From Sulfurospirillum sp. 1612 (lineage in GTDB: Bacteria; Campylobacterota; Campylobacteria; Campylobacterales; Sulfurospirillaceae), in contig NZ_CP140614.1 in assembly GCF_036556685.1 (NCBI RefSeq), forward strand, positions 930,001-994,000: DNA of 64,000 bases, given 5' to 3'. Shown here in pieces: positions 1 through 64,000 of this stretch. The notes beneath the pieces were generated by a model. The model saw only the letters and a program-made list of their open reading frames with translations, made no database searches and was not told where the DNA came from. The stretch's first letter is position 1. Every line of letters starts with the position of its first letter. The position numbers and the translations under genes are program-made.

Positions 1-399
1 ATCTGATTCGGCGATGACTAGCTCAACTCGGGGACCATACACCACATAAACTGCGGCTTTGAGATGGGCACCATTGGATCCGCCTTCATAAATTCCAAAG
101 ATGGATCCCACACTTAAATCGACATCAATAAGGCTCGAGCCGTCTAATGGATCGTATCCAATGGTATAAATACCATTATCATGAAGGGAGGTTTTATTCT
201 CTTTTTCTTCGCTGATGATTTCTTTGATAGAAGGAATTTTGCGAAACTCTTCTTCGATAACAAGATCACTTTTGATATCGATTTTTAGTTGGGTGTCCCC
301 TGTCGTATTGATGCTTGAAGAGTAGCCCGTATCATCGTATTCGATTAATTCTCGTATTCGAATCGCTGATGTTTTGATTGCTTCATATATCTCATTCAT
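1..399 (-). CDS. fbp: Fructose-1,6-bisphosphatase class I, N-terminal 133 residues (partial)
   Basis: The frame is open from an ATG at 399 to the window edge, so the C-terminal part lies outside. The translation carries the class I FBPase metal-binding signature DPLDGSS at about residues 83-89 and an upstream acidic SEE at about 63-65, both ligands for the catalytic Mg2+ ions in this family. The enzyme hydrolyses fructose 1,6-bisphosphate in gluconeogenesis, which fits the class II aldolase at 45.4 kb and the pyruvate:ferredoxin oxidoreductase at 35 kb. It starts 11 bases after the mobB stop on the same strand, so the two are probably co-transcribed. Identification is firm; only completeness is unknown. 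Confidence 0.93.
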
Positions 400-410
400 G
401 TCGTTGCCTT

Positions 411-908
411 TTATTTAACTTTTTTTGCGTTTTTTATCACCCAGTCTATGATGGCATCGGTATCGTTTAAATCCAAAACGGTGATATCTTCAGGTATATT
501 ATAATCATTGACATTGATACTATCATCAATAGCAATGGCATTAGAATATTTAAAATAACTCTCATCAATTTTGTTTCTAAAAATCGATATTCTTGGAAGA
601 GGGAGTGTTTTTAAGCCTTCCACCATCAAAAGGTCAAATTCACCAATTGTTCTAATAATTTCATCAAGATCTTTTCTTCTTTGTGAAAAGAATGTCGTTC
701 GCGTCTCTGAAACGACCAAAACTTCAGCACCAGTTTGTGCAAATTTCCAGCTGTCTTTTCCCTCTTGGTCAAAGGTTGCTTTATCAGAAGGATCATGTTT
801 GACGATGGCAATCTCATACTTTTTTTGTAATTGATTCGAGACCTTGACGATCAAAGAAGTTTTTCCACTATCTGAGGGGCCACTAAAGGCTATTGCTAAA
901 TATTTCAT
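411..908 (-). CDS. mobB: Molybdopterin-guanine dinucleotide biosynthesis adapter protein MobB
   Basis: 165 residues with an N-terminal P-loop GPSDSGKTS (about 10-18) and the MobB-type order of motifs (VKHDPS near 37, VVSE near 65, VEGLK near 95). MobB is a GTP-binding partner of MobA in making the bis-MGD cofactor. A likely client in this window is the periplasmic nitrate reductase NapA. The gene precedes fbp in an apparent two-gene unit; the same fbp-mobB adjacency occurs in Campylobacter (from memory). Family membership is clear from the P-loop and overall pattern. Confidence 0.9.
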
Positions 909-1051
909 TTATATATCTTCTTGCTTAATTTATATTTTGTTTTAGTTTTACAAAGTATGAGCGATTATATCGAAAATATCTTTAGGTTTTAATGAGTTTG
1001 TTACATAAAAAAGTTTATAATCCACAAAATATAATCCACAACGGAGCTTCT

Positions 1052-1552
1052 ATGAAAAATATAACGGTTATCTTTTTGACAGCATTGATTCTTGCGGGGT
1101 GTTCGCCTAAGTATGAGCCTTCCTACACCCATATCGCAAAAACAACCGAACAAGCAGTTGCAAACACCAAAAAAGCACAAATACTAAAAGAAAAAAAGCC
1201 CGTAATTTTCGCAACTGTAACGTATTTGGATTCATTAGAAAATAAAAAATTTGTCGATAAAAACCTAGAGCAGTTTGTCGTGGGTATTCATTTTACTCAC
1301 TCTAAAATCAGTCGAGAAGAACAAGAAAAGATGCTCAAAAAATTGACATTTCAAATTGATGATAACAAAACATCTGTCACCGTTATAGCATTAAAATCTA
1401 CCAATCCGATTCTCAATATCATCCCAGCATCGACTCCGTGGAGTCACTATTTTTTAGTGCAAACGCCAAAGATTCAAAAAAATACAATCGTATTTAGCTT
1501 TCAAATTCCTCCGTATCAGCGACAATCATTGACGTTTAAAAAAGATTTTTAG
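1052..1552 (+). CDS. Predicted outer-membrane or periplasmic lipoprotein
   Basis: I start the gene at the ATG at 1052 rather than an in-frame ATG 20 codons upstream. The later start gives a proper signal peptide (MKNITVIFLTALILAGC) with lipobox LAGC, and a GGAG sequence lies at 1043-1046. The mature protein of about 150 residues is lysine-rich and beta-prone, with no motif I can name. It sits between mobB and slt, a slot that also holds a lipoprotein in Campylobacter (from memory), which supports a conserved but uncharacterised gene. It is convergent with slt. Confidence 0.8.
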   Translation: MKNITVIFLTALILAGCSPKYEPSYTHIAKTTEQAVANTKKAQILKEKKPVIFATVTYLDSLENKKFVDKNLEQFVVGIHFTHSKISREEQEKMLKKLTFQIDDNKTSVTVIALKSTNPILNIIPASTPWSHYFLVQTPKIQKNTIVFSFQIPPYQRQSLTFKKDF

Positions 1553-1661
1553 ATTCATCTTTAAAACGATTATTATGTGAGCATTTCTTTATCTAATATC
1601 ACTTTAATTCTTGCTCTATATGCACGTTTTAGGTGTTTTTTCTATCTCGTTTGTATCCCAC

Positions 1662-1683
1662 AAAGGCTCTATTTTGAGCCTTT
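1662..1683. terminator. Candidate terminator between the convergent lipoprotein gene and slt
   Basis: An 8-bp perfect inverted repeat AAAGGCTC / GAGCCTTT with a 6-base loop. It overlaps the slt stop codon. On the plus strand it runs into TTTT, so it could end the lipoprotein transcript; on the minus strand no clear T tract follows. Confidence 0.45.
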
Positions 1684-3291
1684 TATATTGGGTGCCATGA
1701 AGGTATGAGAAGAATCTTGTAGTGTTATTTTTTCTCCTAAAAGTTGAGAATATATGATATAGTTTGCCAAGACTTTTTTCCCATATCTTCGGCTTTCAGC
1801 ATACGGAATGAGCTCCATACTCATGTAGGGTTCATACGCACCTTTTGTGAAGTAATTGCCTGTTTTTAGCATTCTTCTAACAAAACCAATACCCCCATTG
1901 TAAGCATAGGCGATAAAAAGAGGATTGGATAAGTGTTTGCTCAGATAATCTAAGTGGTGATTGGCAAATTGATATGCGATTTTAGGTTGAAACATTGCAT
2001 CAATGTCAAAATCTTTTAGTGCCTGTTCTTTGGCTGTTGCTCGTGCTAAAAAAGGCATAAACTGCATCATTCCAAGCGCATAAGATGTCGATATTGAAGC
2101 GGGAATAAAGCGACTTTCTTGCCTTGCAATTGACAATATTAGCGCGATACGATGATGGTCGTACTGTTCTAAATATTGATAAAAGGGCATAGGAAAATAG
2201 TTGTATTTATCTCCAAAGGCACGCTCTTTTATGAATGCATACTGACCGATGGTGTTCTTATGTTTGTATTGTTGCGCGATGTGGTCTAATTGTGTTGCAT
2301 TTTTGTCTTTAATCTCTTGCAAAAGATTCACCCATAAAAAAGGATTTTTGATATCATAATCTTTTGCATCGGCATCAATATGTGGCGATTTGATATTATC
2401 AAATTTTTTGCCACGGATTTCATGGGCAAAGATAGTATAGATATTGACATCAAAACTCTTCATGAGTGCATCTAAATACGAAGACTCATGGGTAGCCAAA
2501 TAACGCCAAAATAGTGTTTTATCTTTGTCAAAGCGATAATAATATTTTTGGGAGGCCTCAGCAAATAAAGTGCGTGCCAACTCCTTTTTGTGATGTTCGA
2601 GTGCGTTAAGACCCAAGAAAAATATCGCATTCGCATTGAGATGTGCATGGGTGGGCAACTCCAGGAGAGAAGTTTGTAATTTTTTGAGATTTCTTTGTGT
2701 CATGATACGTTCAATGACGCTGTTGAAACCTTTTTCTTGACTTAAGGCTTCTAACTCTTTTGGTGTGAGTGTGCGATTGAAAATTTTACTACGATTTTTT
2801 GCCCCACATGAGGTAAAAATTTTGATAAAAGCTTTTTTGTCGCGCAAAGCAGCTTTAAAAACATCCTCAGATGCGAGAATTTTCAAGATGGTATGAGTCT
2901 CTTTATAGGCGCTGAGTTTGTGTGCTAATTGTTTGATTTTTTCTTTTTTTAGATGCATCGCATCCCAAACACTGAGTCCGATGGCGATACATTCATTATC
3001 TTTTTGTAGCAGGGTATCGGTTTTGTAGCGCAAGCATGCGGCTACTTTTTTGAAGCCGGGGTCATCTATTCGTTTAGCAAAAGAACGAAAGAGTTTGAGA
3101 TTGACCACTTTTGCCTCTTCTAATAATCGTTGCGCATCCGAGCTTGAGACATTGTTTTCATTGAGAAATCTATAAATATAGTAATCTTTAGAAATACTTT
3201 TTGGCAAGGTCTCAAAAGCCGCAACATCAGCCGGTACTTTTGCAAACAGAAGTACCGGTATGGCGATACAAATACCCAACAAACGGTACAT
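1669..3291 (-). CDS. slt: Soluble lytic murein transglycosylase, Slt family
   Basis: About 540 residues, starting at the ATG at 3291 because the signal peptide (MYRLLGICIAIPVLLFAKVP) begins there; an in-frame ATG 17 codons upstream lies inside yggT. The long alpha-helical N-terminal part is typical of Slt70-like superhelical domains. The C-terminal SLT domain shows the catalytic glutamate in IARQESRF (about residue 391), the GMMQFMP block and AYNGG. The enzyme cleaves peptidoglycan glycan strands in the periplasm, leaving 1,6-anhydro ends. It lies 4 bases after yggT in the same direction, so translation is probably coupled. Confidence 0.9.
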   Translation of the reverse strand: MYRLLGICIAIPVLLFAKVPADVAAFETLPKSISKDYYIYRFLNENNVSSSDAQRLLEEAKVVNLKLFRSFAKRIDDPGFKKVAACLRYKTDTLLQKDNECIAIGLSVWDAMHLKKEKIKQLAHKLSAYKETHTILKILASEDVFKAALRDKKAFIKIFTSCGAKNRSKIFNRTLTPKELEALSQEKGFNSVIERIMTQRNLKKLQTSLLELPTHAHLNANAIFFLGLNALEHHKKELARTLFAEASQKYYYRFDKDKTLFWRYLATHESSYLDALMKSFDVNIYTIFAHEIRGKKFDNIKSPHIDADAKDYDIKNPFLWVNLLQEIKDKNATQLDHIAQQYKHKNTIGQYAFIKERAFGDKYNYFPMPFYQYLEQYDHHRIALILSIARQESRFIPASISTSYALGMMQFMPFLARATAKEQALKDFDIDAMFQPKIAYQFANHHLDYLSKHLSNPLFIAYAYNGGIGFVRRMLKTGNYFTKGAYEPYMSMELIPYAESRRYGKKVLANYIIYSQLLGEKITLQDSSHTFMAPNIKGSK

Positions 3292-3295
3292 GATA

Positions 3296-3598
3296 TTAGC
3301 CTGCAACTGAATTGGCCAAATTAAAGAGAAGTTTGACGGCAAATAAATCTAAAAATTGCAATGCCAAAATAATGATTATAGGTGCAAGATCAATCCCTCC
3401 GATTACGGTTGGTATATACTTTCTGACGTAATGATAAACAGGCTCTGTGAGTCTATTTAAAACTTGCACAATTGGGTTATAAGGATCAGGTCGCACCCAA
3501 GTGATGAGAGCGGCTATGATGACTACCCAGATATAAATATTGATAACCATATGCAGTATTTGTGCGACTGCTTCTACTAAGGTTGATAATACGATCAT
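3296..3598 (-). CDS. yggT: YggT family integral membrane protein
   Basis: 100 residues with two hydrophobic stretches (about 10-35 and 65-95) separated by the family hallmark WVRPDPYNPIV. YggT/Ycf19 proteins are small membrane proteins linked to osmotic tolerance and cell-surface or division functions; the exact role is not settled. Located between slt and the gltX homologue, all reading leftward. Confidence 0.85.
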   Translation of the reverse strand: MIVLSTLVEAVAQILHMVINIYIWVVIIAALITWVRPDPYNPIVQVLNRLTEPVYHYVRKYIPTVIGGIDLAPIIIILALQFLDLFAVKLLFNLANSVAG

Positions 3599-3635
3599 GG
3601 TTGATTTTCCTTTATTTAAATTTTATTTGCTTACG

Positions 3636-4577
3636 CTAACTTTTTTTATTTGCGATATGTGCTTGGTTGATACTCTCTAAGGTCTTAATATCGAAAATAG
3701 CATCAGTTTGAGAGATTTTATCGATATCAAACCACGTTGCGGCCTCCTTGAGTGTGAAAATTTCCTGAGGGGTGTCATAGCACAAAACAATCAGATAATT
3801 GACAATGGCCTCAGGAAGATAGCCGTGATCCAAAAGCCATCGCACACTATTGATGGGGTCGTGTTGATTCATTGCCTCGCCATCATGATGGCAAATACGC
3901 GGCAAATGGGTATATGTGATGGGTACACGATATCCCAGTGTTTGTCTGATATGTTCATGTTTTGGAGCATCAAGACGATGCGCACTTTCTTGGATAATAT
4001 GGCTGACCCCTTGAATCATATCATCAATCGCACAGGCAAAATCATACGTAGGATATTTCTCTTCTGTCATGATAACAAAGCGATCAATGCGTTCTTTTTC
4101 AAAGGAAAATACGCCATTACTACTCTCTTGTACTCTAATATCATGAAGCGGTTTTTTGAGTCTGATAACAAAGGGCTGGGTACTGTTTAAAATCGTCTCA
4201 GAGCTCAAATGTTCACAGGTTCCATCATATTGATAAGTCTTTGAGGCCTCTGTTGCCAATTGTTGTTTCTTTTTGATCTCTTCTGGTGTACAAAAACAGA
4301 TAAATGCTTTTTTTTCATCTAGCAATTTTGAGGCAAATTGGAGATGATATTTGAAATTGTCATGTTGATAGTAGAGGGCATCATAAGTGATACCGCAGAT
4401 TTTTAGTATGTCCAAAATCTGGGCATCTTTTTCTGCCATATCTTTGTTCCCTTCGAGGGTTTCCACTCTGATGATAAATTTGTCCTCACGTTGTCGGGCG
4501 CATAGTGCATTTATAATAGCAACTTGAAGGTTTTCAAGACCTATGTCACCAGTTGGAAAGAGTGCAAATCTAAACAT
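3636..4577 (-). CDS. Truncated glutamyl-tRNA synthetase homologue with destroyed HIGH and KMSKS motifs
   Basis: 313 residues, against about 430-470 for bacterial GluRS. The N-terminus aligns well (FRFALFPTGDIGLENLQVA against the usual PTGxxHIGNLR), but the HIGH tetrad is replaced (GLEN). Around residues 226-240 the KLSKR loop that normally follows DG is replaced (DGEAMNQHDP), while the flanking GYLPEAIVNYL is kept. Most of the C-terminal anticodon-binding region is missing. The frame is nevertheless clean, with no internal stop or frameshift. It is therefore unlikely to aminoacylate and may be a binding or regulatory relic. In Campylobacter a gltX occupies this syntenic position (from memory). 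An intact GlnRS is encoded at 25.3 kb. A Glu-Q-RS (YadB) is an alternative of similar length, but that family keeps HIGH and KMSKS-like motifs. Confidence 0.8.
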   Translation of the reverse strand: MFRFALFPTGDIGLENLQVAIINALCARQREDKFIIRVETLEGNKDMAEKDAQILDILKICGITYDALYYQHDNFKYHLQFASKLLDEKKAFICFCTPEEIKKKQQLATEASKTYQYDGTCEHLSSETILNSTQPFVIRLKKPLHDIRVQESSNGVFSFEKERIDRFVIMTEEKYPTYDFACAIDDMIQGVSHIIQESAHRLDAPKHEHIRQTLGYRVPITYTHLPRICHHDGEAMNQHDPINSVRWLLDHGYLPEAIVNYLIVLCYDTPQEIFTLKEAATWFDIDKISQTDAIFDIKTLESINQAHIANKKS

Positions 4578-4618
4578 TTATTTCCCTTGATTTTTTCGGT
4601 ATTTTATCCAATTGATAG

Positions 4619-4762
4619 TTAAAATACTCTTTTTAAAAGGTCTATAAACTTTTGAAAAAAAGTTTTTTCTTGTGGCTTATAAACACGTTTTGTTTTGTCT
4701 ATAAGCCATTCTAAATGTTTTGAAGCTTCTTTTAGGTTGATGGGGTCAAAATCATTTTGCAT
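4619..4762 (-). CDS. 47-residue ORF overlapping the end of the stator operon
   Basis: An ATG at 4762 opens a 47-codon frame ending in TAA at 4619-4621. It overlaps the 3' end of the OmpA/MotB-like gene by 11 bases, an arrangement suited to translational coupling. The product is small and basic, begins MQNDFDPINLKEASKHLEWL, and has an amphipathic helix-like C-terminus with no membrane segment. I know no family for it. The tight overlap and the lack of other sense in this gap make it a plausible third member of the stator operon, but coding status rests on context alone. Confidence 0.5.
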   Translation of the reverse strand: MQNDFDPINLKEASKHLEWLIDKTKRVYKPQEKTFFQKFIDLLKRVF

Positions 4763-5765
4763 CTAAAATTCTCTCGATTTCTTTCATCGCGCTTTGGTTT
4801 TTGAGCGAAAATTTTATCTCAATTCGTCGTGATGCTTCTTTGTCTTCTTTGCCATCTTTGTTATAAATTGGGTCTAGATAAGAGCGTCCACTGGCAATCA
4901 TCAAGGATTTGATATTGTGTTTTTTGACAAAATCCAGACTCAAAAGATAGTTCATCACTTCATAGGCTCGTTTTTGAGAGAGTTCTAAATTATACAAAAA
5001 CCCACCATCACTATCGGTGTGTCCTTCTATGATAATTTTGTCAATATGTCCTTTAATATCAGGATTGTTTAATAGCGCGCCAACATATTCGATGAAAACT
5101 TTTTTGAGTTCTTGTTTGGAGCTCTCTTTGAGGACGGATTTTCCTTTGTCAAATAAAATATTAGAAGAGAATCTAAGCGAACCGTTTTTGGGATTGATTT
5201 GGATATTTTTACCCAATATCTTTTTGAGTTCGCTGATGACTTTGATGCGAATCCCTGTCAGATTCTTAATCTTCTCTTTAGTACTTTGCATTTGCGCTAC
5301 CAAACGATCATATCGAGTCTCTTTTTCTCCAAGTTCGGTGAGGAGTTTGAGTAATTCTTCATCTTTTAGTGTGATGGCATTGCGCTTTGCATTTAATTCA
5401 TTGGATAGGACGAGTACTTTGCCTTTGAAATCTTCCAGACTTTTCTCTTTTTCCAAAAGGGATGCGTTGACATCATTGACGATGGATTGTAAGATGACGA
5501 TTTTATTGCTAAAAGAGCTCAATTGGGTGTTTTTTTGAAACAGTAATCCTTTGAGTTCTTGAATCTCATCATTTTTGAGTTGTAGGGCACTTTTGGTTTT
5601 TTCCACGCTGCTTTCACTTGAAAGCAAGTGGTGTTTTAAGATAATCGATTTAGTGACAATGGCTCCAATGAGCAGGATAAATACAAAGAGCAATCCTGCC
5701 ATCAAATCAGCATAAGAGACCCAGAAATTTGTCACATCCTCTTTTTTGCTTTGTTTTAAATTCAT
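4752..5765 (-). CDS. MotB/OmpA-like stator subunit (ZorB-like)
   Basis: 337 residues. A short cytoplasmic N-terminus leads into one membrane helix starting WVSYADLMAGLLFVF, where Asp20 matches the proton-carrying aspartate of MotB-type stators. A long coiled coil (about 45-175) follows. The C-terminal OmpA/MotB peptidoglycan-binding domain (about 190-325) contains IIIEGHTDSDGG and LSQKRAYEVMNYL. It starts 3 bases after the MotA-like gene, so the two form a pair. A 5:2 proton-driven stator anchored in peptidoglycan is expected. No flagellar genes are nearby, so this is not an obvious motAB; it resembles the ZorAB part of Zorya defence systems or an uncharacterised stator. Confidence 0.85.
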   Translation of the reverse strand: MNLKQSKKEDVTNFWVSYADLMAGLLFVFILLIGAIVTKSIILKHHLLSSESSVEKTKSALQLKNDEIQELKGLLFQKNTQLSSFSNKIVILQSIVNDVNASLLEKEKSLEDFKGKVLVLSNELNAKRNAITLKDEELLKLLTELGEKETRYDRLVAQMQSTKEKIKNLTGIRIKVISELKKILGKNIQINPKNGSLRFSSNILFDKGKSVLKESSKQELKKVFIEYVGALLNNPDIKGHIDKIIIEGHTDSDGGFLYNLELSQKRAYEVMNYLLSLDFVKKHNIKSLMIASGRSYLDPIYNKDGKEDKEASRRIEIKFSLKNQSAMKEIERILDAK

Positions 5766-5768
5766 GCG

Positions 5769-6896
5769 TTATCTCTTGAATTTCTTGAGGATTTCTCGAT
5801 GATACTCTTCCAGATTTTGCAATATTTTTTCATTGTGTCCATCTAAAAGGTAGGCAAAATCTGAGAGTTTGATGATGACATCGGAGAGTTCCTTGTCAAT
5901 TCTCTCAAATGTTGTGTTGACACGGCTGTTTAATTTGTTATCAATAGCAGAGATTGTTTGATCCAAACCTTGGGTTGCGGCGATAAAATCTTGTATCGAT
6001 TGACCCAGATTTTGTGTCGCCGCAATCGAATCACTCGAAGCGTTGATTTGTTCTATTGTGGCCAATACAGCCGTGGCAGTACGATCCATTTTGTCGGCGA
6101 TTGTAGAAAAAGAGGTTGATGTTGTTTCGACAATTTGCTTAAAATTGTTGAGATAATCTTCATTGAGTGCTTTGACTTTATCGGTTGTAAAAACCTCGCC
6201 TAAAGCTTGAATGAGATGTTGATTTTCAAGTTGTCTACTCCCATATTTATACGCATCGAGTTCGTTTTGGCTCCAAACATATTTGGAATAGAGTGATGTG
6301 ATATATTTCATCGTGGATTCAAGTTTACTGATACCTCTTTTTTCAAAAAATATCCACCACAGTGATAAGAAAATACCATAAATAGAAACATAAAATGCTG
6401 TCCCGACACCACTGAGTAAAATCGTAATCTCATGATCGAGTGCGGCAGTGTCTTGGGCTGAAAAATCCGGCATCGACATAGCGATAGAGATAAACGTACC
6501 TAAAATTCCCAACATCGGGAAAACGGTCGTAGCAATACTCGAAAAATTGTCATTTCTGAGGTTACTATTGTAAGATTCCAAAAAGCTATCGATACTCGAG
6601 AGTGATTTTTTACTTTCTCCGATTTGAAGTAAATTTTTATTCAAGTACTCTTGCAATTGCGTACCGATATCGTAAAATGAGTTTCTGAAACTACACGCAG
6701 CATAATTGGCATTGTGTTTGATAAAAAAGATAAATATAAAAAAGATGAAACCTATCATGATAAGAGTATGGATTTCAACTTTTAACGGAATGAGTCCAAA
6801 ATATGCCAATAGAGTTGATAGAAATATTATAAGTGGAATTGATAAAATAACAAAGAAATTAGGAAGACAACTTGAGGATTCTTGTGGTGCAATCAA
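5769..6896 (-). CDS. MotA/TolQ/ExbB proton-channel protein with long C-terminal tail (ZorA-like)
   Basis: 375 residues. Two N-terminal membrane helices (about 12-34 and 43-60) are followed by a loop and then the MotA/TolQ/ExbB core with two further helices, IATTVFPMLGILGTFISIA (about 121-140) and VGTAFYVSIYGIFLSLWWIF (about 164-183). The remainder (about 190-375) is a soluble tail rich in Thr, Ser and Asp with coiled-coil character. Short tails are usual in MotA and ExbB; a long cytoplasmic tail is a known trait of ZorA. The pair with the OmpA/MotB protein is certain from position. A GGA-containing stretch before the ATG serves as ribosome binding site. Target and output are unknown. Confidence 0.82.
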   Translation of the reverse strand: MIAPQESSSCLPNFFVILSIPLIIFLSTLLAYFGLIPLKVEIHTLIMIGFIFFIFIFFIKHNANYAACSFRNSFYDIGTQLQEYLNKNLLQIGESKKSLSSIDSFLESYNSNLRNDNFSSIATTVFPMLGILGTFISIAMSMPDFSAQDTAALDHEITILLSGVGTAFYVSIYGIFLSLWWIFFEKRGISKLESTMKYITSLYSKYVWSQNELDAYKYGSRQLENQHLIQALGEVFTTDKVKALNEDYLNNFKQIVETTSTSFSTIADKMDRTATAVLATIEQINASSDSIAATQNLGQSIQDFIAATQGLDQTISAIDNKLNSRVNTTFERIDKELSDVIIKLSDFAYLLDGHNEKILQNLEEYHREILKKFKR

Positions 6897-6982
6897 AGGA
6901 AACTCCTGATACTTTTTTTGATGTTTTGATTATAACATAAATGATTAACGATTGCGTAACAATCCTTTTAGTTCTTATTTCC

Positions 6983-7024
6983 TTGACTAAAGTCAACGCA
7001 TTTTATAGAAAAAAAGTGTAAAAT
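6983..7024 (+). promoter_or_regulatory. Fnr/Nnr-type operator and class II promoter for the hao operon
   Basis: A perfect palindrome TTGAC-TAAA-GTCAA at 6983-6996, followed by TAAAAT at 7019-7024. The centre-to-centre distance of 32 bp equals that between a -41.5 activator site and a -10 box in class II Fnr-dependent promoters. A transcript would start near 7031, leaving a leader of about 135 bases. The Crp/Fnr regulator encoded at 10.1 kb is the obvious candidate to bind. The rest of the 6897-7165 gap shows nothing else I can name. Confidence 0.75.
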
Positions 7025-7165
7025 TACAATTGAAAGCTTAAAAAGTTGCTTTTAGGCTTTGTTCTTGTGGGTGTATAAAAATAAGAAATCTAGCATATAT
7101 TTTTTATTTTTATTCCAATGTTTCTTGGTGTCAAAGCTGAGACAAAACGTAAGTTAGGAGTTTTT

Positions 7166-7714
7166 ATGTCCGACAAAATGGAAAAAAACGCGAAACGATC
7201 TATTTGGGCAATCTTGATTCTTTTGGGAATCGGATTAGTGATAGGTCTGTGTATCTCTTATGTTGCTGCTGTGGTAGTGGAGAAAACTGCCGGTGAGAAG
7301 TTTTGTACACTTTGTCACACCATGCAACCAATGGCAGATGCATATAACGCCGATGTCCATGGGGGAAAAAACTCTTTCGGGGTGAAGGCTAGCTGTGTCG
7401 ATTGTCACTTGCCTCACGATTCTCTTGCTGCTTATCTGATAGAAAAAGCACGAACCGGTTTGCATGATGTGAGAGTGCAGACCTTTTCTGATGTTTCTAA
7501 AATCGATTGGCAAGCAAAGCGAAAACGGGCAAAAGAATTTGTGTTTGACTCAGGATGTATGAGTTGTCACGCAAATTTAAGAGACGCTACGATGTCAAAT
7601 CCAAAAGGGTTTATAGCACACAAAGAGTACTTTGAAAAAAGGACCGATAAAAAGTGTGTCGAGTGTCATGAGAATGTAGGTCACCATATTTTGGGTGATT
7701 ACATTAAGAAATAA
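7166..7714 (+). CDS. haoC: NapC/NrfH-type tetrahaem cytochrome c, quinol-oxidising partner of Hao (HaoC)
   Basis: 182 residues from the ATG at 7166, preceded by TAGGAG; an in-frame ATG 16 codons upstream has no ribosome binding site. One N-terminal membrane anchor (about 13-36) is followed by a periplasmic domain with four CxxCH haem motifs at about 47, 77, 131 and 164. NapC/NrfH proteins take electrons from menaquinol and pass them to a periplasmic reductase. The next gene is an octahaem Hao rather than pentahaem NrfA, so this is the HaoC type rather than a true NrfH. It is the first gene of the unit behind the Fnr-type box. Confidence 0.88.
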   Translation: MSDKMEKNAKRSIWAILILLGIGLVIGLCISYVAAVVVEKTAGEKFCTLCHTMQPMADAYNADVHGGKNSFGVKASCVDCHLPHDSLAAYLIEKARTGLHDVRVQTFSDVSKIDWQAKRKRAKEFVFDSGCMSCHANLRDATMSNPKGFIAHKEYFEKRTDKKCVECHENVGHHILGDYIKK

Positions 7715-7737
7715 TTCGATCTTAAAAAGGAGTTTGA

Positions 7738-9093
7738 ATGCTTAAAAGATTGTTGGTACTATTTGCACTATTTGCAACGTTTGCATTTGCGGCGAATGTA
7801 GGGGATGTTACATCCGTGAAGACTATTAAAGTCAACAGGGGTTTAACAAAATTAGGAAAAAGTTGTGTCGAGTGTCATGCCAAACTGACTCCTGGTCATG
7901 TCAATGATTGGCGAGAGAGTAGACACGGTCATGTAGGAGTATCTTGTATCGATTGTCACGTCGTGCAAAAAGATAATCCAATGGCAGCACAAAACTGTAA
8001 AGGGGTTCAAGGTACTGATGTTTATGTGAGTATTTTGGTCAGCCCAAAAACGTGTGGTCGATGTCATGTTAATGAAGTCAAAGAATTTCATCAAAGTGGT
8101 CATGCAAGAGCAGCATTACAAGTGGCTGCAAAACCTTCAATGCAAGCATTGATGCACAAATTTGAAGGTCGAGATGATCCACATCTCAAAAATGCACCAG
8201 AAGCGACAGGGTGTATGCAATGTCACGGTACGGTGATTAAGCTTGATAAAAACAAAAGACCAACTGCTGAGACGTGGCCAAATTATGGTATTGGTAATGT
8301 TTATCCAGATGGTAGTGTTGGAAATTGTAAATCATGCCATTCAGCGCATCGCTTTACGATTACAGAGGCTAGAAAACCGGCAGCTTGTGCTTCATGTCAC
8401 CTCGGACCAGATCATCCGGATATCGAGATTTACAACAACTCCATGCACGGTCATATCTTCAATGCCGAGGGTAATACGTGGAAATACGATTCTGCTCCAG
8501 ATGCTTGGGAACCAGGCGATTATAGAGCACCGACTTGTGCGACTTGTCACATGAGTGGTATTGGTGATCTTAAATCCACACACAATGTGAGCAAGCGACT
8601 CAAATGGAACCTCTGGGCACCGATTTCAAAACTGAGAGATGGTGGCTATGAAACTGCTGTAACAGAGTTTGAAAAAACGGGTAAAGCCACAGCGGGTAAT
8701 CCACTAGCAGGAAATCCAAAAGGAAGTGCTGCAGGACGTGCTGAGATGGAACAAGTTTGTAAATCATGCCATGTTCCAACGCATACTAAAAATTTCTTCA
8801 AAATGGGTGACCAACATGTTGAACTTTATAATAAATATGCAAAAGAAGCCAAAGGTATTATCGATGAGTTGACCAAAAAAGGGTTGATGAAAAAAGATAA
8901 ATGGGCGGATGAAGCATTTAAAACATGGTATCACTTGTGGCATCATGAAGGACGCCGTATGAGACAAGGGGCATTGATGGCAGGACCAGATTATGCTCAT
9001 TGGCATGGTGTTTTTGAATTGCAACAAGATATTAGGGTACTCAGAGATATTTATAAGTACCGTACAGAGAACAACAAGATAGAGCAACCATAA
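7738..9093 (+). CDS. hao: Octahaem hydroxylamine oxidoreductase-like protein, epsilon type
   Basis: 451 residues with a Sec signal peptide (cleavage near FAFA-AN) and eight CxxCH motifs at about 43, 70, 106, 159, 197, 217, 267 and 341. A C-terminal helical region contains PDYAHWHGVFELQQD. Length and haem count fit the epsilonproteobacterial Hao family. Published work on this family assigns reductive activity (nitrite or hydroxylamine to ammonium) rather than ammonia-oxidiser HAO activity. It follows haoC by 23 bases and precedes the nap cluster, so a Nap plus Hao route for nitrate ammonification is inferred. Pentahaem NrfA is excluded by the haem count and the absence of a CxxCK motif. Whether the P460 cross-link tyrosine is absent needs alignment. 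Confidence 0.9.
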   Translation: MLKRLLVLFALFATFAFAANVGDVTSVKTIKVNRGLTKLGKSCVECHAKLTPGHVNDWRESRHGHVGVSCIDCHVVQKDNPMAAQNCKGVQGTDVYVSILVSPKTCGRCHVNEVKEFHQSGHARAALQVAAKPSMQALMHKFEGRDDPHLKNAPEATGCMQCHGTVIKLDKNKRPTAETWPNYGIGNVYPDGSVGNCKSCHSAHRFTITEARKPAACASCHLGPDHPDIEIYNNSMHGHIFNAEGNTWKYDSAPDAWEPGDYRAPTCATCHMSGIGDLKSTHNVSKRLKWNLWAPISKLRDGGYETAVTEFEKTGKATAGNPLAGNPKGSAAGRAEMEQVCKSCHVPTHTKNFFKMGDQHVELYNKYAKEAKGIIDELTKKGLMKKDKWADEAFKTWYHLWHHEGRRMRQGALMAGPDYAHWHGVFELQQDIRVLRDIYKYRTENNKIEQP

Positions 9094-9103
9094 GGCAATC
9101 ATT

Positions 9104-9130
9104 CCGGGAGAAGGCACACTCTTCTTCCGG
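9104..9130 (+). terminator. Strong hairpin after hao without a T tract
   Basis: CCGGGAGAAG at 9104-9113 pairs with CTTCTTCCGG at 9121-9130 (10 bp with one G-U) around a 7-base loop. No T run follows, so it may stabilise or process the haoC-hao message rather than end it. Confidence 0.5.
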
Positions 9131-9140
9131 ATACCATCAA

Positions 9141-9197
9141 CTTCTTATCAAATTTTAGTTTTAGATGAGATCACACGTGCTAGAGTGTGATAAGAAG
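9141..9197 (+). promoter_or_regulatory. Two mutually exclusive inverted repeats upstream of the parvulin gene
   Basis: CTTCTTATCA (9141-9150) is the perfect complement of TGATAAGAAG (9188-9197). ATCACAC (9170-9176) is the perfect complement of GTGTGAT (9185-9191). The two right arms share 9188-9191, so only one hairpin can form at a time. This is the geometry of a leader switch, but no ligand or leader peptide is evident. Confidence 0.4.
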
Positions 9198-9221
9198 TAC
9201 ATTATCAAGAGAGGGGATAGT

Positions 9222-10094
9222 ATGAAGAAGATTTTTTTGAGTTTGATTTTTTTGGCTTCCATGGGCTATGCTGCGACGACACTGGCCATTGTCAATAATG
9301 AAAAGATTACCGATGAGGTCGCACCGAAAAATTTCAAGAGTTTAAGCCACCAAGAGCAACAAAAAATTGTCAATCGATTGATTGAACAAAGATTAGCCTG
9401 TGATTATGCCTTGAATAGCGGCATCGAAAAGACCAAAGAATATAAAAAAGTTTTAGAGCATATCCTAGGGTACAGCAAGAAACAAAAAAGTGGCAATTTG
9501 AAAGATTCGGTTACTACAAATGAAACCGGTTTTACTAAAGAACAACTTTACAGCAAAAAGGGTTTGTTGGCGTTTGATTTTTTATTGGAGAAAAAAGCCA
9601 AAGAGATGAAACCCAGTCGTAAAGAATTAATGGCCTTTTATCAAAAAAATAAATACAAATACGACACACCGCATTTGTTGGAACTTTATACTATTGTAGT
9701 TGATTCAAAAAAGAGAGCGAATATGATTGCTTCTCAATTAGAAAAATCTAAACATATCGTGACAGATTTTTCAAAATTGGCACAACAATACTCCCTTGCT
9801 CCTTCCAAAGTTCACGGGGGATATTTTGGTAAGATAGCCGTTGATAACTTAAACGAAGTATTACGACCGCATTTAGAACATCTAAAACAGCGAGAATACA
9901 CCAAAAAGCCAATCAAGACTCAATTTGGTTATCAACTCTATTTAGTACTTAATAATATCCCGAAATATGACAGTAAATTTGATGAAGTCTCTCTTGATGT
10001 CAAAGATGCTTATGTCAAACAAGCCGTTAAAAAGTGGGCTTATGATAAGATTATGCAATTAAAAGGAACCGCGAAAATCAAAACATTTATCTAA
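9222..10094 (+). CDS. Periplasmic parvulin-type peptidyl-prolyl isomerase (PpiC/SurA family)
   Basis: 290 residues from the ATG at 9222, which has a GAGAGGGG ribosome binding site and begins a signal peptide (MKKIFLSLIFLASMGYAATT). The N-terminal half is a SurA-like helical chaperone region; the parvulin domain (about 155-260) shows HLLELYTIVVD, DFSKLAQQYSLAPS, GGYFGK and KPIKTQFGYQLYLV. It resembles the Cbf2-like protein at 44.6 kb. Its position between hao and the regulator suggests a dedicated foldase for the exported multihaem proteins of this operon; that is inference. Confidence 0.85.
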   Translation: MKKIFLSLIFLASMGYAATTLAIVNNEKITDEVAPKNFKSLSHQEQQKIVNRLIEQRLACDYALNSGIEKTKEYKKVLEHILGYSKKQKSGNLKDSVTTNETGFTKEQLYSKKGLLAFDFLLEKKAKEMKPSRKELMAFYQKNKYKYDTPHLLELYTIVVDSKKRANMIASQLEKSKHIVTDFSKLAQQYSLAPSKVHGGYFGKIAVDNLNEVLRPHLEHLKQREYTKKPIKTQFGYQLYLVLNNIPKYDSKFDEVSLDVKDAYVKQAVKKWAYDKIMQLKGTAKIKTFI

Positions 10095-10102
10095 GGCTTC
10101 AC

Positions 10103-10753
10103 ATGATTGAAAAATTAGCAGCAACTCCTCTATTAAAATCTTTGCCAAAAGAGATAATCGAGGAGATTGCCTCCTTTAGCAAACTGAAATCTTTTGCTAA
10201 AGGGGAGATACTGTTTTATGAAAATGATGCAGTTGATACGATTTATTATCTTTTAAGTGGATCCCTCAAATTTTATAAAGTGGATCGATTTGATAATGAA
10301 ATATTTTTATACAAACTCCCTAAAAATTCTCTCATATTTGATTTGTCAAAATTGTGTGATGAGTTCATCATCCATTGTTATGCCAATGCTGAATTTTTAG
10401 AAGAGAGTGAAGTGTTGGCTATTGATTCTCAACCATTCAAACACTTAATGTCTACCAATCAAAATTTTCTTCAATGCATACTCAAAGAGGCCTTTTTGAT
10501 GATTCAGCAACTTCAGTGTGTCATCAGTCGTGATGTGGTGTTTGATGGGGCTGCAAAAGTGGCGCATATGATTTGTGAAGATCTTGAAAATTTTAATAAA
10601 CTCAAAAAACATGAAATTGCTTATATGTTGCACATACAGCCAGAGACGTTGTCAAGGATTTTGAAGAAATTCGTGAGGACCAATGTCATCATGATTGAAC
10701 AAAATAATGTGATTATCGTGGACAAAGAAAAACTAAAAAGTATATTTTCGTAG
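10103..10753 (+). CDS. Crp/Fnr family transcriptional regulator
   Basis: 216 residues: an N-terminal cyclic-nucleotide-binding-like beta barrel (about 10-110), a dimerisation helix (about 118-145) and a C-terminal winged helix. The recognition helix reads QPETLSRILKKF (about 179-190), and its E-x-x-S-R pattern is the one that reads TTGA(C/T) half sites in Fnr-type proteins. The N-terminal cysteine cluster that carries the Fnr iron-sulfur centre is absent (first cysteines near 85 and 92), so it is not a classical oxygen-sensing Fnr. It begins 8 bases after the parvulin gene. The TTGAC-N4-GTCA boxes at 6983 and 12131 are its likely targets. Confidence 0.87.
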   Translation: MIEKLAATPLLKSLPKEIIEEIASFSKLKSFAKGEILFYENDAVDTIYYLLSGSLKFYKVDRFDNEIFLYKLPKNSLIFDLSKLCDEFIIHCYANAEFLEESEVLAIDSQPFKHLMSTNQNFLQCILKEAFLMIQQLQCVISRDVVFDGAAKVAHMICEDLENFNKLKKHEIAYMLHIQPETLSRILKKFVRTNVIMIEQNNVIIVDKEKLKSIFS

Positions 10754-10764
10754 GGGATGAGACG

Positions 10765-12126
10765 ATGTTTAAACTAACCGGTATTAATAAAAAAATTAAA
10801 GTAGTCGGAGGCTTGTTGTCTTTGATTGTTGTGTTGGCGATTATTATATCAGTATTGATGAATGAACGCAGTAAAAAAGATTCATTGATTATCAATATTG
10901 CAGGCAAACAACGCATGCTAACGCAAAAGATTAGTAAAGAGGTTTTTTACAACGTCTACAAAATGTCGACAGATTTTAGAGTGGTTGATGCGAGTATCTA
11001 TACTTTTGAGAACAATCTTCATGATTTAATTTATGGCAATAGTGCCAATGGCATTTATCCGCCGCAAAATATTAAGATTACAGAAAAACTGAAGCAAGTA
11101 CATGCGATGTGGATTCCTTTGAAAGAAAAAATCGTGAATTTAGAAAAAAATCTACTCAAGATGAAACCCGATTTGGATATTTTTACCTTCAGGATTGACA
11201 AGATGTTAGATTTAACAGATACCGTGGTCCAGCAGATGGTCAAAGATAACCTAAACCAGCACTATATTGATCTCTCCGGGCGTCAGCGCATGCTCTCTCA
11301 GCGCATGAGTTTGTTTCTCAAAAAATATTTACGCACCTCTGATATTGAAGATTATAACTATTATCTTAATGCCAAAAAACTTTACAATACGACCATTACA
11401 TCGTTTTTAAATGATACGCATGTCAAAGCGCACAAAACGCTTTATGGTGTTCTTGAAAAAAATTATACCTATTGGAAAGAGTTTGAAGCGTATGCCCAAG
11501 ATTTGATTCATTATCAAAATACGATTGATGTGGATTTGAAATATATCTACAACAATAATATCAAAGTACTCAATGCTATGGATGAGGCTGTTTGGTTGTT
11601 TACCGATTATAGTGAACAAAAAAATATGTTTTTTATCTATGCACAATTTCTATTGTTGAGTGTGGGCTTGGTGATTATTCTCTACTCTTTTTTACTCTCA
11701 AAAGAGATTATGAATCATATTGATGATTTTGTAGCGGATGCCAAAATGCTCGCAACCAGTGATCTGAGCAATCTGAATCGTTTTGTGTTACGTGATGCGC
11801 AAGAAGATGAGCTCAAAGAAGTCTCCAATCATATCAGTTCATTTGTTACGAATGTAAACAATGTGCTAAAACATTCGCAAGATGCCATCGAAAAAGCAGA
11901 AAAAGCAGTATTAGAATTAGAAATGCTCTCCGAGAGCGCTAGTAGCGCACTTTTGGAGCTTGACATGGATGAAGAAGAAAAAAGTGGCTATGACAAAAAA
12001 ATCAGTGCCACAGAAGATATCGCCATCGAATCTACCGAAAATCTCCTGCATGTAACGCAAATGCTCAAAAAACTGAAAGCTAACTTAAACAGTATCACAG
12101 AAATCACGAAGAAAAAAAATCCATAA
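10765..12126 (+). CDS. Membrane sensor with two PilJ/NarX-type sensing repeats and no output domain
   Basis: 453 residues. A first membrane helix (about 13-32) precedes a periplasmic region with two copies of the PilJ/NarX N-terminal motif, NIAGKQRMLTQKIS (about 44-57) and DLSGRQRMLSQRMS (about 168-181). A second membrane helix (about 290-312) follows, then a HAMP-like segment and coiled coil. The protein ends without a histidine kinase, MCP hairpin or cyclic-di-GMP domain. In NarX this domain binds nitrate or nitrite at the P-box. Co-transcribed with the Crp/Fnr regulator, it is likely a nitrate/nitrite sensor acting by protein contact. Transcription then meets the napA promoter region. Confidence 0.82.
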   Translation: MFKLTGINKKIKVVGGLLSLIVVLAIIISVLMNERSKKDSLIINIAGKQRMLTQKISKEVFYNVYKMSTDFRVVDASIYTFENNLHDLIYGNSANGIYPPQNIKITEKLKQVHAMWIPLKEKIVNLEKNLLKMKPDLDIFTFRIDKMLDLTDTVVQQMVKDNLNQHYIDLSGRQRMLSQRMSLFLKKYLRTSDIEDYNYYLNAKKLYNTTITSFLNDTHVKAHKTLYGVLEKNYTYWKEFEAYAQDLIHYQNTIDVDLKYIYNNNIKVLNAMDEAVWLFTDYSEQKNMFFIYAQFLLLSVGLVIILYSFLLSKEIMNHIDDFVADAKMLATSDLSNLNRFVLRDAQEDELKEVSNHISSFVTNVNNVLKHSQDAIEKAEKAVLELEMLSESASSALLELDMDEEEKSGYDKKISATEDIAIESTENLLHVTQMLKKLKANLNSITEITKKKNP

Positions 12127-12130
12127 TTAC

Positions 12131-12173
12131 TTGACCTAAGTCATAGAAATTTTTAATGAGATGATGTTACTAT
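12131..12173 (+). promoter_or_regulatory. Fnr/Nnr-type operator and promoter for napA
   Basis: TTGAC-CTAA-GTCAT at 12131-12144 matches the hao operator in 9 of 10 half-site positions. TG-T-TACTAT, an extended -10, lies at 12165-12173. Centre-to-centre distance is 33 bp, within one base of class II geometry. GGAGG precedes the napA start. Confidence 0.7.
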
Positions 12174-12202
12174 TTGTTTGAAAATACAAATAGGAGGTAA
12201 GA

Positions 12203-15031
12203 ATGTCATTATCAAGAAGAGATTTTTTGAAATCAACTGCTGCGGCAAGTGCGGCGGCTGCTGTTGGCATCTCAATCCCCAAAGATGCGCTCGCCGCATC
12301 TGAGGCAACTCAAAAGGATTGGAGATGGGATAAGGCGGTTTGTAGGTTCTGCGGTACCGGTTGTGGTATCATGATGGCTACAAAAAATGGAAAGATTGTT
12401 GCCGTGAAAGGTGATCCTGCCGCTCCGGTCAATCGAGGATTGAACTGTATTAAAGGGTACTTTAACGCCAAAATCATGTACGGCGCCGACAGATTAACCC
12501 AGCCACTTCTTAGAGTTGATGCAAATGGTAACTTTGATAAGCATGGTAGATTTGCACCGATTAGCTGGAAACGCGCATTTGATGAGATGGAAAAACATAT
12601 CCGATACGCGTTGAAAAAAAGTGGTCCAGAAGGAATCGGAGTCTTCGCCAGTGGTCAATATACCGTCATGGAAGGATATACCGCTCTCAAAATGATGAAG
12701 GGTGGATTTAGATCCAATGCCATTGACCCAAATGCCAGACATTGTATGGCCTCAGCAGTTGTTGGCTTCTACCAAACTTTTGGAATCGATGAGCCAAGCG
12801 GTTGTTATGATGACATTGAACTTACCGATACGGTTGTGACTTGGGGTGCTAATATGGCAGAGATGCATCCGATTCTCTGGTCTCGAGTTACGGATCGTAA
12901 ACTAACAGACCCAGAACGAGTTAAAGTGGTCAATCTCTCTACCTATACATCAAGAACTTCAGATTTAGCAGATATTGAAATCATTTTTAGCCCCAATACT
13001 GATTTAGCAATTTGGAATTATTTAGCGCATGAAATTGTTTATAATCATCCCGAAGCCATTGATTGGGATTTTGTCAAAGAGCATATGATTTTTGCCGTAG
13101 GGCCTGTTAATATCGGATACGGTATGAGACGAAAAGGTGAGAAATCTATCACTCCGGTGAATGCTGATGGCAGTGCAGGAAAATACAGCGCCTTAGAGAT
13201 GGAAACCATTAATAAAGAGATGGCCAAAAAAGTTTCTGCCAAAGAAGCCCCTTCACTAGCACCTTATGGCTATAAAGAAGGCGATGTGATGGAAAATATC
13301 CCAGGAACACTCAAACATTGGGAAATCTCTTTTCAAGAGTACAAAAAATCACTGGCTCCTTTTACATTGGATTATGTTGCTAAAATATCAAAAGGTGATC
13401 CCAACGAATCCTTAGAAGATTTCAAGAAAAAGCTCCAAGCATTGGCTGATCTTTATGTCGAAAAAGGCAGAAAAGTCGTGAGCTTTTGGACGATGGGTAT
13501 GAACCAACACACTAGAGGAACGTGGGATAATACTCTCTCTTACAATGTTCACTTTATGTTAAATAAACAAGCCAAACCCGGCAGTGGTGCATTCTCCCTA
13601 ACCGGACAACCAAGTGCGTGTGGAACGGCTAGAGAAGTGGGGACGTTCTGTCACAGACTCCCAGCAGATCTCATGGTAGCCAATCCAAAACACCGAAAAA
13701 TTGCTGAGAAAAAATGGGCCGTGCCAGAGGGTACGATCAATCCTGTGGGCGTACAACATATCATGAAAATTCATAGAGATATCGAAGATGGATTGATTAA
13801 ATTCGCTTGGGTTAATGTCTGTAATGCTTACCAAGATAGTGCGAGTGCCAATCATTGGATCAAAGCTGCTCGTGAGATGGACAACTTCATCGTGACTAGT
13901 GATGGATATCCGGGAATCTCCGCAAAAGTTTCTGATCTTATTTTACCAAGTGCTATGATTTATGAAAAATGGGGTGGCTATGGTAATGCAGAGCGACGAA
14001 CGCAGTTGTGGCGACAACAAGTCCTCCCTGTTGGTGAAGCGATGAGTGATACTTGGCAATGGGTAGAACTCTCCAAACGATTTACCGTCAAAGACCTTTG
14101 GGGAGCATACGCGCCATCAGGTCCTAGAAAAAAAGCGCTTCCAGATGTCATCGCAAAAGCAAAAGCAATGGGATATAACGAAGATACGACAATGTTTGAA
14201 ATTTTGTTTGCAAATGATAAAGCAAAAAGTTATAAAATCGATCTTAATAAATTTCCACAAAAAGGATTTGATAATTCAGAATGTATCGGTGATGCTAGAA
14301 ATGTTATCGGTAGTGATGGGAAAGTCTTCAAAGGTTATGGTTTTATGCTTCATGAATATCTTTTTGAAGAGTATGCGAGCTTTGGTCGTGGTCATGGACA
14401 TGACTTGGCACCATTTGATATCTACCATAGAGTACGAGGACTCAAATGGCCTGTCGTTGATGGCAAAGAGACCCAATGGCGCTTTAATGTCAAGTATGAT
14501 CCGTATGCAAGAAAAGCCAATCCAGATGGCGATTTTGCCTTTTATGGACCACTTGCAAAAGCACTGCCATCAGGCGATTTACAAGGTATTAAAGACAAAA
14601 CGAAAAAATCATTAAAAAATAAAGCAAAAATCTTTGCCCGTCCTTATATGGATCCACCAGAAATGCCAGATAGTAACTACAATATGTGGCTCTGTACGGG
14701 TCGTGTTTTGGAACATTGGCATAGTGGTACTATGACGATGCGTGTGCCAGAACTTTATCGTGCTGTTCCTGAAGCTCTTTGTTATATGAACCCACTTGAT
14801 GCTAAAGAAAAAGAGATAAAAGAGGGCGAATTGGTATGGGTTGAGAGTCGCCGTGGTAAAGTCAAAGCACGTGTACAAACCAGAGGAAGAAATAGACCAG
14901 CACAAGGCTTGGTTTTTGTTCCGTGGTTTGATGAAAAAGTATTTATCAATAAAGTCTGTCTCGATGCGACATGTCCGATGTCAAAACAAACAGATTATAA
15001 AAAATGTGCGGTTAAGATCTACAAAGCATAA
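12203..15031 (+). CDS. napA: Periplasmic nitrate reductase catalytic subunit NapA
   Basis: 942 residues, the long epsilonproteobacterial form of NapA. A twin-arginine signal (SRRDFLKST, about 4-12) directs folded export. Cysteines at about 47, 50, 54 and 82 (CRFCGTGCG, then LNCIKGY) bind the [4Fe-4S] cluster, and Cys181 in [10 protein letters not shown] is the expected molybdenum ligand. The C-terminal molybdopterin dinucleotide-binding domain is present. NapA reduces nitrate to nitrite using electrons from NapB and NapGH. The start has a strong GGAGG, and the promoter carries the Fnr-type box. The downstream neighbours are a repeat array and then napG. Confidence 0.97.
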
Positions 15032-15034
15032 AAA

Positions 15035-15330
15035 GTGCGTGAATTGATAGATGCATACGACCGCAAGGTTGTGCTTTAGTAGTGCGTGAATTTTAAAGGA
15101 ATTTACTTCCTGAGTTGATAAATTCATACGACCGCAAGGTTGTGCTTTAGTAGTGCGTGAATTTTAAAGGAATTTACTTCCTGAGTTGATAAATTCATAC
15201 GACCGCAAGGTTGTGCTTTAGTAGTGCGTGAATTTTAAAGGAATTTACTTCCTGAGTTGATAAATTCATACGACCGCAAGGTTGTGCTTTAGTAGTGCGT
15301 GAATTTTAAAGGAATTTACTTCCTTTAAAA
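15035..15330 (+). repeat. 71-bp tandem repeat array between napA and napG
   Basis: One truncated unit (15035-15081), three perfect identical 71-bp units (starting 15082, 15153 and 15224) and a partial final unit (15295-15330). Units begin GTGCGTGAATTTTAAAGGAA. Each repeats a hairpin ACGACC-GCAA-GGTTGT with a GNRA-type tetraloop (15057, 15128, 15199, 15270) and a second short stem AGGAA/TTCCT. GTGAATTT and AAATTCAT within a unit can close a larger stem by 8 bp with one G-U. Because 71 is not a multiple of three and stops occur in all frames, it is not coding. It lies inside the predicted nap transcript, 3 bases after the napA stop. Confidence 0.93.
15304..15330 (+). promoter_or_regulatory. Extended 11-bp hairpin abutting the napG start codon
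   Basis: TTTTAAAGGAA (15304-15314) pairs perfectly with TTCCTTTAAAA (15320-15330) around TTTAC. It ends one base before the napG ATG at 15332, and the only Shine-Dalgarno-like AAAGGA lies within the stem. The internal repeat units have only the 5-bp version, so the last copy was altered next to the gene. Confidence 0.6.
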
Positions 15331-15331
15331 G

Positions 15332-16210
15332 ATGTATAAAATGAAAAAGAGGTTTGTTTTGAAGAGTCCTAAATCAAAAAAAATAAAGATAAGTGAGCGA
15401 AGGAGATTTATCTCTTTAGTAACTCAAAGTATCGGGATTACGGCTTTGGGTGGTTTTATTTGGAGTGGTTATTTGCAAGAGGCAAAAGCGACTCCTTTGA
15501 TATTGCGACCACCGGGAGCTTTGAAGGAAGATGATTTTCTAAAGACGTGTATCAAATGTGGATTGTGTGCTGAGGCGTGCAAGAACAGAAGCTCCAATCC
15601 TGATCAAACGCATCAAACTTCGACTTTGATTATGGCAAAGCCCGGAGATGGGATGCCAATGGGGACGCCTTATTTTATACCGCGCTCAATTCCTTGTACG
15701 ATGTGTGAGGATATCCCCTGCGTAGAGGCTTGTCCGAGTGGATCTTTGGATAAAAATCTTTTGATTGATATGGCAAAAAATCGAACCAAAATGGATATTA
15801 ATAAAGCGAAAATGGGCGTGGCGATGATCGATCCTCACGCATGTATTGCTTATTGGGGAATCCAATGTGATGCCTGTTTTCGTGCGTGTCCTCTTTTGAA
15901 TACCGCCATTACACTAGAGTTGAAGAAAAACGATCGGACGGGTAAACATGCCATGTTGCTTCCATTTGTACACGCTGATGCGTGTACGGGATGTGGATTG
16001 TGCGAACATGCTTGTGTGACCGAAAAGGCAGCGATTCGTGTCTTGCCTGTTGAGGTGGCACTTGGAAAAGCTGGAGATCGTTATATAAAAGGCTGGGATA
16101 AAGCAGATGAAAATCGACTCGAAGGGGTCTCAACCAAAACAACAACTCAAACTAAACGCAGTGCTAAAAATCCGACAGATTATTTGAATGAAGGGGTGAG
16201 TTATGAGTAA
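15332..16210 (+). CDS. napG: Ferredoxin-type protein NapG, quinol dehydrogenase periplasmic component
   Basis: 292 residues. A twin-arginine-like signal (SERRRFISLV, about 21-30) is followed by four [4Fe-4S] cysteine blocks: CIKCGLCAEAC, CTMCEDIPCVEAC, CIAYWGIQCDACFRAC and CTGCGLCEHAC. NapG with NapH forms the menaquinol dehydrogenase feeding NapB/NapA, which explains the absence of napC. Two starts are possible (15332 or 15341); both lie directly after the last repeat hairpin. The 3' end overlaps napH by 8 bases. Confidence 0.95.
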   Translation: MYKMKKRFVLKSPKSKKIKISERRRFISLVTQSIGITALGGFIWSGYLQEAKATPLILRPPGALKEDDFLKTCIKCGLCAEACKNRSSNPDQTHQTSTLIMAKPGDGMPMGTPYFIPRSIPCTMCEDIPCVEACPSGSLDKNLLIDMAKNRTKMDINKAKMGVAMIDPHACIAYWGIQCDACFRACPLLNTAITLELKKNDRTGKHAMLLPFVHADACTGCGLCEHACVTEKAAIRVLPVEVALGKAGDRYIKGWDKADENRLEGVSTKTTTQTKRSAKNPTDYLNEGVSYE

Positions 16211-17018
16211 ATATAGATTTTTATTGGCTCGCCGTACCACTCAGATTATGATCTTGGTTTTGTACTTTGGCGCCAATGCCTATGGCTGGAAGATGTTAGC
16301 CGGAACCCTGAGTTCTTCTACGATATTAGGAACGATTCCCTTAGCGGATCCGTTTGCGATTTTGCAAATGCTAGTAGCCGGAGCAACTCTGGGCGCTGAT
16401 ATTTTACTGGGCGGTTTGATTATTTTGCTCTTTTATGGCTTGATTGGCGGTCGCGCTTTTTGCAGTTGGGTTTGCCCTATCAATATGGTCACAGATAGTG
16501 CCAATTGGCTGAGGAGAAAACTCTATCTTGATGATGCCGAGCGCAAAGTATGGGTGAGCCGAAAAGTTCGCTATTGGGTTTTAGGACTCACGTTGATTGT
16601 CTCAGCGATTGTCGGAGTTGGTGCTTTTGAATTTGTATCACCGATTACCATCCTCAATCGAGGTATTGTTTTTGGTTTTGGTATGAGTATGGCCGTCGTA
16701 GCGGTGATATTTTTATTTGATTTGTTTGTGCTAAAAAACGGCTGGTGTGGACATATTTGCCCCCTTGGAGGATTTTATTCTCTTGTCGGTAAATTTGCTC
16801 CCTTGAGCGTCATGCACAATCAGGCCAATTGTACACTTTGTATGAAGTGTAAAGATATCTGTCCTGAGAAACAAGTGCTCCATACCATTGGCAAAAAAAG
16901 TGGCAAAATAGTGGACATTGAGTGTACCAATTGTGGTCGATGCATCGAAGTTTGTGAAGATGATGCCCTAAAATTTACGATATTTGATATAACAAAAGAT
17001 ATAAAAGGAGAGATATAA
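16203..17018 (+). CDS. napH: NapH, membrane quinol dehydrogenase subunit
   Basis: 271 residues with four membrane helices, two CxxxCP motifs near the membrane (CSWVCPINM and CGHICPLGG) and two C-terminal ferredoxin-type clusters (CTLCMKCKDICPE and CTNCGRCIEVCED). This is the standard NapH layout; it oxidises menaquinol and passes electrons to NapG. Overlaps napG and shares one base with napB. Confidence 0.95.
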   Translation: MSKYRFLLARRTTQIMILVLYFGANAYGWKMLAGTLSSSTILGTIPLADPFAILQMLVAGATLGADILLGGLIILLFYGLIGGRAFCSWVCPINMVTDSANWLRRKLYLDDAERKVWVSRKVRYWVLGLTLIVSAIVGVGAFEFVSPITILNRGIVFGFGMSMAVVAVIFLFDLFVLKNGWCGHICPLGGFYSLVGKFAPLSVMHNQANCTLCMKCKDICPEKQVLHTIGKKSGKIVDIECTNCGRCIEVCEDDALKFTIFDITKDIKGEI

Positions 17019-17620
17019 TGAAGATTAAAAAACTATTGATCGGTTTATCGGTATTGGTTGTCATGACCATAGTAGGTTGTGCGACAAATCCGACAGTCAG
17101 CGAAAACTCGCTGGGCTTGAGAAAAACCAATATCTATACCGAAAATGATACAACGGTTCAAAAGATTGATTATACCAAAGCCGCTCCCGGTGAGGCTAAG
17201 GTTTATGAACGTTCATTTGAAAATGCACCGCCATTGATTCCACATAGTGTTGAAGGGCTGCTACCTATTACGAAGAACAATAACTCGTGTTTGGGTTGTC
17301 ATATGCCAGAGATTGCTCCAAGTGTCGGTGCTGTGGCTATACCAGAGTCCCATTTTGTATCGTTTCGACCAAAAACTAAGATTGAAGCCAATGGCACAGA
17401 GTTAAAAGATGGAATTGTAGTTGTGAACACTGCCAATATCCCTGCGCCAATCGATAAGCTCCACAAGCTCAATGACGCGCGATTTAATTGTTCGCAATGT
17501 CATGTGCCTCAAGCCAATATCAAACCATTGGTCAAGAACAATTTTGTACCAGAATTTACATCAAAAGATGGAAAACATAAATCCAATCTTTTAGATGTTC
17601 TTAATGAAGGCGTGAAGTAG
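17018..17620 (+). CDS. napB: Dihaem cytochrome c NapB, predicted lipoprotein form
   Basis: 200 residues with two CxxCH motifs (CLGCH about 91 and CSQCH about 158) and the conserved NapB segment SCLGCHMPE. NapB is the electron-transfer subunit that docks on NapA. The N-terminus is unusual: the hydrophobic signal ends in TIVGC at about residue 21, a plausible lipobox, whereas most NapB proteins are soluble. If lipidated, NapB would be membrane tethered. The gene is preceded by AAAGGAGAG and directly abuts napF. Confidence 0.93.
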   Translation: MKIKKLLIGLSVLVVMTIVGCATNPTVSENSLGLRKTNIYTENDTTVQKIDYTKAAPGEAKVYERSFENAPPLIPHSVEGLLPITKNNNSCLGCHMPEIAPSVGAVAIPESHFVSFRPKTKIEANGTELKDGIVVVNTANIPAPIDKLHKLNDARFNCSQCHVPQANIKPLVKNNFVPEFTSKDGKHKSNLLDVLNEGVK

Positions 17621-18121
17621 ATGGATTCCAAGAGGCGAGGGTTTTTCAAAACACTCTCACCCTATAAAGATAGAGACGAGTCGGCAGTTGAACCGATTCG
17701 TCTGCCTTATCATCATGATCCCTTGTTGTTTGAGTCCGTATGTGTTACCTGCGAGTCCAAACCTTGTGCCACTGTTTGTGATGAAAACATTATCATGATA
17801 ACACAAGATGGCTCCCCGGCATTGGATCTTTCAAAAAGAGGGTGTACTTATTGTGAGGAGTGTGCAAAAGCTTGTGATCGTGGCGTATTAGATCCTAATA
17901 TACAAGACAAACAGATCAAAGCGCAGGTTTCTTTGAATATTGGAAAATGCATTGCTTGGGATCAAGTTATTTGCTCATCTTGCGCGGATGTATGTTATGA
18001 TAAGGCGATCAAATTTTTGGGAATGCTAAGACCAGAGATTGTCCAAGAAAATTGTACAAATTGTGGTTTTTGTATCGGAGTGTGCCCCACAGAGGCAATA
18101 GAAATAAGTGCAAAAAGGTAA
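17621..18121 (+). CDS. napF: Ferredoxin-type protein NapF
   Basis: 166 residues with four cysteine clusters (CVTCESKPCATVC, CTYCEECAKAC, CSSCADVC and CTNCGFCIGVCP), typical of NapF. It has no export signal, in line with a cytoplasmic role in iron-sulfur loading or maturation of NapA before Tat export. Its ATG follows the napB stop without a gap. The presence of napF after napB rather than before napA is the epsilonproteobacterial order. Confidence 0.92.
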   Translation: MDSKRRGFFKTLSPYKDRDESAVEPIRLPYHHDPLLFESVCVTCESKPCATVCDENIIMITQDGSPALDLSKRGCTYCEECAKACDRGVLDPNIQDKQIKAQVSLNIGKCIAWDQVICSSCADVCYDKAIKFLGMLRPEIVQENCTNCGFCIGVCPTEAIEISAKR

Positions 18122-18125
18122 AAAA

Positions 18126-19073
18126 ATGAGACTATTATTATTACTTTTATTATGTTTGCAGAGTGTTTTTTCTATGAATTTAAAACCCATAGAAACCATC
18201 AAGATGCAAGGTGCGGTGATTGATCTTGAAAATATCGGTGATCGATTGTATATTGGTACAGATGCTGGCAAAATGAGTGTTTATGATATCACACAAAATA
18301 AGATTGTCAAAACCATTACTTTGGAAAAAATCCATGATTTTATGGATGATTTGATGCCGCCGAAGATTTATAGCGTTGATGCTATGGGAGACAAAATCCT
18401 TCTACTCTCTGAGGGTGAAAATGGCGTCAAAAATCTCTTTATAGAAGATAATGGTGTATTGAAAAAAGTTTTGGGCAAAAAAGATCATCTTACGATGAGT
18501 AAAGCGAAGTTTATCGATAAAGATCATGTCTTCATCGGTCTTTTGAGTAATGAAGTGCTCTTATATGATCTCAAAAATAAAAAGATTATATACCAAGAGC
18601 AATTGAGTCAATCTAAATTTTCAGATTTTGCACTCAATGAAGATAAAACAAAAGCGGTGATTGCATGTGAATCAGGTATTAATTATTTGATTGATACAAA
18701 AACAGGTAAGCACATCAGAACGTTGGAAGGCGCTAATAAAGATAATGTATTTAAAATCGCTTACAAAAATGGAAGGGTTGCCACAGCAGGCCAAGATCGC
18801 ATTGGAGCAGTCTATCGGGTCAAAGATGGTAGTTATATCGAGTTTCATGCCCCTTTTTTGATTTATTCTGTGGGACTCAATCATGATGCTTCTTTAGTCG
18901 CATTTGCTTTTAATGACAACAATGATATTGCGATATTTCGTACGGATTCTTCACAAAGAGTTTACACGCTTATCGGTCAAAAAAGCACGATGAATACCAT
19001 CATATTTTATGACAAAAAAACAATGTTCTCAAGCAGTGATGATAAATATATAATGAAATGGAGATTAAAATAA
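18126..19073 (+). CDS. napL: NapL, periplasmic beta-propeller-like Nap accessory protein
   Basis: 315 residues from the ATG at 18126, where a clean signal peptide (MRLLLLLLLCLQSVFS) starts; an ATG six codons upstream lies inside napF. Repeating blocks such as DRLYIGTDAGKMSVYD and DKYIMKW suggest a WD40-like or quinoprotein-type propeller. NapL is found in Nap clusters of this phylum; its biochemical role is not established, with maturation or assembly proposed. The stop codon overlaps the napD start. Confidence 0.87.
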   Translation: MRLLLLLLLCLQSVFSMNLKPIETIKMQGAVIDLENIGDRLYIGTDAGKMSVYDITQNKIVKTITLEKIHDFMDDLMPPKIYSVDAMGDKILLLSEGENGVKNLFIEDNGVLKKVLGKKDHLTMSKAKFIDKDHVFIGLLSNEVLLYDLKNKKIIYQEQLSQSKFSDFALNEDKTKAVIACESGINYLIDTKTGKHIRTLEGANKDNVFKIAYKNGRVATAGQDRIGAVYRVKDGSYIEFHAPFLIYSVGLNHDASLVAFAFNDNNDIAIFRTDSSQRVYTLIGQKSTMNTIIFYDKKTMFSSSDDKYIMKWRLK

Positions 19074-19426
19074 TGAATATATCCAGTATTGTAGTCCAAG
19101 TGTTACCCAAATATATGGACGGCGTTTTAGAGATTTTGAAAAATGCACAGTTTTGTGATTATCATTATCATGATAGTGAAACAGGTAAAATTATCGTGAC
19201 GATTGAAGGCGAAAGTGTTGATGATGAAATCCGTAATTTGAAAATTATCCAAGGAATCGAACATGTGATTGCCGCAGATATGATGATGAGCTATAGCGAG
19301 GATGAACTCGATCGTGAAATCAAAAAATTAGAAGCGCAAAATGCCGTACCGGAGATGTTAAATGATGATACGATAGAAGCGAAAGATATCGTTTATCATG
19401 GTGATTTGAAAAAGAAAAATATATAA
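19073..19426 (+). CDS. napD: NapD, chaperone for NapA Tat signal peptide
   Basis: 117 residues starting at the ATG at 19073, which overlaps the napL TAA. The N-terminus MNISSIVVQVLPKYMDGVL and the core GKIIVTIEG followed by VIAADMMMSY match NapD, a ferredoxin-fold chaperone that holds back export of NapA until cofactor loading. A C-terminal acidic/lysine tail of about 35 residues extends beyond the usual core. Confidence 0.92.
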   Translation: MNISSIVVQVLPKYMDGVLEILKNAQFCDYHYHDSETGKIIVTIEGESVDDEIRNLKIIQGIEHVIAADMMMSYSEDELDREIKKLEAQNAVPEMLNDDTIEAKDIVYHGDLKKKNI

Positions 19427-19437
19427 AGGAGTGCCTT

Positions 19438-19971
19438 ATGAAAGCATCGCAAACATTTATAGAAACCCCTGTCCCACAAGACGAGCTTATCATCTCCCGC
19501 ACAGACTTAAACGGTAAAATCACTTATGCCAATAAAGTTTTTGCTGATATTTCAGGATACGAACCTGAAGAATTAATCGGGAAAAGTCACAATATTATCC
19601 GTCATCCTGATATGCCAAAGTCAGTATTTAAAGCACTATGGGAGACCATCAAAAGTAAAAAAATGTGGAGTGGCTATGTCAAAAATATGAGAAAAGATGG
19701 TGGGTATTATTGGGTTTATGCTGAAGTATCACCGCTTTATAAAGATGGCAAGATTATCGAATACAAATCCATGCGCACGCCCATCAGTGATGAAAAAAAG
19801 ATAGAAATTCAAAAAAAATATGATGCCATGCGAGCCAGCGAAGAGGGAAGTGTTCGGATTGTAGCTAACATATCGACAGAAAATGACAGCAAATTGATGC
19901 AATATGCAGCGGACAAAAAAATCAGTAAGGACGCGGCACTAGATAGTATTTTAGGAGATTATTTGTTATAA
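19438..19971 (+). CDS. PAS-domain sensor protein, Aer/CetB-like
   Basis: 177 residues. The PAS fold (about 15-125) reads ISRTDLNGKITYANKVF, FADISGYEPEELIGKSHN, IIRHPDMPKSVFKALWETI and MRKDGGYYWVYAEVSPLY, very like the FAD-binding PAS of Aer and CetB aerotaxis proteins. No MCP, kinase or cyclase domain follows; the tail (about 130-177) is a short helical segment. It starts 11 bases after napD with a good AAGGAG, so it seems attached to the nap operon and could report redox state through a partner protein. Confidence 0.82.
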   Translation: MKASQTFIETPVPQDELIISRTDLNGKITYANKVFADISGYEPEELIGKSHNIIRHPDMPKSVFKALWETIKSKKMWSGYVKNMRKDGGYYWVYAEVSPLYKDGKIIEYKSMRTPISDEKKIEIQKKYDAMRASEEGSVRIVANISTENDSKLMQYAADKKISKDAALDSILGDYLL

Positions 19972-19978
19972 TACTAGT

Positions 19979-20347
19979 ATGACAATTAATCAAATAATAA
20001 AAAATAGCAATCTCAAATTGACATCAGCACGTATTGAAATTTTAGAGATTTTGTTGACAAAAAACAAGCCCATATCTTATGAGGATATCAAAAACTCTCT
20101 GACGATGGATAAGGCGACTTTTTATCGTAATATCGCAAAATTCGAAGAAAATGCGATTATTAGAAGCTTTGAGGCGAATGATAAAAAACGCTATTTTAGT
20201 TTAGAGCAAAATTTCCACCCCCATTTTATCTGTACAAAATGCCATACCATCTCTTGCCTCAATGAGACACAAATCGTAGAGATGGATGATTATAAAATCG
20301 AAAGTATTGTGATTAAAGGCATTTGTCCTAAATGCCTACAATCCTAA
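19979..20347 (+). CDS. Fur-family transcriptional regulator
   Basis: 122 residues with the Fur winged helix (ITSARIEILEILL-like start, then MDKATFYRNIAKFEENAII) and the dimerisation domain with HPHFICTKCHTISCL and a C-terminal CPKC, two CxxC pairs for structural zinc. It is closer to short Fur/PerR/Zur-like members than to canonical Fur; the metal sensed cannot be told. It follows the PAS gene by 7 bases. The 3' end overlaps the convergent gene by 12 bases. Confidence 0.85.
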   Translation: MTINQIIKNSNLKLTSARIEILEILLTKNKPISYEDIKNSLTMDKATFYRNIAKFEENAIIRSFEANDKKRYFSLEQNFHPHFICTKCHTISCLNETQIVEMDDYKIESIVIKGICPKCLQS

Positions 20348-20893
20348 CATTGCTTGCTTGAGACTTTGTTGTGCTGGTTTATCACAAAACCAGATTCCAA
20401 AGAGAGCCTTTTTAAAAGCCAACCCTTTGATGATTGTCGCAAGTTTTTGATTTTTATATATGTGCACGCCCGTTTTGGGTTCATAAAGAAAACGATAAAT
20501 ATCTCCATTTCGAATTTTTTCATGAAAGACATGTAAAAATGTATTGATATCCTTTTTTAACGGCGTGATATTTCCCTGCGTTGCATTTTCAAATCCCTCT
20601 AGCGTAGCACTCACCATTTTATCCGTACTGATTAGAGATGATGTGATGTGTAAGGTCATCTCCATAGTATTGTTAGCATCAATGATGGCATGGGCATCGT
20701 GTGTTTTATGTTGCACGTACAAAGCACCGACATAAAGATCAAAAAAGAACTTATTTCTAATACCTGCTCCGTTGAGTTGAAGTGCGGGATTTTGGATGGT
20801 ATTAGGTATCTTAATACCACTAATCTCTTTGGCATCTAATGCCGTAAAAAAACAAAAACTGATACCTATTATGCCTATGATGAAATATCTCAT
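20336..20893 (-). CDS. Periplasmic chalcone isomerase-like protein
   Basis: 185 residues with a signal peptide (about 1-21, ending ALDAKE). The core has LQLNGAGIRNKFFFDLYVGA and ALYVQHK, hallmarks of the bacterial chalcone-isomerase-like domain, and a C-terminal FKKALFGIWFCDKP. These bacterial proteins are not known to make flavonoids; fatty-acid or ligand binding is suspected. Its start overlaps the end of the HD-domain gene by 4 bases, so the two are co-expressed. Confidence 0.82.
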   Translation of the reverse strand: MRYFIIGIIGISFCFFTALDAKEISGIKIPNTIQNPALQLNGAGIRNKFFFDLYVGALYVQHKTHDAHAIIDANNTMEMTLHITSSLISTDKMVSATLEGFENATQGNITPLKKDINTFLHVFHEKIRNGDIYRFLYEPKTGVHIYKNQKLATIIKGLAFKKALFGIWFCDKPAQQSLKQAMLGL

Positions 20894-21450
20894 TTGATAT
20901 CCAGCCCTAATACGGTTGCATTGTTACGCATCGCTAGGATGACTTCTTGGATTAAATCTCCCAATTCCATATCAAGCATCTCAGCCCCTTTTGTGATGAC
21001 TTCTCGACTCGCTCCCGCAGCAAAAGATTTTTGTTTGAATTTTTTCTTCACCGATTTGACTTCTAAATCCATCACTGATTTTGAAGGACGTACCAAAGCA
21101 CACGCAGTAATTAATCCGGTCAATTCATCCACCGCATAAAGGGTCTTCTCCATTGGTGAGAGGGGTTCGATATCGGTACACATTCCATAAGCATGAGACA
21201 TGATAGCACGGATGATTTCATCACTGTAACCTAGGGGTGTCATAATCTCTTGGGTTTTATAGCAGTGTTCATCAGGAAATTGTTCATAGTCTAGATCATG
21301 TAACAGTCCTACAATTCCCCATTTCTCTTCATCTTCACCAAACTTTTTGGCAAAATGGCGCATGGCAGATTCGACAGCTAGCCCATGGGTGATGAGTGCA
21401 TCTGTGTTGTATTGTTTGAGTAAATTAAAAGCATCGTCTCGCGTTGGCAT
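20890..21450 (-). CDS. HD-domain metal-dependent phosphohydrolase
   Basis: 186 residues from MPTRDDAF at 21450; an ATG 19 codons further upstream would place the start inside the opposite promoter region. The HD motif is in GIVGLLHDLDYEQFPDEH, with a second histidine in SHAYGM and an aspartate in AVDELTGLI, the order expected for an HDIG-type metal site. The substrate is unknown. The gene is divergent from the DUF445 gene. Confidence 0.83.
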   Translation of the reverse strand: MPTRDDAFNLLKQYNTDALITHGLAVESAMRHFAKKFGEDEEKWGIVGLLHDLDYEQFPDEHCYKTQEIMTPLGYSDEIIRAIMSHAYGMCTDIEPLSPMEKTLYAVDELTGLITACALVRPSKSVMDLEVKSVKKKFKQKSFAAGASREVITKGAEMLDMELGDLIQEVILAMRNNATVLGLDIK

Positions 21451-21527
21451 TGTCGTAACTCCTATAAAATTTTGGGATATTTTAGCCTTTTTTGTATATA
21501 ATTGCAAAAAAAACTAGGAACGTGAAT

Positions 21528-22235
21528 ATGAATAAAAGTTTGGCTACAGATATCATCAGTATCGTATTGATTGGCATCTCATTTATGGTGCCGCAACCCT
21601 ACAAGCACTTGCTTCTATATGCAGGTCTCTTTGCTTTATCTGGTGCTATTACCAATCAGATTGCGATTCATATGCTATTTGAAAAAGTGCCGTTTTTTTA
21701 TGGTTCAGGCGTTATAGAGGCGCGTTTTGAAGCTTTTAAGGCATCGATTAAAAATCTCATGATGCACCAATTTTTCACAAAAGAGAAAATCGATGAATTT
21801 TTTGAAAAAGAGGAACGCAAGATTGATTTGACGCCGATTATCAATGAGAGTGATTTTTCTCCGGCCTTTGATGCATTGGTTAAAACCGTGATGGAATCTT
21901 CATTTGGTGGGATGTTGGGTATGTTTGGTGGCGAAAATGCCCTCGCTTCGCTTAAAGAGCCTTTTTGTGAGAAGCTTAAAACATCAGTTTTGACAATTAC
22001 ACAAAGCGAAGATTTCAGTGCTAAGATGGATGCCTATGTCAAAGAAGCTGGTATGAGTGAGGGGATGTTGGTCTCCATTGAGGCGATGATTGATAAGAGA
22101 CTGGATGAATTAACTCCAAAAATCGTCAAAGAGATTGTGCAAGATTTTATCAAAGAGCACTTAGGTTGGCTCGTCATCTGGGGTGGATTTTTCGGTGGTG
22201 TGATTGGAATAATCTCTGCTGGATTTTTAAAATGA
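21528..22235 (+). CDS. DUF445 family membrane protein
   Basis: 235 residues from the ATG at 21528 (preceded by TAGGA). N-terminal membrane segments (about 8-55) include GALTNQIAIHML-like SGAITNQIAIHMLFEKVPF, the hallmark of DUF445/YheB-type proteins. A long amphipathic helical region follows, and a C-terminal membrane helix WLVIWGGFFGGVIGIISAGFL. Function unknown. It overlaps trmA by 4 bases. Confidence 0.8.
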   Translation: MNKSLATDIISIVLIGISFMVPQPYKHLLLYAGLFALSGAITNQIAIHMLFEKVPFFYGSGVIEARFEAFKASIKNLMMHQFFTKEKIDEFFEKEERKIDLTPIINESDFSPAFDALVKTVMESSFGGMLGMFGGENALASLKEPFCEKLKTSVLTITQSEDFSAKMDAYVKEAGMSEGMLVSIEAMIDKRLDELTPKIVKEIVQDFIKEHLGWLVIWGGFFGGVIGIISAGFLK

Positions 22236-23353
22236 CATGCCAGTATTTTGGGATTTGTGGCAGTTGCAAACTCTATGAACTCTCCTATGAAGAACAAATA
22301 GCCCAGAAGAAAGAGACGATTCGTGAGCAATTTGAGCCTTTAGGGATTGAAGATTTTGAATTTTTTGCCTCTAAAGAATCACACTATCGTGCGCGTGCAG
22401 AGTTTCGTATTTGGCATACGAATGAGCGGATTGATTATGGTATGCACAAAATGCAAGGTCACGGTATCGTGACCATTAAAGAGTGTCCCAAAGTCGATGC
22501 ACAGATTTTTGATATGATGCCGCGTCTTTTGGCGTATTTGCAAGACCATGAACTTTTGAAGCGTAAATTGTATGCCATAGAGTTTCTCTCTACATCACAA
22601 TCTCTGTTGGTGACGCTGATTTATCACCGTCCTATCGACGAGGCGTGGGAGCAAGAAGCCAAAGCGTGCGCACAAACACTTCATATCAATATCGTCGGAA
22701 GAAGTAAAAAAATCAAAAAAATCATAGGCAATGATTTTGTGATGGAGCATCTTCAAATCTTTGATGAAACGTATCGATATCAAATCCTCGAAGGGGGATT
22801 TTCGCAACCAAATACGACGATTAATCAAAAGATGATTGAGTGGGTTTTAAACGCGGTTCACTCTAGTAGAGATTTATTGGAACTGTATTGTGGACATGGA
22901 AATTTTACGATGCCATTGAGTCAAAAATTTGATAAAGTTCTGGCGACTGAAATCTCCAAAACATCGATTAATGCAGCACTGACAAATTGTGAGCTTAATG
23001 GAATTGATTCGATTCAATTCGTACGCATGAGTGTTGAGGAGTTAACCGCAGCATTACAAAAAGAGCGAGAGTTTTATCGGCTGAAAAATGTTCATTTGGA
23101 TGATTATGATTTTTCTCATGTTTTTGTCGATCCTCCACGTGCTGGTATTGATGAGAAGAGTTTGCAATTTATCTCCCAATTTGAAAATATCATCTATATC
23201 TCATGCAACCCCCTAACACTCAAACGGGATCTTTTAATACTCACCAAAACGTTTGACGTTGTGAAATTTGCTGTCTTTGATCAATTTCCTTATACAAACC
23301 ATATAGAATCTGGTATAATTTTACGCAGAAAACAAACACTGACAAATTCATGA
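22232..23353 (+). CDS. trmA: tRNA (uracil-5-)-methyltransferase TrmA
   Basis: 373 residues, starting at the ATG at 22232 that overlaps the upstream stop. The SAM-binding motif is LLELYCGHGNFTMPL, the family DPPRAGID motif is present, and YISCNPLTL holds the catalytic cysteine. The product makes m5U54 in tRNA. The N-terminus MTCQYFGICGSCKL carries three cysteines spaced C-x5-C-x2-C, reminiscent of the iron-sulfur site of RlmD-type relatives, although E. coli TrmA has no cluster. RlmC/RlmD activity is therefore an alternative, but absence of a TRAM domain and the length favour TrmA. Confidence 0.87.
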   Translation: MTCQYFGICGSCKLYELSYEEQIAQKKETIREQFEPLGIEDFEFFASKESHYRARAEFRIWHTNERIDYGMHKMQGHGIVTIKECPKVDAQIFDMMPRLLAYLQDHELLKRKLYAIEFLSTSQSLLVTLIYHRPIDEAWEQEAKACAQTLHINIVGRSKKIKKIIGNDFVMEHLQIFDETYRYQILEGGFSQPNTTINQKMIEWVLNAVHSSRDLLELYCGHGNFTMPLSQKFDKVLATEISKTSINAALTNCELNGIDSIQFVRMSVEELTAALQKEREFYRLKNVHLDDYDFSHVFVDPPRAGIDEKSLQFISQFENIIYISCNPLTLKRDLLILTKTFDVVKFAVFDQFPYTNHIESGIILRRKQTLTNS

Positions 23354-23417
23354 CTTCTGATCACTCAATCCGCTTGATTTTTATTTGAATTTGAATACAT
23401 TATGAAAGGAAAAAACT

Positions 23418-23852
23418 ATGGAATGTCCAATGCCTACTATCAATACCAATGATATAAAAGAGATAAAAAAGATTTTTGATGAGGTACAAAGTATTGCGAT
23501 TATTGGTCTCTCTCCTGATGAGAGTAAAGACAGTAATAAGGTCGCGCGTTATTTGCAACAAGAAGGTTTTAAGATTATTCCTGTTTATCCTAAAGAAGAG
23601 ACGATTTTAGGTGAAAAAGTGTATCGAAGCCTTAGTGAAATCGACGAACGCGTTGATATGGTCGATATGTTTCGTAAACCTGCTATTGCTGATAGTTTGT
23701 TGGAAGAAATCTTAAAACGTGATGATGTCAAAGTATTTTGGTTGCAATTAGGAATTGTTAATAATGAAGCGTGTGAAAAAGCAAAAGCAGCAGGGCTCAC
23801 CGTCGTGCAAAATAAATGTTCCAAAGTAGAACATCAAAGGTTGGCTGTATGA
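23418..23852 (+). CDS. CoA-binding domain protein (YccU-like)
   Basis: 144 residues of Rossmann-type fold with IAIIGLSPDESKDSNKVARY, IIPVYPKE and VFWLQLGIVNNEACEKAKAA, as in small stand-alone CoA-binding proteins related to succinyl-CoA synthetase alpha. Role unknown. Four bases overlap ilvA. Confidence 0.85.
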   Translation: MECPMPTINTNDIKEIKKIFDEVQSIAIIGLSPDESKDSNKVARYLQQEGFKIIPVYPKEETILGEKVYRSLSEIDERVDMVDMFRKPAIADSLLEEILKRDDVKVFWLQLGIVNNEACEKAKAAGLTVVQNKCSKVEHQRLAV

Positions 23853-25060
23853 TAGAACTGAGTGAAATAATACAAGCCAAGAGATTAATCGCCGATGTCG
23901 TCTCCAAAACACCCTTTGTTTATGCGCCTCTTTTAAGTGAAAAAGTTGATGCTAAAATATTTTTAAAAAAAGAAAATCTCCAACTCACCGGTGCTTATAA
24001 GATACGGGGAGCTTTTAATAAAATCGCGTCATTAAGTGATGAAGAAAAACAAAAAGGCGTCATCGCAGCCAGTGCGGGGAATCATGCCCAAGGTGTTGCT
24101 TATAGTGCCAGACATTTTGGTATCAAAGCGACGATTATTATGCCTGATGCTACTCCATTGCTAAAAGTCTCTGGTACCAAAGATTTAGGTGCTGAAGTCA
24201 TTTTACATGGTAATAATTATGATGAAGCTTATGCTTATGCACTCAAATATGCCAAAGAAAATGGCATGACTTTTATCCATCCATTTGAGGATGATAAAGT
24301 CATCGCAGGACAAGGTACGGTTGCGATTGAGATGCTCGATAAAATTCGTGATCTCAATACTATCTTAGTACCAATCGGTGGTGGCGGACTCATCAGTGGT
24401 GTCGCCTCAGCCATCAAACAAATTGATCCCAAAATTCGTGTTATCGGCGTCACTTCTAAAGGGGCACCGGGGATGTATAACTCATTTAAAGCCGGTAAAG
24501 CAATCAACTCAAAAAGCGTGAGAACGATAGCTGATGGTATTGCCGTTCGTGATGTTAGCGAGAAAAATCTCGCACATATCTTAGAGTTGGTTGATGATAT
24601 TATTCAAGTTGATGAAGAAGAGATTGCTAGTGCGGTTTTATTTCTTTTGGAAAAACAAAAAATTATCGTAGAAGGGGCGGGTGCCGTTGGTGTGGCGGCT
24701 ATCCTTCATCACAAAGTTGATTTGAAGAAAAATGAAAATGTTGGTATTGTGCTCAGTGGTGGTAATATCGATGTTCAGATGCTCTCTGTCATCATTGAAA
24801 AAGGTTTGATGAAGTCACACCGAAAGATGAAGCTACTCATCACTTTGATTGATAAACCGGGTGCTTTGATGTATTTGACCGATATCTTACGCGATGCCAA
24901 TGCCAATATCATCCAAATCGATTATGATAGGACATCGACCAAGCTCGCTTATGGAGATGCCAAGATTACCATCGTGCTTGAGACCAAAGGAAAAGAGCAT
25001 CAAGCAGAAATCAAACAGATGTTAGAGAACAATCACTACCCTTTTGTCGTAGAACTTTAA
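23849..25060 (+). CDS. ilvA: Threonine dehydratase
   Basis: 403 residues starting at the ATG at 23849. The fold type II PLP enzyme shows the lysine in LTGAYKIRGAFNK, SAGNHAQGVAY, the phosphate-binding GGGGLISG and a C-terminal ACT-type regulatory domain (about 325-403). It converts threonine to 2-oxobutanoate, the first step of isoleucine synthesis. The short form with one ACT domain also occurs in catabolic enzymes, but a biosynthetic role is more likely in this phylum. Confidence 0.9.
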   Translation: MIELSEIIQAKRLIADVVSKTPFVYAPLLSEKVDAKIFLKKENLQLTGAYKIRGAFNKIASLSDEEKQKGVIAASAGNHAQGVAYSARHFGIKATIIMPDATPLLKVSGTKDLGAEVILHGNNYDEAYAYALKYAKENGMTFIHPFEDDKVIAGQGTVAIEMLDKIRDLNTILVPIGGGGLISGVASAIKQIDPKIRVIGVTSKGAPGMYNSFKAGKAINSKSVRTIADGIAVRDVSEKNLAHILELVDDIIQVDEEEIASAVLFLLEKQKIIVEGAGAVGVAAILHHKVDLKKNENVGIVLSGGNIDVQMLSVIIEKGLMKSHRKMKLLITLIDKPGALMYLTDILRDANANIIQIDYDRTSTKLAYGDAKITIVLETKGKEHQAEIKQMLENNHYPFVVEL

Positions 25061-25063
25061 AAA

Positions 25064-25091
25064 GTGAGCCGGTGTATCTACACGGGCTTAC
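25064..25091 (+). terminator. Hairpin downstream of ilvA
   Basis: GTGAGCC-G-GTGTA pairs with TACAC-G-GGCTTAC (7 + 5 bp, one mismatch, one G-U) with a 2-base loop. A T tract is lacking. The following bases to 25299 are AT-rich leader of glnS with a -10-like TAAAAT near 25265 and no other recognisable element. Confidence 0.5.
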
Positions 25092-25299
25092 TGATGCGGC
25101 AAATCGCGGGAAATTGGCTTATTTGTTTAAAATTTGAGCCAGTTTTCCCCAATAAATAGCCAAAAAAATGATAAAATCTCAATACAAAAAATGCTAAGAT
25201 GAATCGATTGAACTCATGCAATGTGACGCGCTGTTTCATTACATTTTAATTAATATAGAGTGTGATAAAATATGCTAATTAAACGAAAAGGTACAATAA

Positions 25300-27567
25300 T
25301 TGACACAAAATAAAGATTTTTTACGTACAATAGTCGAAGAGGATTTAAACTCGGGAAAATACAAAGAAATCGTGACCAGATTTCCACCAGAACCCAATGG
25401 CTTTCCTCACATCGGACACGCGAAATCCATCGCGATAAACTTTGGTATTGCGCGTGATTATCAAGGATATTGTAATCTTAGGATGGATGATACCAATCCG
25501 ACCAAAGAGGATACCAAATACGTCGAAGCACTCAAAGATGCCGTGCAATGGTTAGGGTTTGAGTGGCATGATGAGGTCTATTTTACTTCAGATTATTTTC
25601 CAAAACTTTATGAGTATGCGATACAACTTATCAAAATGGGCAAGGCTTATGTGGATAGTCTCAATGAAGAGGAGATACGAGAATACCGTGGCAGTGTGAC
25701 AGAAGCGGGCAAACGCAGTGAATATGCTAATCGTAGTGTTGAAGAGAATTTAGAACTCTTTGAAAAGATGAAAGATGGTGTATTCAAAGATGGCGAACAT
25801 GTCCTAAGAGCCAAGATTGATATGAGTGCGGCCAATATGAAGATGCGTGATCCACTCTTATATCGCATCCGACATGCCCATCATTTTAGATCTGGCGATG
25901 CGTGGTGTATCTATCCGATGTATGATTTTGCCCACTGTTTGTCTGATTATATCGAAGGGGTGACGCACTCAATTTGTACTTTGGAATTTGAAAATAATCG
26001 TGAGATTTATGATTGGTTGCTTGATACGCTTGAGCTTGATCCTCCCCGTCCTTATCAGTATGAGTTTGCGCGTCTTGGTATTAATTACACGGTGATGAGT
26101 AAAAGAAAGCTGTTGGAGTTAGTACAAGGCAATTATGTGAGTGGCTGGGATGATCCTCGTCTTCCAACTCTCGCAGGGTATCGAAGAAGAGGATATACGC
26201 CTGAGGCGATTTTAAATTTTTGCGATCAAATTGGTATTGCCAAAGCCAACTCGACGGTTGATGTGGCGCAACTGGAATTTTGTATTAGAGATGATTTGAA
26301 TCAAAAAGTTCCTCGCGTGATGTGTGTCCTTGATCCGCTTAAAGTTACCATCGAAAATTATGAAGGCAGTGAGATGATTGAAGCCTCTTACTATCCTCAT
26401 GATGTTCCCAAAGAGGGCTCGAGGTTGCTTCCTTTTTCAAAAGAAATTTATATAGAACGTGATGATTTCATGGAACATCCACCCAAAGATTATTTTCGTT
26501 TGACTCCTCATCAGCCCGTACGCTTGAAAAATGCTTATATCATCGCGTGTACGGAAGTCCTCAAAGATGAAAAGGGACGCATTATCGAAATCAAAGCCAA
26601 ATACTATCCTGATTCCAAAAGTGGTTCTGATACGAGTGGCATTAAGACCAAAAGTGCGATTCATTGGGTTAGCGCCAAAGAGGCAAAAAAAGTTGAAATA
26701 CGATTGTATGATCGGTTGTTTAAGGTTGAAGCACCTGAGGGGATTGAAGATTTAAATCCAAACTCATTGCAAATTATCAAAGAGGCTATGATTGAGCCCT
26801 CTGTGATTACCGAAAAGCTAGATGAGCGATTTCAATTTGAGAGACAAGGATATTTCTATGAAGATCCTATCGATTCTACTGATGATAAACCGGTCTTTAA
26901 TAAAATTGTCGGCTTAAAAGATTCTTGGGCCAAAAAGAAAAAAGTTGCCACACCGCCTGCGCCGAAACCAACTGCGCCAAAACCAAAAAATAAAAAGCCA
27001 GCCAGTGCTAAAGTGGCGATGTCACTGAACGCAACGCAACAGAAGCGATTTGATTATTATCGTAAATTGGAACTTAATAGCGAAGTAGCGACGATTCTAG
27101 CATGTGATGCGCAGCTTTCCTCTTTTTATCATGATGCGCTATCAGAGTATAGCAGCCCTGTGAGTTTGGCAAATATGATCGTCACAGAGGTGGCAAGAGA
27201 GCTCAAAGAAAAGCCCATAGAGGCTTTAAAATTTGATGCAAAACAGATTGCACAACTTGTGAAAATGATCGATGATGCGACCATTTCAAGTAAAATTGCA
27301 AAACAAGTTTTTGAACAGATGTCTCAATCTGGGAAAAATCCTGCTGAGATTGTCGAAGAAAAAGGCTTGGTACAAATTAGCGATCCTGCAAAAATTTCAC
27401 CAATTGTTGATGAAGTGTTTGCGAAAAATCCTGAAAATCTTGCTAAATTTAAAGCGGGAAATGAGAAACTTTTTGGTTTTTTTGTCGGACAGGTTCTCAA
27501 AAATAGCGGAGGAAAAGCCAACCCACAAGTGGTTAATAAACTGGTAAAAGAAAAATTAAGCAAATAA
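25300..27567 (+). CDS. glnS: Glutaminyl-tRNA synthetase with C-terminal YqeY/GatB-like tail
   Basis: 755 residues from a TTG start with AAAAGG upstream; no better ATG is in frame. The catalytic class I core has intact HIGH (FPPEPNGFPHIGHAKSI, His37) and VMSKRKLLELV (about 265), and the two beta-barrel anticodon-binding domains run to about 540. An Ala/Pro/Lys linker (about 545-572) leads to a helical tail related to YqeY and the GatB tail domain, known on Deinococcus GlnRS. It charges tRNA-Gln directly, so this organism need not rely on the GluRS2 plus GatCAB route. E. coli GlnRS has about 550 residues, so the tail accounts for the excess. Confidence 0.93.
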   Translation: MTQNKDFLRTIVEEDLNSGKYKEIVTRFPPEPNGFPHIGHAKSIAINFGIARDYQGYCNLRMDDTNPTKEDTKYVEALKDAVQWLGFEWHDEVYFTSDYFPKLYEYAIQLIKMGKAYVDSLNEEEIREYRGSVTEAGKRSEYANRSVEENLELFEKMKDGVFKDGEHVLRAKIDMSAANMKMRDPLLYRIRHAHHFRSGDAWCIYPMYDFAHCLSDYIEGVTHSICTLEFENNREIYDWLLDTLELDPPRPYQYEFARLGINYTVMSKRKLLELVQGNYVSGWDDPRLPTLAGYRRRGYTPEAILNFCDQIGIAKANSTVDVAQLEFCIRDDLNQKVPRVMCVLDPLKVTIENYEGSEMIEASYYPHDVPKEGSRLLPFSKEIYIERDDFMEHPPKDYFRLTPHQPVRLKNAYIIACTEVLKDEKGRIIEIKAKYYPDSKSGSDTSGIKTKSAIHWVSAKEAKKVEIRLYDRLFKVEAPEGIEDLNPNSLQIIKEAMIEPSVITEKLDERFQFERQGYFYEDPIDSTDDKPVFNKIVGLKDSWAKKKKVATPPAPKPTAPKPKNKKPASAKVAMSLNATQQKRFDYYRKLELNSEVATILACDAQLSSFYHDALSEYSSPVSLANMIVTEVARELKEKPIEALKFDAKQIAQLVKMIDDATISSKIAKQVFEQMSQSGKNPAEIVEEKGLVQISDPAKISPIVDEVFAKNPENLAKFKAGNEKLFGFFVGQVLKNSGGKANPQVVNKLVKEKLSK

Positions 27568-27576
27568 ACTTTAAAA

Positions 27577-27611
27577 AAAGGTGCCATGGGATAAAACAGC
27601 TTGGTACCTTT
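27577..27611 (+). terminator. Candidate terminator of glnS
   Basis: AAAGGTGCC (27577-27585) pairs with GGTACCTTT (27603-27611) over 9 bp with one G-U, 17-base loop, followed by a T-rich ATCTCTTT. Confidence 0.5.
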
Positions 27612-27664
27612 ATCTCTTTATTAAGCAGAGTAAAACTATAATGATAAAGTTAGGTAAACTCCTG

Positions 27665-27686
27665 TAAAAAGTAGTCTGTCTCTATT
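27665..27686 (+). repeat. Left copy of an imperfect direct repeat around the small membrane gene
   Basis: TAAAAAGTAGTCTGTCTCTA... matches the right copy at 27992 in 18 of 22 positions. Similar GTAGTCTGTC-type sequences flank IS200-like transposases in several bacteria (from memory), but no transposase is present here. Confidence 0.5.
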
Positions 27687-27743
27687 CCTCCTATTTCGGT
27701 TGCTACGCATCAGACATGACAGGATACAGAAAGGATTGATCAC

Positions 27744-27983
27744 TTGGAATTGAAAAAACTACTGAATTATTTGATATTATTTTCCGGAGCGATACTTATC
27801 CTTATAGGAATTATATTTGTTTTTATGTATGTTTGGGAAGGAATTATCATAAGGATAGGGAGTCCAGATCAGTCTCTTATCTTTTGGTATTTACCGATTT
27901 TTTTTATAGGAATTATAGGGATTATGGGAGGTGTTGCAATGCTAGTTTACGGACTCAATCGCATAAAGAATCTCACCAAATAA
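27744..27983 (+). CDS. Small two-helix membrane protein
   Basis: 79 residues from a TTG start with AAAGGA 8 bases upstream. Two hydrophobic helices (about 7-30 and 46-70) are joined by a short loop WEGIIIRIGSPDQS. No family recognised. It lies between two imperfect 22-bp direct repeats in an AT-rich patch, so it may be part of an acquired segment rather than the core genome. Confidence 0.6.
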   Translation: MELKKLLNYLILFSGAILILIGIIFVFMYVWEGIIIRIGSPDQSLIFWYLPIFFIGIIGIMGGVAMLVYGLNRIKNLTK

Positions 27984-27991
27984 TTAGAGAG

Positions 27992-28013
27992 TTAAAAGTA
28001 GCCTGTCACTTTT
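27992..28013 (+). repeat. Right copy of the imperfect direct repeat
   Basis: TTAAAAGTAGCCTGTCACTT... is 18/22 identical to the copy at 27665. Together the two bracket the small membrane gene and lie just before the toxin remnant. Confidence 0.5.
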
Positions 28014-28017
28014 TATT

Positions 28018-28410
28018 TCATTTTAGGCATTTAAAAGTCAGTTGTCTAATATATATAACACAAACCATATCATCTAAATAATATTTTTTGGATATTTCAA
28101 TATTCTCTATATCACTAAAAATACTACTGTCAATAGCTTTATCTTCTCTTGCTTTTGCCCAAAGAAAGTCAACATCCACTTTAAATATCAATAACTAATC
28201 ATTTTTTACATGAAGAGATTCAAACTCTTTCATATCACCTTTTAATGGATGTCTTTGATATAAACTATCTATCTTTTCACTAGATTGTAGTTTGTTGATA
28301 ATTATCTTTAAAATCTCAAAATCACTCTTTGTGTATTTTCCACATTTTTAATCTCTCAAAATATCTTTTTTAAAAGATTTTTCAATCTTAATCTCTAGAT
28401 AGTTTAACTT
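28018..28410 (-). pseudogene. Decayed YafQ/RelE-type toxin gene
   Basis: Reading leftward from 28410, one frame gives IEKSFKKDILRD, stop, KCGKYTKSDFEILKIIINKL, SLYQRHPLKGDMKEFESLHV, KND, stop, LLIFKV. This is the YafQ-type mRNA interferase pattern (KSFKKDxK, GKY, HPLKGxxxxFxxxH, D-x-LLIY). In-frame stops lie at 28348-28350 (TAA) and 28195-28197 (TAG), with no start codon or antitoxin gene upstream. The frame continues for about 50 further residues that do not look like YafQ before a TGA at 28018-28020; that part could be a fusion by deletion. Confidence 0.78.
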
Positions 28411-28443
28411 AACGTAAGTGATAGTTTGCCAAAGGCGTGACTT

Positions 28444-29166
28444 TTATTTGTCTTTGAATTGCTTTAGCGCTTTTTCTAAATCCTCTTTAGTATCAATGCC
28501 AAAGCTTTGGCTTTGTACTTCTATCATCGCGACTTTTTTATCATGATAAATCGCACGCAGTTGTTCTAGTTTTTCGATATTTTCCAAAGGAGAAGCAGGC
28601 AAAAGGCAAAATTCATGAAGCGATTTTTTGGTAAAGCCATAAATACCAAGATGCCCAAAATAGTGGTCGTTTTTCTCTCTTTCATAAGGAATCTTGCTCC
28701 TTGAAAAATAGATTGCATTGCCTTTGACATCAGTAATCACCTTGACAAGATTAGGATCATTGGCCGCCTCATCGCTGATAATTTTATAGCAACTTGTCAT
28801 CATGATATCTTCATGATGACTCAGAGCGTGTTGTACTCGATTGATAACTTTTTGGACGACTTCTGGCTCAATAAAGGGCTCATCTGCTTGGACATTGATG
28901 ATGACTTCATCATCAGGTAAAGAGAGTTGCATCAGGGCTTCATTGATTCTATCAGTGCCACTTTGGTGGGCTTTACTGGTCAAACACGCTTGAAACCCAT
29001 AATCTTTTGCCAATGAGACAATCTCATCAGAATCGGTGGCGATGGCGACTTCATCAAGATTTGAGACTCTTTTGGCCGTAGCGATGACCATCGGAAGGCC
29101 ATTGATATTGGCTAAGACTTTATTGGGAAAACGGTTTGAAGCGATTCTCGCAGGAATAAGTATCAT
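28444..29166 (-). CDS. kdsB: 3-deoxy-manno-octulosonate cytidylyltransferase KdsB
   Basis: 240 residues with the nucleotidyltransferase signature MILIPARIASNRFPNKVL, the ATDSDEI block and NVQADEPFI. KdsB activates Kdo as CMP-Kdo for lipopolysaccharide inner core. It follows thrC by 2 bases on the minus strand, within a run that also includes lpxK, another lipid A gene. The family is certain. Confidence 0.95.
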   Translation of the reverse strand: MILIPARIASNRFPNKVLANINGLPMVIATAKRVSNLDEVAIATDSDEIVSLAKDYGFQACLTSKAHQSGTDRINEALMQLSLPDDEVIINVQADEPFIEPEVVQKVINRVQHALSHHEDIMMTSCYKIISDEAANDPNLVKVITDVKGNAIYFSRSKIPYEREKNDHYFGHLGIYGFTKKSLHEFCLLPASPLENIEKLEQLRAIYHDKKVAMIEVQSQSFGIDTKEDLEKALKQFKDK

Positions 29167-29168
29167 GA

Positions 29169-30644
29169 TTAACCTTTGATAAAATGCAATATTTCTTGTT
29201 CGATTTGTTCTTGATCGACGATTTTATCATGAACGATTTTTTTATCAAAAAGTTCTTGAATCATCCCCGGTATTTTTATTTTCATCGCACTGCTGAAATC
29301 TCGGAGTGCTTCAAAATCATTATATTTTTTATTCTCTTCTTTGAGGGCGCTGATCATCGTAGGAGCAAATTTGGTCCACTCTGCTGTTGAGCAAGCAATC
29401 ACGGGAATCTCTGTTTCACCAAGAGCATCGTATGCTTTGATAGTCGTGGCCGTATGCGGGTCTAAAACATAGTTTTTCTCGGCATATTTCTTGATGGTTT
29501 TTTTAGCGAAATCATCATCAGAATAAACCGCAGCAAAATCTTCTTGCAATAGCGCTAACTCTTTTTGCGTGAGTTGATAGAATCGATTGGTTTTGAGATT
29601 GTCCATCAATTCTTTACAACGAGTGGCTCCAAATTTATCATATAAAACACGCTCTACATTAGAAGAAATCAAGATATCCATCGCCGGTGAGGTGGTTTGC
29701 AGCAATGTTCTTCCTCGAAGATCATAAATGCCGGTATTGATAAGATCGGTGAGAATATTATTGATGTTAGAGGCAATTAAGATTTTTTTGATTGGTAATC
29801 CCATCTTTTTAGCATAATAAGCACCCAGAGCGTTGCCAAAATTACCACTGGGGATGATTTGATAAAAAGGTGCATTTACTGTGATTTTATTCTGTTTTAT
29901 CAGATTGACATAGCCAAATATATGGTAGATGATTTGAAAGATGATTCTTCCGAAATTCACCGAATTAGCCGCACTGAGTTTAACCTGGTGTTTGTCTAAC
30001 TCTTTTTGAAAAGATTCAGATGCTAGGAGCGATTTAAGCGAGTTTTGTGCATCATCAAAATTACCATGAATACCTAAAACTTTGAGATTTGATGCCTCTT
30101 GGGTGACCATTTGGAGGCGTTGCACATCGCTAGTACCACCATCAGGATAGAGACAAGCGACTTTGATATTGGGTTTATTGGCAAAGGTATCAAGTGTTGC
30201 AGGACCGGTATCGCCACTGGTTGCAGCCAAAATCAAGTAGTTTTCTTTTTGTTTTTGTGCCACGTGTGAGAGGATGTATCCAAAAGGTTGCAATGCCATA
30301 TCTTTGAAAGCGCGCGTCGGGCCGTGATAGAGCTCATTGATATAGAGATTTTCTTCGATTTGTTTTAGTGGTACTGGGTCATTTGCATTATCAAAATTGT
30401 CATACAGTGCCAGCGCCTTATCTATCACTGTCGTATCGATATCGATGTTGAATTTTAAAAGAATCGTTTTGGCGATTTCCTTATAATTTTGGGTTTGTGC
30501 CTTAGCAAAAAAATCTGCGTCAAGTTGCGGCAAAGTCTCAGGAATATACAATCCGCCAAAACTCGCACTGGGATTTAATATTGCATAAGAAAACGCTACT
30601 TTTTCTGGTTTGTGTCCGTCATTTCCTCTGGTTTCTATAAACAT
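29169..30644 (-). CDS. thrC: Threonine synthase
   Basis: About 491 residues. I prefer the second of two adjacent ATGs (30644) because an AGAGG sits 5 bases before it. The PLP lysine is in GPTRAFKDMALQPFG, with AATSGDTGPATL and IPSGNFGNALGAYYA further on. The enzyme turns O-phosphohomoserine into threonine. It is the long YeaD-like bacterial form. Operon position is between argB and kdsB. Confidence 0.93.
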   Translation of the reverse strand: MFIETRGNDGHKPEKVAFSYAILNPSASFGGLYIPETLPQLDADFFAKAQTQNYKEIAKTILLKFNIDIDTTVIDKALALYDNFDNANDPVPLKQIEENLYINELYHGPTRAFKDMALQPFGYILSHVAQKQKENYLILAATSGDTGPATLDTFANKPNIKVACLYPDGGTSDVQRLQMVTQEASNLKVLGIHGNFDDAQNSLKSLLASESFQKELDKHQVKLSAANSVNFGRIIFQIIYHIFGYVNLIKQNKITVNAPFYQIIPSGNFGNALGAYYAKKMGLPIKKILIASNINNILTDLINTGIYDLRGRTLLQTTSPAMDILISSNVERVLYDKFGATRCKELMDNLKTNRFYQLTQKELALLQEDFAAVYSDDDFAKKTIKKYAEKNYVLDPHTATTIKAYDALGETEIPVIACSTAEWTKFAPTMISALKEENKKYNDFEALRDFSSAMKIKIPGMIQELFDKKIVHDKIVDQEQIEQEILHFIKG

Positions 30645-30655
30645 CATGTCCTCTT

Positions 30656-31501
30656 CTATTTGATATTGGTTCCGATTCCATCACTGGTAAAAAGCTCTAA
30701 TAAGATAGAGTGTTCAATCCTGCCATCGATAATATGGGCACTCTTGACGCCACCTTGTAAGGAGGCCAGGCACGCATCGGTTTTTGGAATCATACCGCCA
30801 TGAATGGTGCCATTTCTTTTGAGTGCTTTGATATCTTCTTGGTTTAAGACAGATAGTAATTTTTTCTCTTTATCTAAGATTCCCGTAGTATCTGTTAAAA
30901 ATATAATTTTTTCTGCGTTGAGTGCGACGGCAATCTCACTCGCTGCTAAATCAGCATTGACATTGAATCCTGGATGATTACTGCCTCCTGCTGCGATAGG
31001 TGCGATGACGGGGATAAAGTTTTGGGCTACAAGGTCATCGATGACACTGCGTCTGACATGGGTGATTTCACCTACTAATCCATATTTGCCATTTTCCAAA
31101 GCGCGGGCTTGCATGAAGCTGGCATCTTTGCCGGTAATTCCAATCGCTTTGGCTCCGTTAAAATTCAAGAGATTGGTGATTTCTTTATTGATATGCCCAC
31201 CTAAAACCATCTCAACCACTTCCATAATCTCATCATCAGTGACACGTAATCCATCGACAAAATGACTATTAATCGCAAGTTTGTCTAGGAGATTATTGAT
31301 TTTTTTGCCCCCACCGTGTACGATAATAGGTTTGATACCGACTAAGTACAATAAGACGACATCTTGGGTAAATTTTTCTCTTAGCGCCGGAACTTCTTGG
31401 GCGCTACCGCCATATTTTATTACAATAGTTTTTTTATTAAAAAGTCTGATGTACGGCAAGGCATCCATCAGAATTCTGGCTTGTTGTATCTTCTCTTCCA
31501 T
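30656..31501 (-). CDS. argB: Acetylglutamate kinase
   Basis: 281 residues of the amino acid kinase fold: VIKYGGSAQ near 27, VHGGGKKIN near 62, GLRVT, and FNVNADLAASEIA in the C-terminal half. ArgB phosphorylates N-acetylglutamate in arginine synthesis. The N-terminal helix (about 1-20) is the extra segment found in arginine-sensitive hexameric forms. It is the third-last gene of the minus-strand run. Confidence 0.95.
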   Translation of the reverse strand: MEEKIQQARILMDALPYIRLFNKKTIVIKYGGSAQEVPALREKFTQDVVLLYLVGIKPIIVHGGGKKINNLLDKLAINSHFVDGLRVTDDEIMEVVEMVLGGHINKEITNLLNFNGAKAIGITGKDASFMQARALENGKYGLVGEITHVRRSVIDDLVAQNFIPVIAPIAAGGSNHPGFNVNADLAASEIAVALNAEKIIFLTDTTGILDKEKKLLSVLNQEDIKALKRNGTIHGGMIPKTDACLASLQGGVKSAHIIDGRIEHSILLELFTSDGIGTNIK

Positions 31502-31583
31502 ATTTTGTCTCCTTTATCCGGTACAAAATCCAAACTAAATTTCTCTTTGTTTACACGAAATCTTCTGCTGTAAATTTTGGATT

Positions 31584-32516
31584 TTACCTAAAATTGGCTA
31601 AAAATGCGTTGATTTTATCGATGGCGCTTTGTTTTATTTCAATGTTTAGCTTCATGATAGAGAGATTAAAACCAAAAGCTTCCATTTTGACTGCATCCTT
31701 TGTCGTGGTTAAGATAGAAGTGGCATGAAATCGGCTCATGATTTTGGAGAGTTCTTCTTCATGATATGCATGATGGTCTTCAAAATAGACTTTTCCTATG
31801 AGATTTTTAGGCAAATATTCATCGAGCCGGTTAGGTTTTGAAATGCCCGTGACCAGTACCATCTGCTCAGTGGCATTCTCGATGTTCACGACTCTTTTAA
31901 AATCCACATCTTCTTGTAATACCAAATCAGCATCATGATAGAGATAAATGGGTTCCCGATACGCACCACTTGGAATACAAAAAGGGAGTTTTGGCTCGCG
32001 TTTTGGTCGAATTAAAATATCAAATTTTTTAATATAAGCTTTACTAAATCCATCATCTAAAAGGATGATGTTACAGCCAAGACTTTTGGCATATTGTATG
32101 GCTTCACTGCGGTCTTCTGAGACGATGACGGTCGCGTGGGGGAGTGATGTCGCATACTCCATCGCTTCATCTCCGCTTTGGAATACATCACAGTATATTT
32201 TATGATTATGGGCGACAAGTTTCATCCCCTGAGTTTGCCGACCAAATCCTCTCAGTATGATAGCGACATGGTCATAATGCTTTGCTATCTCGATGGTAAG
32301 GGGAGTTTTGCCACTACCTCCTAAGGTCAAATTACCAATACTGATGATGGCAACTCCAAAATCTCTCTGTTTGGCACATACTCTTTTACAAATAACAATA
32401 AGGGAGTAGATGATGCTAAGTGGAAGTAATATGAGTGCGAGGAGGTAATGCCACAAAGTGGAAGGATAGAAAAGATACGTTTCTATCCAGAGTGTTATTT
32501 TTGCTTTATTAAACAC
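31584..32516 (-). CDS. lpxK: Tetraacyldisaccharide 4'-kinase LpxK
   Basis: 310 residues if it begins at the GTG at 32516, overlapping the upstream stop; a longer frame to 32579 exists but would lie within the aminotransferase gene. N-terminal membrane helix (about 22-45), then IISIGNLTLGGSGKTPLT with the P-loop, and SEDRSEAIQ and ILLDDGFS further on. LpxK adds the 4'-phosphate of lipid A at the inner membrane. The start is uncertain because no good ribosome binding site precedes either choice. Confidence 0.9.
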   Translation of the reverse strand: MFNKAKITLWIETYLFYPSTLWHYLLALILLPLSIIYSLIVICKRVCAKQRDFGVAIISIGNLTLGGSGKTPLTIEIAKHYDHVAIILRGFGRQTQGMKLVAHNHKIYCDVFQSGDEAMEYATSLPHATVIVSEDRSEAIQYAKSLGCNIILLDDGFSKAYIKKFDILIRPKREPKLPFCIPSGAYREPIYLYHDADLVLQEDVDFKRVVNIENATEQMVLVTGISKPNRLDEYLPKNLIGKVYFEDHHAYHEEELSKIMSRFHATSILTTTKDAVKMEAFGFNLSIMKLNIEIKQSAIDKINAFLANFR

Positions 32517-33645
32517 GAGTTTTGGAAATATCGATAATCTGTTCGCAAATATAATGAACCTCGCTATCTTTGAGGCCATGATAGATTGGCAAAGAGAGGA
32601 TTTTTTGATAATTACTCAAAGCTTTTGGAAAATCATTGACTTTGATAGAATATTTTTGTTTATAATAACTCAAAAGATGAATCGGTATATAATGCAATGA
32701 AGTGTTAATACCCCGTTCTTTTAACTCTCGTGCAAAACTATCTCGGTTTTTATCCACCTTGATGATGTATTGATTATAGGTGTGATCACGTTTTTGTATA
32801 GGCGTATTGACATGAGGACAGTCTTTGAGTTCTTTGTCATAAATTTTAGCAATTTGTTGGCGTCTTTTGATGAATTCTTCGTTTTTTTCTAATTGTGCCA
32901 ATGAATAGGCCGCATTGAGTTCATTGAGATCATATTTGAGCCCAATATCGACGACATCATAAACATAGCCAAGGTTCCCATGGGCATCCCAACCATCATT
33001 GACGATGGCATGATTGCGAAGCAGTGAGGCTCTGTCTTTGAGATTTTCATTGTTTGTTGCTAAAATCCCACCACTGGCAATAGCATGTTTCATTTGTGGT
33101 GAAAATCGAAAGGTTGTGATATCCGCTTTGAGTCCGCCGATTTTTTTGCCATTATACGTAGCGCCCATCGCATCGGAGGCATCTTCGATGATATTGATAT
33201 TATAGAGTTTTGCAATCTTATAAAGTTTATCCAGATCTGTTGGTTGTCCAGCGATATGATTAATAAAAGCACCTTTTAGTTTTTTGCTGCGATTTTTTTC
33301 CAAAATATTCTCAAGATTATCCAAGTCGATATTAAAATCATCTTCATCAATATCTACAAAAACAGGCTCGGCATCAAAATGTCGAATGACCTCAGCCACA
33401 GAAGGAAAAGAGTTCACCGAACAGATGATTTTATCGCCACGTTTAAGATCAAGAGCACACATAGCAAGATGCATAGCAGACGTACCGTTATTGGTGCTGA
33501 TGGCATTTTTACTACCGATATACTGTGCGAACTGTTCTTCTAATTTTCGAGAGATTTTTGTTTCATTTAACTCTAGCACATCTTGTACATAGGTCTTCTC
33601 TCGTATGTCGATGGAAGGTTTATAAAATGGTATCTCTTTATTCAT
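32509..33645 (-). CDS. DegT/DnrJ/EryC1/StrS-type sugar aminotransferase
   Basis: 378 residues, fold type I PLP enzyme. The family motifs GSKNAISTNNGTSAMHLA, EDASDAMGATYNGKKIGG and the lysine in FRFSPQMKHAIASGG (about 185) are present. Such enzymes transaminate nucleotide-linked 4-keto or 3-keto sugars for surface glycans. The precise sugar cannot be told. Overlap with lpxK suggests a link to lipopolysaccharide or lipid A decoration. Confidence 0.88.
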   Translation of the reverse strand: MNKEIPFYKPSIDIREKTYVQDVLELNETKISRKLEEQFAQYIGSKNAISTNNGTSAMHLAMCALDLKRGDKIICSVNSFPSVAEVIRHFDAEPVFVDIDEDDFNIDLDNLENILEKNRSKKLKGAFINHIAGQPTDLDKLYKIAKLYNINIIEDASDAMGATYNGKKIGGLKADITTFRFSPQMKHAIASGGILATNNENLKDRASLLRNHAIVNDGWDAHGNLGYVYDVVDIGLKYDLNELNAAYSLAQLEKNEEFIKRRQQIAKIYDKELKDCPHVNTPIQKRDHTYNQYIIKVDKNRDSFARELKERGINTSLHYIPIHLLSYYKQKYSIKVNDFPKALSNYQKILSLPIYHGLKDSEVHYICEQIIDISKTRV

Positions 33646-33667
33646 AAGGGTATCCTTTATATAGTGA

Positions 33668-34471
33668 TTATAACTTTATATCGCGTGGATATAAAAAATC
33701 ATGTCCAATGGTACGGTGACTGATTTTGGCAATGATAGGCATTTTTCTTTTAAATTGATTTCTATAAATTCTATTTTGAATGAGCGCGATGATCTCAGAC
33801 TCAAAACCTGCATCTAGCATCTCTTGTTCATTCATGCGTTTATCAACAAAAGCATGCAAGGCCTGGTCGAGGTCAGCATAAGAAAATCCAAGATCTGCTT
33901 CATCGCTTTGGCCTTCCCATAAATCAGCAGAAGGGGGCTTTGAAATGATAGATTGAGGGACGCCAAGATATGTGGCAAATTCAAAAATCTCTGTTTTGTA
34001 CAAATCGCCAATAGGATTAATGGCACTTGCAAGATCTCCAAATAACGTTCCATATCCAAGTAATAGCTCACTTTTATTGCTAGTCCCAAGGACGAGTGCG
34101 TGCTCTTTGGCTGAAATATCATAGAGGATTGACATCCTCACACGGGCACTAAAATTACCGATACGCAGGTTGTCTGCATCAGAATCTTTAAAATAAGTGC
34201 TGATAAGAGGTGCTATGGAGACAGTTTCATATGCAATATCAAATGCATTACAGAGTGTTAGGGCGTCATCTAAGCTCGAATCACTTGAAAAAGAAGAGGG
34301 CATCATGATACCTAATACATCTTTCCCAAAAGCCTTTTTTGCTAAAACAGCAACAACAGCAGAATCAATACCGCCACTAATGCCAAGCACTACCTTTTTC
34401 AGAGACGTTTTATAAACCTCATCTCGTAAAAATTTTATGATATATGATTCTATTAATTCGTATTTTTTCAA
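33668..34471 (-). CDS. nadE: NH3-dependent NAD+ synthetase
   Basis: 267 residues with the ATP-pyrophosphatase P-loop SGGIDS (about 32-37), GTSNKSELLLGYGT and KPPSADLWEGQSDE, typical of NadE without a glutaminase domain. It amidates nicotinic acid adenine dinucleotide with ammonia. It is the first gene of the leftward run nadE-degT-lpxK-argB-thrC-kdsB and is divergent from porC. Confidence 0.95.
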   Translation of the reverse strand: MKKYELIESYIIKFLRDEVYKTSLKKVVLGISGGIDSAVVAVLAKKAFGKDVLGIMMPSSFSSDSSLDDALTLCNAFDIAYETVSIAPLISTYFKDSDADNLRIGNFSARVRMSILYDISAKEHALVLGTSNKSELLLGYGTLFGDLASAINPIGDLYKTEIFEFATYLGVPQSIISKPPSADLWEGQSDEADLGFSYADLDQALHAFVDKRMNEQEMLDAGFESEIIALIQNRIYRNQFKRKMPIIAKISHRTIGHDFLYPRDIKL

Positions 34472-34549
34472 ACAAACCCTTAAATTTTAGAAAGATTATT
34501 CAAGATAGATTATACTGAAGAAATTATTAATTTTCTCTTTTAAATATAG

Positions 34550-34676
34550 TTAAATTGTTTAAGGTTTGTGTAAAATAGACAAAAGTTTACAAAAAGTTTA
34601 AAATATAAACTTAAAAAAACAATTTAAAGCTAAATTTAAGGTAAGATAAAATAGTATGAAAAAATTTCTATTTTAT
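34550..34676 (+). promoter_or_regulatory. AT-rich control region of the por operon with nested inverted repeats
   Basis: Within the 247-base divergent gap (34472-34718), TTAAATTGTTT (34550-34560) is the perfect complement of AAACAATTTAA (34617-34627). Inside it AAGTTTA-AAATA-TAAACTT (34594-34612) forms a 7-bp palindrome. Further on ATAAAATAG (34646-34654) pairs with CTATTTTAT (34668-34676). TAAAAT sequences could be -10 boxes. No tRNA or known riboswitch is seen. Confidence 0.5.
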
Positions 34677-34718
34677 GACACCAGAAATGCTCTCATTTGA
34701 AGATAATAAGGAGAATCA

Positions 34719-35276
34719 ATGTTAGAAATTAGATGGCACAGTCGCGCAGGACAAGGTGCAGTCACAGGAGCCAAGGGATTGGGCGATGTGATTGCCAATA
34801 CAGGCAAAGAAGTGCAAGCATTTGCATTTTATGGTTCCGCCAAAAGAGGCGCTGCTATGACGGCTTATAATCGGATTGATGATCAACCTATTATCAATCA
34901 TGAGAAACATATGGTTCCAGATTATGTGCTAGTGATTGATCCTGCTTTGGCATTATCAGCCGATATCACCGCACATGAAAAAAACACCACACGATATATC
35001 GTGACGACACACTTGTCGAAAGAGGCGTTAATCAAACAGGTACCAAAGCTTGCCGGTAAGCAAGTTTTTACGGTGGATTGTATGAAAATCTCTATGGAGA
35101 CGATAGGACGAGCCATCCCCAATACACCGATGTTAGGGGCTTTGATGAAAGTCTCAGGGATGTTTGATGTTGAATATTTTAAAAATGCGATGCTTAAAGT
35201 ACTAAGTAAATTTCCACAAGCCGTGATTGATGCCAATATGGCGGCAATTGATCGTGCCTACAACGAAGTAAAATAA
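34719..35276 (+). CDS. porC: Pyruvate:ferredoxin/flavodoxin oxidoreductase gamma subunit
   Basis: 185 residues with the gamma-subunit N-terminus EIRWHSRAGQGAVTGAKGL and FYGSAKRGAAMTAYNR. The complex oxidises pyruvate to acetyl-CoA, or runs in reverse for CO2 fixation in organisms with a reductive TCA cycle. Strong AAGGAGAA precedes the start. Order C-D-A-B is the usual one in this phylum. Confidence 0.93.
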   Translation: MLEIRWHSRAGQGAVTGAKGLGDVIANTGKEVQAFAFYGSAKRGAAMTAYNRIDDQPIINHEKHMVPDYVLVIDPALALSADITAHEKNTTRYIVTTHLSKEALIKQVPKLAGKQVFTVDCMKISMETIGRAIPNTPMLGALMKVSGMFDVEYFKNAMLKVLSKFPQAVIDANMAAIDRAYNEVK

Positions 35277-35286
35277 AGGGGCTAGA

Positions 35287-35682
35287 ATGGACTATTTAGG
35301 ATGGGATCAAGTAGAAGCAGGTGCCGTATTACCGTCATTTGATGAGGTAAAAGGAGATATTGCTTTGCTAAAACAGGCAGAACGAGATTATGCACCAACC
35401 AATTCTTATACCGCAAGTGTTGCAGATTGGCGAGTCTTTAAGCCGGTATTTAATCGCGATCTTTGTATTGATTGTCAAAATTGTTGGGTTTTTTGTCCCG
35501 ATACTGCGATTATTGCTGTGGATAAGAAAATGGTGGGAATTGATTATGAACATTGCAAAGGATGTGGTGTGTGTGTGGATGTGTGTCCAACCAATCAAAA
35601 ATCACTGCTTATGTTCGATGAAAATGAAGATAATGACAGGGCATTGCAAAATTGGCCAGAGAAAATAAAGAAGGAAAAGTAA
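35287..35682 (+). CDS. porD: Pyruvate:ferredoxin/flavodoxin oxidoreductase delta subunit
   Basis: 131 residues with two [4Fe-4S] ferredoxin motifs, CIDCQNCWVFCPD and CKGCGVCVDVCPT, which pass electrons from the catalytic subunits to ferredoxin or flavodoxin. The stop overlaps the porA start by one base, indicating translational coupling. Confidence 0.93.
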   Translation: MDYLGWDQVEAGAVLPSFDEVKGDIALLKQAERDYAPTNSYTASVADWRVFKPVFNRDLCIDCQNCWVFCPDTAIIAVDKKMVGIDYEHCKGCGVCVDVCPTNQKSLLMFDENEDNDRALQNWPEKIKKEK

Positions 35683-36899
35683 TGGCAGAAAAATTAAAAT
35701 TACAAGAAGTGGAAGTTTGGGATGGAAATATGGCCTTTGCTCAAGCGATGCGACAAGCACAAATCGATGTCGTTGCTGCTTATCCCATCACCCCATCGAC
35801 TCCGACGGTTCATGGTTATGCTAAATTTTTATCTGATGGTTATATTGATGGCGAATTTGTATTAGTGGAGAGTGAGCATGCTGCGATGAGTGGCTGTGTC
35901 GGAGCTGCCGCTGCGGGTGGAAGAGTCGCGACGGCGACGAGTTCTCAGGGGTTTGCCCTGATGGTTGAGGTGCTGTATCAAGCCGCAGGTATGCGGTTGC
36001 CTATCGTTTTGGCTCTTGTTAATCGTGCGCTTGCCTCTCCTTTGAATGTCAATGGAGACCATTCAGATATGTATTTAGGACGAGATGCTGGCTGGATCAT
36101 GATAGATGCATTCAATGCCCAAGAAGCGTATGATTTGATGTTGATGGGCTTTAAAATAGCAGAAGATTTAAGTGTAAGATTACCGGTTATGATTAATCAA
36201 GATGGTTTTATTACCTCGCATACGGCACAAAATGTTAGACCTTTGCAAGATGAAGAGGCTTATGAATTTATAGGAGAATACCAATCGGTCAATCCGATGC
36301 TTGATTTTTCACATCCTGTGACGTATGGGGCGCAAACAGAGGAAGATTGGCATTTTGAATTTAAGGCACGACAACATAAAGCACTCATGGATTCCAAGGC
36401 GTGTATCCAAGAGGTTTTTGAATCATTTAAAACCGTGACTGCAAGAGAATACAATATCGTAGAAAGTTATGAGATGGACGATGCCCAAATCGCGATTGTA
36501 GCCCTTGGCAGTACGGTTGAGAGTGCCGTGTTTGCAGCAAGAAAATTGCGAGAAGAGGGCATCAAAGCCGGAGTGGTGGCCCCACGATTGTTACGACCAT
36601 TTCCTTATGAGGCCATCAAAGACGCCCTGAAAGATGTCAAAGCGATTGCGACACTCGATCGATCATCACCCGGTGGTGCTCTTGGTATGCTCTATAATGA
36701 AATCAGTGCGGCACTGTATCAAGGGGATAATCGACCGATTATTAATAACTATATTTACGGCTTGGGTGGTAGAGATATGACACAAGAAAATATTATGGAA
36801 ATTTTCAGAGATATCAAGAAAAATGCCGATGCTGGGAAACTGGTCACACCATTGCAACAGTTTAGTGGACTTCGCGGTCCTAAACTCTCTTTCTTTTAA
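35682..36899 (+). CDS. porA: Pyruvate:ferredoxin/flavodoxin oxidoreductase alpha subunit
   Basis: 405 residues from the ATG at 35682, which shares its A with the porD stop. The alpha-subunit motifs AAYPITPSTPTVH, VESEHAAMSGCVGAAAAGGR and ATSSQGFALMVEVLYQAAG are intact. A C-terminal transketolase-like domain (about 260-360) follows. It provides part of the thiamine diphosphate active site together with PorB. Confidence 0.94.
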   Translation: MAEKLKLQEVEVWDGNMAFAQAMRQAQIDVVAAYPITPSTPTVHGYAKFLSDGYIDGEFVLVESEHAAMSGCVGAAAAGGRVATATSSQGFALMVEVLYQAAGMRLPIVLALVNRALASPLNVNGDHSDMYLGRDAGWIMIDAFNAQEAYDLMLMGFKIAEDLSVRLPVMINQDGFITSHTAQNVRPLQDEEAYEFIGEYQSVNPMLDFSHPVTYGAQTEEDWHFEFKARQHKALMDSKACIQEVFESFKTVTAREYNIVESYEMDDAQIAIVALGSTVESAVFAARKLREEGIKAGVVAPRLLRPFPYEAIKDALKDVKAIATLDRSSPGGALGMLYNEISAALYQGDNRPIINNYIYGLGGRDMTQENIMEIFRDIKKNADAGKLVTPLQQFSGLRGPKLSFF

Positions 36900-36913
36900 A
36901 TAGGAGTAAACAG

Positions 36914-37864
36914 ATGAATAAAGAAATAAGAAATTTAAAACAGTTTTCAACATCCAATGACCGATTTGAAGGGGCGCATTTATTGTGTCCGGGATGTGCC
37001 CATTCCATTATTGTAAGAGAGTTATTAAATTGTACTGATGACAATCTTGTCATTGCCAATGCAACAGGATGTTTGGAAGTTTGTACCGCAGTCTATCCGC
37101 ATACTTCTTGGGATGCGTCTTGGATTCATATTGGATTTGAAAATGCTGCGACATCTGCAAGCGGTGCTGAAGCGATGTATAAAGCATTAAAACGAAAAGG
37201 AAAATTAAAAGACCCCGATAAGCCTGTCAAATTTGTTGCCTTTGGTGGCGATGGTGCGACGTATGATATTGGATTTCAATTTTTAAGCGGTGCGGTAGAA
37301 CGGGGTCATGATTTTACGTATGTTTGTCTTGATAATGAAGTCTATGCCAATACCGGTGGTCAAAGAAGTAGCTCCACTCCTATTGGTGCGAGTACGACGA
37401 CAACACCAGCGGGGCGTATTAGCTATGGCGAGAAAAAAATGAAAAAAGATATCGTCTCGATTATGGCGGCCAATGGGGCTCCTTATGTCGCCCAAGTTTC
37501 ACCAAACAAATGGAAAGATATGGTGAAAAAATATCAAAAAGCATTGAGTATTGAAGGACCTGCTTTTATCAATGCGATGAGTGCGTGTACGACAGAGTGG
37601 AAATTTCCTTCCAATGAAACGATTCAAGTGAGTGATTTGGCGACGGATTCTTTGGTCTTTCCTCTTTATGAAATCGAAGAGGGGCATAAATTAACCATTA
37701 CGTATCGACCGAGAAAAATCATCCCCGTACGCGATTATTTAGGCGCACAAGGACGTTTCAAACACCTCTTTAAAAAAGAAAATGAATATTTGATTGAGGC
37801 CATGCAAAAAAGTGTCGATGCAAAGTGGGAATTATTGCAAAGACGTGAAGAGGCGGGCGTCTAA
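36914..37864 (+). CDS. porB: Pyruvate:ferredoxin/flavodoxin oxidoreductase beta subunit
   Basis: 316 residues. CPGCAHSIIVRE near the N-terminus supplies cluster or structural cysteines, and GDGATYDIGFQF to NEVYANTGGQRSSSTP is the thiamine diphosphate-binding region of the beta subunit. It completes the porCDAB set. An inverted repeat follows the gene. Confidence 0.94.
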   Translation: MNKEIRNLKQFSTSNDRFEGAHLLCPGCAHSIIVRELLNCTDDNLVIANATGCLEVCTAVYPHTSWDASWIHIGFENAATSASGAEAMYKALKRKGKLKDPDKPVKFVAFGGDGATYDIGFQFLSGAVERGHDFTYVCLDNEVYANTGGQRSSSTPIGASTTTTPAGRISYGEKKMKKDIVSIMAANGAPYVAQVSPNKWKDMVKKYQKALSIEGPAFINAMSACTTEWKFPSNETIQVSDLATDSLVFPLYEIEEGHKLTITYRPRKIIPVRDYLGAQGRFKHLFKKENEYLIEAMQKSVDAKWELLQRREEAGV

Positions 37865-37872
37865 AAAATAGG

Positions 37873-37912
37873 TATAATGTCATAGCTGAGAAATACTTTG
37901 CTATGACATTAT
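37873..37912 (+). promoter_or_regulatory. 13-bp perfect inverted repeat overlapping a -10 box
   Basis: ATAATGTCATAGC (37874-37886) is the exact reverse complement of GCTATGACATTAT (37900-37912), 13-base loop. TATAAT at 37873-37878 overlaps the left arm. It could be an operator for the hydrolase gene, or a processing or termination hairpin of the por transcript (no T tract). Confidence 0.6.
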
Positions 37913-37931
37913 GAGATATGAGGACAAGATG

Positions 37932-38525
37932 ATGGATATCAAGAAAAAACCTTGCGGTGCTTATATGACAAACTGCTATATTGTAAAAATTGGTGCGGTT
38001 GAATTTATTATTGACCCGGGTATGGGTGCTGATGTTTGGGTCAAAGAGAACGTCACAAACCCGGTGGCCATTTTAAATACGCATGGACATTTTGATCATG
38101 TTTGGAGCAATAGTAGTCTAAAAGATTATTATAATATTCCAATTTATGCACCCAAACCCGATGTATTTATGCTCCAAAATGATCCTTTTGGACAAGGTAC
38201 TCCTCCGAGTGAGGCAGATGTAGAGGTTGAAGGTGATGCCAGATTTGAGATTGCTGATATTCCGATACAATACTATTTTTTTCCCGGTCATACCCCAGGA
38301 TGTAGTGCCATATTGATAGAAAATGCACTCTTTAGCGGTGATTTTATCTTCCAAAACTCGATTGGGCGAGTGGATTTTCCTTATAGCAGTCCTGAGGATA
38401 TGAAAGCGAGTATTCGCAAATTTTTACAGATGAAAGAAGATTATATTATTTATCCCGGACACGGCGAGAATACAACCGTATTGACAGAGCAAAAGAGTGT
38501 GGGGGCTTGGTTGAATTATATTTAA
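37932..38525 (+). CDS. Metallo-beta-lactamase-fold hydrolase, glyoxalase II-like
   Basis: 197 residues; of two adjacent ATGs and one further upstream, 37932 has the best spacing (7 bases) to TGAGGA. The metal motif THGHFDHVW (His51, His53, Asp55, His56), FFPGHTPGCSA, LFSGDFIF and YPGHG fit the glyoxalase II-like group. Thioester or persulfide hydrolysis is possible; the substrate is unknown. Its stop codon directly abuts that of the convergent hotdog gene. Confidence 0.87.
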   Translation: MDIKKKPCGAYMTNCYIVKIGAVEFIIDPGMGADVWVKENVTNPVAILNTHGHFDHVWSNSSLKDYYNIPIYAPKPDVFMLQNDPFGQGTPPSEADVEVEGDARFEIADIPIQYYFFPGHTPGCSAILIENALFSGDFIFQNSIGRVDFPYSSPEDMKASIRKFLQMKEDYIIYPGHGENTTVLTEQKSVGAWLNYI

Positions 38526-39089
38526 CTATCCAAGGCGTGCGTGATAGTCTGTATTGATATTTTTTAGCTTTGTTTTTAAGATATGTTTTTCTAATACAAC
38601 AGCTTGAAAAATACCCTCAAAGATTTTGATTTCTCCGATTTCACCGGTGACATTGACTTCACGTTTTCGGGAATCTTCAAATTTAGCTTTGGCTTTAAAA
38701 TCTATAATATCGCCACTTTTTGCGGGTGCCAAAAATTTACTTTTTGCTGCGATAATGACGAGGTTTTCTTCATTGATAGCAGCGATTGCTGCATATTCTG
38801 CTGCACTGGCGATAAAACCATTGTGCACGAGTCCTAGCATATCAACACTCATCTCCTGAGTCGTATGAAATACCGTCTGTGCAAAACTATTTTCTAAGGA
38901 GGTGATTTGTCCCGAAAAAGTTGATTTTAGTTTTTGGTGGGTATGCAGGTCATCACGCAAGTCATGTTCACGCTCTAGCATACTTTCTGATTCATCTAAA
39001 TCATTAAAATCATTTTCAAAACTCTCTTCTTGAGTCTCAGTAAACTTATTAAGTTCTTCTGATGCTAATGCGTGCGCGGCTTGGGGCAT
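38526..39089 (-). CDS. Hotdog-fold thioesterase-like protein with acidic N-terminal extension
   Basis: 187 residues. The hotdog domain (about 65-170) includes MLGLVHNGFIASAAEYAAI and the AKSKFLAPAKSGD strand typical of PaaI/FapR-type folds. Residues 10-50 form a highly acidic, probably helical extension (FENDFNDLDESESMLE and further). A catalytic residue set for CoA thioesters cannot be confirmed by eye; FapR-like acyl binding is an alternative. Confidence 0.72.
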   Translation of the reverse strand: MPQAAHALASEELNKFTETQEESFENDFNDLDESESMLEREHDLRDDLHTHQKLKSTFSGQITSLENSFAQTVFHTTQEMSVDMLGLVHNGFIASAAEYAAIAAINEENLVIIAAKSKFLAPAKSGDIIDFKAKAKFEDSRKREVNVTGEIGEIKIFEGIFQAVVLEKHILKTKLKNINTDYHARLG

Positions 39090-39130
39090 AGTATATCCTT
39101 AAATTTATCGTTGAAAGTAATATCGGTAAA

Positions 39131-40030
39131 TTAAATTCTTATTTTAACGTACGCACGTTTTGGTGCAGGATATCCCTCTATAGTGAGCTCATGATTGTTA
39201 GGGTCGAGAAAATTATCCAAACTCTCTCCTTCAATCCATTTTGTTTTTCGTTGTTCCTCAAGATCAGTTTTTTTGATACACAAAAGTTCAAATGTACGAA
39301 ATCCAGCACGCTGGCACCAATGTTGTAGCGCGGTCACTGTGGGGATAAAATAGATATTGGGAATTTTTGAGTAGCGATCTTGTGGTGTGAGGCACATCGG
39401 TGCATCTCCATCGATGATAAAAGTATCCAAAATCACTTCACCCTCAGGATTCAACCCTTTTTTGAGTGCTTTTAGTGCACTGATTGGATCACTCCTGTGA
39501 TATAAAACCCCCAAACAAAAGATGACATCAAATCGCGTCTCATAAAAAGGCACATGCTCGATGCCTAAAAGTTCATAAGTGATAGGTGCTTTGATAAAAT
39601 GATTGATAAAATCAAATTGTGTTTTATAGTGAATTGAGGGGTCAAATCCGACCAATTTTTTGGGATGTTGCTCCAACATACGGAAAAGATAATAACCATT
39701 ATTACACCCAATATCAGCGACGCATTTATCTTTCAAATCCAAATAAGGCTCTAAAAGATTGTACTTGATTTGACTTTGCCATTCGCTATCGATAAAGGTA
39801 CCAAAAACATTAAAAGGTCCTTTTCTCCAAGGTCTGAGCATCCATGCAAGCGCATCAATCTTTTTTTTCTCTGTCTCTTGAAGGGTACTCTCTTCTAGTG
39901 TGATAATATCACTAAAGCTCACTCTACTTGGTTGTATGTTTGGCAGGGCTGCGAGGTGTTCTCGTAGTGGTTTGATATTTTTCCACTCGTTCCATTTTTC
40001 GCGCTCTTTTCTAATGGTGTTCAAATCCAT
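39131..40030 (-). CDS. cmoB: tRNA U34 carboxymethyltransferase CmoB
   Basis: 299 residues with [14 protein letters not shown] near the N-terminus, [18 protein letters not shown], the SAM-binding [15 protein letters not shown] and [13 protein letters not shown], all typical of CmoB. It uses carboxy-SAM to make cmo5U34 in tRNAs; the CmoA partner that makes carboxy-SAM is not in this window. Its start overlaps the stop of the small lipoprotein gene. Confidence 0.92.
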
Positions 40031-40239
40031 TACTGTGCAATCTCGTCATAAGTGGTTTCAATTTTTTTCTTGACATCTTTGTATTCGATGAGATTTTTAT
40101 CACATTTTTTGTGATAAATACCCATACCATCATAATACTCATGACAATCATTATAATAATTGTTTGAGATACCTCGATCATTCACATATAAACATCCACT
40201 CAAAAAAAGTGGTATAATAATCATTAATACTATTTTCAT
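40030..40239 (-). CDS. Small predicted lipoprotein
   Basis: 69 residues from the ATG at 40239, chosen because it opens a signal peptide [16 protein letters not shown] with lipobox LSGC; a longer frame to 40377 would run into lemA. The mature part is rich in Tyr, Asp and Lys and has cysteines at about 33 and 46, possibly paired. No family recognised. It overlaps cmoB by one base and is divergent from lemA. Confidence 0.7.
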
Positions 40240-40293
40240 AAGATTATGATAGCATTTCATAGATGATAAGGTACTTAATTTGAAAGGGTCTAT

Positions 40294-40851
40294 ATGACGA
40301 CAGTTTTGATTGTGATATTGGTAGTAGTAGTTGCGTTGGTATTGATGTACAACTCTTTGGTCTCTAAAAAGAATCAAGTAGAGAATATTTTTGCTAGTTT
40401 AGATGCTGTTTTGAAGAAAAGATATGATTTGATTCCTAATCTTGTCGCCAGCGTGGGTGAGTACATGGAACATGAAAAAAGTATCCTAGAAGAAGTGACA
40501 GCACTGCGCACAGCTGCAAATAAAAGCAATATTAGTGATGATGAGAAGATGGAGCTTGATACTAAAGTCACGCAAGTTTTGAAATCTATCATGATAGCTG
40601 TTGAAAACTATCCCAATCTGAAAGCGAATGAAAATGTCTTGCATCTTCAAAAAACGCTCAATGAAATTGAGGAGCAAATCTCAGCAGCAAGGCGGGCATA
40701 TAATCAAGCTGTGACAGATTATAACAACGCGCTTGAGATGATTCCGACCAATATCGTAGCCTCATGGATGCATTATTCTGCGAAGAGAGTATTTGAAATC
40801 AAAGAAGACGAACGAGAAAATGTGGATGTGAAACAACTCTTTGATAAATGA
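40294..40851 (+). CDS. lemA: LemA family protein
   Basis: 185 residues: one N-terminal membrane helix (about 3-22) followed by the LemA four-helix domain with YNSLVSKKNQVENIFASLD, LDAVLKKRYDLIPNLVASV and RRAYNQAVTDYNNALEMIP. GAAAGGG precedes the start. LemA proteins are periplasm-facing membrane proteins of unsettled function that often pair with a DUF3137 or TPM gene, as here. Confidence 0.92.
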   Translation: MTTVLIVILVVVVALVLMYNSLVSKKNQVENIFASLDAVLKKRYDLIPNLVASVGEYMEHEKSILEEVTALRTAANKSNISDDEKMELDTKVTQVLKSIMIAVENYPNLKANENVLHLQKTLNEIEEQISAARRAYNQAVTDYNNALEMIPTNIVASWMHYSAKRVFEIKEDERENVDVKQLFDK

Positions 40852-41792
40852 AAAAAATCAGTGAATTAACCGAATTTTATTATCGCGAACTGCATCCCAT
40901 TTTGGTGCAGCTAGAAAAAAAGCGTACCACGATTCGTTTCAGGCTCATCTTAGTAGCGTGTGCATTGTTGTTATGCGATTTGATTTATCTTCGTTATGCT
41001 CGCGTTGATTTTATCATGATGCTCTCAATCAATGCGCTGATTGCCTTTGGGATGTATCGTTATTTGATGCGTGGCTATAAAGATGATTTTAAAGATAACG
41101 TCATTTTGCCATTGATTCATCACATCGATGCCAATCTTGTATATATGAAAAAATCTCATATTGACCAAAAAAGTTTTGAACAATCTAAAATTTTTACAGA
41201 AACGCCTGATGGATTGAGTGGTAATGATTATATCTATGGCAAGATTGATGATATCATGATAGAACTCTCAGATGTGCATGCATGGAAAAAAGAGCGTAAT
41301 GCCAAAAATAAAATCACAATCAAGACCCTCTTTAAAGGGCTTTTTATTGTTTCAGAATTTAATAAAAGCTTTAAAGGGACCACGGTGGTATTACCCGATG
41401 TGGCACAGAGTTCTTTTGGTAATCTTGTTGGCGGATGGCTGCAATCTCATAATCTTCACCGCGAAGATTTAGTGAAGATGGACAATGTCCTATTTGAACA
41501 GCAATTTGTCGTCTATGGGAGTGATCAAATCGAAGCACGCTATATCCTCTCGCATGCTCTGATGAAGCGATTATTGGAGTTTCAAGAGCGCTCCAAACAT
41601 CGCATTTGCGTCTCTTTTGTGAATGCAAAAATCTACTTGGCAATCGAATATAATAAAGATTTGTTTGAACCCAGTGTGTTTCGCTCCCTTTTAGAGTACA
41701 AAACAGCACTAGAATACATCGCCACGTTGCATTTAGCGATTGGTATTGTTGAGGAATTACAATTAAATGAAAAATTATGGAGTAAGGCATGA
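40848..41792 (+). CDS. DUF3137 membrane protein
   Basis: 314 residues with two membrane helices (about 28-46 and 53-70), then a soluble domain containing KNKITIKTLFKGLFIVSEF and FVVYGSDQIEARYILSHALM. This matches the DUF3137 proteins that pair with LemA. It overlaps lemA and the next gene by 4 bases each (ATGA), so the three are a coupled unit. Confidence 0.82.
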   Translation: MKKISELTEFYYRELHPILVQLEKKRTTIRFRLILVACALLLCDLIYLRYARVDFIMMLSINALIAFGMYRYLMRGYKDDFKDNVILPLIHHIDANLVYMKKSHIDQKSFEQSKIFTETPDGLSGNDYIYGKIDDIMIELSDVHAWKKERNAKNKITIKTLFKGLFIVSEFNKSFKGTTVVLPDVAQSSFGNLVGGWLQSHNLHREDLVKMDNVLFEQQFVVYGSDQIEARYILSHALMKRLLEFQERSKHRICVSFVNAKIYLAIEYNKDLFEPSVFRSLLEYKTALEYIATLHLAIGIVEELQLNEKLWSKA

Positions 41793-42565
41793 ATGAAAAC
41801 TTATTGACACAAAGTATCAAAGATTATTTAACCCCCAAAATGCTAAAGTATGCCATCCTTCCTTTTGTTGTGACGATGGTGGTGATGTATGTCATCTTTT
41901 TTGGTCTTGCGGGCATGGGATTGGACCAACTTCATACAACGATGGATGTGAATACGACGCATACTACAATCGTCAATGGCATTCCCCAAACCGATACGTT
42001 TAGCGCGCATCTTCAAAATTCCTCTATCATCAAATTTTTGATGAATTACACCATTACGTCATGGCTTGCAGGATTTTTGATTTATGCCATCGGAGGATTT
42101 TTTATTCTCTATTTTTCTATTTTTATCGCGATTATTGTGATTGGGTTCATGACCCCTTTTGTGATGAAAGAGTTGCAAAGAAGACACTATCCTGAAGTCA
42201 AGATGATTGGATATTCAGGTGTTTTTGAGAGTATTTTTTTGGTGATTCAGTGGGCTTTTGTCATGATATTGCTTTTTGTAGTATTGATTCCACTCTATTT
42301 TATACCATTATTGAATATTATCGCATTTAATGTGCCTTTATATTACTTTTTTCACAAGATGTTAGTGTTTGATGTCGCATCGCATATTGCAACGCGAGAA
42401 GAAGATAGAAAAATACGGTATCTTAATAAAACGTCGCTGCGTATCAAGACGGTATTATTGTACCTTCTTTCCTTGGTACCATTTGCCATATTTTTTGGTG
42501 CGATTTTTTATGTGATATATTTGGGAAATACCTATTTTACAGAAATAAAAAAAATTAGAAATTAG
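41789..42565 (+). CDS. EI24/CysZ-like membrane protein
   Basis: 258 residues with about four to five membrane helices (first near 18-40, then 90-125, 145-185, 225-250). The central RRHYPEV and the helix pattern suit the EI24 domain family (CysZ in enterics, sulfate uptake). A sulfate role is not supported by neighbours; it is coupled to lemA and DUF3137. Confidence 0.7.
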   Translation: MNENLLTQSIKDYLTPKMLKYAILPFVVTMVVMYVIFFGLAGMGLDQLHTTMDVNTTHTTIVNGIPQTDTFSAHLQNSSIIKFLMNYTITSWLAGFLIYAIGGFFILYFSIFIAIIVIGFMTPFVMKELQRRHYPEVKMIGYSGVFESIFLVIQWAFVMILLFVVLIPLYFIPLLNIIAFNVPLYYFFHKMLVFDVASHIATREEDRKIRYLNKTSLRIKTVLLYLLSLVPFAIFFGAIFYVIYLGNTYFTEIKKIRN

Positions 42566-42577
42566 GAGAATGAGAGA

Positions 42578-43855
42578 ATGAACAGTGTACTCGATTATTT
42601 TAAAATTATATCCAAGATTCCACGATGTAGTTTTAAAACTGAGAAAATGAGAGCGTTCCTTGTAGAAGAGGGTGAGAGACTCGGTTGTGAAGTGAGCACG
42701 GATAAAGCGGGCAATGTATTATACAAAAAAGGCACGCCTAAGATCTGTTTGCAATCGCATTATGATATGGTCTGCATCGGTAAAGCGCCACATTTAGAAT
42801 TGATTCAAGAAGGGAATATTTTAAGAGCCAAAGATTCTACCTTAGGGGCGGATAATGGCATGGGCGTGTGTATGATGCTCTATTGTATGCAAAAATATGA
42901 GAATTTAGAGTGCTTGTTTACCTCAGATGAGGAAGTGGGATTGATTGGAGCGACAGAGCTTGAGTTACCGATTGTTGCCCCTTATGTCCTCAACCTTGAT
43001 GGGGAAGATGAAAACGAAATCTATACCGGATGCGCCGGTGGTACGGATATGGAAGCCGTGATTGATTTGAAATATGAAGATTTATCTCCTGATGCAACAG
43101 TTTATGAAGCCAAAGTTGTCGGTCTCAAAGGCGGGCACAGTGGCGTTGAGATTGATAAAAATATTGCCTCTAGTATCAAGGTGATGGCACGATTTTTATC
43201 ACAATGCAATGGGGAACTTATCCATCTTGAAGCGGGTGAACGACGCAACTCGATTGCCAAACATGCCAAGGCGATTTTTACGAGCAGCGAACGGGTTCAA
43301 AGTGATGATGAGCATATTGTCATCACAGAGATAAAAAATACTTTTTCAAAAAAAATAGAAAATTCCCAAGCCATTATCAAAACCTTGCAAGCCTTTCCAC
43401 AAGGAGTGAGAAGTTGGAACCGTGAATATGGCATACCTGAAGATAGCATCAATTTAGGTCTTGTAGAGATGAGTGAAACCCAACTCAAAGTCATCCTCTC
43501 CCTACGATTTTTAAATGATAAAAACAGTGCGATATTAGCAGATGAAACGCGTGTATTTTTTGAATTGTGCGGGTTTTCAGCCTCCATATTGTCTACTCAT
43601 GTGGCATGGACGCCGACGATTGGTGAATTTTCTCATACTGTCAAAGATATCGTCTCAAAATATGTGCCTGGTGCACAATTCAAGGCGATTCACGCCGGAC
43701 TTGAATGTGGCATTTTATTGAGCAATTGTGCGCAGGTTAAAGAAGCTATCTCCATAGGACCTAATATCAGATCTCCACACTCCACGCGAGAAGAGTGCGA
43801 TTTGGATTCTGTGGAGCGTATTACCCAGGCTGTTGAAGAAATTATCGCGCTTTAA
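42578..43855 (+). CDS. pepD: Aminoacyl-histidine dipeptidase PepD, M20 metallopeptidase
   Basis: 425 residues. LQSHYDMVC, DSTLGADNGMGV, TSDEEVGLIGA and LNLDGEDENEI follow the di-zinc M20 order, and GLKGGHSGVEI is the lid/dimer segment. It cleaves dipeptides such as carnosine-type substrates. AGGAGAATGAG precedes the start. The 3' end overlaps the convergent nth gene by 14 bases. Confidence 0.88.
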   Translation: MNSVLDYFKIISKIPRCSFKTEKMRAFLVEEGERLGCEVSTDKAGNVLYKKGTPKICLQSHYDMVCIGKAPHLELIQEGNILRAKDSTLGADNGMGVCMMLYCMQKYENLECLFTSDEEVGLIGATELELPIVAPYVLNLDGEDENEIYTGCAGGTDMEAVIDLKYEDLSPDATVYEAKVVGLKGGHSGVEIDKNIASSIKVMARFLSQCNGELIHLEAGERRNSIAKHAKAIFTSSERVQSDDEHIVITEIKNTFSKKIENSQAIIKTLQAFPQGVRSWNREYGIPEDSINLGLVEMSETQLKVILSLRFLNDKNSAILADETRVFFELCGFSASILSTHVAWTPTIGEFSHTVKDIVSKYVPGAQFKAIHAGLECGILLSNCAQVKEAISIGPNIRSPHSTREECDLDSVERITQAVEEIIAL

Positions 43856-44486
43856 AGCCCTCTTTACTTTTGCAATAAGCATTCAAAATACAATCATCAC
43901 ATTTTGGGTTTTTGGCCGTGCAGACATAGCGGCCAAAGAGTACCATCGCCTGATGGAGGATATGAAGGTTGTCTTTGAATGCTTTGGTGAGATCGACTTC
44001 TGTTTTGATTGCGGTTTCAGATTTGCTGAGTCCCAAACGATGTGCCACACGGAACACATGGGTATCTACTGCCATAAGATTTGCTTGAGAGTATTCTATC
44101 ATGACAACATGGGCGGTCTTTTGACCGACTCCCGCTAGAGAGATGAGCTTTTTCTCATCTAAGGGAATCTCACCTTCAAAATGTTCCATGACACTTTTTG
44201 CCATTTGGATGATATTTTTCGCTTTATTGTTAAAAAATGAGCATGACTTGATAATCTGTTTGACTTCATCTAAATCAGCCATGGCTAAACTGGACACATC
44301 CGGATAGGTTTCAAAAAGTTTTGGTGTGATGAGGTTGACACGCTTGTCCGTACATTGGGCGGAGAGAATGACCGATATGAGGAGCTCATATAGATTTTTA
44401 TATTTGAGTTCCGTGACGGCATTATCGTAATTTTGAATCAAAATCTCTTTGATTGCTTGTATCTCTTTTTTTGTTGCTTTTTTCAT
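43842..44486 (-). CDS. nth: Endonuclease III
   Basis: 214 residues. The helix-hairpin-helix LAGVGQKTAHVV carries the catalytic lysine, AVDTHVFRV the catalytic aspartate, and the C-terminal cysteines (VCTAKNPKCDDCILNAYC) bind the [4Fe-4S] cluster. It is a DNA glycosylase/AP lyase for oxidised pyrimidines. Divergent from cbf2. Confidence 0.95.
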   Translation of the reverse strand: MKKATKKEIQAIKEILIQNYDNAVTELKYKNLYELLISVILSAQCTDKRVNLITPKLFETYPDVSSLAMADLDEVKQIIKSCSFFNNKAKNIIQMAKSVMEHFEGEIPLDEKKLISLAGVGQKTAHVVMIEYSQANLMAVDTHVFRVAHRLGLSKSETAIKTEVDLTKAFKDNLHILHQAMVLFGRYVCTAKNPKCDDCILNAYCKSKEGFKAR

Positions 44487-44548
44487 GCTGCGTATTTTAT
44501 AGCATTTGGAATTAAAAGAAGATTTATTAATTATTTAAAATAATAGAG

Positions 44549-44554
44549 TATAAT
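44549..44554 (+). promoter_or_regulatory. -10 box of the cbf2-fba unit
   Basis: TATAAT preceded by an AT-rich, T-phased stretch with no -35 hexamer, the common sigma-70 promoter style of this phylum; 31 bases ahead of the cbf2 ATG. Confidence 0.55.
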
Positions 44555-44584
44555 TTTGGCGAAACTAATTTAAAAAGGAATTGT

Positions 44585-45397
44585 ATGAAAAAGATCATTT
44601 TTGCAAGTTTAATCGCGATAGTATTCGGCGTGAGTTTGAATGCGACCGTATATGCAACTGTCAATGGGAAAGACATTACAGATCAGGATTTAAAAGTATT
44701 ATTAAGAAGTATGCCAGGTGCTACCTATGAGCAACTTCCTCCAACCACACAAAAAAAAGTAGTAGAACAAGCTGTTGAGAGAGAATTGTTGGCACAACAT
44801 GCTGTCAAATCTGGTATTGAAAAAGAAGCAGATTTTCAAAAAGCTTTATCAAAAATCAAAAGTGATTTAGCGTTGGAACTTTGGATGAAAAAAGAGTTTG
44901 CACAAGTCAAAGTTGATGAAAAATCAATCAAAGATTATTACAATAAAAACGAGAGCAAATTTGTAAAACCATCACGTGCCAAAGCGAGACATATTCTTTT
45001 GAAAACAGAAAAAGAAGCCGTAGCAGTCATCAATGAATTGAAAAATTTAAAAGGTGATGCGTTAAATAAAAAATTCATAGAATTAGCAAAAACAAAATCA
45101 GTAGGTCCAAGTGCTAAAGAGGGTGGAGAACTGGGTTGGTTTGACAAAGGTAGAATGGTAAAAGCATTCAGTGATGCTGCATTTGCATTGAAAAAAGGTG
45201 CGATTACTATGAAACCAGTGAAAACACAATTTGGTTACCATGTTATTTTGCTAGAAAACAAAGAAGTTGGCAAAAAAGCAACATTAGCAGAAATGAAACC
45301 AAAGATAGAATATGCTTTAAAAATGGAAAAATTTAGAAAAAAAGTTTCCGATGAAGCAAAGAGTCTTAAAAAAGGTGCAAAAATTACAATTAAATAA
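44585..45397 (+). CDS. cbf2: Periplasmic parvulin PpiC-type isomerase, Cbf2/PEB4-like
   Basis: 270 residues with a signal peptide (about 1-21, before TVYATVNGKDI), a SurA-like chaperone region and one parvulin domain (about 130-235) with KARHILLKTEKEA, GGELGWFDKGRMVKAF and KTQFGYHVILLE. Cbf2/PEB4 folds outer membrane proteins in Campylobacter. As in that genus (from memory), fba follows directly. Confidence 0.9.
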   Translation: MKKIIFASLIAIVFGVSLNATVYATVNGKDITDQDLKVLLRSMPGATYEQLPPTTQKKVVEQAVERELLAQHAVKSGIEKEADFQKALSKIKSDLALELWMKKEFAQVKVDEKSIKDYYNKNESKFVKPSRAKARHILLKTEKEAVAVINELKNLKGDALNKKFIELAKTKSVGPSAKEGGELGWFDKGRMVKAFSDAAFALKKGAITMKPVKTQFGYHVILLENKEVGKKATLAEMKPKIEYALKMEKFRKKVSDEAKSLKKGAKITIK

Positions 45398-45408
45398 AGG
45401 GCGCTCAG

Positions 45409-46485
45409 ATGCAAGGCAAAAAAATATTTGATTTCGTGAAACCAGGGGTTGTGTTTGGTGATGATCTAAAGAAAATCTATGAGGTAGCAAAAGCAAACTC
45501 TTTTGCTATCCCTGCTGTCAATGTTGTCGGCACGGATTCAATCAATGCCGTGATGGAAACAGCAAAAGAAGTCAATTCTCCTATTATTATCCAATTTTCA
45601 TTTGGTGGTGCCAAGTTTTGGGGAGGTGAAGGACTTGATCCTAATGTTTCAGCCATTTTAGGTGCGATTAGTGGGGCATTGCATGTCCATAATCTCTCTA
45701 AAGCGTATGGCATTCCTGTCATTTTGCACACCGATCATGCGGCGAGAAAACTCTTGCCTTGGATTGATGGGTTGTTGGATGAAGGAGAGGATTATTTTGC
45801 AAAATATGGCAGACCTCTTTTTAGTTCGCACATGCTAGATCTCTCAGAAGAGAGTTTGGAAGAAAATATTACGACGTGTAAAGAGTACTTGAAGCGTATT
45901 TCTAAAATCGGAATGTCCATTGAGATTGAACTCGGTTGTACTGGTGGTGAAGAAGATGGCGTCGATAATACGAGCATGGATAACTCAGCGTTATATACTC
46001 AAGCCGAAGATGTGGCGTATGCGTATGAAGAGTTGAGTAAAATCAGCGAAAGTTTTACAATCGCGGCATCATTTGGTAATGTTCACGGTGTGTATCGACC
46101 TGGCAATGTGAATTTATTGCCAAAAATTTTGAAAAATTCTCAAGATTACATTGAAGAAAAATTTAAAACAGCACCAAGACCGGTCAATTTTGTATTTCAC
46201 GGTGGTAGCGGTAGTCATCTTGATGATATCGAAGAATCCCTTTCTTATGGGGTGATAAAGATGAATATTGACACCGATACACAATGGGCATTTTGGGAAG
46301 GTACCAAAGGTTATATTGACCAATATCGTGATTATTTACAATCTCAAATTGGCAATCCTGATGGTGATGATTTACCAAATAAAAAATATTATGACCCTAG
46401 AAAATGGTTGAGAGCGGGTGAAAAAGGGTTGATTAAACGACTCAAAGAAACGTATCGCGATCTTAACTGTATCAACAGAAATTAA
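45409..46485 (+). CDS. fba: Class II fructose-bisphosphate aldolase
   Basis: 358 residues, the long class IIA form of E. coli type. Zinc-binding histidines are in VILHTDHAARK and VFHGGSGSHLDD; GCTGGEEDGVD and KMNIDTDTQWAF are typical. It works in glycolysis and gluconeogenesis with fbp at the left edge. A strong terminator follows. Confidence 0.95.
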   Translation: MQGKKIFDFVKPGVVFGDDLKKIYEVAKANSFAIPAVNVVGTDSINAVMETAKEVNSPIIIQFSFGGAKFWGGEGLDPNVSAILGAISGALHVHNLSKAYGIPVILHTDHAARKLLPWIDGLLDEGEDYFAKYGRPLFSSHMLDLSEESLEENITTCKEYLKRISKIGMSIEIELGCTGGEEDGVDNTSMDNSALYTQAEDVAYAYEELSKISESFTIAASFGNVHGVYRPGNVNLLPKILKNSQDYIEEKFKTAPRPVNFVFHGGSGSHLDDIEESLSYGVIKMNIDTDTQWAFWEGTKGYIDQYRDYLQSQIGNPDGDDLPNKKYYDPRKWLRAGEKGLIKRLKETYRDLNCINRN

Positions 46486-46488
46486 TAC

Positions 46489-46514
46489 AAGAGCCCCAAG
46501 GGGCTCTTCTTTTT
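46489..46514 (+). terminator. Rho-independent terminator of fba
   Basis: AAGAGCCCC pairs perfectly with GGGGCTCTT, followed by CTTTTT. It ends 2 bases before the ATG of the next gene. Confidence 0.88.
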
Positions 46515-46515
46515 G

Positions 46516-47427
46516 ATGACACTACTGCAAACTCCCTTAGAGGCACACTTTTTTTTAAACCGTACTTTTTATATCAAACGAGATGATTTATTACATCCTG
46601 ATTTTAGCGGCAATAAAGCGCGTAAATTTTACTATTTTTTGAGCCACGATTTTTCACATATCCAGCGCATTGTTAGTTATGGTTCAAATCAATCCAATGC
46701 CATGTATTCTTTGAGTGTTCTCGCAAAAATGCGTGGTTGGGAGTTTCTCTATTTTTGTGATCATGTGCCTCATTTTTTGAGACAAAATCCCATAGGAAAT
46801 TATCGTTATGCCATTGAAAATGGTATGAGACTGATGATATCGCAAAATCGCTATCATGATGCCCATCAATTAGAGGATGATGTTACCTTGGTGATTGAAG
46901 AGGGTGGGCGACAAAAAGAAGCAGAAATCGGAATCAAAAATCTTGCGCTAGAATTGTGTGAGGATATCGATAAACAACACCTTGAGAACCCTTGTGTCTT
47001 TTTGCCCTCCGGTACCGGAACCACAGCACTGTATTTACAAAAATATCTCCCTTACCCGGTCTATACATGCACGACGGTAGGGAGTAGGGAATATTTAGAA
47101 GAACAATGGAATATGGTAGAATCTAGCTGTGAGCATCCTATCATTTTGGATTCTTCTAAAAAATATCACTATGGAAAACTGTATCAAGAAGCTTATGCCC
47201 TATGGGCGCGTTTACAACACGAGATGGGAGTGACCTTTGATTTATTGTATGACCCTATTGGTTGGATAAAACTTTTAGAGAATATTGAAAAGATTAAGGG
47301 CAATGTGATTTATATCCATCAAGGCGGACTCAAAGGCAATCTCTCGATGCAAGCGAGATATGAGCGAAAATATGGTAAAATGAATGAAAGAATTACGAGG
47401 AAAATAGATGCAAATATTAAAAACTGA
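46516..47427 (+). CDS. PLP-dependent D-cysteine desulfhydrase/ACC deaminase-like protein
   Basis: 303 residues from the ATG at 46516. FSGNKARKFYYF holds the PLP lysine, SYGSNQSNAMYS the substrate loop, and LPSGTGTTALYL a glycine-rich phosphate loop. It belongs to the fold type II group with ACC deaminase and D-cysteine desulfhydrase; the substrate cannot be fixed. The start lies immediately after the fba terminator with no Shine-Dalgarno sequence outside that hairpin. It overlaps hisD by 20 bases. Confidence 0.8.
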   Translation: MTLLQTPLEAHFFLNRTFYIKRDDLLHPDFSGNKARKFYYFLSHDFSHIQRIVSYGSNQSNAMYSLSVLAKMRGWEFLYFCDHVPHFLRQNPIGNYRYAIENGMRLMISQNRYHDAHQLEDDVTLVIEEGGRQKEAEIGIKNLALELCEDIDKQHLENPCVFLPSGTGTTALYLQKYLPYPVYTCTTVGSREYLEEQWNMVESSCEHPIILDSSKKYHYGKLYQEAYALWARLQHEMGVTFDLLYDPIGWIKLLENIEKIKGNVIYIHQGGLKGNLSMQARYERKYGKMNERITRKIDANIKN

Positions 47428-48694
47428 TGATACAAACTTTAATACAGAATTTAAAAAATTACTAGAACGCGGCAAAATGGATATGGAACATGTCTCCAAA
47501 ATTGTCACGGGCATTATTGATGAAATCAAAAAAGAGGGCAATGATGCCTTAAAAAAACACATTCAAAAGTTTGATCATTGGGAAGTGCTCAATGATAAAG
47601 CGCTTGAAATTAGTGTCGATGAGATGAAAAAAGCATACGATTCATTAGATGAGGATTTAAAACACGCTTTGCAGTTAGCCTATGATCGTATTTATGCCTA
47701 TCATGAAAAATTAATGCCAAAAACATGGATGGAGACTGATGATACTGGCTCGATTCTTGGACAAAAAATCACTGCAGTGGATCGTGCAGGACTTTATATC
47801 CCCGGTGGCAAAGCAGCTTATCCGAGCTCTTTATTGATGAATGCTGTTCCTGCTATTGTAGCGGGTGTCAATGAGATTGTTGTCTGTACTCCAGCACCGG
47901 GAAATGAACTCAATGCCTTGCTTCTTGCTGCGATGCATTTATGCGGTATCAAAAAAGCTTACAAAGTCGGAGGGGCAAGTGCCATTGCGGCGATGGCTTA
48001 TGGAACCCAAAGCATCCCTAAAGTCGATGTCATCACCGGTCCTGGCAATATCTTTGTAGCCACGGCCAAAAAACTTGTCTATGGCGAAGTCAATATTGAT
48101 ATGATTGCGGGTCCGAGTGAAATCGGCGTGCTTGCGGATACGAGTGCGGATGCCAATTTGCTTGCGATTGATTTACTGAGCCAAGCCGAACATGATGAGA
48201 TGGCCAGCTCTATCATGATCACCACCAGTGAGAGTATTGCCAATCAAACCATCAACGAGATTGAGCGATGGCTCAAAACTTTGAGTAGAGAAAAAATAGC
48301 CAGAACCTCAATCGAAAATCGAGGGGCTATCATCATCTCAAAAGATATGGATGAAGCCATAACGCTGATGAATGAGATTGCACCAGAACACTTAGAAGTG
48401 ATGTGTGCCGAACCGATGGAAATTTTACCCGATATCAAACACGCGGGTGCTATCTTTTTAGGACGCTATACCCCAGAACCGATAGGAGATTATATCGCCG
48501 GCCCTAATCATACCTTGCCAACAGGCGGAACGGCCAAGTTTTATTCTCCATTGAGTGTGGATCACTTCATCAAAAAATCCTCCATTATTAGCATGAGTGA
48601 GACGGGAATCAAAAAAGTCGGAGACAAATGTGTCTTGTTGGCCAAGGCTGAAGGCTTAGGCGCGCATGCGGCATCTGTAGGAGAGCGATTATAA
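47408..48694 (+). CDS. hisD: Histidinol dehydrogenase
   Basis: 428 residues. DRAGLYIPGGKAAYPSS, the GPGNIFVATAKKLVYG block, IAGPSEIGVLAD and SQAEHDE give the zinc site and fold of HisD. It catalyses the last two steps of histidine synthesis. No other his genes are nearby, so the pathway is dispersed. It overlaps the PLP enzyme gene upstream. Confidence 0.95.
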   Translation: MQILKTDDTNFNTEFKKLLERGKMDMEHVSKIVTGIIDEIKKEGNDALKKHIQKFDHWEVLNDKALEISVDEMKKAYDSLDEDLKHALQLAYDRIYAYHEKLMPKTWMETDDTGSILGQKITAVDRAGLYIPGGKAAYPSSLLMNAVPAIVAGVNEIVVCTPAPGNELNALLLAAMHLCGIKKAYKVGGASAIAAMAYGTQSIPKVDVITGPGNIFVATAKKLVYGEVNIDMIAGPSEIGVLADTSADANLLAIDLLSQAEHDEMASSIMITTSESIANQTINEIERWLKTLSREKIARTSIENRGAIIISKDMDEAITLMNEIAPEHLEVMCAEPMEILPDIKHAGAIFLGRYTPEPIGDYIAGPNHTLPTGGTAKFYSPLSVDHFIKKSSIISMSETGIKKVGDKCVLLAKAEGLGAHAASVGERL

Positions 48695-48755
48695 GGCGAT
48701 ATGGAATAAAAAGTATGTTGAAAATCATTAAAAAAATTATTGGCGTAATAACATA

Positions 48756-48941
48756 ATGTTTCACACAATATATCAAATAATATGTTTTGTATATATCTTA
48801 GTTGGTTTTATCTTTGCGCATCAAGTTGAACAGGAGAGTAGCAATAAAAAACTGATAGCAATTTACTTATTTATAACGAGTGTTATATTATTAAGTATTT
48901 ATATGGATTTTTTTCATATACATGGGAAAGAATACACATAA
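48756..48941 (+). CDS. Small hydrophobic ORF, possibly translated
   Basis: 61 residues with two hydrophobic stretches (about 5-22 and 32-50). The ATG overlaps the stop of a 13-codon ORF (ATG at 48715, product MLKIIKKIIGVIT) in the arrangement TAATG, suggesting coupling. Ribosome binding sites are poor and no family is recognised; low-GC composition weakens the case. Confidence 0.4.
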   Translation: MFHTIYQIICFVYILVGFIFAHQVEQESSNKKLIAIYLFITSVILLSIYMDFFHIHGKEYT

Positions 48942-49288
48942 TTATAAGAAAAGGAATACGTAAGATAATCCTTTTCATGTGTTTTCTTCTTCTCAAGTTC
49001 ATAGCGATTTTTTGAAAATTATTATTAAAAATTTTCTATTCAAAAAGGCTTAGATATTCCACATATTTATATGATAGTATTGTCTTTTTTTATTGTGTCG
49101 ATATTTTTTTGTTGGTTTATCTAAGATACAAGAATGTAAGTATTGATTTTAGACTTGTTGTTCTAGTATCTGTTGTGTCCTATTTAGAAATTATTCCTAT
49201 GACTAGTGGTCTTTGATACAAATCAAAATAAATTTATTATATTAAGTAGTTCAAAGTTTTTTTTGATAAAACTTATAACCCACAATTA
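48942..49288. other. AT-rich gap with a possible frameshifted membrane-protein remnant
   Basis: On the plus strand, 49071-49124 reads MIVLSFFIVSIFFCWFI then stop. Shifting frame near 49118 continues YLRYKNVSIDFRLVVLVSVV to a TGA at 49214-49216. The two pieces could be a small membrane protein broken after T-rich runs (seven or more T). Nothing else is recognisable. Confidence 0.3.
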
Positions 49289-50095
49289 TTAAGGTAGTCG
49301 GTAATCGTCATACTTTTGCAAATCGTTCTTTTCGATGAGCGTTTTGAGTTGTTGGGTATAAATAGCGCCCATTTCTGAGTAGCTTTTGAGATATTTTATG
49401 AGTTCGAGGGGATTTTCATTGGCGGCTCGAGCTTCTCGAAATTTGGCATAAGAACCGACTTTTGAGAGGGTTTGAAAATAATCATATACCGAACCCTCCA
49501 ATGTTTTGTATTTTTTCAGATAGATGGTTTTGCCACTTCGTGTTTGACCTGCTGCGATGCGGTTGTCGCTTTTTTTAAATGACCAGACCCCAAAGAGATT
49601 GTTGGCTTGTGTGAAAAATCTCGAGCTGCCCCATCCACTCTCGATAGCGGCTTGTGCTATCACGACGCTTGGTGCGTGAGTGACGAGTTTTTGGGGGATG
49701 AGTGTCTCATCTTTGAGTCTAAAAATTTTTTTATATTTATCGATAATCTTTTGTTCAGATTCACTTCGCGTTGGCAATGCCAAAATTCTTTTGAGTGTTT
49801 CGCGCTCTTTGCTAATCTTGCGTTTTGCCAGTAAAATAGATGGCAATAAGATAGAGATAAAGGCCTCTTTTTTCTTTTTTGTAGGAAGGGTCTTTAAAGA
49901 GATAACAGAGGTATAAAGGATAGGGGCTACGATGGGTCCATCTAAGAGTTGAATATCGCTTGGCGTATGGATTGCTTTGTAAATAATATGCAATTTACCA
50001 CTATCATGAGAGAGGCTAAAATACAAGCTGTACATTGTGTATCCCATGGGCAAAGCCAAGAGAATCACAATGATGACAGAGAAGATTCGTTGCAT
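49289..50095 (-). CDS. Bax/FlgJ-like N-acetylglucosaminidase
   Basis: 268 residues with an N-terminal membrane anchor or uncleaved signal (about 5-28) and a C-terminal glucosaminidase domain. AQAAIESGWGSSRFF carries the catalytic glutamate, and ANNLFGVWSF and YKTLEGSVYDYFQTL are the family motifs. It would hydrolyse peptidoglycan in the periplasm. It is the last gene of the leftward unit headed by tgt. Confidence 0.87.
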   Translation of the reverse strand: MQRIFSVIIVILLALPMGYTMYSLYFSLSHDSGKLHIIYKAIHTPSDIQLLDGPIVAPILYTSVISLKTLPTKKKKEAFISILLPSILLAKRKISKERETLKRILALPTRSESEQKIIDKYKKIFRLKDETLIPQKLVTHAPSVVIAQAAIESGWGSSRFFTQANNLFGVWSFKKSDNRIAAGQTRSGKTIYLKKYKTLEGSVYDYFQTLSKVGSYAKFREARAANENPLELIKYLKSYSEMGAIYTQQLKTLIEKNDLQKYDDYRLP

Positions 50096-50097
50096 CT

Positions 50098-51147
50098 TTA
50101 TGAGACTTCCAATACGATTTTTCCGATGTGTTTTTTCTCTAAAAATTCTTTTTGTGCGGTGACAATATCAAAAAGCGGATAGACCTTGGCGATTAAGGGG
50201 CGGATCTCTTCTTTTTCGATACGTTTGATTAGGTTGCTAAAAACATAAGGTTCCAATTCGGTGCACCCAAAAAAATTTAAATCTTTGAGATATAAAGTGC
50301 GCAGATCAAGGGTCACTTGGGCGCCACCAATGGCACCGGAAATCGCGTATCTTCCTTTTGGTTTTAGAACTTCTAAAAGTTTTGGCCATGTTGCTCCTCC
50401 GACCAAATCAATGACGACATCGACGCTATTTTCTCCTAATACTTGGATGATATCATCATCTCTTGAGATGACTTGTGAGGCGCCCAATGCTTTGATGGCA
50501 TCAAATTTTTTAGGTGACGTGATGGCGATGACTTTAGTACCACGTGCCAAAGCGAGCTGAATGGCCGCAGAGCCTACACCACCAGAGGCTCCTGTGATTA
50601 AGAGCGTATCTTTTTCGCTGACATTGGCACGTGAGAGAAGATTTTCAGCAGTGGAGTACGAGCAGGGGAAAGAGGCCAGTTCAATATCACTGTATTTGCT
50701 TTCTATTTTATGTGCATGACGCGCTGATACGACGGTATACTGAGCAAATCCTCCATCGCACTCTGAGCCAAAATACCCTGAATTTTGTAATACTTCTCCA
50801 TTGATTTCTCTAAGCGAAGGCTCGATGAGTACGCGCTCTCCTATGCGATTTGAATCGACATTTTCCCCAACTTTGACGATATAGCCACATACATCAGCAC
50901 CCTGAATTCTTGGAAAAGAGAGCGTATCTCCTGACCAACTACTATTTTTTGAGAGATCATCATTTTTGGCATACCAACCAATTCTTGTGTTGATATCGGT
51001 ATTATTCACTCCCGCTGCTTTGACTTGAATGAGCACTTCGTTGGCTTTTGGTTTTGGTGTGGGATAATCGTGTTTGAGGCTCAATTGATCATAATCACCA
51101 TGCCCTTTTAGGATGATGGCTTTCATGGTTTTTGGAATGGTTTGCAT
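50098..51147 (-). CDS. MDR-family NAD(P)H oxidoreductase (alcohol dehydrogenase/quinone reductase-like)
   Basis: 349 residues. GroES-like N-terminal domain, then the Rossmann motif LITGASGGVGSAAIQLALA. The segment IQGADVCGYIVKVG matches MDR proteins, but the catalytic zinc-binding Cys-His pair of classical ADHs is not obvious, so a quinone oxidoreductase-type reaction is more likely. Substrate unknown. It lies 2 bases before the Bax-like gene. Confidence 0.82.
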   Translation of the reverse strand: MQTIPKTMKAIILKGHGDYDQLSLKHDYPTPKPKANEVLIQVKAAGVNNTDINTRIGWYAKNDDLSKNSSWSGDTLSFPRIQGADVCGYIVKVGENVDSNRIGERVLIEPSLREINGEVLQNSGYFGSECDGGFAQYTVVSARHAHKIESKYSDIELASFPCSYSTAENLLSRANVSEKDTLLITGASGGVGSAAIQLALARGTKVIAITSPKKFDAIKALGASQVISRDDDIIQVLGENSVDVVIDLVGGATWPKLLEVLKPKGRYAISGAIGGAQVTLDLRTLYLKDLNFFGCTELEPYVFSNLIKRIEKEEIRPLIAKVYPLFDIVTAQKEFLEKKHIGKIVLEVS

Positions 51148-51148
51148 G

Positions 51149-52434
51149 TTAATCCTTTGGTTTTTTTAATAATGTATCGATTTTACCCAGTATCAAATTG
51201 GCATGTACTTTGAGATCATAATATTCTCCCATATAAGAGAGGGGTATTTTGGTGTCTTTTTGTATCTCATTGAGCATCTTGGTCAAATCTTTTTTGATGG
51301 CGATTAAATCTTCTCTTTTTGCATCGATGAGTTTAGAATCCACTTCATGAAGAATTTTGTACCATTTATAGATTTTCGATCGAATACGCCATCGATACAG
51401 CGGAAGTGCTCCTTTAAGAAGCGGGAAGAGCAGTGTCAGCAGTGGGATGATCATGATAGTGAGTCTCTCGATAGAATTGGCAATCCAAAATGGAAAGATT
51501 CTCTCTAAAAAACTATCGCCCTTTATGAGGTATTTTTGTGCCGCTTCACTCATAGGGATTTGAGTATATTTGCTTGTGGGAAACTCATTTTGTACTGAAA
51601 AAATTGAAGCAGGTGCATGTACCGCTTTGGCTGCTTTAATCAGCAACTTAATCAGCACGGGATGTAGTGTTTTAGTAGAGACTAAAGTCGCTGTTGTACC
51701 GAGTAGTATACGATTAGAAGAGGGGATATTCTTCTCCAGATTGATGATGCCCTCACCCAAAGTTAAAGCAGAAAGGTAAGAGAATTTTTTGCTGTATGCT
51801 TTGGCTCTTTGGAAACTAAAGAGTTTCAAGTTTTTATCTTTTAAGAGATTTTGAATTTTTTGCGAATTGGGTGAAATGACACTAAAAATTGCATCGACTT
51901 TTCCCTCTTGGAGTGCTCTTTGGGGATCTTCTCCTTTAAGGTCTATGAAGTGCGTATTGTCTGCGTTGATATTGTTTTCTTTGAGTAACACCTCAGCAAG
52001 TGCACGCGTACCGCTGCCGATATCTCCGATGTAGAGCTTTTTGCCTTTAAATTGATAGAGATATTTCAATCGCGCTTTGTCTTTATAGAAAATCCAAAGA
52101 GGCTCATAATAAATACTACAAAGTGACATGAGATCTTTGATGTCCCGTTGATTGGCGGTGCCTCCTTGTACGAAAGCCACATCCACTTTGTGTGCTTCAA
52201 GCAATGAGAGTGCCTCAACAGAGCCTGCTGTTGGGATAATTTGCAAATCAAATTTCTCTTTTTTTAGGATTTTTTGATATTCAAGCGCATATTTATAATA
52301 TGAACCCGTGGTTTTTCCTGTCGCGATTTTAATCGTTTTAGGTGCAGGAGGTTCGATAAACTGGTATGAGAAAATAGCGACGATGAGGACGATGAGCCCA
52401 AAAGGAAAGAGAATTTTGCACCATTCGCATTTCA

Positions 52435-52435
<1 letters not shown>
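51149..52435 (-). CDS. TAXI-type TRAP solute-binding protein, membrane-tethered
   Basis: 428 residues. An N-terminal membrane helix (about 10-28) leads into a periplasmic binding domain (about 35-310) with IKIATGKTTGSYYKYALEYQ and DVAFVQGGTANQ, the TAXI family signature. A second membrane helix (about 327-350) and a cytoplasmic helical tail follow. Ordinary TAXI proteins are soluble and about 320 residues. No TRAP permease is encoded nearby, so a sensing or scavenging role is possible. Its ATG overlaps the tgt stop by one base. Confidence 0.85.
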
Positions 52436-53568
<1,133 letters not shown>

Positions 53569-53653
53569 CTATCCTTAATTTATATGAATCATGAAAGACT
53601 CCATTTTAGCGAAATCTTTTTTATAAAGAGTTTTGGCACAAAGAGGAGTGTGC

Positions 53654-53659
53654 TATAAT
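53654..53659 (+). promoter_or_regulatory. -10 box of the AraC-family gene
   Basis: TATAAT in the tgt/AraC divergent gap, 33 bases before the TTG start. TTGGCA at 53633-53638 could be a -35 but the spacing of 15 is short. Confidence 0.5.
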
Positions 53660-53692
53660 GCTTCTTTAATTTTGGTTTGAAAGAGAATTTTA

Positions 53693-54451
53693 TTGAAAGA
53701 GATTACCTATTCTAAGAGCAGTTTTTCAAATAAAGCCTTTGATACCCACTCTCATGATAATTTTTCGATATCTTTGATTACGGAGGGCGCGTGTACTTTT
53801 TCTAAGGCTACTACGTGCTACACAGCCTTTAAAAACGATATCAGGATTATCAACCCTCATGAATCTCATGCGATTCTTCGCAGTACGTGGACTCATATTA
53901 ATATCGTCCCACAACGTGCTTTTATCCAAGCGATGGTGCCTTGTGAGAATATAAAATTTCAATCCATAATACAAGATCAAAAAGCCATAGCACTCTTTTA
54001 TCTGCTCTATGCATCCTTTTGTGATACTGATGATAAGATGGCGATGGAAATGGCAGCTTTAGAGTTTTTCTCGTATCTGATTGAGCACTATTTGGAGGTT
54101 AATATTTTGGATGATGAGCACCCTCTGCCTAGACAATGGCTCAAAAATGCATGCTCCTACATGCAAGCGCATGCCCTCTCAAAAGAGATACGCCTAGATG
54201 CCATGACGCAAGAATTGGGAATATCAAAATATCACTTTATCAGAGAGTTTAAAAAGCACATGAATATTTCTCCCTATCGATACCTCCAAAATATCAAGAT
54301 TAATAAAGCTAGGGCGATGATTGATGGTGGCGTTCAATTTGCAGATATCGCACAAGAGTGTGGCTTTTATGATCAATCGCACATGATAAAAGTCTATAAA
54401 CAGTTCTACGGACACTCTCCCTCTCAGGTGAAACACCCGTTTGCAAAATAG
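53693..54451 (+). CDS. AraC-family transcriptional regulator
   Basis: 252 residues from a TTG start behind AGAGAA. An N-terminal cupin-like sensing domain (DTHSHDNFSISLITEGAC) is followed by two helix-turn-helix motifs: LDAMTQELGISKYHFIREFK and FADIAQECGFYDQSHMIKVY. It precedes a LysE-type exporter in the same direction, the common pairing in which the AraC protein controls the exporter. Confidence 0.9.
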   Translation: MKEITYSKSSFSNKAFDTHSHDNFSISLITEGACTFSKATTCYTAFKNDIRIINPHESHAILRSTWTHINIVPQRAFIQAMVPCENIKFQSIIQDQKAIALFYLLYASFCDTDDKMAMEMAALEFFSYLIEHYLEVNILDDEHPLPRQWLKNACSYMQAHALSKEIRLDAMTQELGISKYHFIREFKKHMNISPYRYLQNIKINKARAMIDGGVQFADIAQECGFYDQSHMIKVYKQFYGHSPSQVKHPFAK

Positions 54452-54515
54452 CAATATGCTCCTATACTTTGAAACACGAAAGATTATATACTTCATAAAA
54501 AAATCAGGATAGACT

Positions 54516-55145
54516 ATGGATTTCAATAATTATCTCAGTTATGTGGCCATCTCATTTTTTACGATTACTTCTCCGGGTGCGGCGATACTTTTGGCCATCA
54601 ATAATGCCATCAACTTTAACCTCAAAGCGGTCTTTCTCTCCACACTAGGCAATGCCATAGGACTGTTTTTGCTCTCTTTAGTAGCGATGTTTGGTGTGGG
54701 TGTTTTACTCAAGACTTCAGCGGTGTTTTTTATGGTACTAAAAATCGTAGGGGCGGGATACCTTATCTATCTAGGCTTCAAACAAATCTTCAATCACAAA
54801 ATGAAATTTGCTTTTGCCAAATCTGGAGCAAAAGTGCATCTTTTTGATAGTAAAAAAGTCTTCCAAAAGGGCTTTTTAGTTGCAGCTACGAACCCTAAGC
54901 CTATTTTGTTCTTTAGCGCAATATTTCCACTGTTTTTAGAACAAGACAAAAGTACTCTGTTACAATTTTGTATCATGACCGCGACGTTTATCTTCATCTC
55001 TTTTTGCTCTTTGATGTTTTATGGCTATTTGGGAAAAAGGGCGCGCCAACTCTTTTCGGATGAAAAAAGACTGAGGATTTTTTACCGTATTTCGGGCGTT
55101 TTATTTATCATGATGGGAGTGGGAATGCTCAGTATTAGCGCTTAA
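54516..55145 (+). CDS. LysE/RhtB-family exporter
   Basis: 209 residues with five to six membrane helices and the family start FFTITSPGAAILLAINNAI, then FLVAATNPKPILFFSAIFP. Members export amino acids or related solutes. It overlaps the convergent hypothetical gene by 4 bases. Confidence 0.9.
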   Translation: MDFNNYLSYVAISFFTITSPGAAILLAINNAINFNLKAVFLSTLGNAIGLFLLSLVAMFGVGVLLKTSAVFFMVLKIVGAGYLIYLGFKQIFNHKMKFAFAKSGAKVHLFDSKKVFQKGFLVAATNPKPILFFSAIFPLFLEQDKSTLLQFCIMTATFIFISFCSLMFYGYLGKRARQLFSDEKRLRIFYRISGVLFIMMGVGMLSISA

Positions 55146-55441
55146 ACTTCCCATAATAGCGTTCTTGCTTTTGGGGAACCGGCTAGTTGTCCCAAACTTT
55201 CCGGTGCGGGTCTTGGGGATTTTATGGCGTCAAATTCTTGGGCGATGGAGGCACATTTTGGTGAGAAATAGACTTTGACTTCACACTGTAAGCGTCCTTC
55301 TGATTCATGACGATAAAAGATTGCCATATCTTCGGGCTGATTTTGTTTTTCATATTGTGATAAAAAACGTTTTTCGATGGCATCTAAGCGCTCTGTTGCC
55401 AACATGGCATCGCCAAGATTGCAAGAAAACCAAGAGTCCAT
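55142..55441 (-). CDS. Conserved-looking hypothetical protein
   Basis: 99 residues if begun at MDSWFSCNLGDAMLA (55441), with a GGAGGA-containing stretch just upstream; an ATG six codons earlier is also possible. The sequence MAIFYRHESEGRLQCEVKVYF suggests an alpha-beta fold. I do not recognise a family. No signal peptide. Confidence 0.6.
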   Translation of the reverse strand: MDSWFSCNLGDAMLATERLDAIEKRFLSQYEKQNQPEDMAIFYRHESEGRLQCEVKVYFSPKCASIAQEFDAIKSPRPAPESLGQLAGSPKARTLLWEV

Positions 55442-55533
55442 TTTTCCTCCTCTTTGCATTGACTACTGTCCTTTATTTTATCACAAACTTTATAATAAAA
55501 AGATGGCGTGATGATGGGAGTGATTGTCTTATC

Positions 55534-55598
55534 ATGAGAGAATAAAAAAGGTTACTTTTTCTCTCATAAGTGAGTCTTGATTTCATCTTAGGTATAAT
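55534..55598 (+). promoter_or_regulatory. Hairpin and -10 box upstream of the TrkA-like gene
   Basis: ATGAGAGAA (55534-55542) pairs perfectly with TTCTCTCAT (55559-55567) around a 16-base loop; TATAAT follows at 55593-55598, 36 bases before the start codon. The hairpin could end upstream transcription or be an operator. Confidence 0.45.
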
Positions 55599-55633
55599 AT
55601 AATAAAAAGATTCTTGACGTTTTTGGAGTATTG

Positions 55634-57043
55634 ATGAAGAATATCCTGATTTTAGCTGATGGTATTTTGGCTAAATATTTTTTAGAAAGAGTGGTGAACC
55701 TTCAAGACGGTGCCAACAACTATTCGGTCGTCTACTATGATGCGCGCTCGGTGCCTGAACATAAGCCTGAAAATTTTACATTTCATAATTTTGATCCGAC
55801 GAGTTTCAAAAAGCTCTCCCTTGTCTTTGATCAAGAATTTTTTCAAGTTATGATTGTCGTCTCAAAGAAAATAGATGCAGAAGCGGCTTATGAAAATATC
55901 AGAAAAATCGATCCCAAGATTCAGATTGTGATGGTGGACCGTTGGGGAATTGCGTATGATGATAAAAGATTGTATCTTTTAGATTCTCGTGAAGTTTTAT
56001 CCTCTCGTTTTACCGATTATTTGCCTGATATGCCAGTCATCGCGCAAAATGTAGGACTCGGACAGGGTGAGATTATGGAGGTGCGTATTCCTACGGGGAG
56101 TTCGTATTCGTATCGCCATTTGGGAAATATTGAGCAAAGTACGTGGAAAATTGCAGCAATTTATCGCGCTAATAAACTGATTTTGCCTCGAGATTCTTTG
56201 ATGATTCAACCCAATGATATGTTGTTGATTATTGGAGACCCCAATGTTTTAAAAAGTGTCTACAAAAGTGCCAAACGTGAAATCGGTCAGTTCCCTTCAC
56301 CGTTTGGACAGGTGATTTACTGCTTGATTGATATGCTAAAAATGAGTGATAAAGACATCGCCATGATTTTAAATGATGCCATGTTATTGCATTCTAAAAT
56401 TAACTCAAGACGATTGTATGTCAAAGTGATTAATCCGACCTATTCTAAGCAATTTGAAAAGATTAAAAGTTATGAAGGTGCTAATATTAGCATCAATATA
56501 GATTATTATGAGCGCTCTTTTTATCGTGTGCTAAAGCAGGATGTCAAACATGTTGATATTGGTCTCATTATCGTACGTCATGATTTTTTTGTGAAATACA
56601 TTCGTGAATTTTTTGAAATTAGAAAACCCATCTTTAAGATAGGCTTTTGGGGTTTTTCAGAGCTTAGAGAGGCTGTGATTTTGAGCAATGATAGTGATGA
56701 TATCGAAAAAGAATCTTCTGCGATTTTTGATTTTTCAAGTCAATTAGATTTGAAAATTAAACTCTACAACTTCAAACCAGAAGGCTCACTAGAAGAGGAT
56801 GAATTGAGTGAACATTTTAATAACTTATCTAAAATTTTTAACAAAGAAATTGAGATTATCGATTCTCAAAAAAATCCACTATTAGTGCTGAGGCATCGGA
56901 GCGATATTGTGCAATTTATCCCCTTTAGCCGAAAAATAGCCCATTCCAATATTTTCTCAATTTTTTCTACTGATATGGATAAATTGTATTTTAAATTGGC
57001 CTCAAATTATCAGGTATTTATGCCTGTCACTGTTGATACTTAG
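55634..57043 (+). CDS. TrkA-like NAD-binding/TrkA-C domain protein
   Basis: 469 residues from the ATG at 55634 (GGAG at 55625; a TTG one codon earlier is not needed). N-terminal Rossmann-like domain (MKNILILADGILAKYFLERV), then a TrkA-C domain (about 140-215) with LILPRDSLMIQPNDMLLIIG. A long C-terminal part of unknown fold follows. Related proteins are listed as TrkA-like regulators of potassium uptake, but no Trk or Ktr channel is nearby. Confidence 0.75.
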   Translation: MKNILILADGILAKYFLERVVNLQDGANNYSVVYYDARSVPEHKPENFTFHNFDPTSFKKLSLVFDQEFFQVMIVVSKKIDAEAAYENIRKIDPKIQIVMVDRWGIAYDDKRLYLLDSREVLSSRFTDYLPDMPVIAQNVGLGQGEIMEVRIPTGSSYSYRHLGNIEQSTWKIAAIYRANKLILPRDSLMIQPNDMLLIIGDPNVLKSVYKSAKREIGQFPSPFGQVIYCLIDMLKMSDKDIAMILNDAMLLHSKINSRRLYVKVINPTYSKQFEKIKSYEGANISINIDYYERSFYRVLKQDVKHVDIGLIIVRHDFFVKYIREFFEIRKPIFKIGFWGFSELREAVILSNDSDDIEKESSAIFDFSSQLDLKIKLYNFKPEGSLEEDELSEHFNNLSKIFNKEIEIIDSQKNPLLVLRHRSDIVQFIPFSRKIAHSNIFSIFSTDMDKLYFKLASNYQVFMPVTVDT

Positions 57044-57054
57044 GAGAAACTTTT

Positions 57055-58101
57055 ATGGTAATTACCATTGATTTTAATAATACACAAGATAAAAACTATG
57101 AGATATTTATCGAAACATTAAGTGATATGAACTTTGATACCAAAGTTGCCATCGTGACCAATCCAACGGTCGCTGCACTGCATCTTGAGCGATTACTCTC
57201 TCACATCAAAGCCGATGCAATACACATTATCAGTGTCCCTGATGGTGAGGCGTATAAAAATATGGAGACGATTCAAGATATTTTGAATCAATGTTTTGAA
57301 AACAGACTCGATCGTCAATCGATTTTGATTGCATTAGGTGGTGGCGTGATTGGTGATATGACGGGATTTGCTGCTTCTATTTTTCAGCGCGGCATTCGTT
57401 TTATTCAAATCCCTACGACGCTTTTAGCACAAGTAGATGCCAGTGTGGGCGGCAAGACGGGCGTGAATTCACCCTATGGCAAAAATCTAATAGGAGCCTT
57501 TTGGCAACCCTCTCGTGTCTATTGTGATACACAGTTTTTAAAAACCCTACCAGCACGAGAATTTTCAGCCGGAGTAGCAGAAATTATCAAGATGGCCGTG
57601 ACGTTTGACAAAGATTTTTTTGAGTGGCTTGAGAATCATGATATTCATGAAGAAGCGGCACTGAAAAAAGCCGTACAAAAAAGTATCGAAACAAAGGCTC
57701 GTGTCGTGGCTCAAGATGAACGTGAAAAGGGTATTCGAGCGGTTTTGAATTATGGACATACGTTTGCACATGTCATCGAAAATGAGACACATTATACCCG
57801 CTATCTCCATGGCGAAGCTGTGGCGATTGGGATGGTGATGGCCAATGCTTTGGCGGTGTCATTGGGTTTGATGGAAGCCGATGAAGCGACTCGTATTGCC
57901 GCGCTGCTCAAACGCTATCATCTTCCTACGGATTATGAAATCCAAGATTGCGAAGCCTTTTATCAGCATTTTTTCCTAGACAAAAAAAGTCATCATGATA
58001 AGATTACCTGGGTCTTGCCACAGGGGATTGGTGGATTTTCATTGCGTGATGATGTCCCCAAAGCAGATGTTATGGCGCTCTTAGGTGGGTTTCATGGCTA
58101 A
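57055..58101 (+). CDS. aroB: 3-dehydroquinate synthase
   Basis: 348 residues with IALGGGVIGDMTGFAAS, IQIPTTLLAQVDASVGGKTG and the metal-ligand histidines in LNYGHTFAHVIE and YLHGEAVAIGM. It makes 3-dehydroquinate for aromatic amino acids. It starts 11 bases after the TrkA-like gene and overlaps mtaB. Confidence 0.96.
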   Translation: MVITIDFNNTQDKNYEIFIETLSDMNFDTKVAIVTNPTVAALHLERLLSHIKADAIHIISVPDGEAYKNMETIQDILNQCFENRLDRQSILIALGGGVIGDMTGFAASIFQRGIRFIQIPTTLLAQVDASVGGKTGVNSPYGKNLIGAFWQPSRVYCDTQFLKTLPAREFSAGVAEIIKMAVTFDKDFFEWLENHDIHEEAALKKAVQKSIETKARVVAQDEREKGIRAVLNYGHTFAHVIENETHYTRYLHGEAVAIGMVMANALAVSLGLMEADEATRIAALLKRYHLPTDYEIQDCEAFYQHFFLDKKSHHDKITWVLPQGIGGFSLRDDVPKADVMALLGGFHG

Positions 58102-59338
58102 GAAAGTATTTTTTAAAACATTCGGTTGTCGCACTAATATCTACGATACACAAGTGATGATGCAAAATCTCAAGGATTTTGAAGTGACACGCAATGAAGA
58201 GGAAGCACAAATCGTTGTTGTGAACTCTTGCACGGTTACCAATGGTGCTGATAGTGGTGTCAGAAGCTATATTAATGCGCTCAATCGCAAAGGGAAACAA
58301 GTCTATATCGGAGGGTGTGGTGCTTTTAGTAAGGGTGCGGATTTGTTCGCCAAAGAGAAAGTCTTTGGTGTATTTGGACACTCTGAAAAAGAGAATCTCA
58401 ATAAGCTTTTGCAAAGAGAGACACGCTTTGTTGAGATTGGTGATTTGACTTCGCTTGATGAGACGATTGTTGAGGAGTATTTAGGTAAAAATAAAGCATT
58501 TATCAAAATCCAAGAAGGGTGTGATTTTAGATGCAGTTATTGTATTATCCCTTATGTCAGGGGTAACGCACGCAGTCAAAATGAGAGTAAAATACTCGAA
58601 CAAATCGAAAAATTAGCCAGCAATGGATATGGAGAATTTATCCTCACCGGTACCAATATCGGAAGCTATGGTAAAGACAAGGGCAGCTCATTGGGGAAAT
58701 TGGTCCAAAATATTGGTAAAATTCGTGGAGTGAGACGCTTGAGATTAGGGAGTATTGAGCCGGTTCAGATTGATGAGAGTTTTCGTGAAATATTGCACGA
58801 GCCATGGTTGGAGCGTCATTTACATATCGCATTGCAACATACCAATGAAGAGATGCTGCGTATCATGAGAAGGCGCAATAATACCAAAGATGATTTGGAA
58901 CTTTTTTATGAGTTGCAAAGTCTTGGATTTGCACTAGGGACCGATTTCATCGTGGGACATCCCGGAGAGAGCGAAGAGAGATGGGAAGATGGTTTGAAAA
59001 AGATTCAAGATTTTCCTTTGACGCACATTCATGCCTTTATCTATTCCAAAAGAGATGGGACCCCTTCGGCAAAATTGAAAGATGAGATTCGTGGAGATGT
59101 TTCAAAAACACGCTTAAAGGCATTGGAATCCATCATTGAACAAAAAAATTACGAATTTAGATTAAAGAATAAAAAAAGTTTAGATATACTTGTTGAAGAA
59201 CAAAAAAATGGCTTATATACCGGATTTGATCAGTACTATAATAAAATATATATCAAATCAGATAGAGATATTTCAAAAGAGTGGATTGAGATAGGAGATT
59301 ATGATGTTCGAGAAAATGGCAACTTTGCTGAATTTTAG
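58094..59338 (+). CDS. mtaB: tRNA t6A37 methylthiotransferase MtaB-like
   Basis: 414 residues from the ATG at 58094 (AGGTGGG upstream). N-terminal UPF0004 domain with cysteines in FKTFGCRTN, VVNSCTVTN and GGCGAF; radical SAM CxxxCxxC in GCDFRCSYCIIPY; C-terminal TRAM-like domain. The shorter length and sequence favour MtaB over MiaB. It overlaps aroB by 8 bases and the FtsH-like gene by about 35. Confidence 0.92.
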   Translation: MAKKVFFKTFGCRTNIYDTQVMMQNLKDFEVTRNEEEAQIVVVNSCTVTNGADSGVRSYINALNRKGKQVYIGGCGAFSKGADLFAKEKVFGVFGHSEKENLNKLLQRETRFVEIGDLTSLDETIVEEYLGKNKAFIKIQEGCDFRCSYCIIPYVRGNARSQNESKILEQIEKLASNGYGEFILTGTNIGSYGKDKGSSLGKLVQNIGKIRGVRRLRLGSIEPVQIDESFREILHEPWLERHLHIALQHTNEEMLRIMRRRNNTKDDLELFYELQSLGFALGTDFIVGHPGESEERWEDGLKKIQDFPLTHIHAFIYSKRDGTPSAKLKDEIRGDVSKTRLKALESIIEQKNYEFRLKNKKSLDILVEEQKNGLYTGFDQYYNKIYIKSDRDISKEWIEIGDYDVRENGNFAEF

Positions 59339-60986
59339 ATCCAAAAAATTACTGGTGTCAATGATGGCATTGAGTATTGTTGTGATCTTGATGGGATATC
59401 AGTATATCCAAAATTCACCCTCGATTATTAATCTAGATACGTATCATAAATTACTGACAAATGGGGTCATCGAAAAAGCAAAAATTAGCCAAAACGAAGT
59501 TATCTTATACACGACCGAAGGGGTCTATTCTATAGCTAAAGATGGCATCATGATCAAAGATCTTCTCAAAAAAGTCCCCATAGAAGTAGAAGACAATAAT
59601 GAATACGCCAATACACTTATCACCGCATTGATGTTGGCTTTTGTCTTATTGTGGTTGGTGATTTATGCAAAAAAACGTCAGATGCGAGAACAGATTGAAA
59701 GCGAACAAAAAAAAGAGACCAAAATGTTCTCTTTGGATTCTCTTGGCTCTTTTGAAATGAATCCGGCAATCTCGAAAATAAAATTTACTGATGTTGCGGG
59801 TATTAAAGAGGTCAAAGAGGAGCTTGAAGAAATCGTGGATTTTCTGAAAAGTCCTAGCAAATATCAAAAATATGGTATTTCATTGCCTAAGGGCGTGTTA
59901 TTGATTGGACCTCCGGGTGTGGGTAAAACACTCATCGCCAAAGCCGTGGCAGGAGAGGCTAATGTACCGTTTTTTTATCAAAGTGGTGCGAGTTTTGTCC
60001 AAATTTATGTCGGTATGGGTGCTAAAAGAGTGCGTGAACTCTTTTCTCATGCCAAAGCGTATGCTCCTTCGATTATTTTTATAGATGAAATCGATGCCGT
60101 TGGTAAAGCACGTGGCGGGATGCGCAATGATGAGCGCGAATCTACCCTCAATCAACTCTTGACTGAGATGGATGGCTTTGAAGACAATAGCGGTGTCATC
60201 GTGATTGGTGCTACTAATAAAATCGAAGTCATTGATGAGGCGTTGTTGCGTTCGGGTCGATTTGACAGACGGGTATTTATCCCCTTGCCAGATCTTGCTG
60301 ATCGAAAAGATATCTTGCAAATTTACCTCCAAGATAAACCTTCTCGCGTCAATCTTGATGAAATAGCAAAGATGAGTGTCGGGTTTTCAGGTGCGGCATT
60401 GTCAACTTTTGTGAATGAAGCGGCGATTAATGCACTCAGGCGAAAAAGTCAAATAATCGAGCAAGAGGATTTTCGAGCCGTGAGACTCAAAGTACTCTTA
60501 GGCAAGACAAAAGTGCTCAGTTACAGTGATGAAGAGAAACGAATTCAATCGGTCTATCAAGGGGCCAAAGCCTTATGTGCCTATTGGTTTGAAGTGGATT
60601 TTGACAAGATTACTATTGTCAATGACCGCTTGAAAGATATGGATAAAGAGATTGAATCCAAAACACAGATGCTCTCCAAAGTCAAAGTATATCTTGCAGG
60701 TATCGTGGCGACACAAATCAAATACAATGAAAAATTTTCAAATGCGACAGAAGATTTAAAACGCGCGACGAGTATCGTCCAAAATATGGTTGAGAATTAT
60801 GGCATGGGCGATAAAGTCTTGCCAAATAATCATGATGTAGAGAAAATTTTGGATGAAGCATTTGCAGAAGTCGAGAAGTTTTTATTAGGTATGGGAAGTA
60901 CGCTAGATAGCATTTCAAACATATTGTTTGAAAAAGAGAGCGTTTCACGGGAAGATTTAAAAAAGATTCTCAATGAAATATTTTAG
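59304..60986 (+). CDS. FtsH-like AAA protein lacking the HExxH protease motif
   Basis: 560 residues (start at 59304 or the adjacent ATG at 59301). FtsH-type layout: two membrane helices (about 18-36 and 103-120), AAA module with Walker A GPPGVGKT (about 203), Walker [12 protein letters not shown] (about 255) and [11 protein letters not shown], then the M41 domain. Where FtsH has YHEAGHAL this protein has [14 protein letters not shown] (about 415), so both zinc histidines and the catalytic glutamate are gone. ATP-driven unfolding or membrane remodelling without proteolysis is expected. True FtsH must lie elsewhere. The gene overlaps mtaB and bioV. Confidence 0.88.
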
Positions 60987-61482
60987 TGGATTTTGTTTTA
61001 AAGGGGAATCAAAACTATTTGAAGATTGGCTAGAGGTTTGTGATTTTTGTGTCGCAGGCTTTGGTATGGGCGCCATTGATGCTTTTGAATATGCACTGCA
61101 GAGTGAAACAAGAATCGACAAACTTCAGCTCTTTTCTCCTGTTTTTTTTCAAAATAGAAGCGAAATATTCAAAAAAAATCAAATAGAACGTTTTCTCAAA
61201 AATCCCGATAATTACTGTTCAGATTTTATAAATCGAGCGCAATATCCCTATCATGATGATCTTTCAATCTACCGTAAACATAGCACAAAAGAGGTACTAA
61301 AAAAAGCATTGTATTATGTTTGGGATCAAGAACAAATCAAACGACTGTGCGAGCGCAATACTGCTATTGAAGTCTATCTAGGAGGATTAGACCAGATTTT
61401 AGATACGACCGCAGCACTTGAATTTTTTACACCTTTTGCTGATGTCTATTTTATGAAAAATGCCGGACATTTACTCAGATAA
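60973..61482 (+). CDS. bioV: BioV-like alpha/beta hydrolase with the nucleophile serine replaced by glycine
   Basis: 169 residues with the BioV pattern: [10 protein letters not shown] at the start, DFCVAGFGMGAIDAFEYAL, KLQLFSPVFF, EVYLGGLDQILD and a terminal NAGHLL. BioV hydrolyses pimeloyl-ACP methyl ester in biotin synthesis. The nucleophile elbow should read G-x-S-x-G but is GFGMG (Gly31 from GGT), so the expected serine is absent while the later Asp and His remain. Either the enzyme is inactive or uses another residue. It overlaps the FtsH-like gene by 14 bases. Confidence 0.75.
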   Translation: MKYFSGFCFKGESKLFEDWLEVCDFCVAGFGMGAIDAFEYALQSETRIDKLQLFSPVFFQNRSEIFKKNQIERFLKNPDNYCSDFINRAQYPYHDDLSIYRKHSTKEVLKKALYYVWDQEQIKRLCERNTAIEVYLGGLDQILDTTAALEFFTPFADVYFMKNAGHLLR

Positions 61483-62065
61483 AAAGTACCATACACTCCA
61501 TCGCACCGTGCGCTCCAATGACGAGGGCTTGTTCAATATCTGCAGTTTTTGATGGACCACTGATAAAAGTACCAAATGTATTTTCCTTGAAATTAATCTG
61601 CTCATAGGCTTCATGCATACTCGCTACAATATGCTCTTTTTTGACAACAATTAACAATCTTTGCGCGATAAAATAAAGCGAACGATTGATATTTTCATGA
61701 TCTTGCAACCACACTGCTGCATTTTCTGCTACTGCAAATTCTCCTTTGACCACTGCTAGGTCCACGTTTTTTAACTCATGCGGGTCTTGGACATCATTGG
61801 GGTTGATGTGTTCGATTTGCAAATCCATAGAGGTCGCGATAGTACCATGATGTTGATAATGCTCTTGTATAAAAGTTTCGATATTTTCTTGAGTATCCAG
61901 CCAGTGTGCCATGCCTCCGACAGATTGCAGTGCTTGTGCAAATTGTTTGTCTTTATCATGATAGTCATCATGCGCTATTTCAAGATCAGGCAATGCTACC
62001 TGAGTCGTGTTTTGTTTAGCGATATTGGTTCTGATTTGATCTAAAATATACGCTTTTGAAGTCAT
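61475..62065 (-). CDS. lutC: LutC/LldG-like LUD-domain subunit of L-lactate oxidation
   Basis: 196 residues with the LUD fold (VALPDLEIAHDDYHDKDKQF, VKGEFAVAENAAVWLQD, FISGPSKTADIEQALVIGAHG). It is the last gene of lutABC, overlapping lutB by 4 bases, and needed with LutA and LutB to oxidise L-lactate to pyruvate. Pyruvate would feed PorCDAB. Confidence 0.9.
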   Translation of the reverse strand: MTSKAYILDQIRTNIAKQNTTQVALPDLEIAHDDYHDKDKQFAQALQSVGGMAHWLDTQENIETFIQEHYQHHGTIATSMDLQIEHINPNDVQDPHELKNVDLAVVKGEFAVAENAAVWLQDHENINRSLYFIAQRLLIVVKKEHIVASMHEAYEQINFKENTFGTFISGPSKTADIEQALVIGAHGAMECMVLFI

Positions 62066-63426
62066 TTTTTACGCTCCTTATACAACTCCTTGAAACTCTG
62101 CTTTGGAAAGGGTGGCAATTCTCGATTTTTTCCCCAGACATTGAATTTTGAATACAAAAGATTGCGCGGTAATATGGGGACTAGTTTTCTTGCAATCTTG
62201 CCACCTGAATCCATAATCATAGGGTGTTTCATCACCCACGTTGCCATTTTAAGTGCGCGATGTTTTGTTTTGTCCAACAAACCCGCATCCACGACATCTT
62301 GACGGTGGAGGTAGAGTTGCTCATGTAAATCTACCTTTACCGGACATATATTGCTACACGAAGCACACAGTGAACAGGCAAAAGGCAGCGAAGCATTTTT
62401 TTGAATCGCTTTACTCGCTCCAAGGGTGGAGCCAATAGGTCCTGGAATGGTGTAACCATAGCTATATCCTCCGCTTCTTCTATAAATCGGGCAGGTATTG
62501 AGACATGCGCCACAGCGGATACATTGAAGCGATTTGACATATTTTTTGTTGCCTAAGATTTGGCTTCTGCCATTGTCCACGATGATGATGTGCATCTCTC
62601 CTTCATGTTGCGGAGAGTGGTAATGAGAGGTATAGGTCGTGATCGGTTGTCCCGTGGCACTGCGTGCTAAAAGGCGGGTAAAGACAGAGAGATCCTTGAG
62701 TCGTGGGATAATCTTTTCAATTCCCATGGATGCAATATGTAATTTCGGAAGACTCGCACCAAGGTCAGCATTTCCCTCATTGGTACATACGACAATACCA
62801 CCGGTTTCACTAATGGCAAAATTGACGCCCGTGAGTGCGGCATCGGCACCTAGAAATTTCTCTCGAAGATGTTTTCTGGCCTCATGTGTGAGATAGGTAG
62901 GGTCACTGTTGCCTTTTTGTGTATGGAGAAATTTTTCAAATGTTGTACCGACATCTTCTTTCTTGAGATGAATGGCTGGCAAGACGATGTGAGAAGGAGG
63001 TTCGTGTCGGAGTTGGACAATTCGTTCTCCCAAATCCGTGTCAACCACATCGATGCCATTTTCTTCTAAAAAAGGATTGAGATGGCACTCTTCTGTAAGC
63101 ATGGATTTGCTTTTGACAAGTTTCGTCGCTCCATTACGGCGCAAGATATCGAGCACTATTTTGTTATGTTCTTGAGCATCTCGTGCCCAATGTACTTCAA
63201 TATCGCGTTTTCTAGCATTGGTCTCAAATGCGCTGAGATAATGGTCTAAATTCGCTAATGTATGCGTTTTGATAGCATCAGCTTTATCTCTTAGTGCTTC
63301 CCACTCTGGCAGACTTTGTGCTTGGATGTCCCTTTTTTGGCGAACAAACCACAGTGCTTTGTCATGCCATTTCATACGGTTGGTATTTGAAGCAAATTTT
63401 TCGGCGAGTTTAGGATGGTCACTCAT
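62062..63426 (-). CDS. lutB: LutB/LldF-like iron-sulfur subunit of L-lactate oxidation
   Basis: 454 residues: an N-terminal LUD domain (ALTGVNFAISETGGIVVCTN) and two [4Fe-4S] motifs, CIRCGACLNTCPIYR and CSLCASCSNICPVKV, followed by the DUF3390-like C-terminus. It is the electron-transfer subunit of LutABC. It overlaps lutA and lutC by 4 bases each. Confidence 0.92.
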   Translation of the reverse strand: MSDHPKLAEKFASNTNRMKWHDKALWFVRQKRDIQAQSLPEWEALRDKADAIKTHTLANLDHYLSAFETNARKRDIEVHWARDAQEHNKIVLDILRRNGATKLVKSKSMLTEECHLNPFLEENGIDVVDTDLGERIVQLRHEPPSHIVLPAIHLKKEDVGTTFEKFLHTQKGNSDPTYLTHEARKHLREKFLGADAALTGVNFAISETGGIVVCTNEGNADLGASLPKLHIASMGIEKIIPRLKDLSVFTRLLARSATGQPITTYTSHYHSPQHEGEMHIIIVDNGRSQILGNKKYVKSLQCIRCGACLNTCPIYRRSGGYSYGYTIPGPIGSTLGASKAIQKNASLPFACSLCASCSNICPVKVDLHEQLYLHRQDVVDAGLLDKTKHRALKMATWVMKHPMIMDSGGKIARKLVPILPRNLLYSKFNVWGKNRELPPFPKQSFKELYKERKK

Positions 63427-64000
63427 GCTAACCCCTTTGCTAATATTTGTGCGATGTAGATAGTTTTTATGGGGAGTTTATCTCGATCAATCAAGCCTTG
63501 CATGTGCATCAAACAAGACATATCTACCCCGGTGATATACTCACTGCCTGCTTTGATGTGATCCTCAAGTCGTGCTCGTCCCATCGCTACGCTCATGGCT
63601 TCTTCGCTCACCGCAAAGGTTCCTCCAAAGCCGCAGCATTCATCATTGCGCTCTAAGGTAGAAAAGGAGATATCTGATACCAAATCCAAGATATCTTTGA
63701 TTTTAGAAAATGCTGGTGCATGGCATTCGCTCATGCTCGCAAGCCCGAGTTCTCGGTGTCCGTGACAAGAATTATGGATGCCCACTTTGTAAGGAAAACT
63801 GACATTGAGATGGTCTGGTTTGATGATATCGTGTATAAATTCGATGAGTTCATAAGTGTTTTTTTGGACGTGTTCAAAGCCCTCCATCTCAGAAACAAAC
63901 TGAGCATAATGGTGTCGTACCATGCTCACACAACTACCACTTGGTGCGACGATATAATCATAGTGCTTGAAAATTTCTACAAATCGCTTAGCCAGTTGGG
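63423..64000 (-). CDS. lutA: LutA/LldE-like CCG-domain subunit (5' end beyond window)
   Basis: The frame is open to the window edge (APSGSCVSMVRHHY near the edge is inside the family pattern), so the N-terminal first CCG region is missing. The second region shows NDECCGFGGTF, a cysteine-rich motif that binds an iron-sulfur or heterodisulfide-type cluster. It is the first gene of lutABC. Confidence 0.9.
   Translation of the reverse strand, partial: QLAKRFVEIFKHYDYIVAPSGSCVSMVRHHYAQFVSEMEGFEHVQKNTYELIEFIHDIIKPDHLNVSFPYKVGIHNSCHGHRELGLASMSECHAPAFSKIKDILDLVSDISFSTLERNDECCGFGGTFAVSEEAMSVAMGRARLEDHIKAGSEYITGVDMSCLMHMQGLIDRDKLPIKTIYIAQILAKGLA

Follow-up and report, generated by a model that had tools for sequence, protein, structure and literature searches.

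A tandem array between napA and napG belongs to a dispersed two-hairpin RNA family of Campylobacterota that may mark downstream 5′ boundaries

Structured sites between the cistrons of an operon are known as the selective RNA processing and stabilisation stem-loops of cip-cel in C. cellulolyticum (PMC4423207) and of cggR in B. subtilis (PMC11780869), where cleavage and hairpin-protected products set gene ratios. In C. cellulolyticum, operon stoichiometry is set by the intergenic stem-loops, and it is mainly 3′ ends that are protected (PMC4423207); in B. subtilis, RNase Y prefers G|A with U upstream, and the main effect of structure lying 3′ of its cut is a more stable product (PMC11780869). The BOX elements of Streptococcus pneumoniae are dispersed, small, structured repeats that combine boxA, boxB and boxC modules in varying tandem number; they probably alter co-transcribed genes, and their effect depends on orientation (PMC3049150). 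In Helicobacter pylori, a relative that also uses RNase J, a 5′ stem-loop of vacA is reported to influence expression of the transcript (PMC4843948). The array described here is likewise a structured site between cistrons, and it belongs to a family that shares dispersal, modular build and variable tandem number with BOX elements.

The window analysed is a stretch of 64,000 nucleotides of Sulfurospirillum sp. 1612 (NZ_CP140614.1, positions 930,001 to 994,000), in which TRF finds a single tandem array, at 15040–15324, with a period of 71, 4.0 copies and 98% matches. The array lies between napA (12203..15031; an ORF matching the NCBIfam NapA equivalog at 1417 bits) and napG (15359..16210; NapG equivalog, 338 bits), and all of its features, like both genes, are on the + strand; the napA stop is at 15031 and the NapG frame follows, as the initial annotation had it. 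Upstream of the nap operon lies, at 7738–9093, a gene for a multihaem cytochrome c that weakly resembles hydrazine dehydrogenase; next come a peptidyl-prolyl isomerase-like gene and, at 10103–10753, a regulator of the Crp/Fnr type.

The 71-bp copies starting at 15111, 15182 and 15253 are mutually identical, and that at 15040 has 96% identity to them; the four together span 15040–15323. A linker remnant, GTGCGTGAATT, stands at the left end (15035..15045) and the right edge of the last copy diverges in sequence, so that the earlier count of three perfect and two partial units was a fair one. Hairpin 1 (ACGACC-GCAA-GGTTGT), which had been predicted for each unit, is found four times, at 15057–15072, 15128–15143, 15199–15214 and 15270–15285, and each time it is followed by the conserved linker GCTTTAGTAGTGCGTGAATT (15073–15092, 15144–15163, 15215–15234 and 15286–15305). 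The second hairpin of the family, 11 bp including two closing U-A pairs, is complete only in copy 4, where it reads TTAAAGGAA-TTTAC-TTCCTTTAA (15306..15328, from sequence, alignment A1 and pair counts) and is lengthened by flanking TT/AA; it is followed by the tail AAGATGTAT (15329..15337), for which the family consensus is AAGATGACA. With covariance model R1 of the family, copies 1–3 score about 52 bits (51.5 for copy 1, 15040..15110) against 77 for copy 4 (15253..15344; 77.4 bits, E 4e-12), which is the sole canonical element; copies 2 (15111..15181) and 3 (15182..15252), delimited by TRF, identity and the same model, have a truncated hairpin 2. Loss of the 3′ arm of hairpin 2 in copies 1–3 accounts for the period of 71 bp in place of the usual 74–86, and the lack of a full hairpin 2 in these copies suggests that the array may be partly decayed.

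As a whole the array folds better than 100 of 100 dinucleotide shuffles (z = −4.1), whereas a lone 71-nt unit folds more weakly (z = −1.9) and is equalled by 12 of 200 shuffles. The AGGAA/TTCCT stem with a longer-range closing stem, as first proposed, stands as a possible fold of copies 1–3 but is not their minimum-energy fold, which is a different hairpin. The first ATG in the napG ORF is at 15332; a TTG at 15359 is preceded by the Shine-Dalgarno (SD) sequence AAGAGG at 15347–15352 and is probably the start, since starts in the family sit about 30 nt past hairpin 2.

Searched with BLAST, the full 71-bp unit has no further match in the 2.38-Mb genome at E≤0.001. The idea that the array is unique in the genome was nonetheless discarded as a product of limited sensitivity, exposed by pattern and covariance-model searches, the latter of which do find divergent relatives of the unit. 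The nap array is an expanded, partly decayed family member and no nap-specific device; the restriction to nap operons supposed at the outset gives way to a dispersed family that precedes more than 100 different gene families.

In related genomes, BLAST returned many partial matches to the unit, often in tandem, and reading them in alignment gave a common anatomy: hairpin 1, a GCUUYAGU linker, GAAUU, hairpin 2 and the tail AAGNNGACA. Hairpin 1 is variable in sequence, its loop usually a GNRA-type tetraloop; GCUUYAGU, in which Y is C in 25% of copies, is followed by a linker of 6–8 nt with a final G and then AAUU; hairpin 2 is variable, about 19–25 nt, and AAG NNG ACA stands between it and the gene downstream. 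In relatives of the same genus the linker pattern matches at up to 26 places per genome, and at none when reversed; a stricter finder gave 449 matches (278 unique) across 1.4 Mb of loci and none in reversed sequence. GAAUU is kept in most, not all, of the copies found by the model, and its invariance is partly by construction, as it belonged to the finder pattern. Hairpin-2 loops enlarged by insertions (for example CTCACAGAGAGTGCAAGCACAAGG) around an intact stem were seen at L089 1400–1509 and at L008 around 276–350.

The two-hairpin structure covaries. Among 61 units with 17 pairs, pairing is kept in 90.9% of cells compared with 65.7% after shuffling, and 240 cells are doubly changed in a compensatory manner against a shuffled mean of 75.7; support for the pairs collapses once partners slide by one column. 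The lower value for hairpin 1 (77.6%) reflects its two registers, one bulged (CU/AG or CA/UG base) and one fully paired (ACGACC). A second set of 40 matches, mostly outside the model but with an alignment fitted to it, is 95.9% paired, with 191 double changes against 56.6 shuffled. In the pairs of hairpin 2, G·U outnumbers A·C by 155 to 24 (191 distinct sequences, p about 1e-24), and by 182 to 51 with a finder neutral to both, an excess that identifies the transcript strand, as opposed to its complement or duplex DNA. That this is a genuine family, active at the level of the transcript, we regard as virtually certain. The structured RNA element suspected at first is borne out, while this bias and the almost sense-only placement described below count against the DNA iterons that had been offered as another role. 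Docking of CsrA on AAAGGA, a further suggestion, finds no footing either: the GGA lies in the paired, variable arm of hairpin 2 and not in a hairpin loop, and other members have unrelated stem sequences in its place.

The bases preceding GAATT in the linker co-vary strictly with bases 4–6 of the tail; for the base before the invariant linker G and the tail, the 278 unique units give T:A 135, G:G 130, G:A 8 and T:G 0. Base pairing that could account for this co-variation was sought in the same units and none was found; shared ancestry of the types may contribute. An outer helix between CUUYAGU and sequence 5′ of hairpin 1 was rejected: the duplex energy was −2.00 with the real flanks and −1.95 ± 0.04 with swapped ones, and copies with C at position Y showed no enrichment of G. 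Also rejected was a four-codon leader ORF (AUG ACA GUU AAA UAA) in type-A tails, which, as judged by eye, loses its frame in several internal copies and lacks an SD.

At the Rfam gathering cut-off there were no matches for the array, the window or 14 member loci, and a relaxed search with strong members returned only sub-threshold, unrelated matches. The family is absent from Rfam 15 and from the literature searched; as that search was limited, with Weinberg et al. 2017 covered only via Rfam, we call it very probably undescribed.

The genome of Sulfurospirillum sp. 1612 holds at least 23 copies with model R1 (E≤1); copy counts are lower bounds, as only some of the first-pass candidates were scored. 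Multiple copies precede rplJ (4), rpoZ (2), a flagellar rod/hook gene (2), a DUF2603 gene (4) and napG (4), single copies precede tuf, rplL, rpmA, a prpB-like gene, a FeoA-domain gene and rpe, and one copy lies within a tRNA cluster. In one order of Campylobacterota the family is present in 112 of 399 genomes and 28 of 87 genera, and in a sample of the phylum all of the carriers (47 of 347) come from that same order; the copy-richest relatives have 84–115 copies each. When 84,980 species genomes were scanned with the pattern, nearly all of the matches listed came from Sulfurospirillum, Sulfurimonas, Sulfurovum or from Campylobacterales or Campylobacteraceae that are unclassified. Carriage by viruses and by a Flavobacterium contig (L197) was dismissed, as the lone viral-contig match and the contig both fail the model. 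One contig labelled as a Methylococcaceae MAG does match it (L219 45–136, − strand, 64.5 bits), which may reflect mis-binning or transfer.

Of 195 arrays, only a few lack a same-strand gene downstream once short genes missed by the caller are counted; most apparent exceptions are genes of this kind (rplL, rpoZ, soxYZ) overlooked by a simple caller. The true exceptions are element-like sequences antisense in a tRNA-Cys/tRNA-Ser spacer, one in the own genome (C1:35882–35969, equal to L153 2383–2470) and one at L252 2206–2297; the two genera concerned share the Gly-Leu-Cys-Ser tRNA cluster in which both sit. The upstream gene is on the same strand for 153 arrays and on the opposite strand for 21, with a median gap of 39 nt between its stop and the element in the 153, and to judge from this arrangement the two are probably co-transcribed.

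Two types of element can be told apart by their tails and their distance to the start codon, and they coexist within single genomes and even single arrays, so they do not simply reflect species divergence. In the GG-type (tail AAGGRGACA) the start codon lies 12–16 nt past hairpin 2 in 82 of 94 arrays, a distance at which the tail itself supplies the SD; in the GA-type (AAGATGACA, AAGAAAACA) the median is 31 nt, and 74 of 92 arrays have an SD-like motif 9–40 nt past hairpin 2. The downstream genes form 112 clusters of unrelated proteins. Junctions that recur across species or genera include map-infA, grpE-dnaK, pyrH-rpoZ, rplJ-rplL, aroA-ispH, rplI-hslV, hemB-argF and fumC-sucC, several of these names being assigned by eye from the sequences. 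The orthologous map-infA junction has 1 to 4 units depending on the species within the genus, and adjoining tandem units have hairpin 2 in common in 57% of cases compared with 0.4% of random pairs, which is consistent with recent expansion or homogenisation; the recent expansion and variable copy number first read from the nap repeats alone are upheld for the family.

Elements also adjoin ribosomal RNA genes. In S. arcachonense DSM 9755 (L277) one element (226–316) ends at the 16S start and another (2372–2461) just before the 23S start, and in two further genomes, with three and two operons (G330 and G370; loci L325–L329), an element ends at the 16S start in every rrn leader inspected. Additional copies lie in a 16S-tRNA spacer (L325 4653–4745) and after tRNA-Ala (L277 2121–2207). 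Hairpin 2 stops about 13 nt short of where the mature 16S should begin, as estimated from E. coli, a distance that resembles that between hairpin 2 and start codons in mRNAs. In the own genome, the single rrn operon seen is without the element, which is therefore not obligatory for rRNA maturation, and its use there is specific to certain lineages. The leaders in L325–L329 also have, 5′ of the element, a GNRA hairpin followed by TTCTTTACA or ACTTTACA (CACA-GAAA-TGTG-TTCTTTACA and ATGTA-GCAA-TACAT-ACTTTACA), likely the canonical boxB-boxA.

The fixed distance to start codons and rRNA ends, together with the almost exclusive sense placement, is best read as the work of a signal by which the 5′ end of an RNA is defined or protected. 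The explanation that fits best, advanced tentatively, is an intercistronic processing and stabilisation module. The polycistronic transcript or pre-rRNA would fold into hairpin 1, linker and hairpin 2 and would then be cut by an endonuclease, with RNase Y as the most plausible candidate, in or beside the single-stranded linker at the conserved G|AAUU; the downstream product would start at hairpin 2 as a shield against the 5′–3′ exonuclease RNase J, giving the downstream gene a separate, stabler message with a free ribosome-binding site. Each further copy would increase the capacity for cleavage or shielding. All 8 of the carriers examined have RNase Y and RNase J and lack RNase E/G, and the pattern for RNase J and RNase E/G agrees with that reported for the class (PMC5874925). 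The element places G|AAUU immediately 5′ of hairpin 2, in keeping with an RNase Y specificity that is loose and borrowed from Firmicutes, and the 153 same-strand arrays set a structured element between co-directional neighbours, as a processing site would be. The mRNA stabilisation considered initially thus stays a candidate role, but in the other direction: it had been taken to favour napA, whereas the conserved spacing is to the downstream gene, which makes the 5′ end of the downstream message the likelier beneficiary. The nap array itself is a tandemly expanded member of the family, whose elements, with much the same reserve, would act in cis to mark the 5′ boundary of a downstream RNA unit within a longer transcript. 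The processing model assigns no job to hairpin 1, to the strictly kept GCUUYAGU or to the co-variation of linker and tail.

Much of this placement could also arise if hairpin 2 and an SD at fixed distance kept an internal ribosome-binding site open, independently of upstream translation and with no cleavage. The SD-like GG-type tail, the SD-like motifs after the GA-type and the many downstream genes of the translation machinery speak for such a role; translation, however, cannot be the role where the same element directly abuts untranslated 16S and 23S rRNA, the GA-type has an identical structure although its SD lies outside the element, and upstream tandem copies are distant from any start codon, all of which make this account unlikely. 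The rRNA sites bring to mind a nut-like antitermination signal, in which the GNRA hairpin 1 and CUUYA would correspond to boxB-boxA and load Nus factors (NusB/S10), so that RNA polymerase could cross the untranslated spacers of operons and of rrn. E. coli rrn antitermination sites occur before 16S and 23S, as some of the elements do, and a GNRA hairpin directly followed by CUUUA also occurs in the rrn leader region of L325–L329. Yet those leaders hold their boxA-like TTCTTTACA or ACTTTACA apart from the GCTTTAGT of the element, the third U is replaced by C in a quarter of copies, and antitermination would call for neither hairpin 2 nor a fixed spacing between it and the start codon; we think this reading distinctly unlikely.

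The dispersal of the family, its high copy number and its patchiness among genera would suit a selfish or mobile repeat (MITE, REP or BOX-like) that is tolerated where the sense RNA is untranslated and keeps its structure for its own mobility; the tandem arrays homogenise, and the S. arcachonense rrn leader resembles a filled site beside the empty one of the own genome. This too is decidedly improbable given the almost sense-only orientation, the fixed spacing to start codons, the retention at orthologous junctions, the selection on the transcript evident in the G·U bias, the failure of the viral match and the finding of 0 copies in 15 regions flanking Y1-transposase (Y1_Tnp) genes of carrier genomes. 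As for a ligand-responsive riboswitch or leader regulator, a covarying two-hairpin structure at ribosome-binding sites and in tandem would suit it, but the variety of the downstream proteins, the tens to more than 100 copies per genome, the lack of an Rfam match and the location mainly inside operons render it extremely improbable.

Processing and stabilisation thus remains the preferred reading, and it admits an extension that we consider possible but doubtful: one homologous, general-purpose 5′-boundary module, used at dozens to more than 100 operon junctions and at the 5′ ends of 16S and 23S, might be cleaved at a constant position by machinery that does not depend on RNase E, perhaps aided by an RNA-binding protein of its own that reads GCUUYAGU and the co-varying linker-tail loop, and its tandem number might tune gene ratios. 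The family occupies the ribosome-binding sites of core genes (infA, dnaK, rplL, rpoZ, tuf) as well as rRNA 5′ ends, in a widespread bacterial group without RNase E/G, and so offers a concrete and testable way into the question of how these bacteria keep the genes of an operon separate and in balance; a carrier in culture is available in S. arcachonense DSM 9755.

REP/BIME and RAYT-linked repeats are likewise hairpin repeats found intergenically and within operons, but REP/BIME are inverted pairs and the copies here are direct and oriented. BOX elements, in a different phylum and of different layout, have no reported fixed distance to start codons (PMC3049150), whereas the family is almost sense-only with covarying stems. 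The vacA stem-loop is a single site in one leader, with no homology shown to the family. With rrn boxB-boxA the elements have in common a GNRA hairpin followed by CUUUA and, in some carriers, placement at 16S and 23S; unlike it, they add hairpin 2 and a fixed tail and belong mostly to mRNAs, and the leaders hold a separate boxA-like motif. The cip-cel and cggR stem-loops are, like the elements here, structured sites between cistrons, and the cleavage known for them is predicted for the family; those stem-loops are individual and unrelated, whereas here one homologous family with a conserved core recurs at many junctions and stands before rRNA as well.
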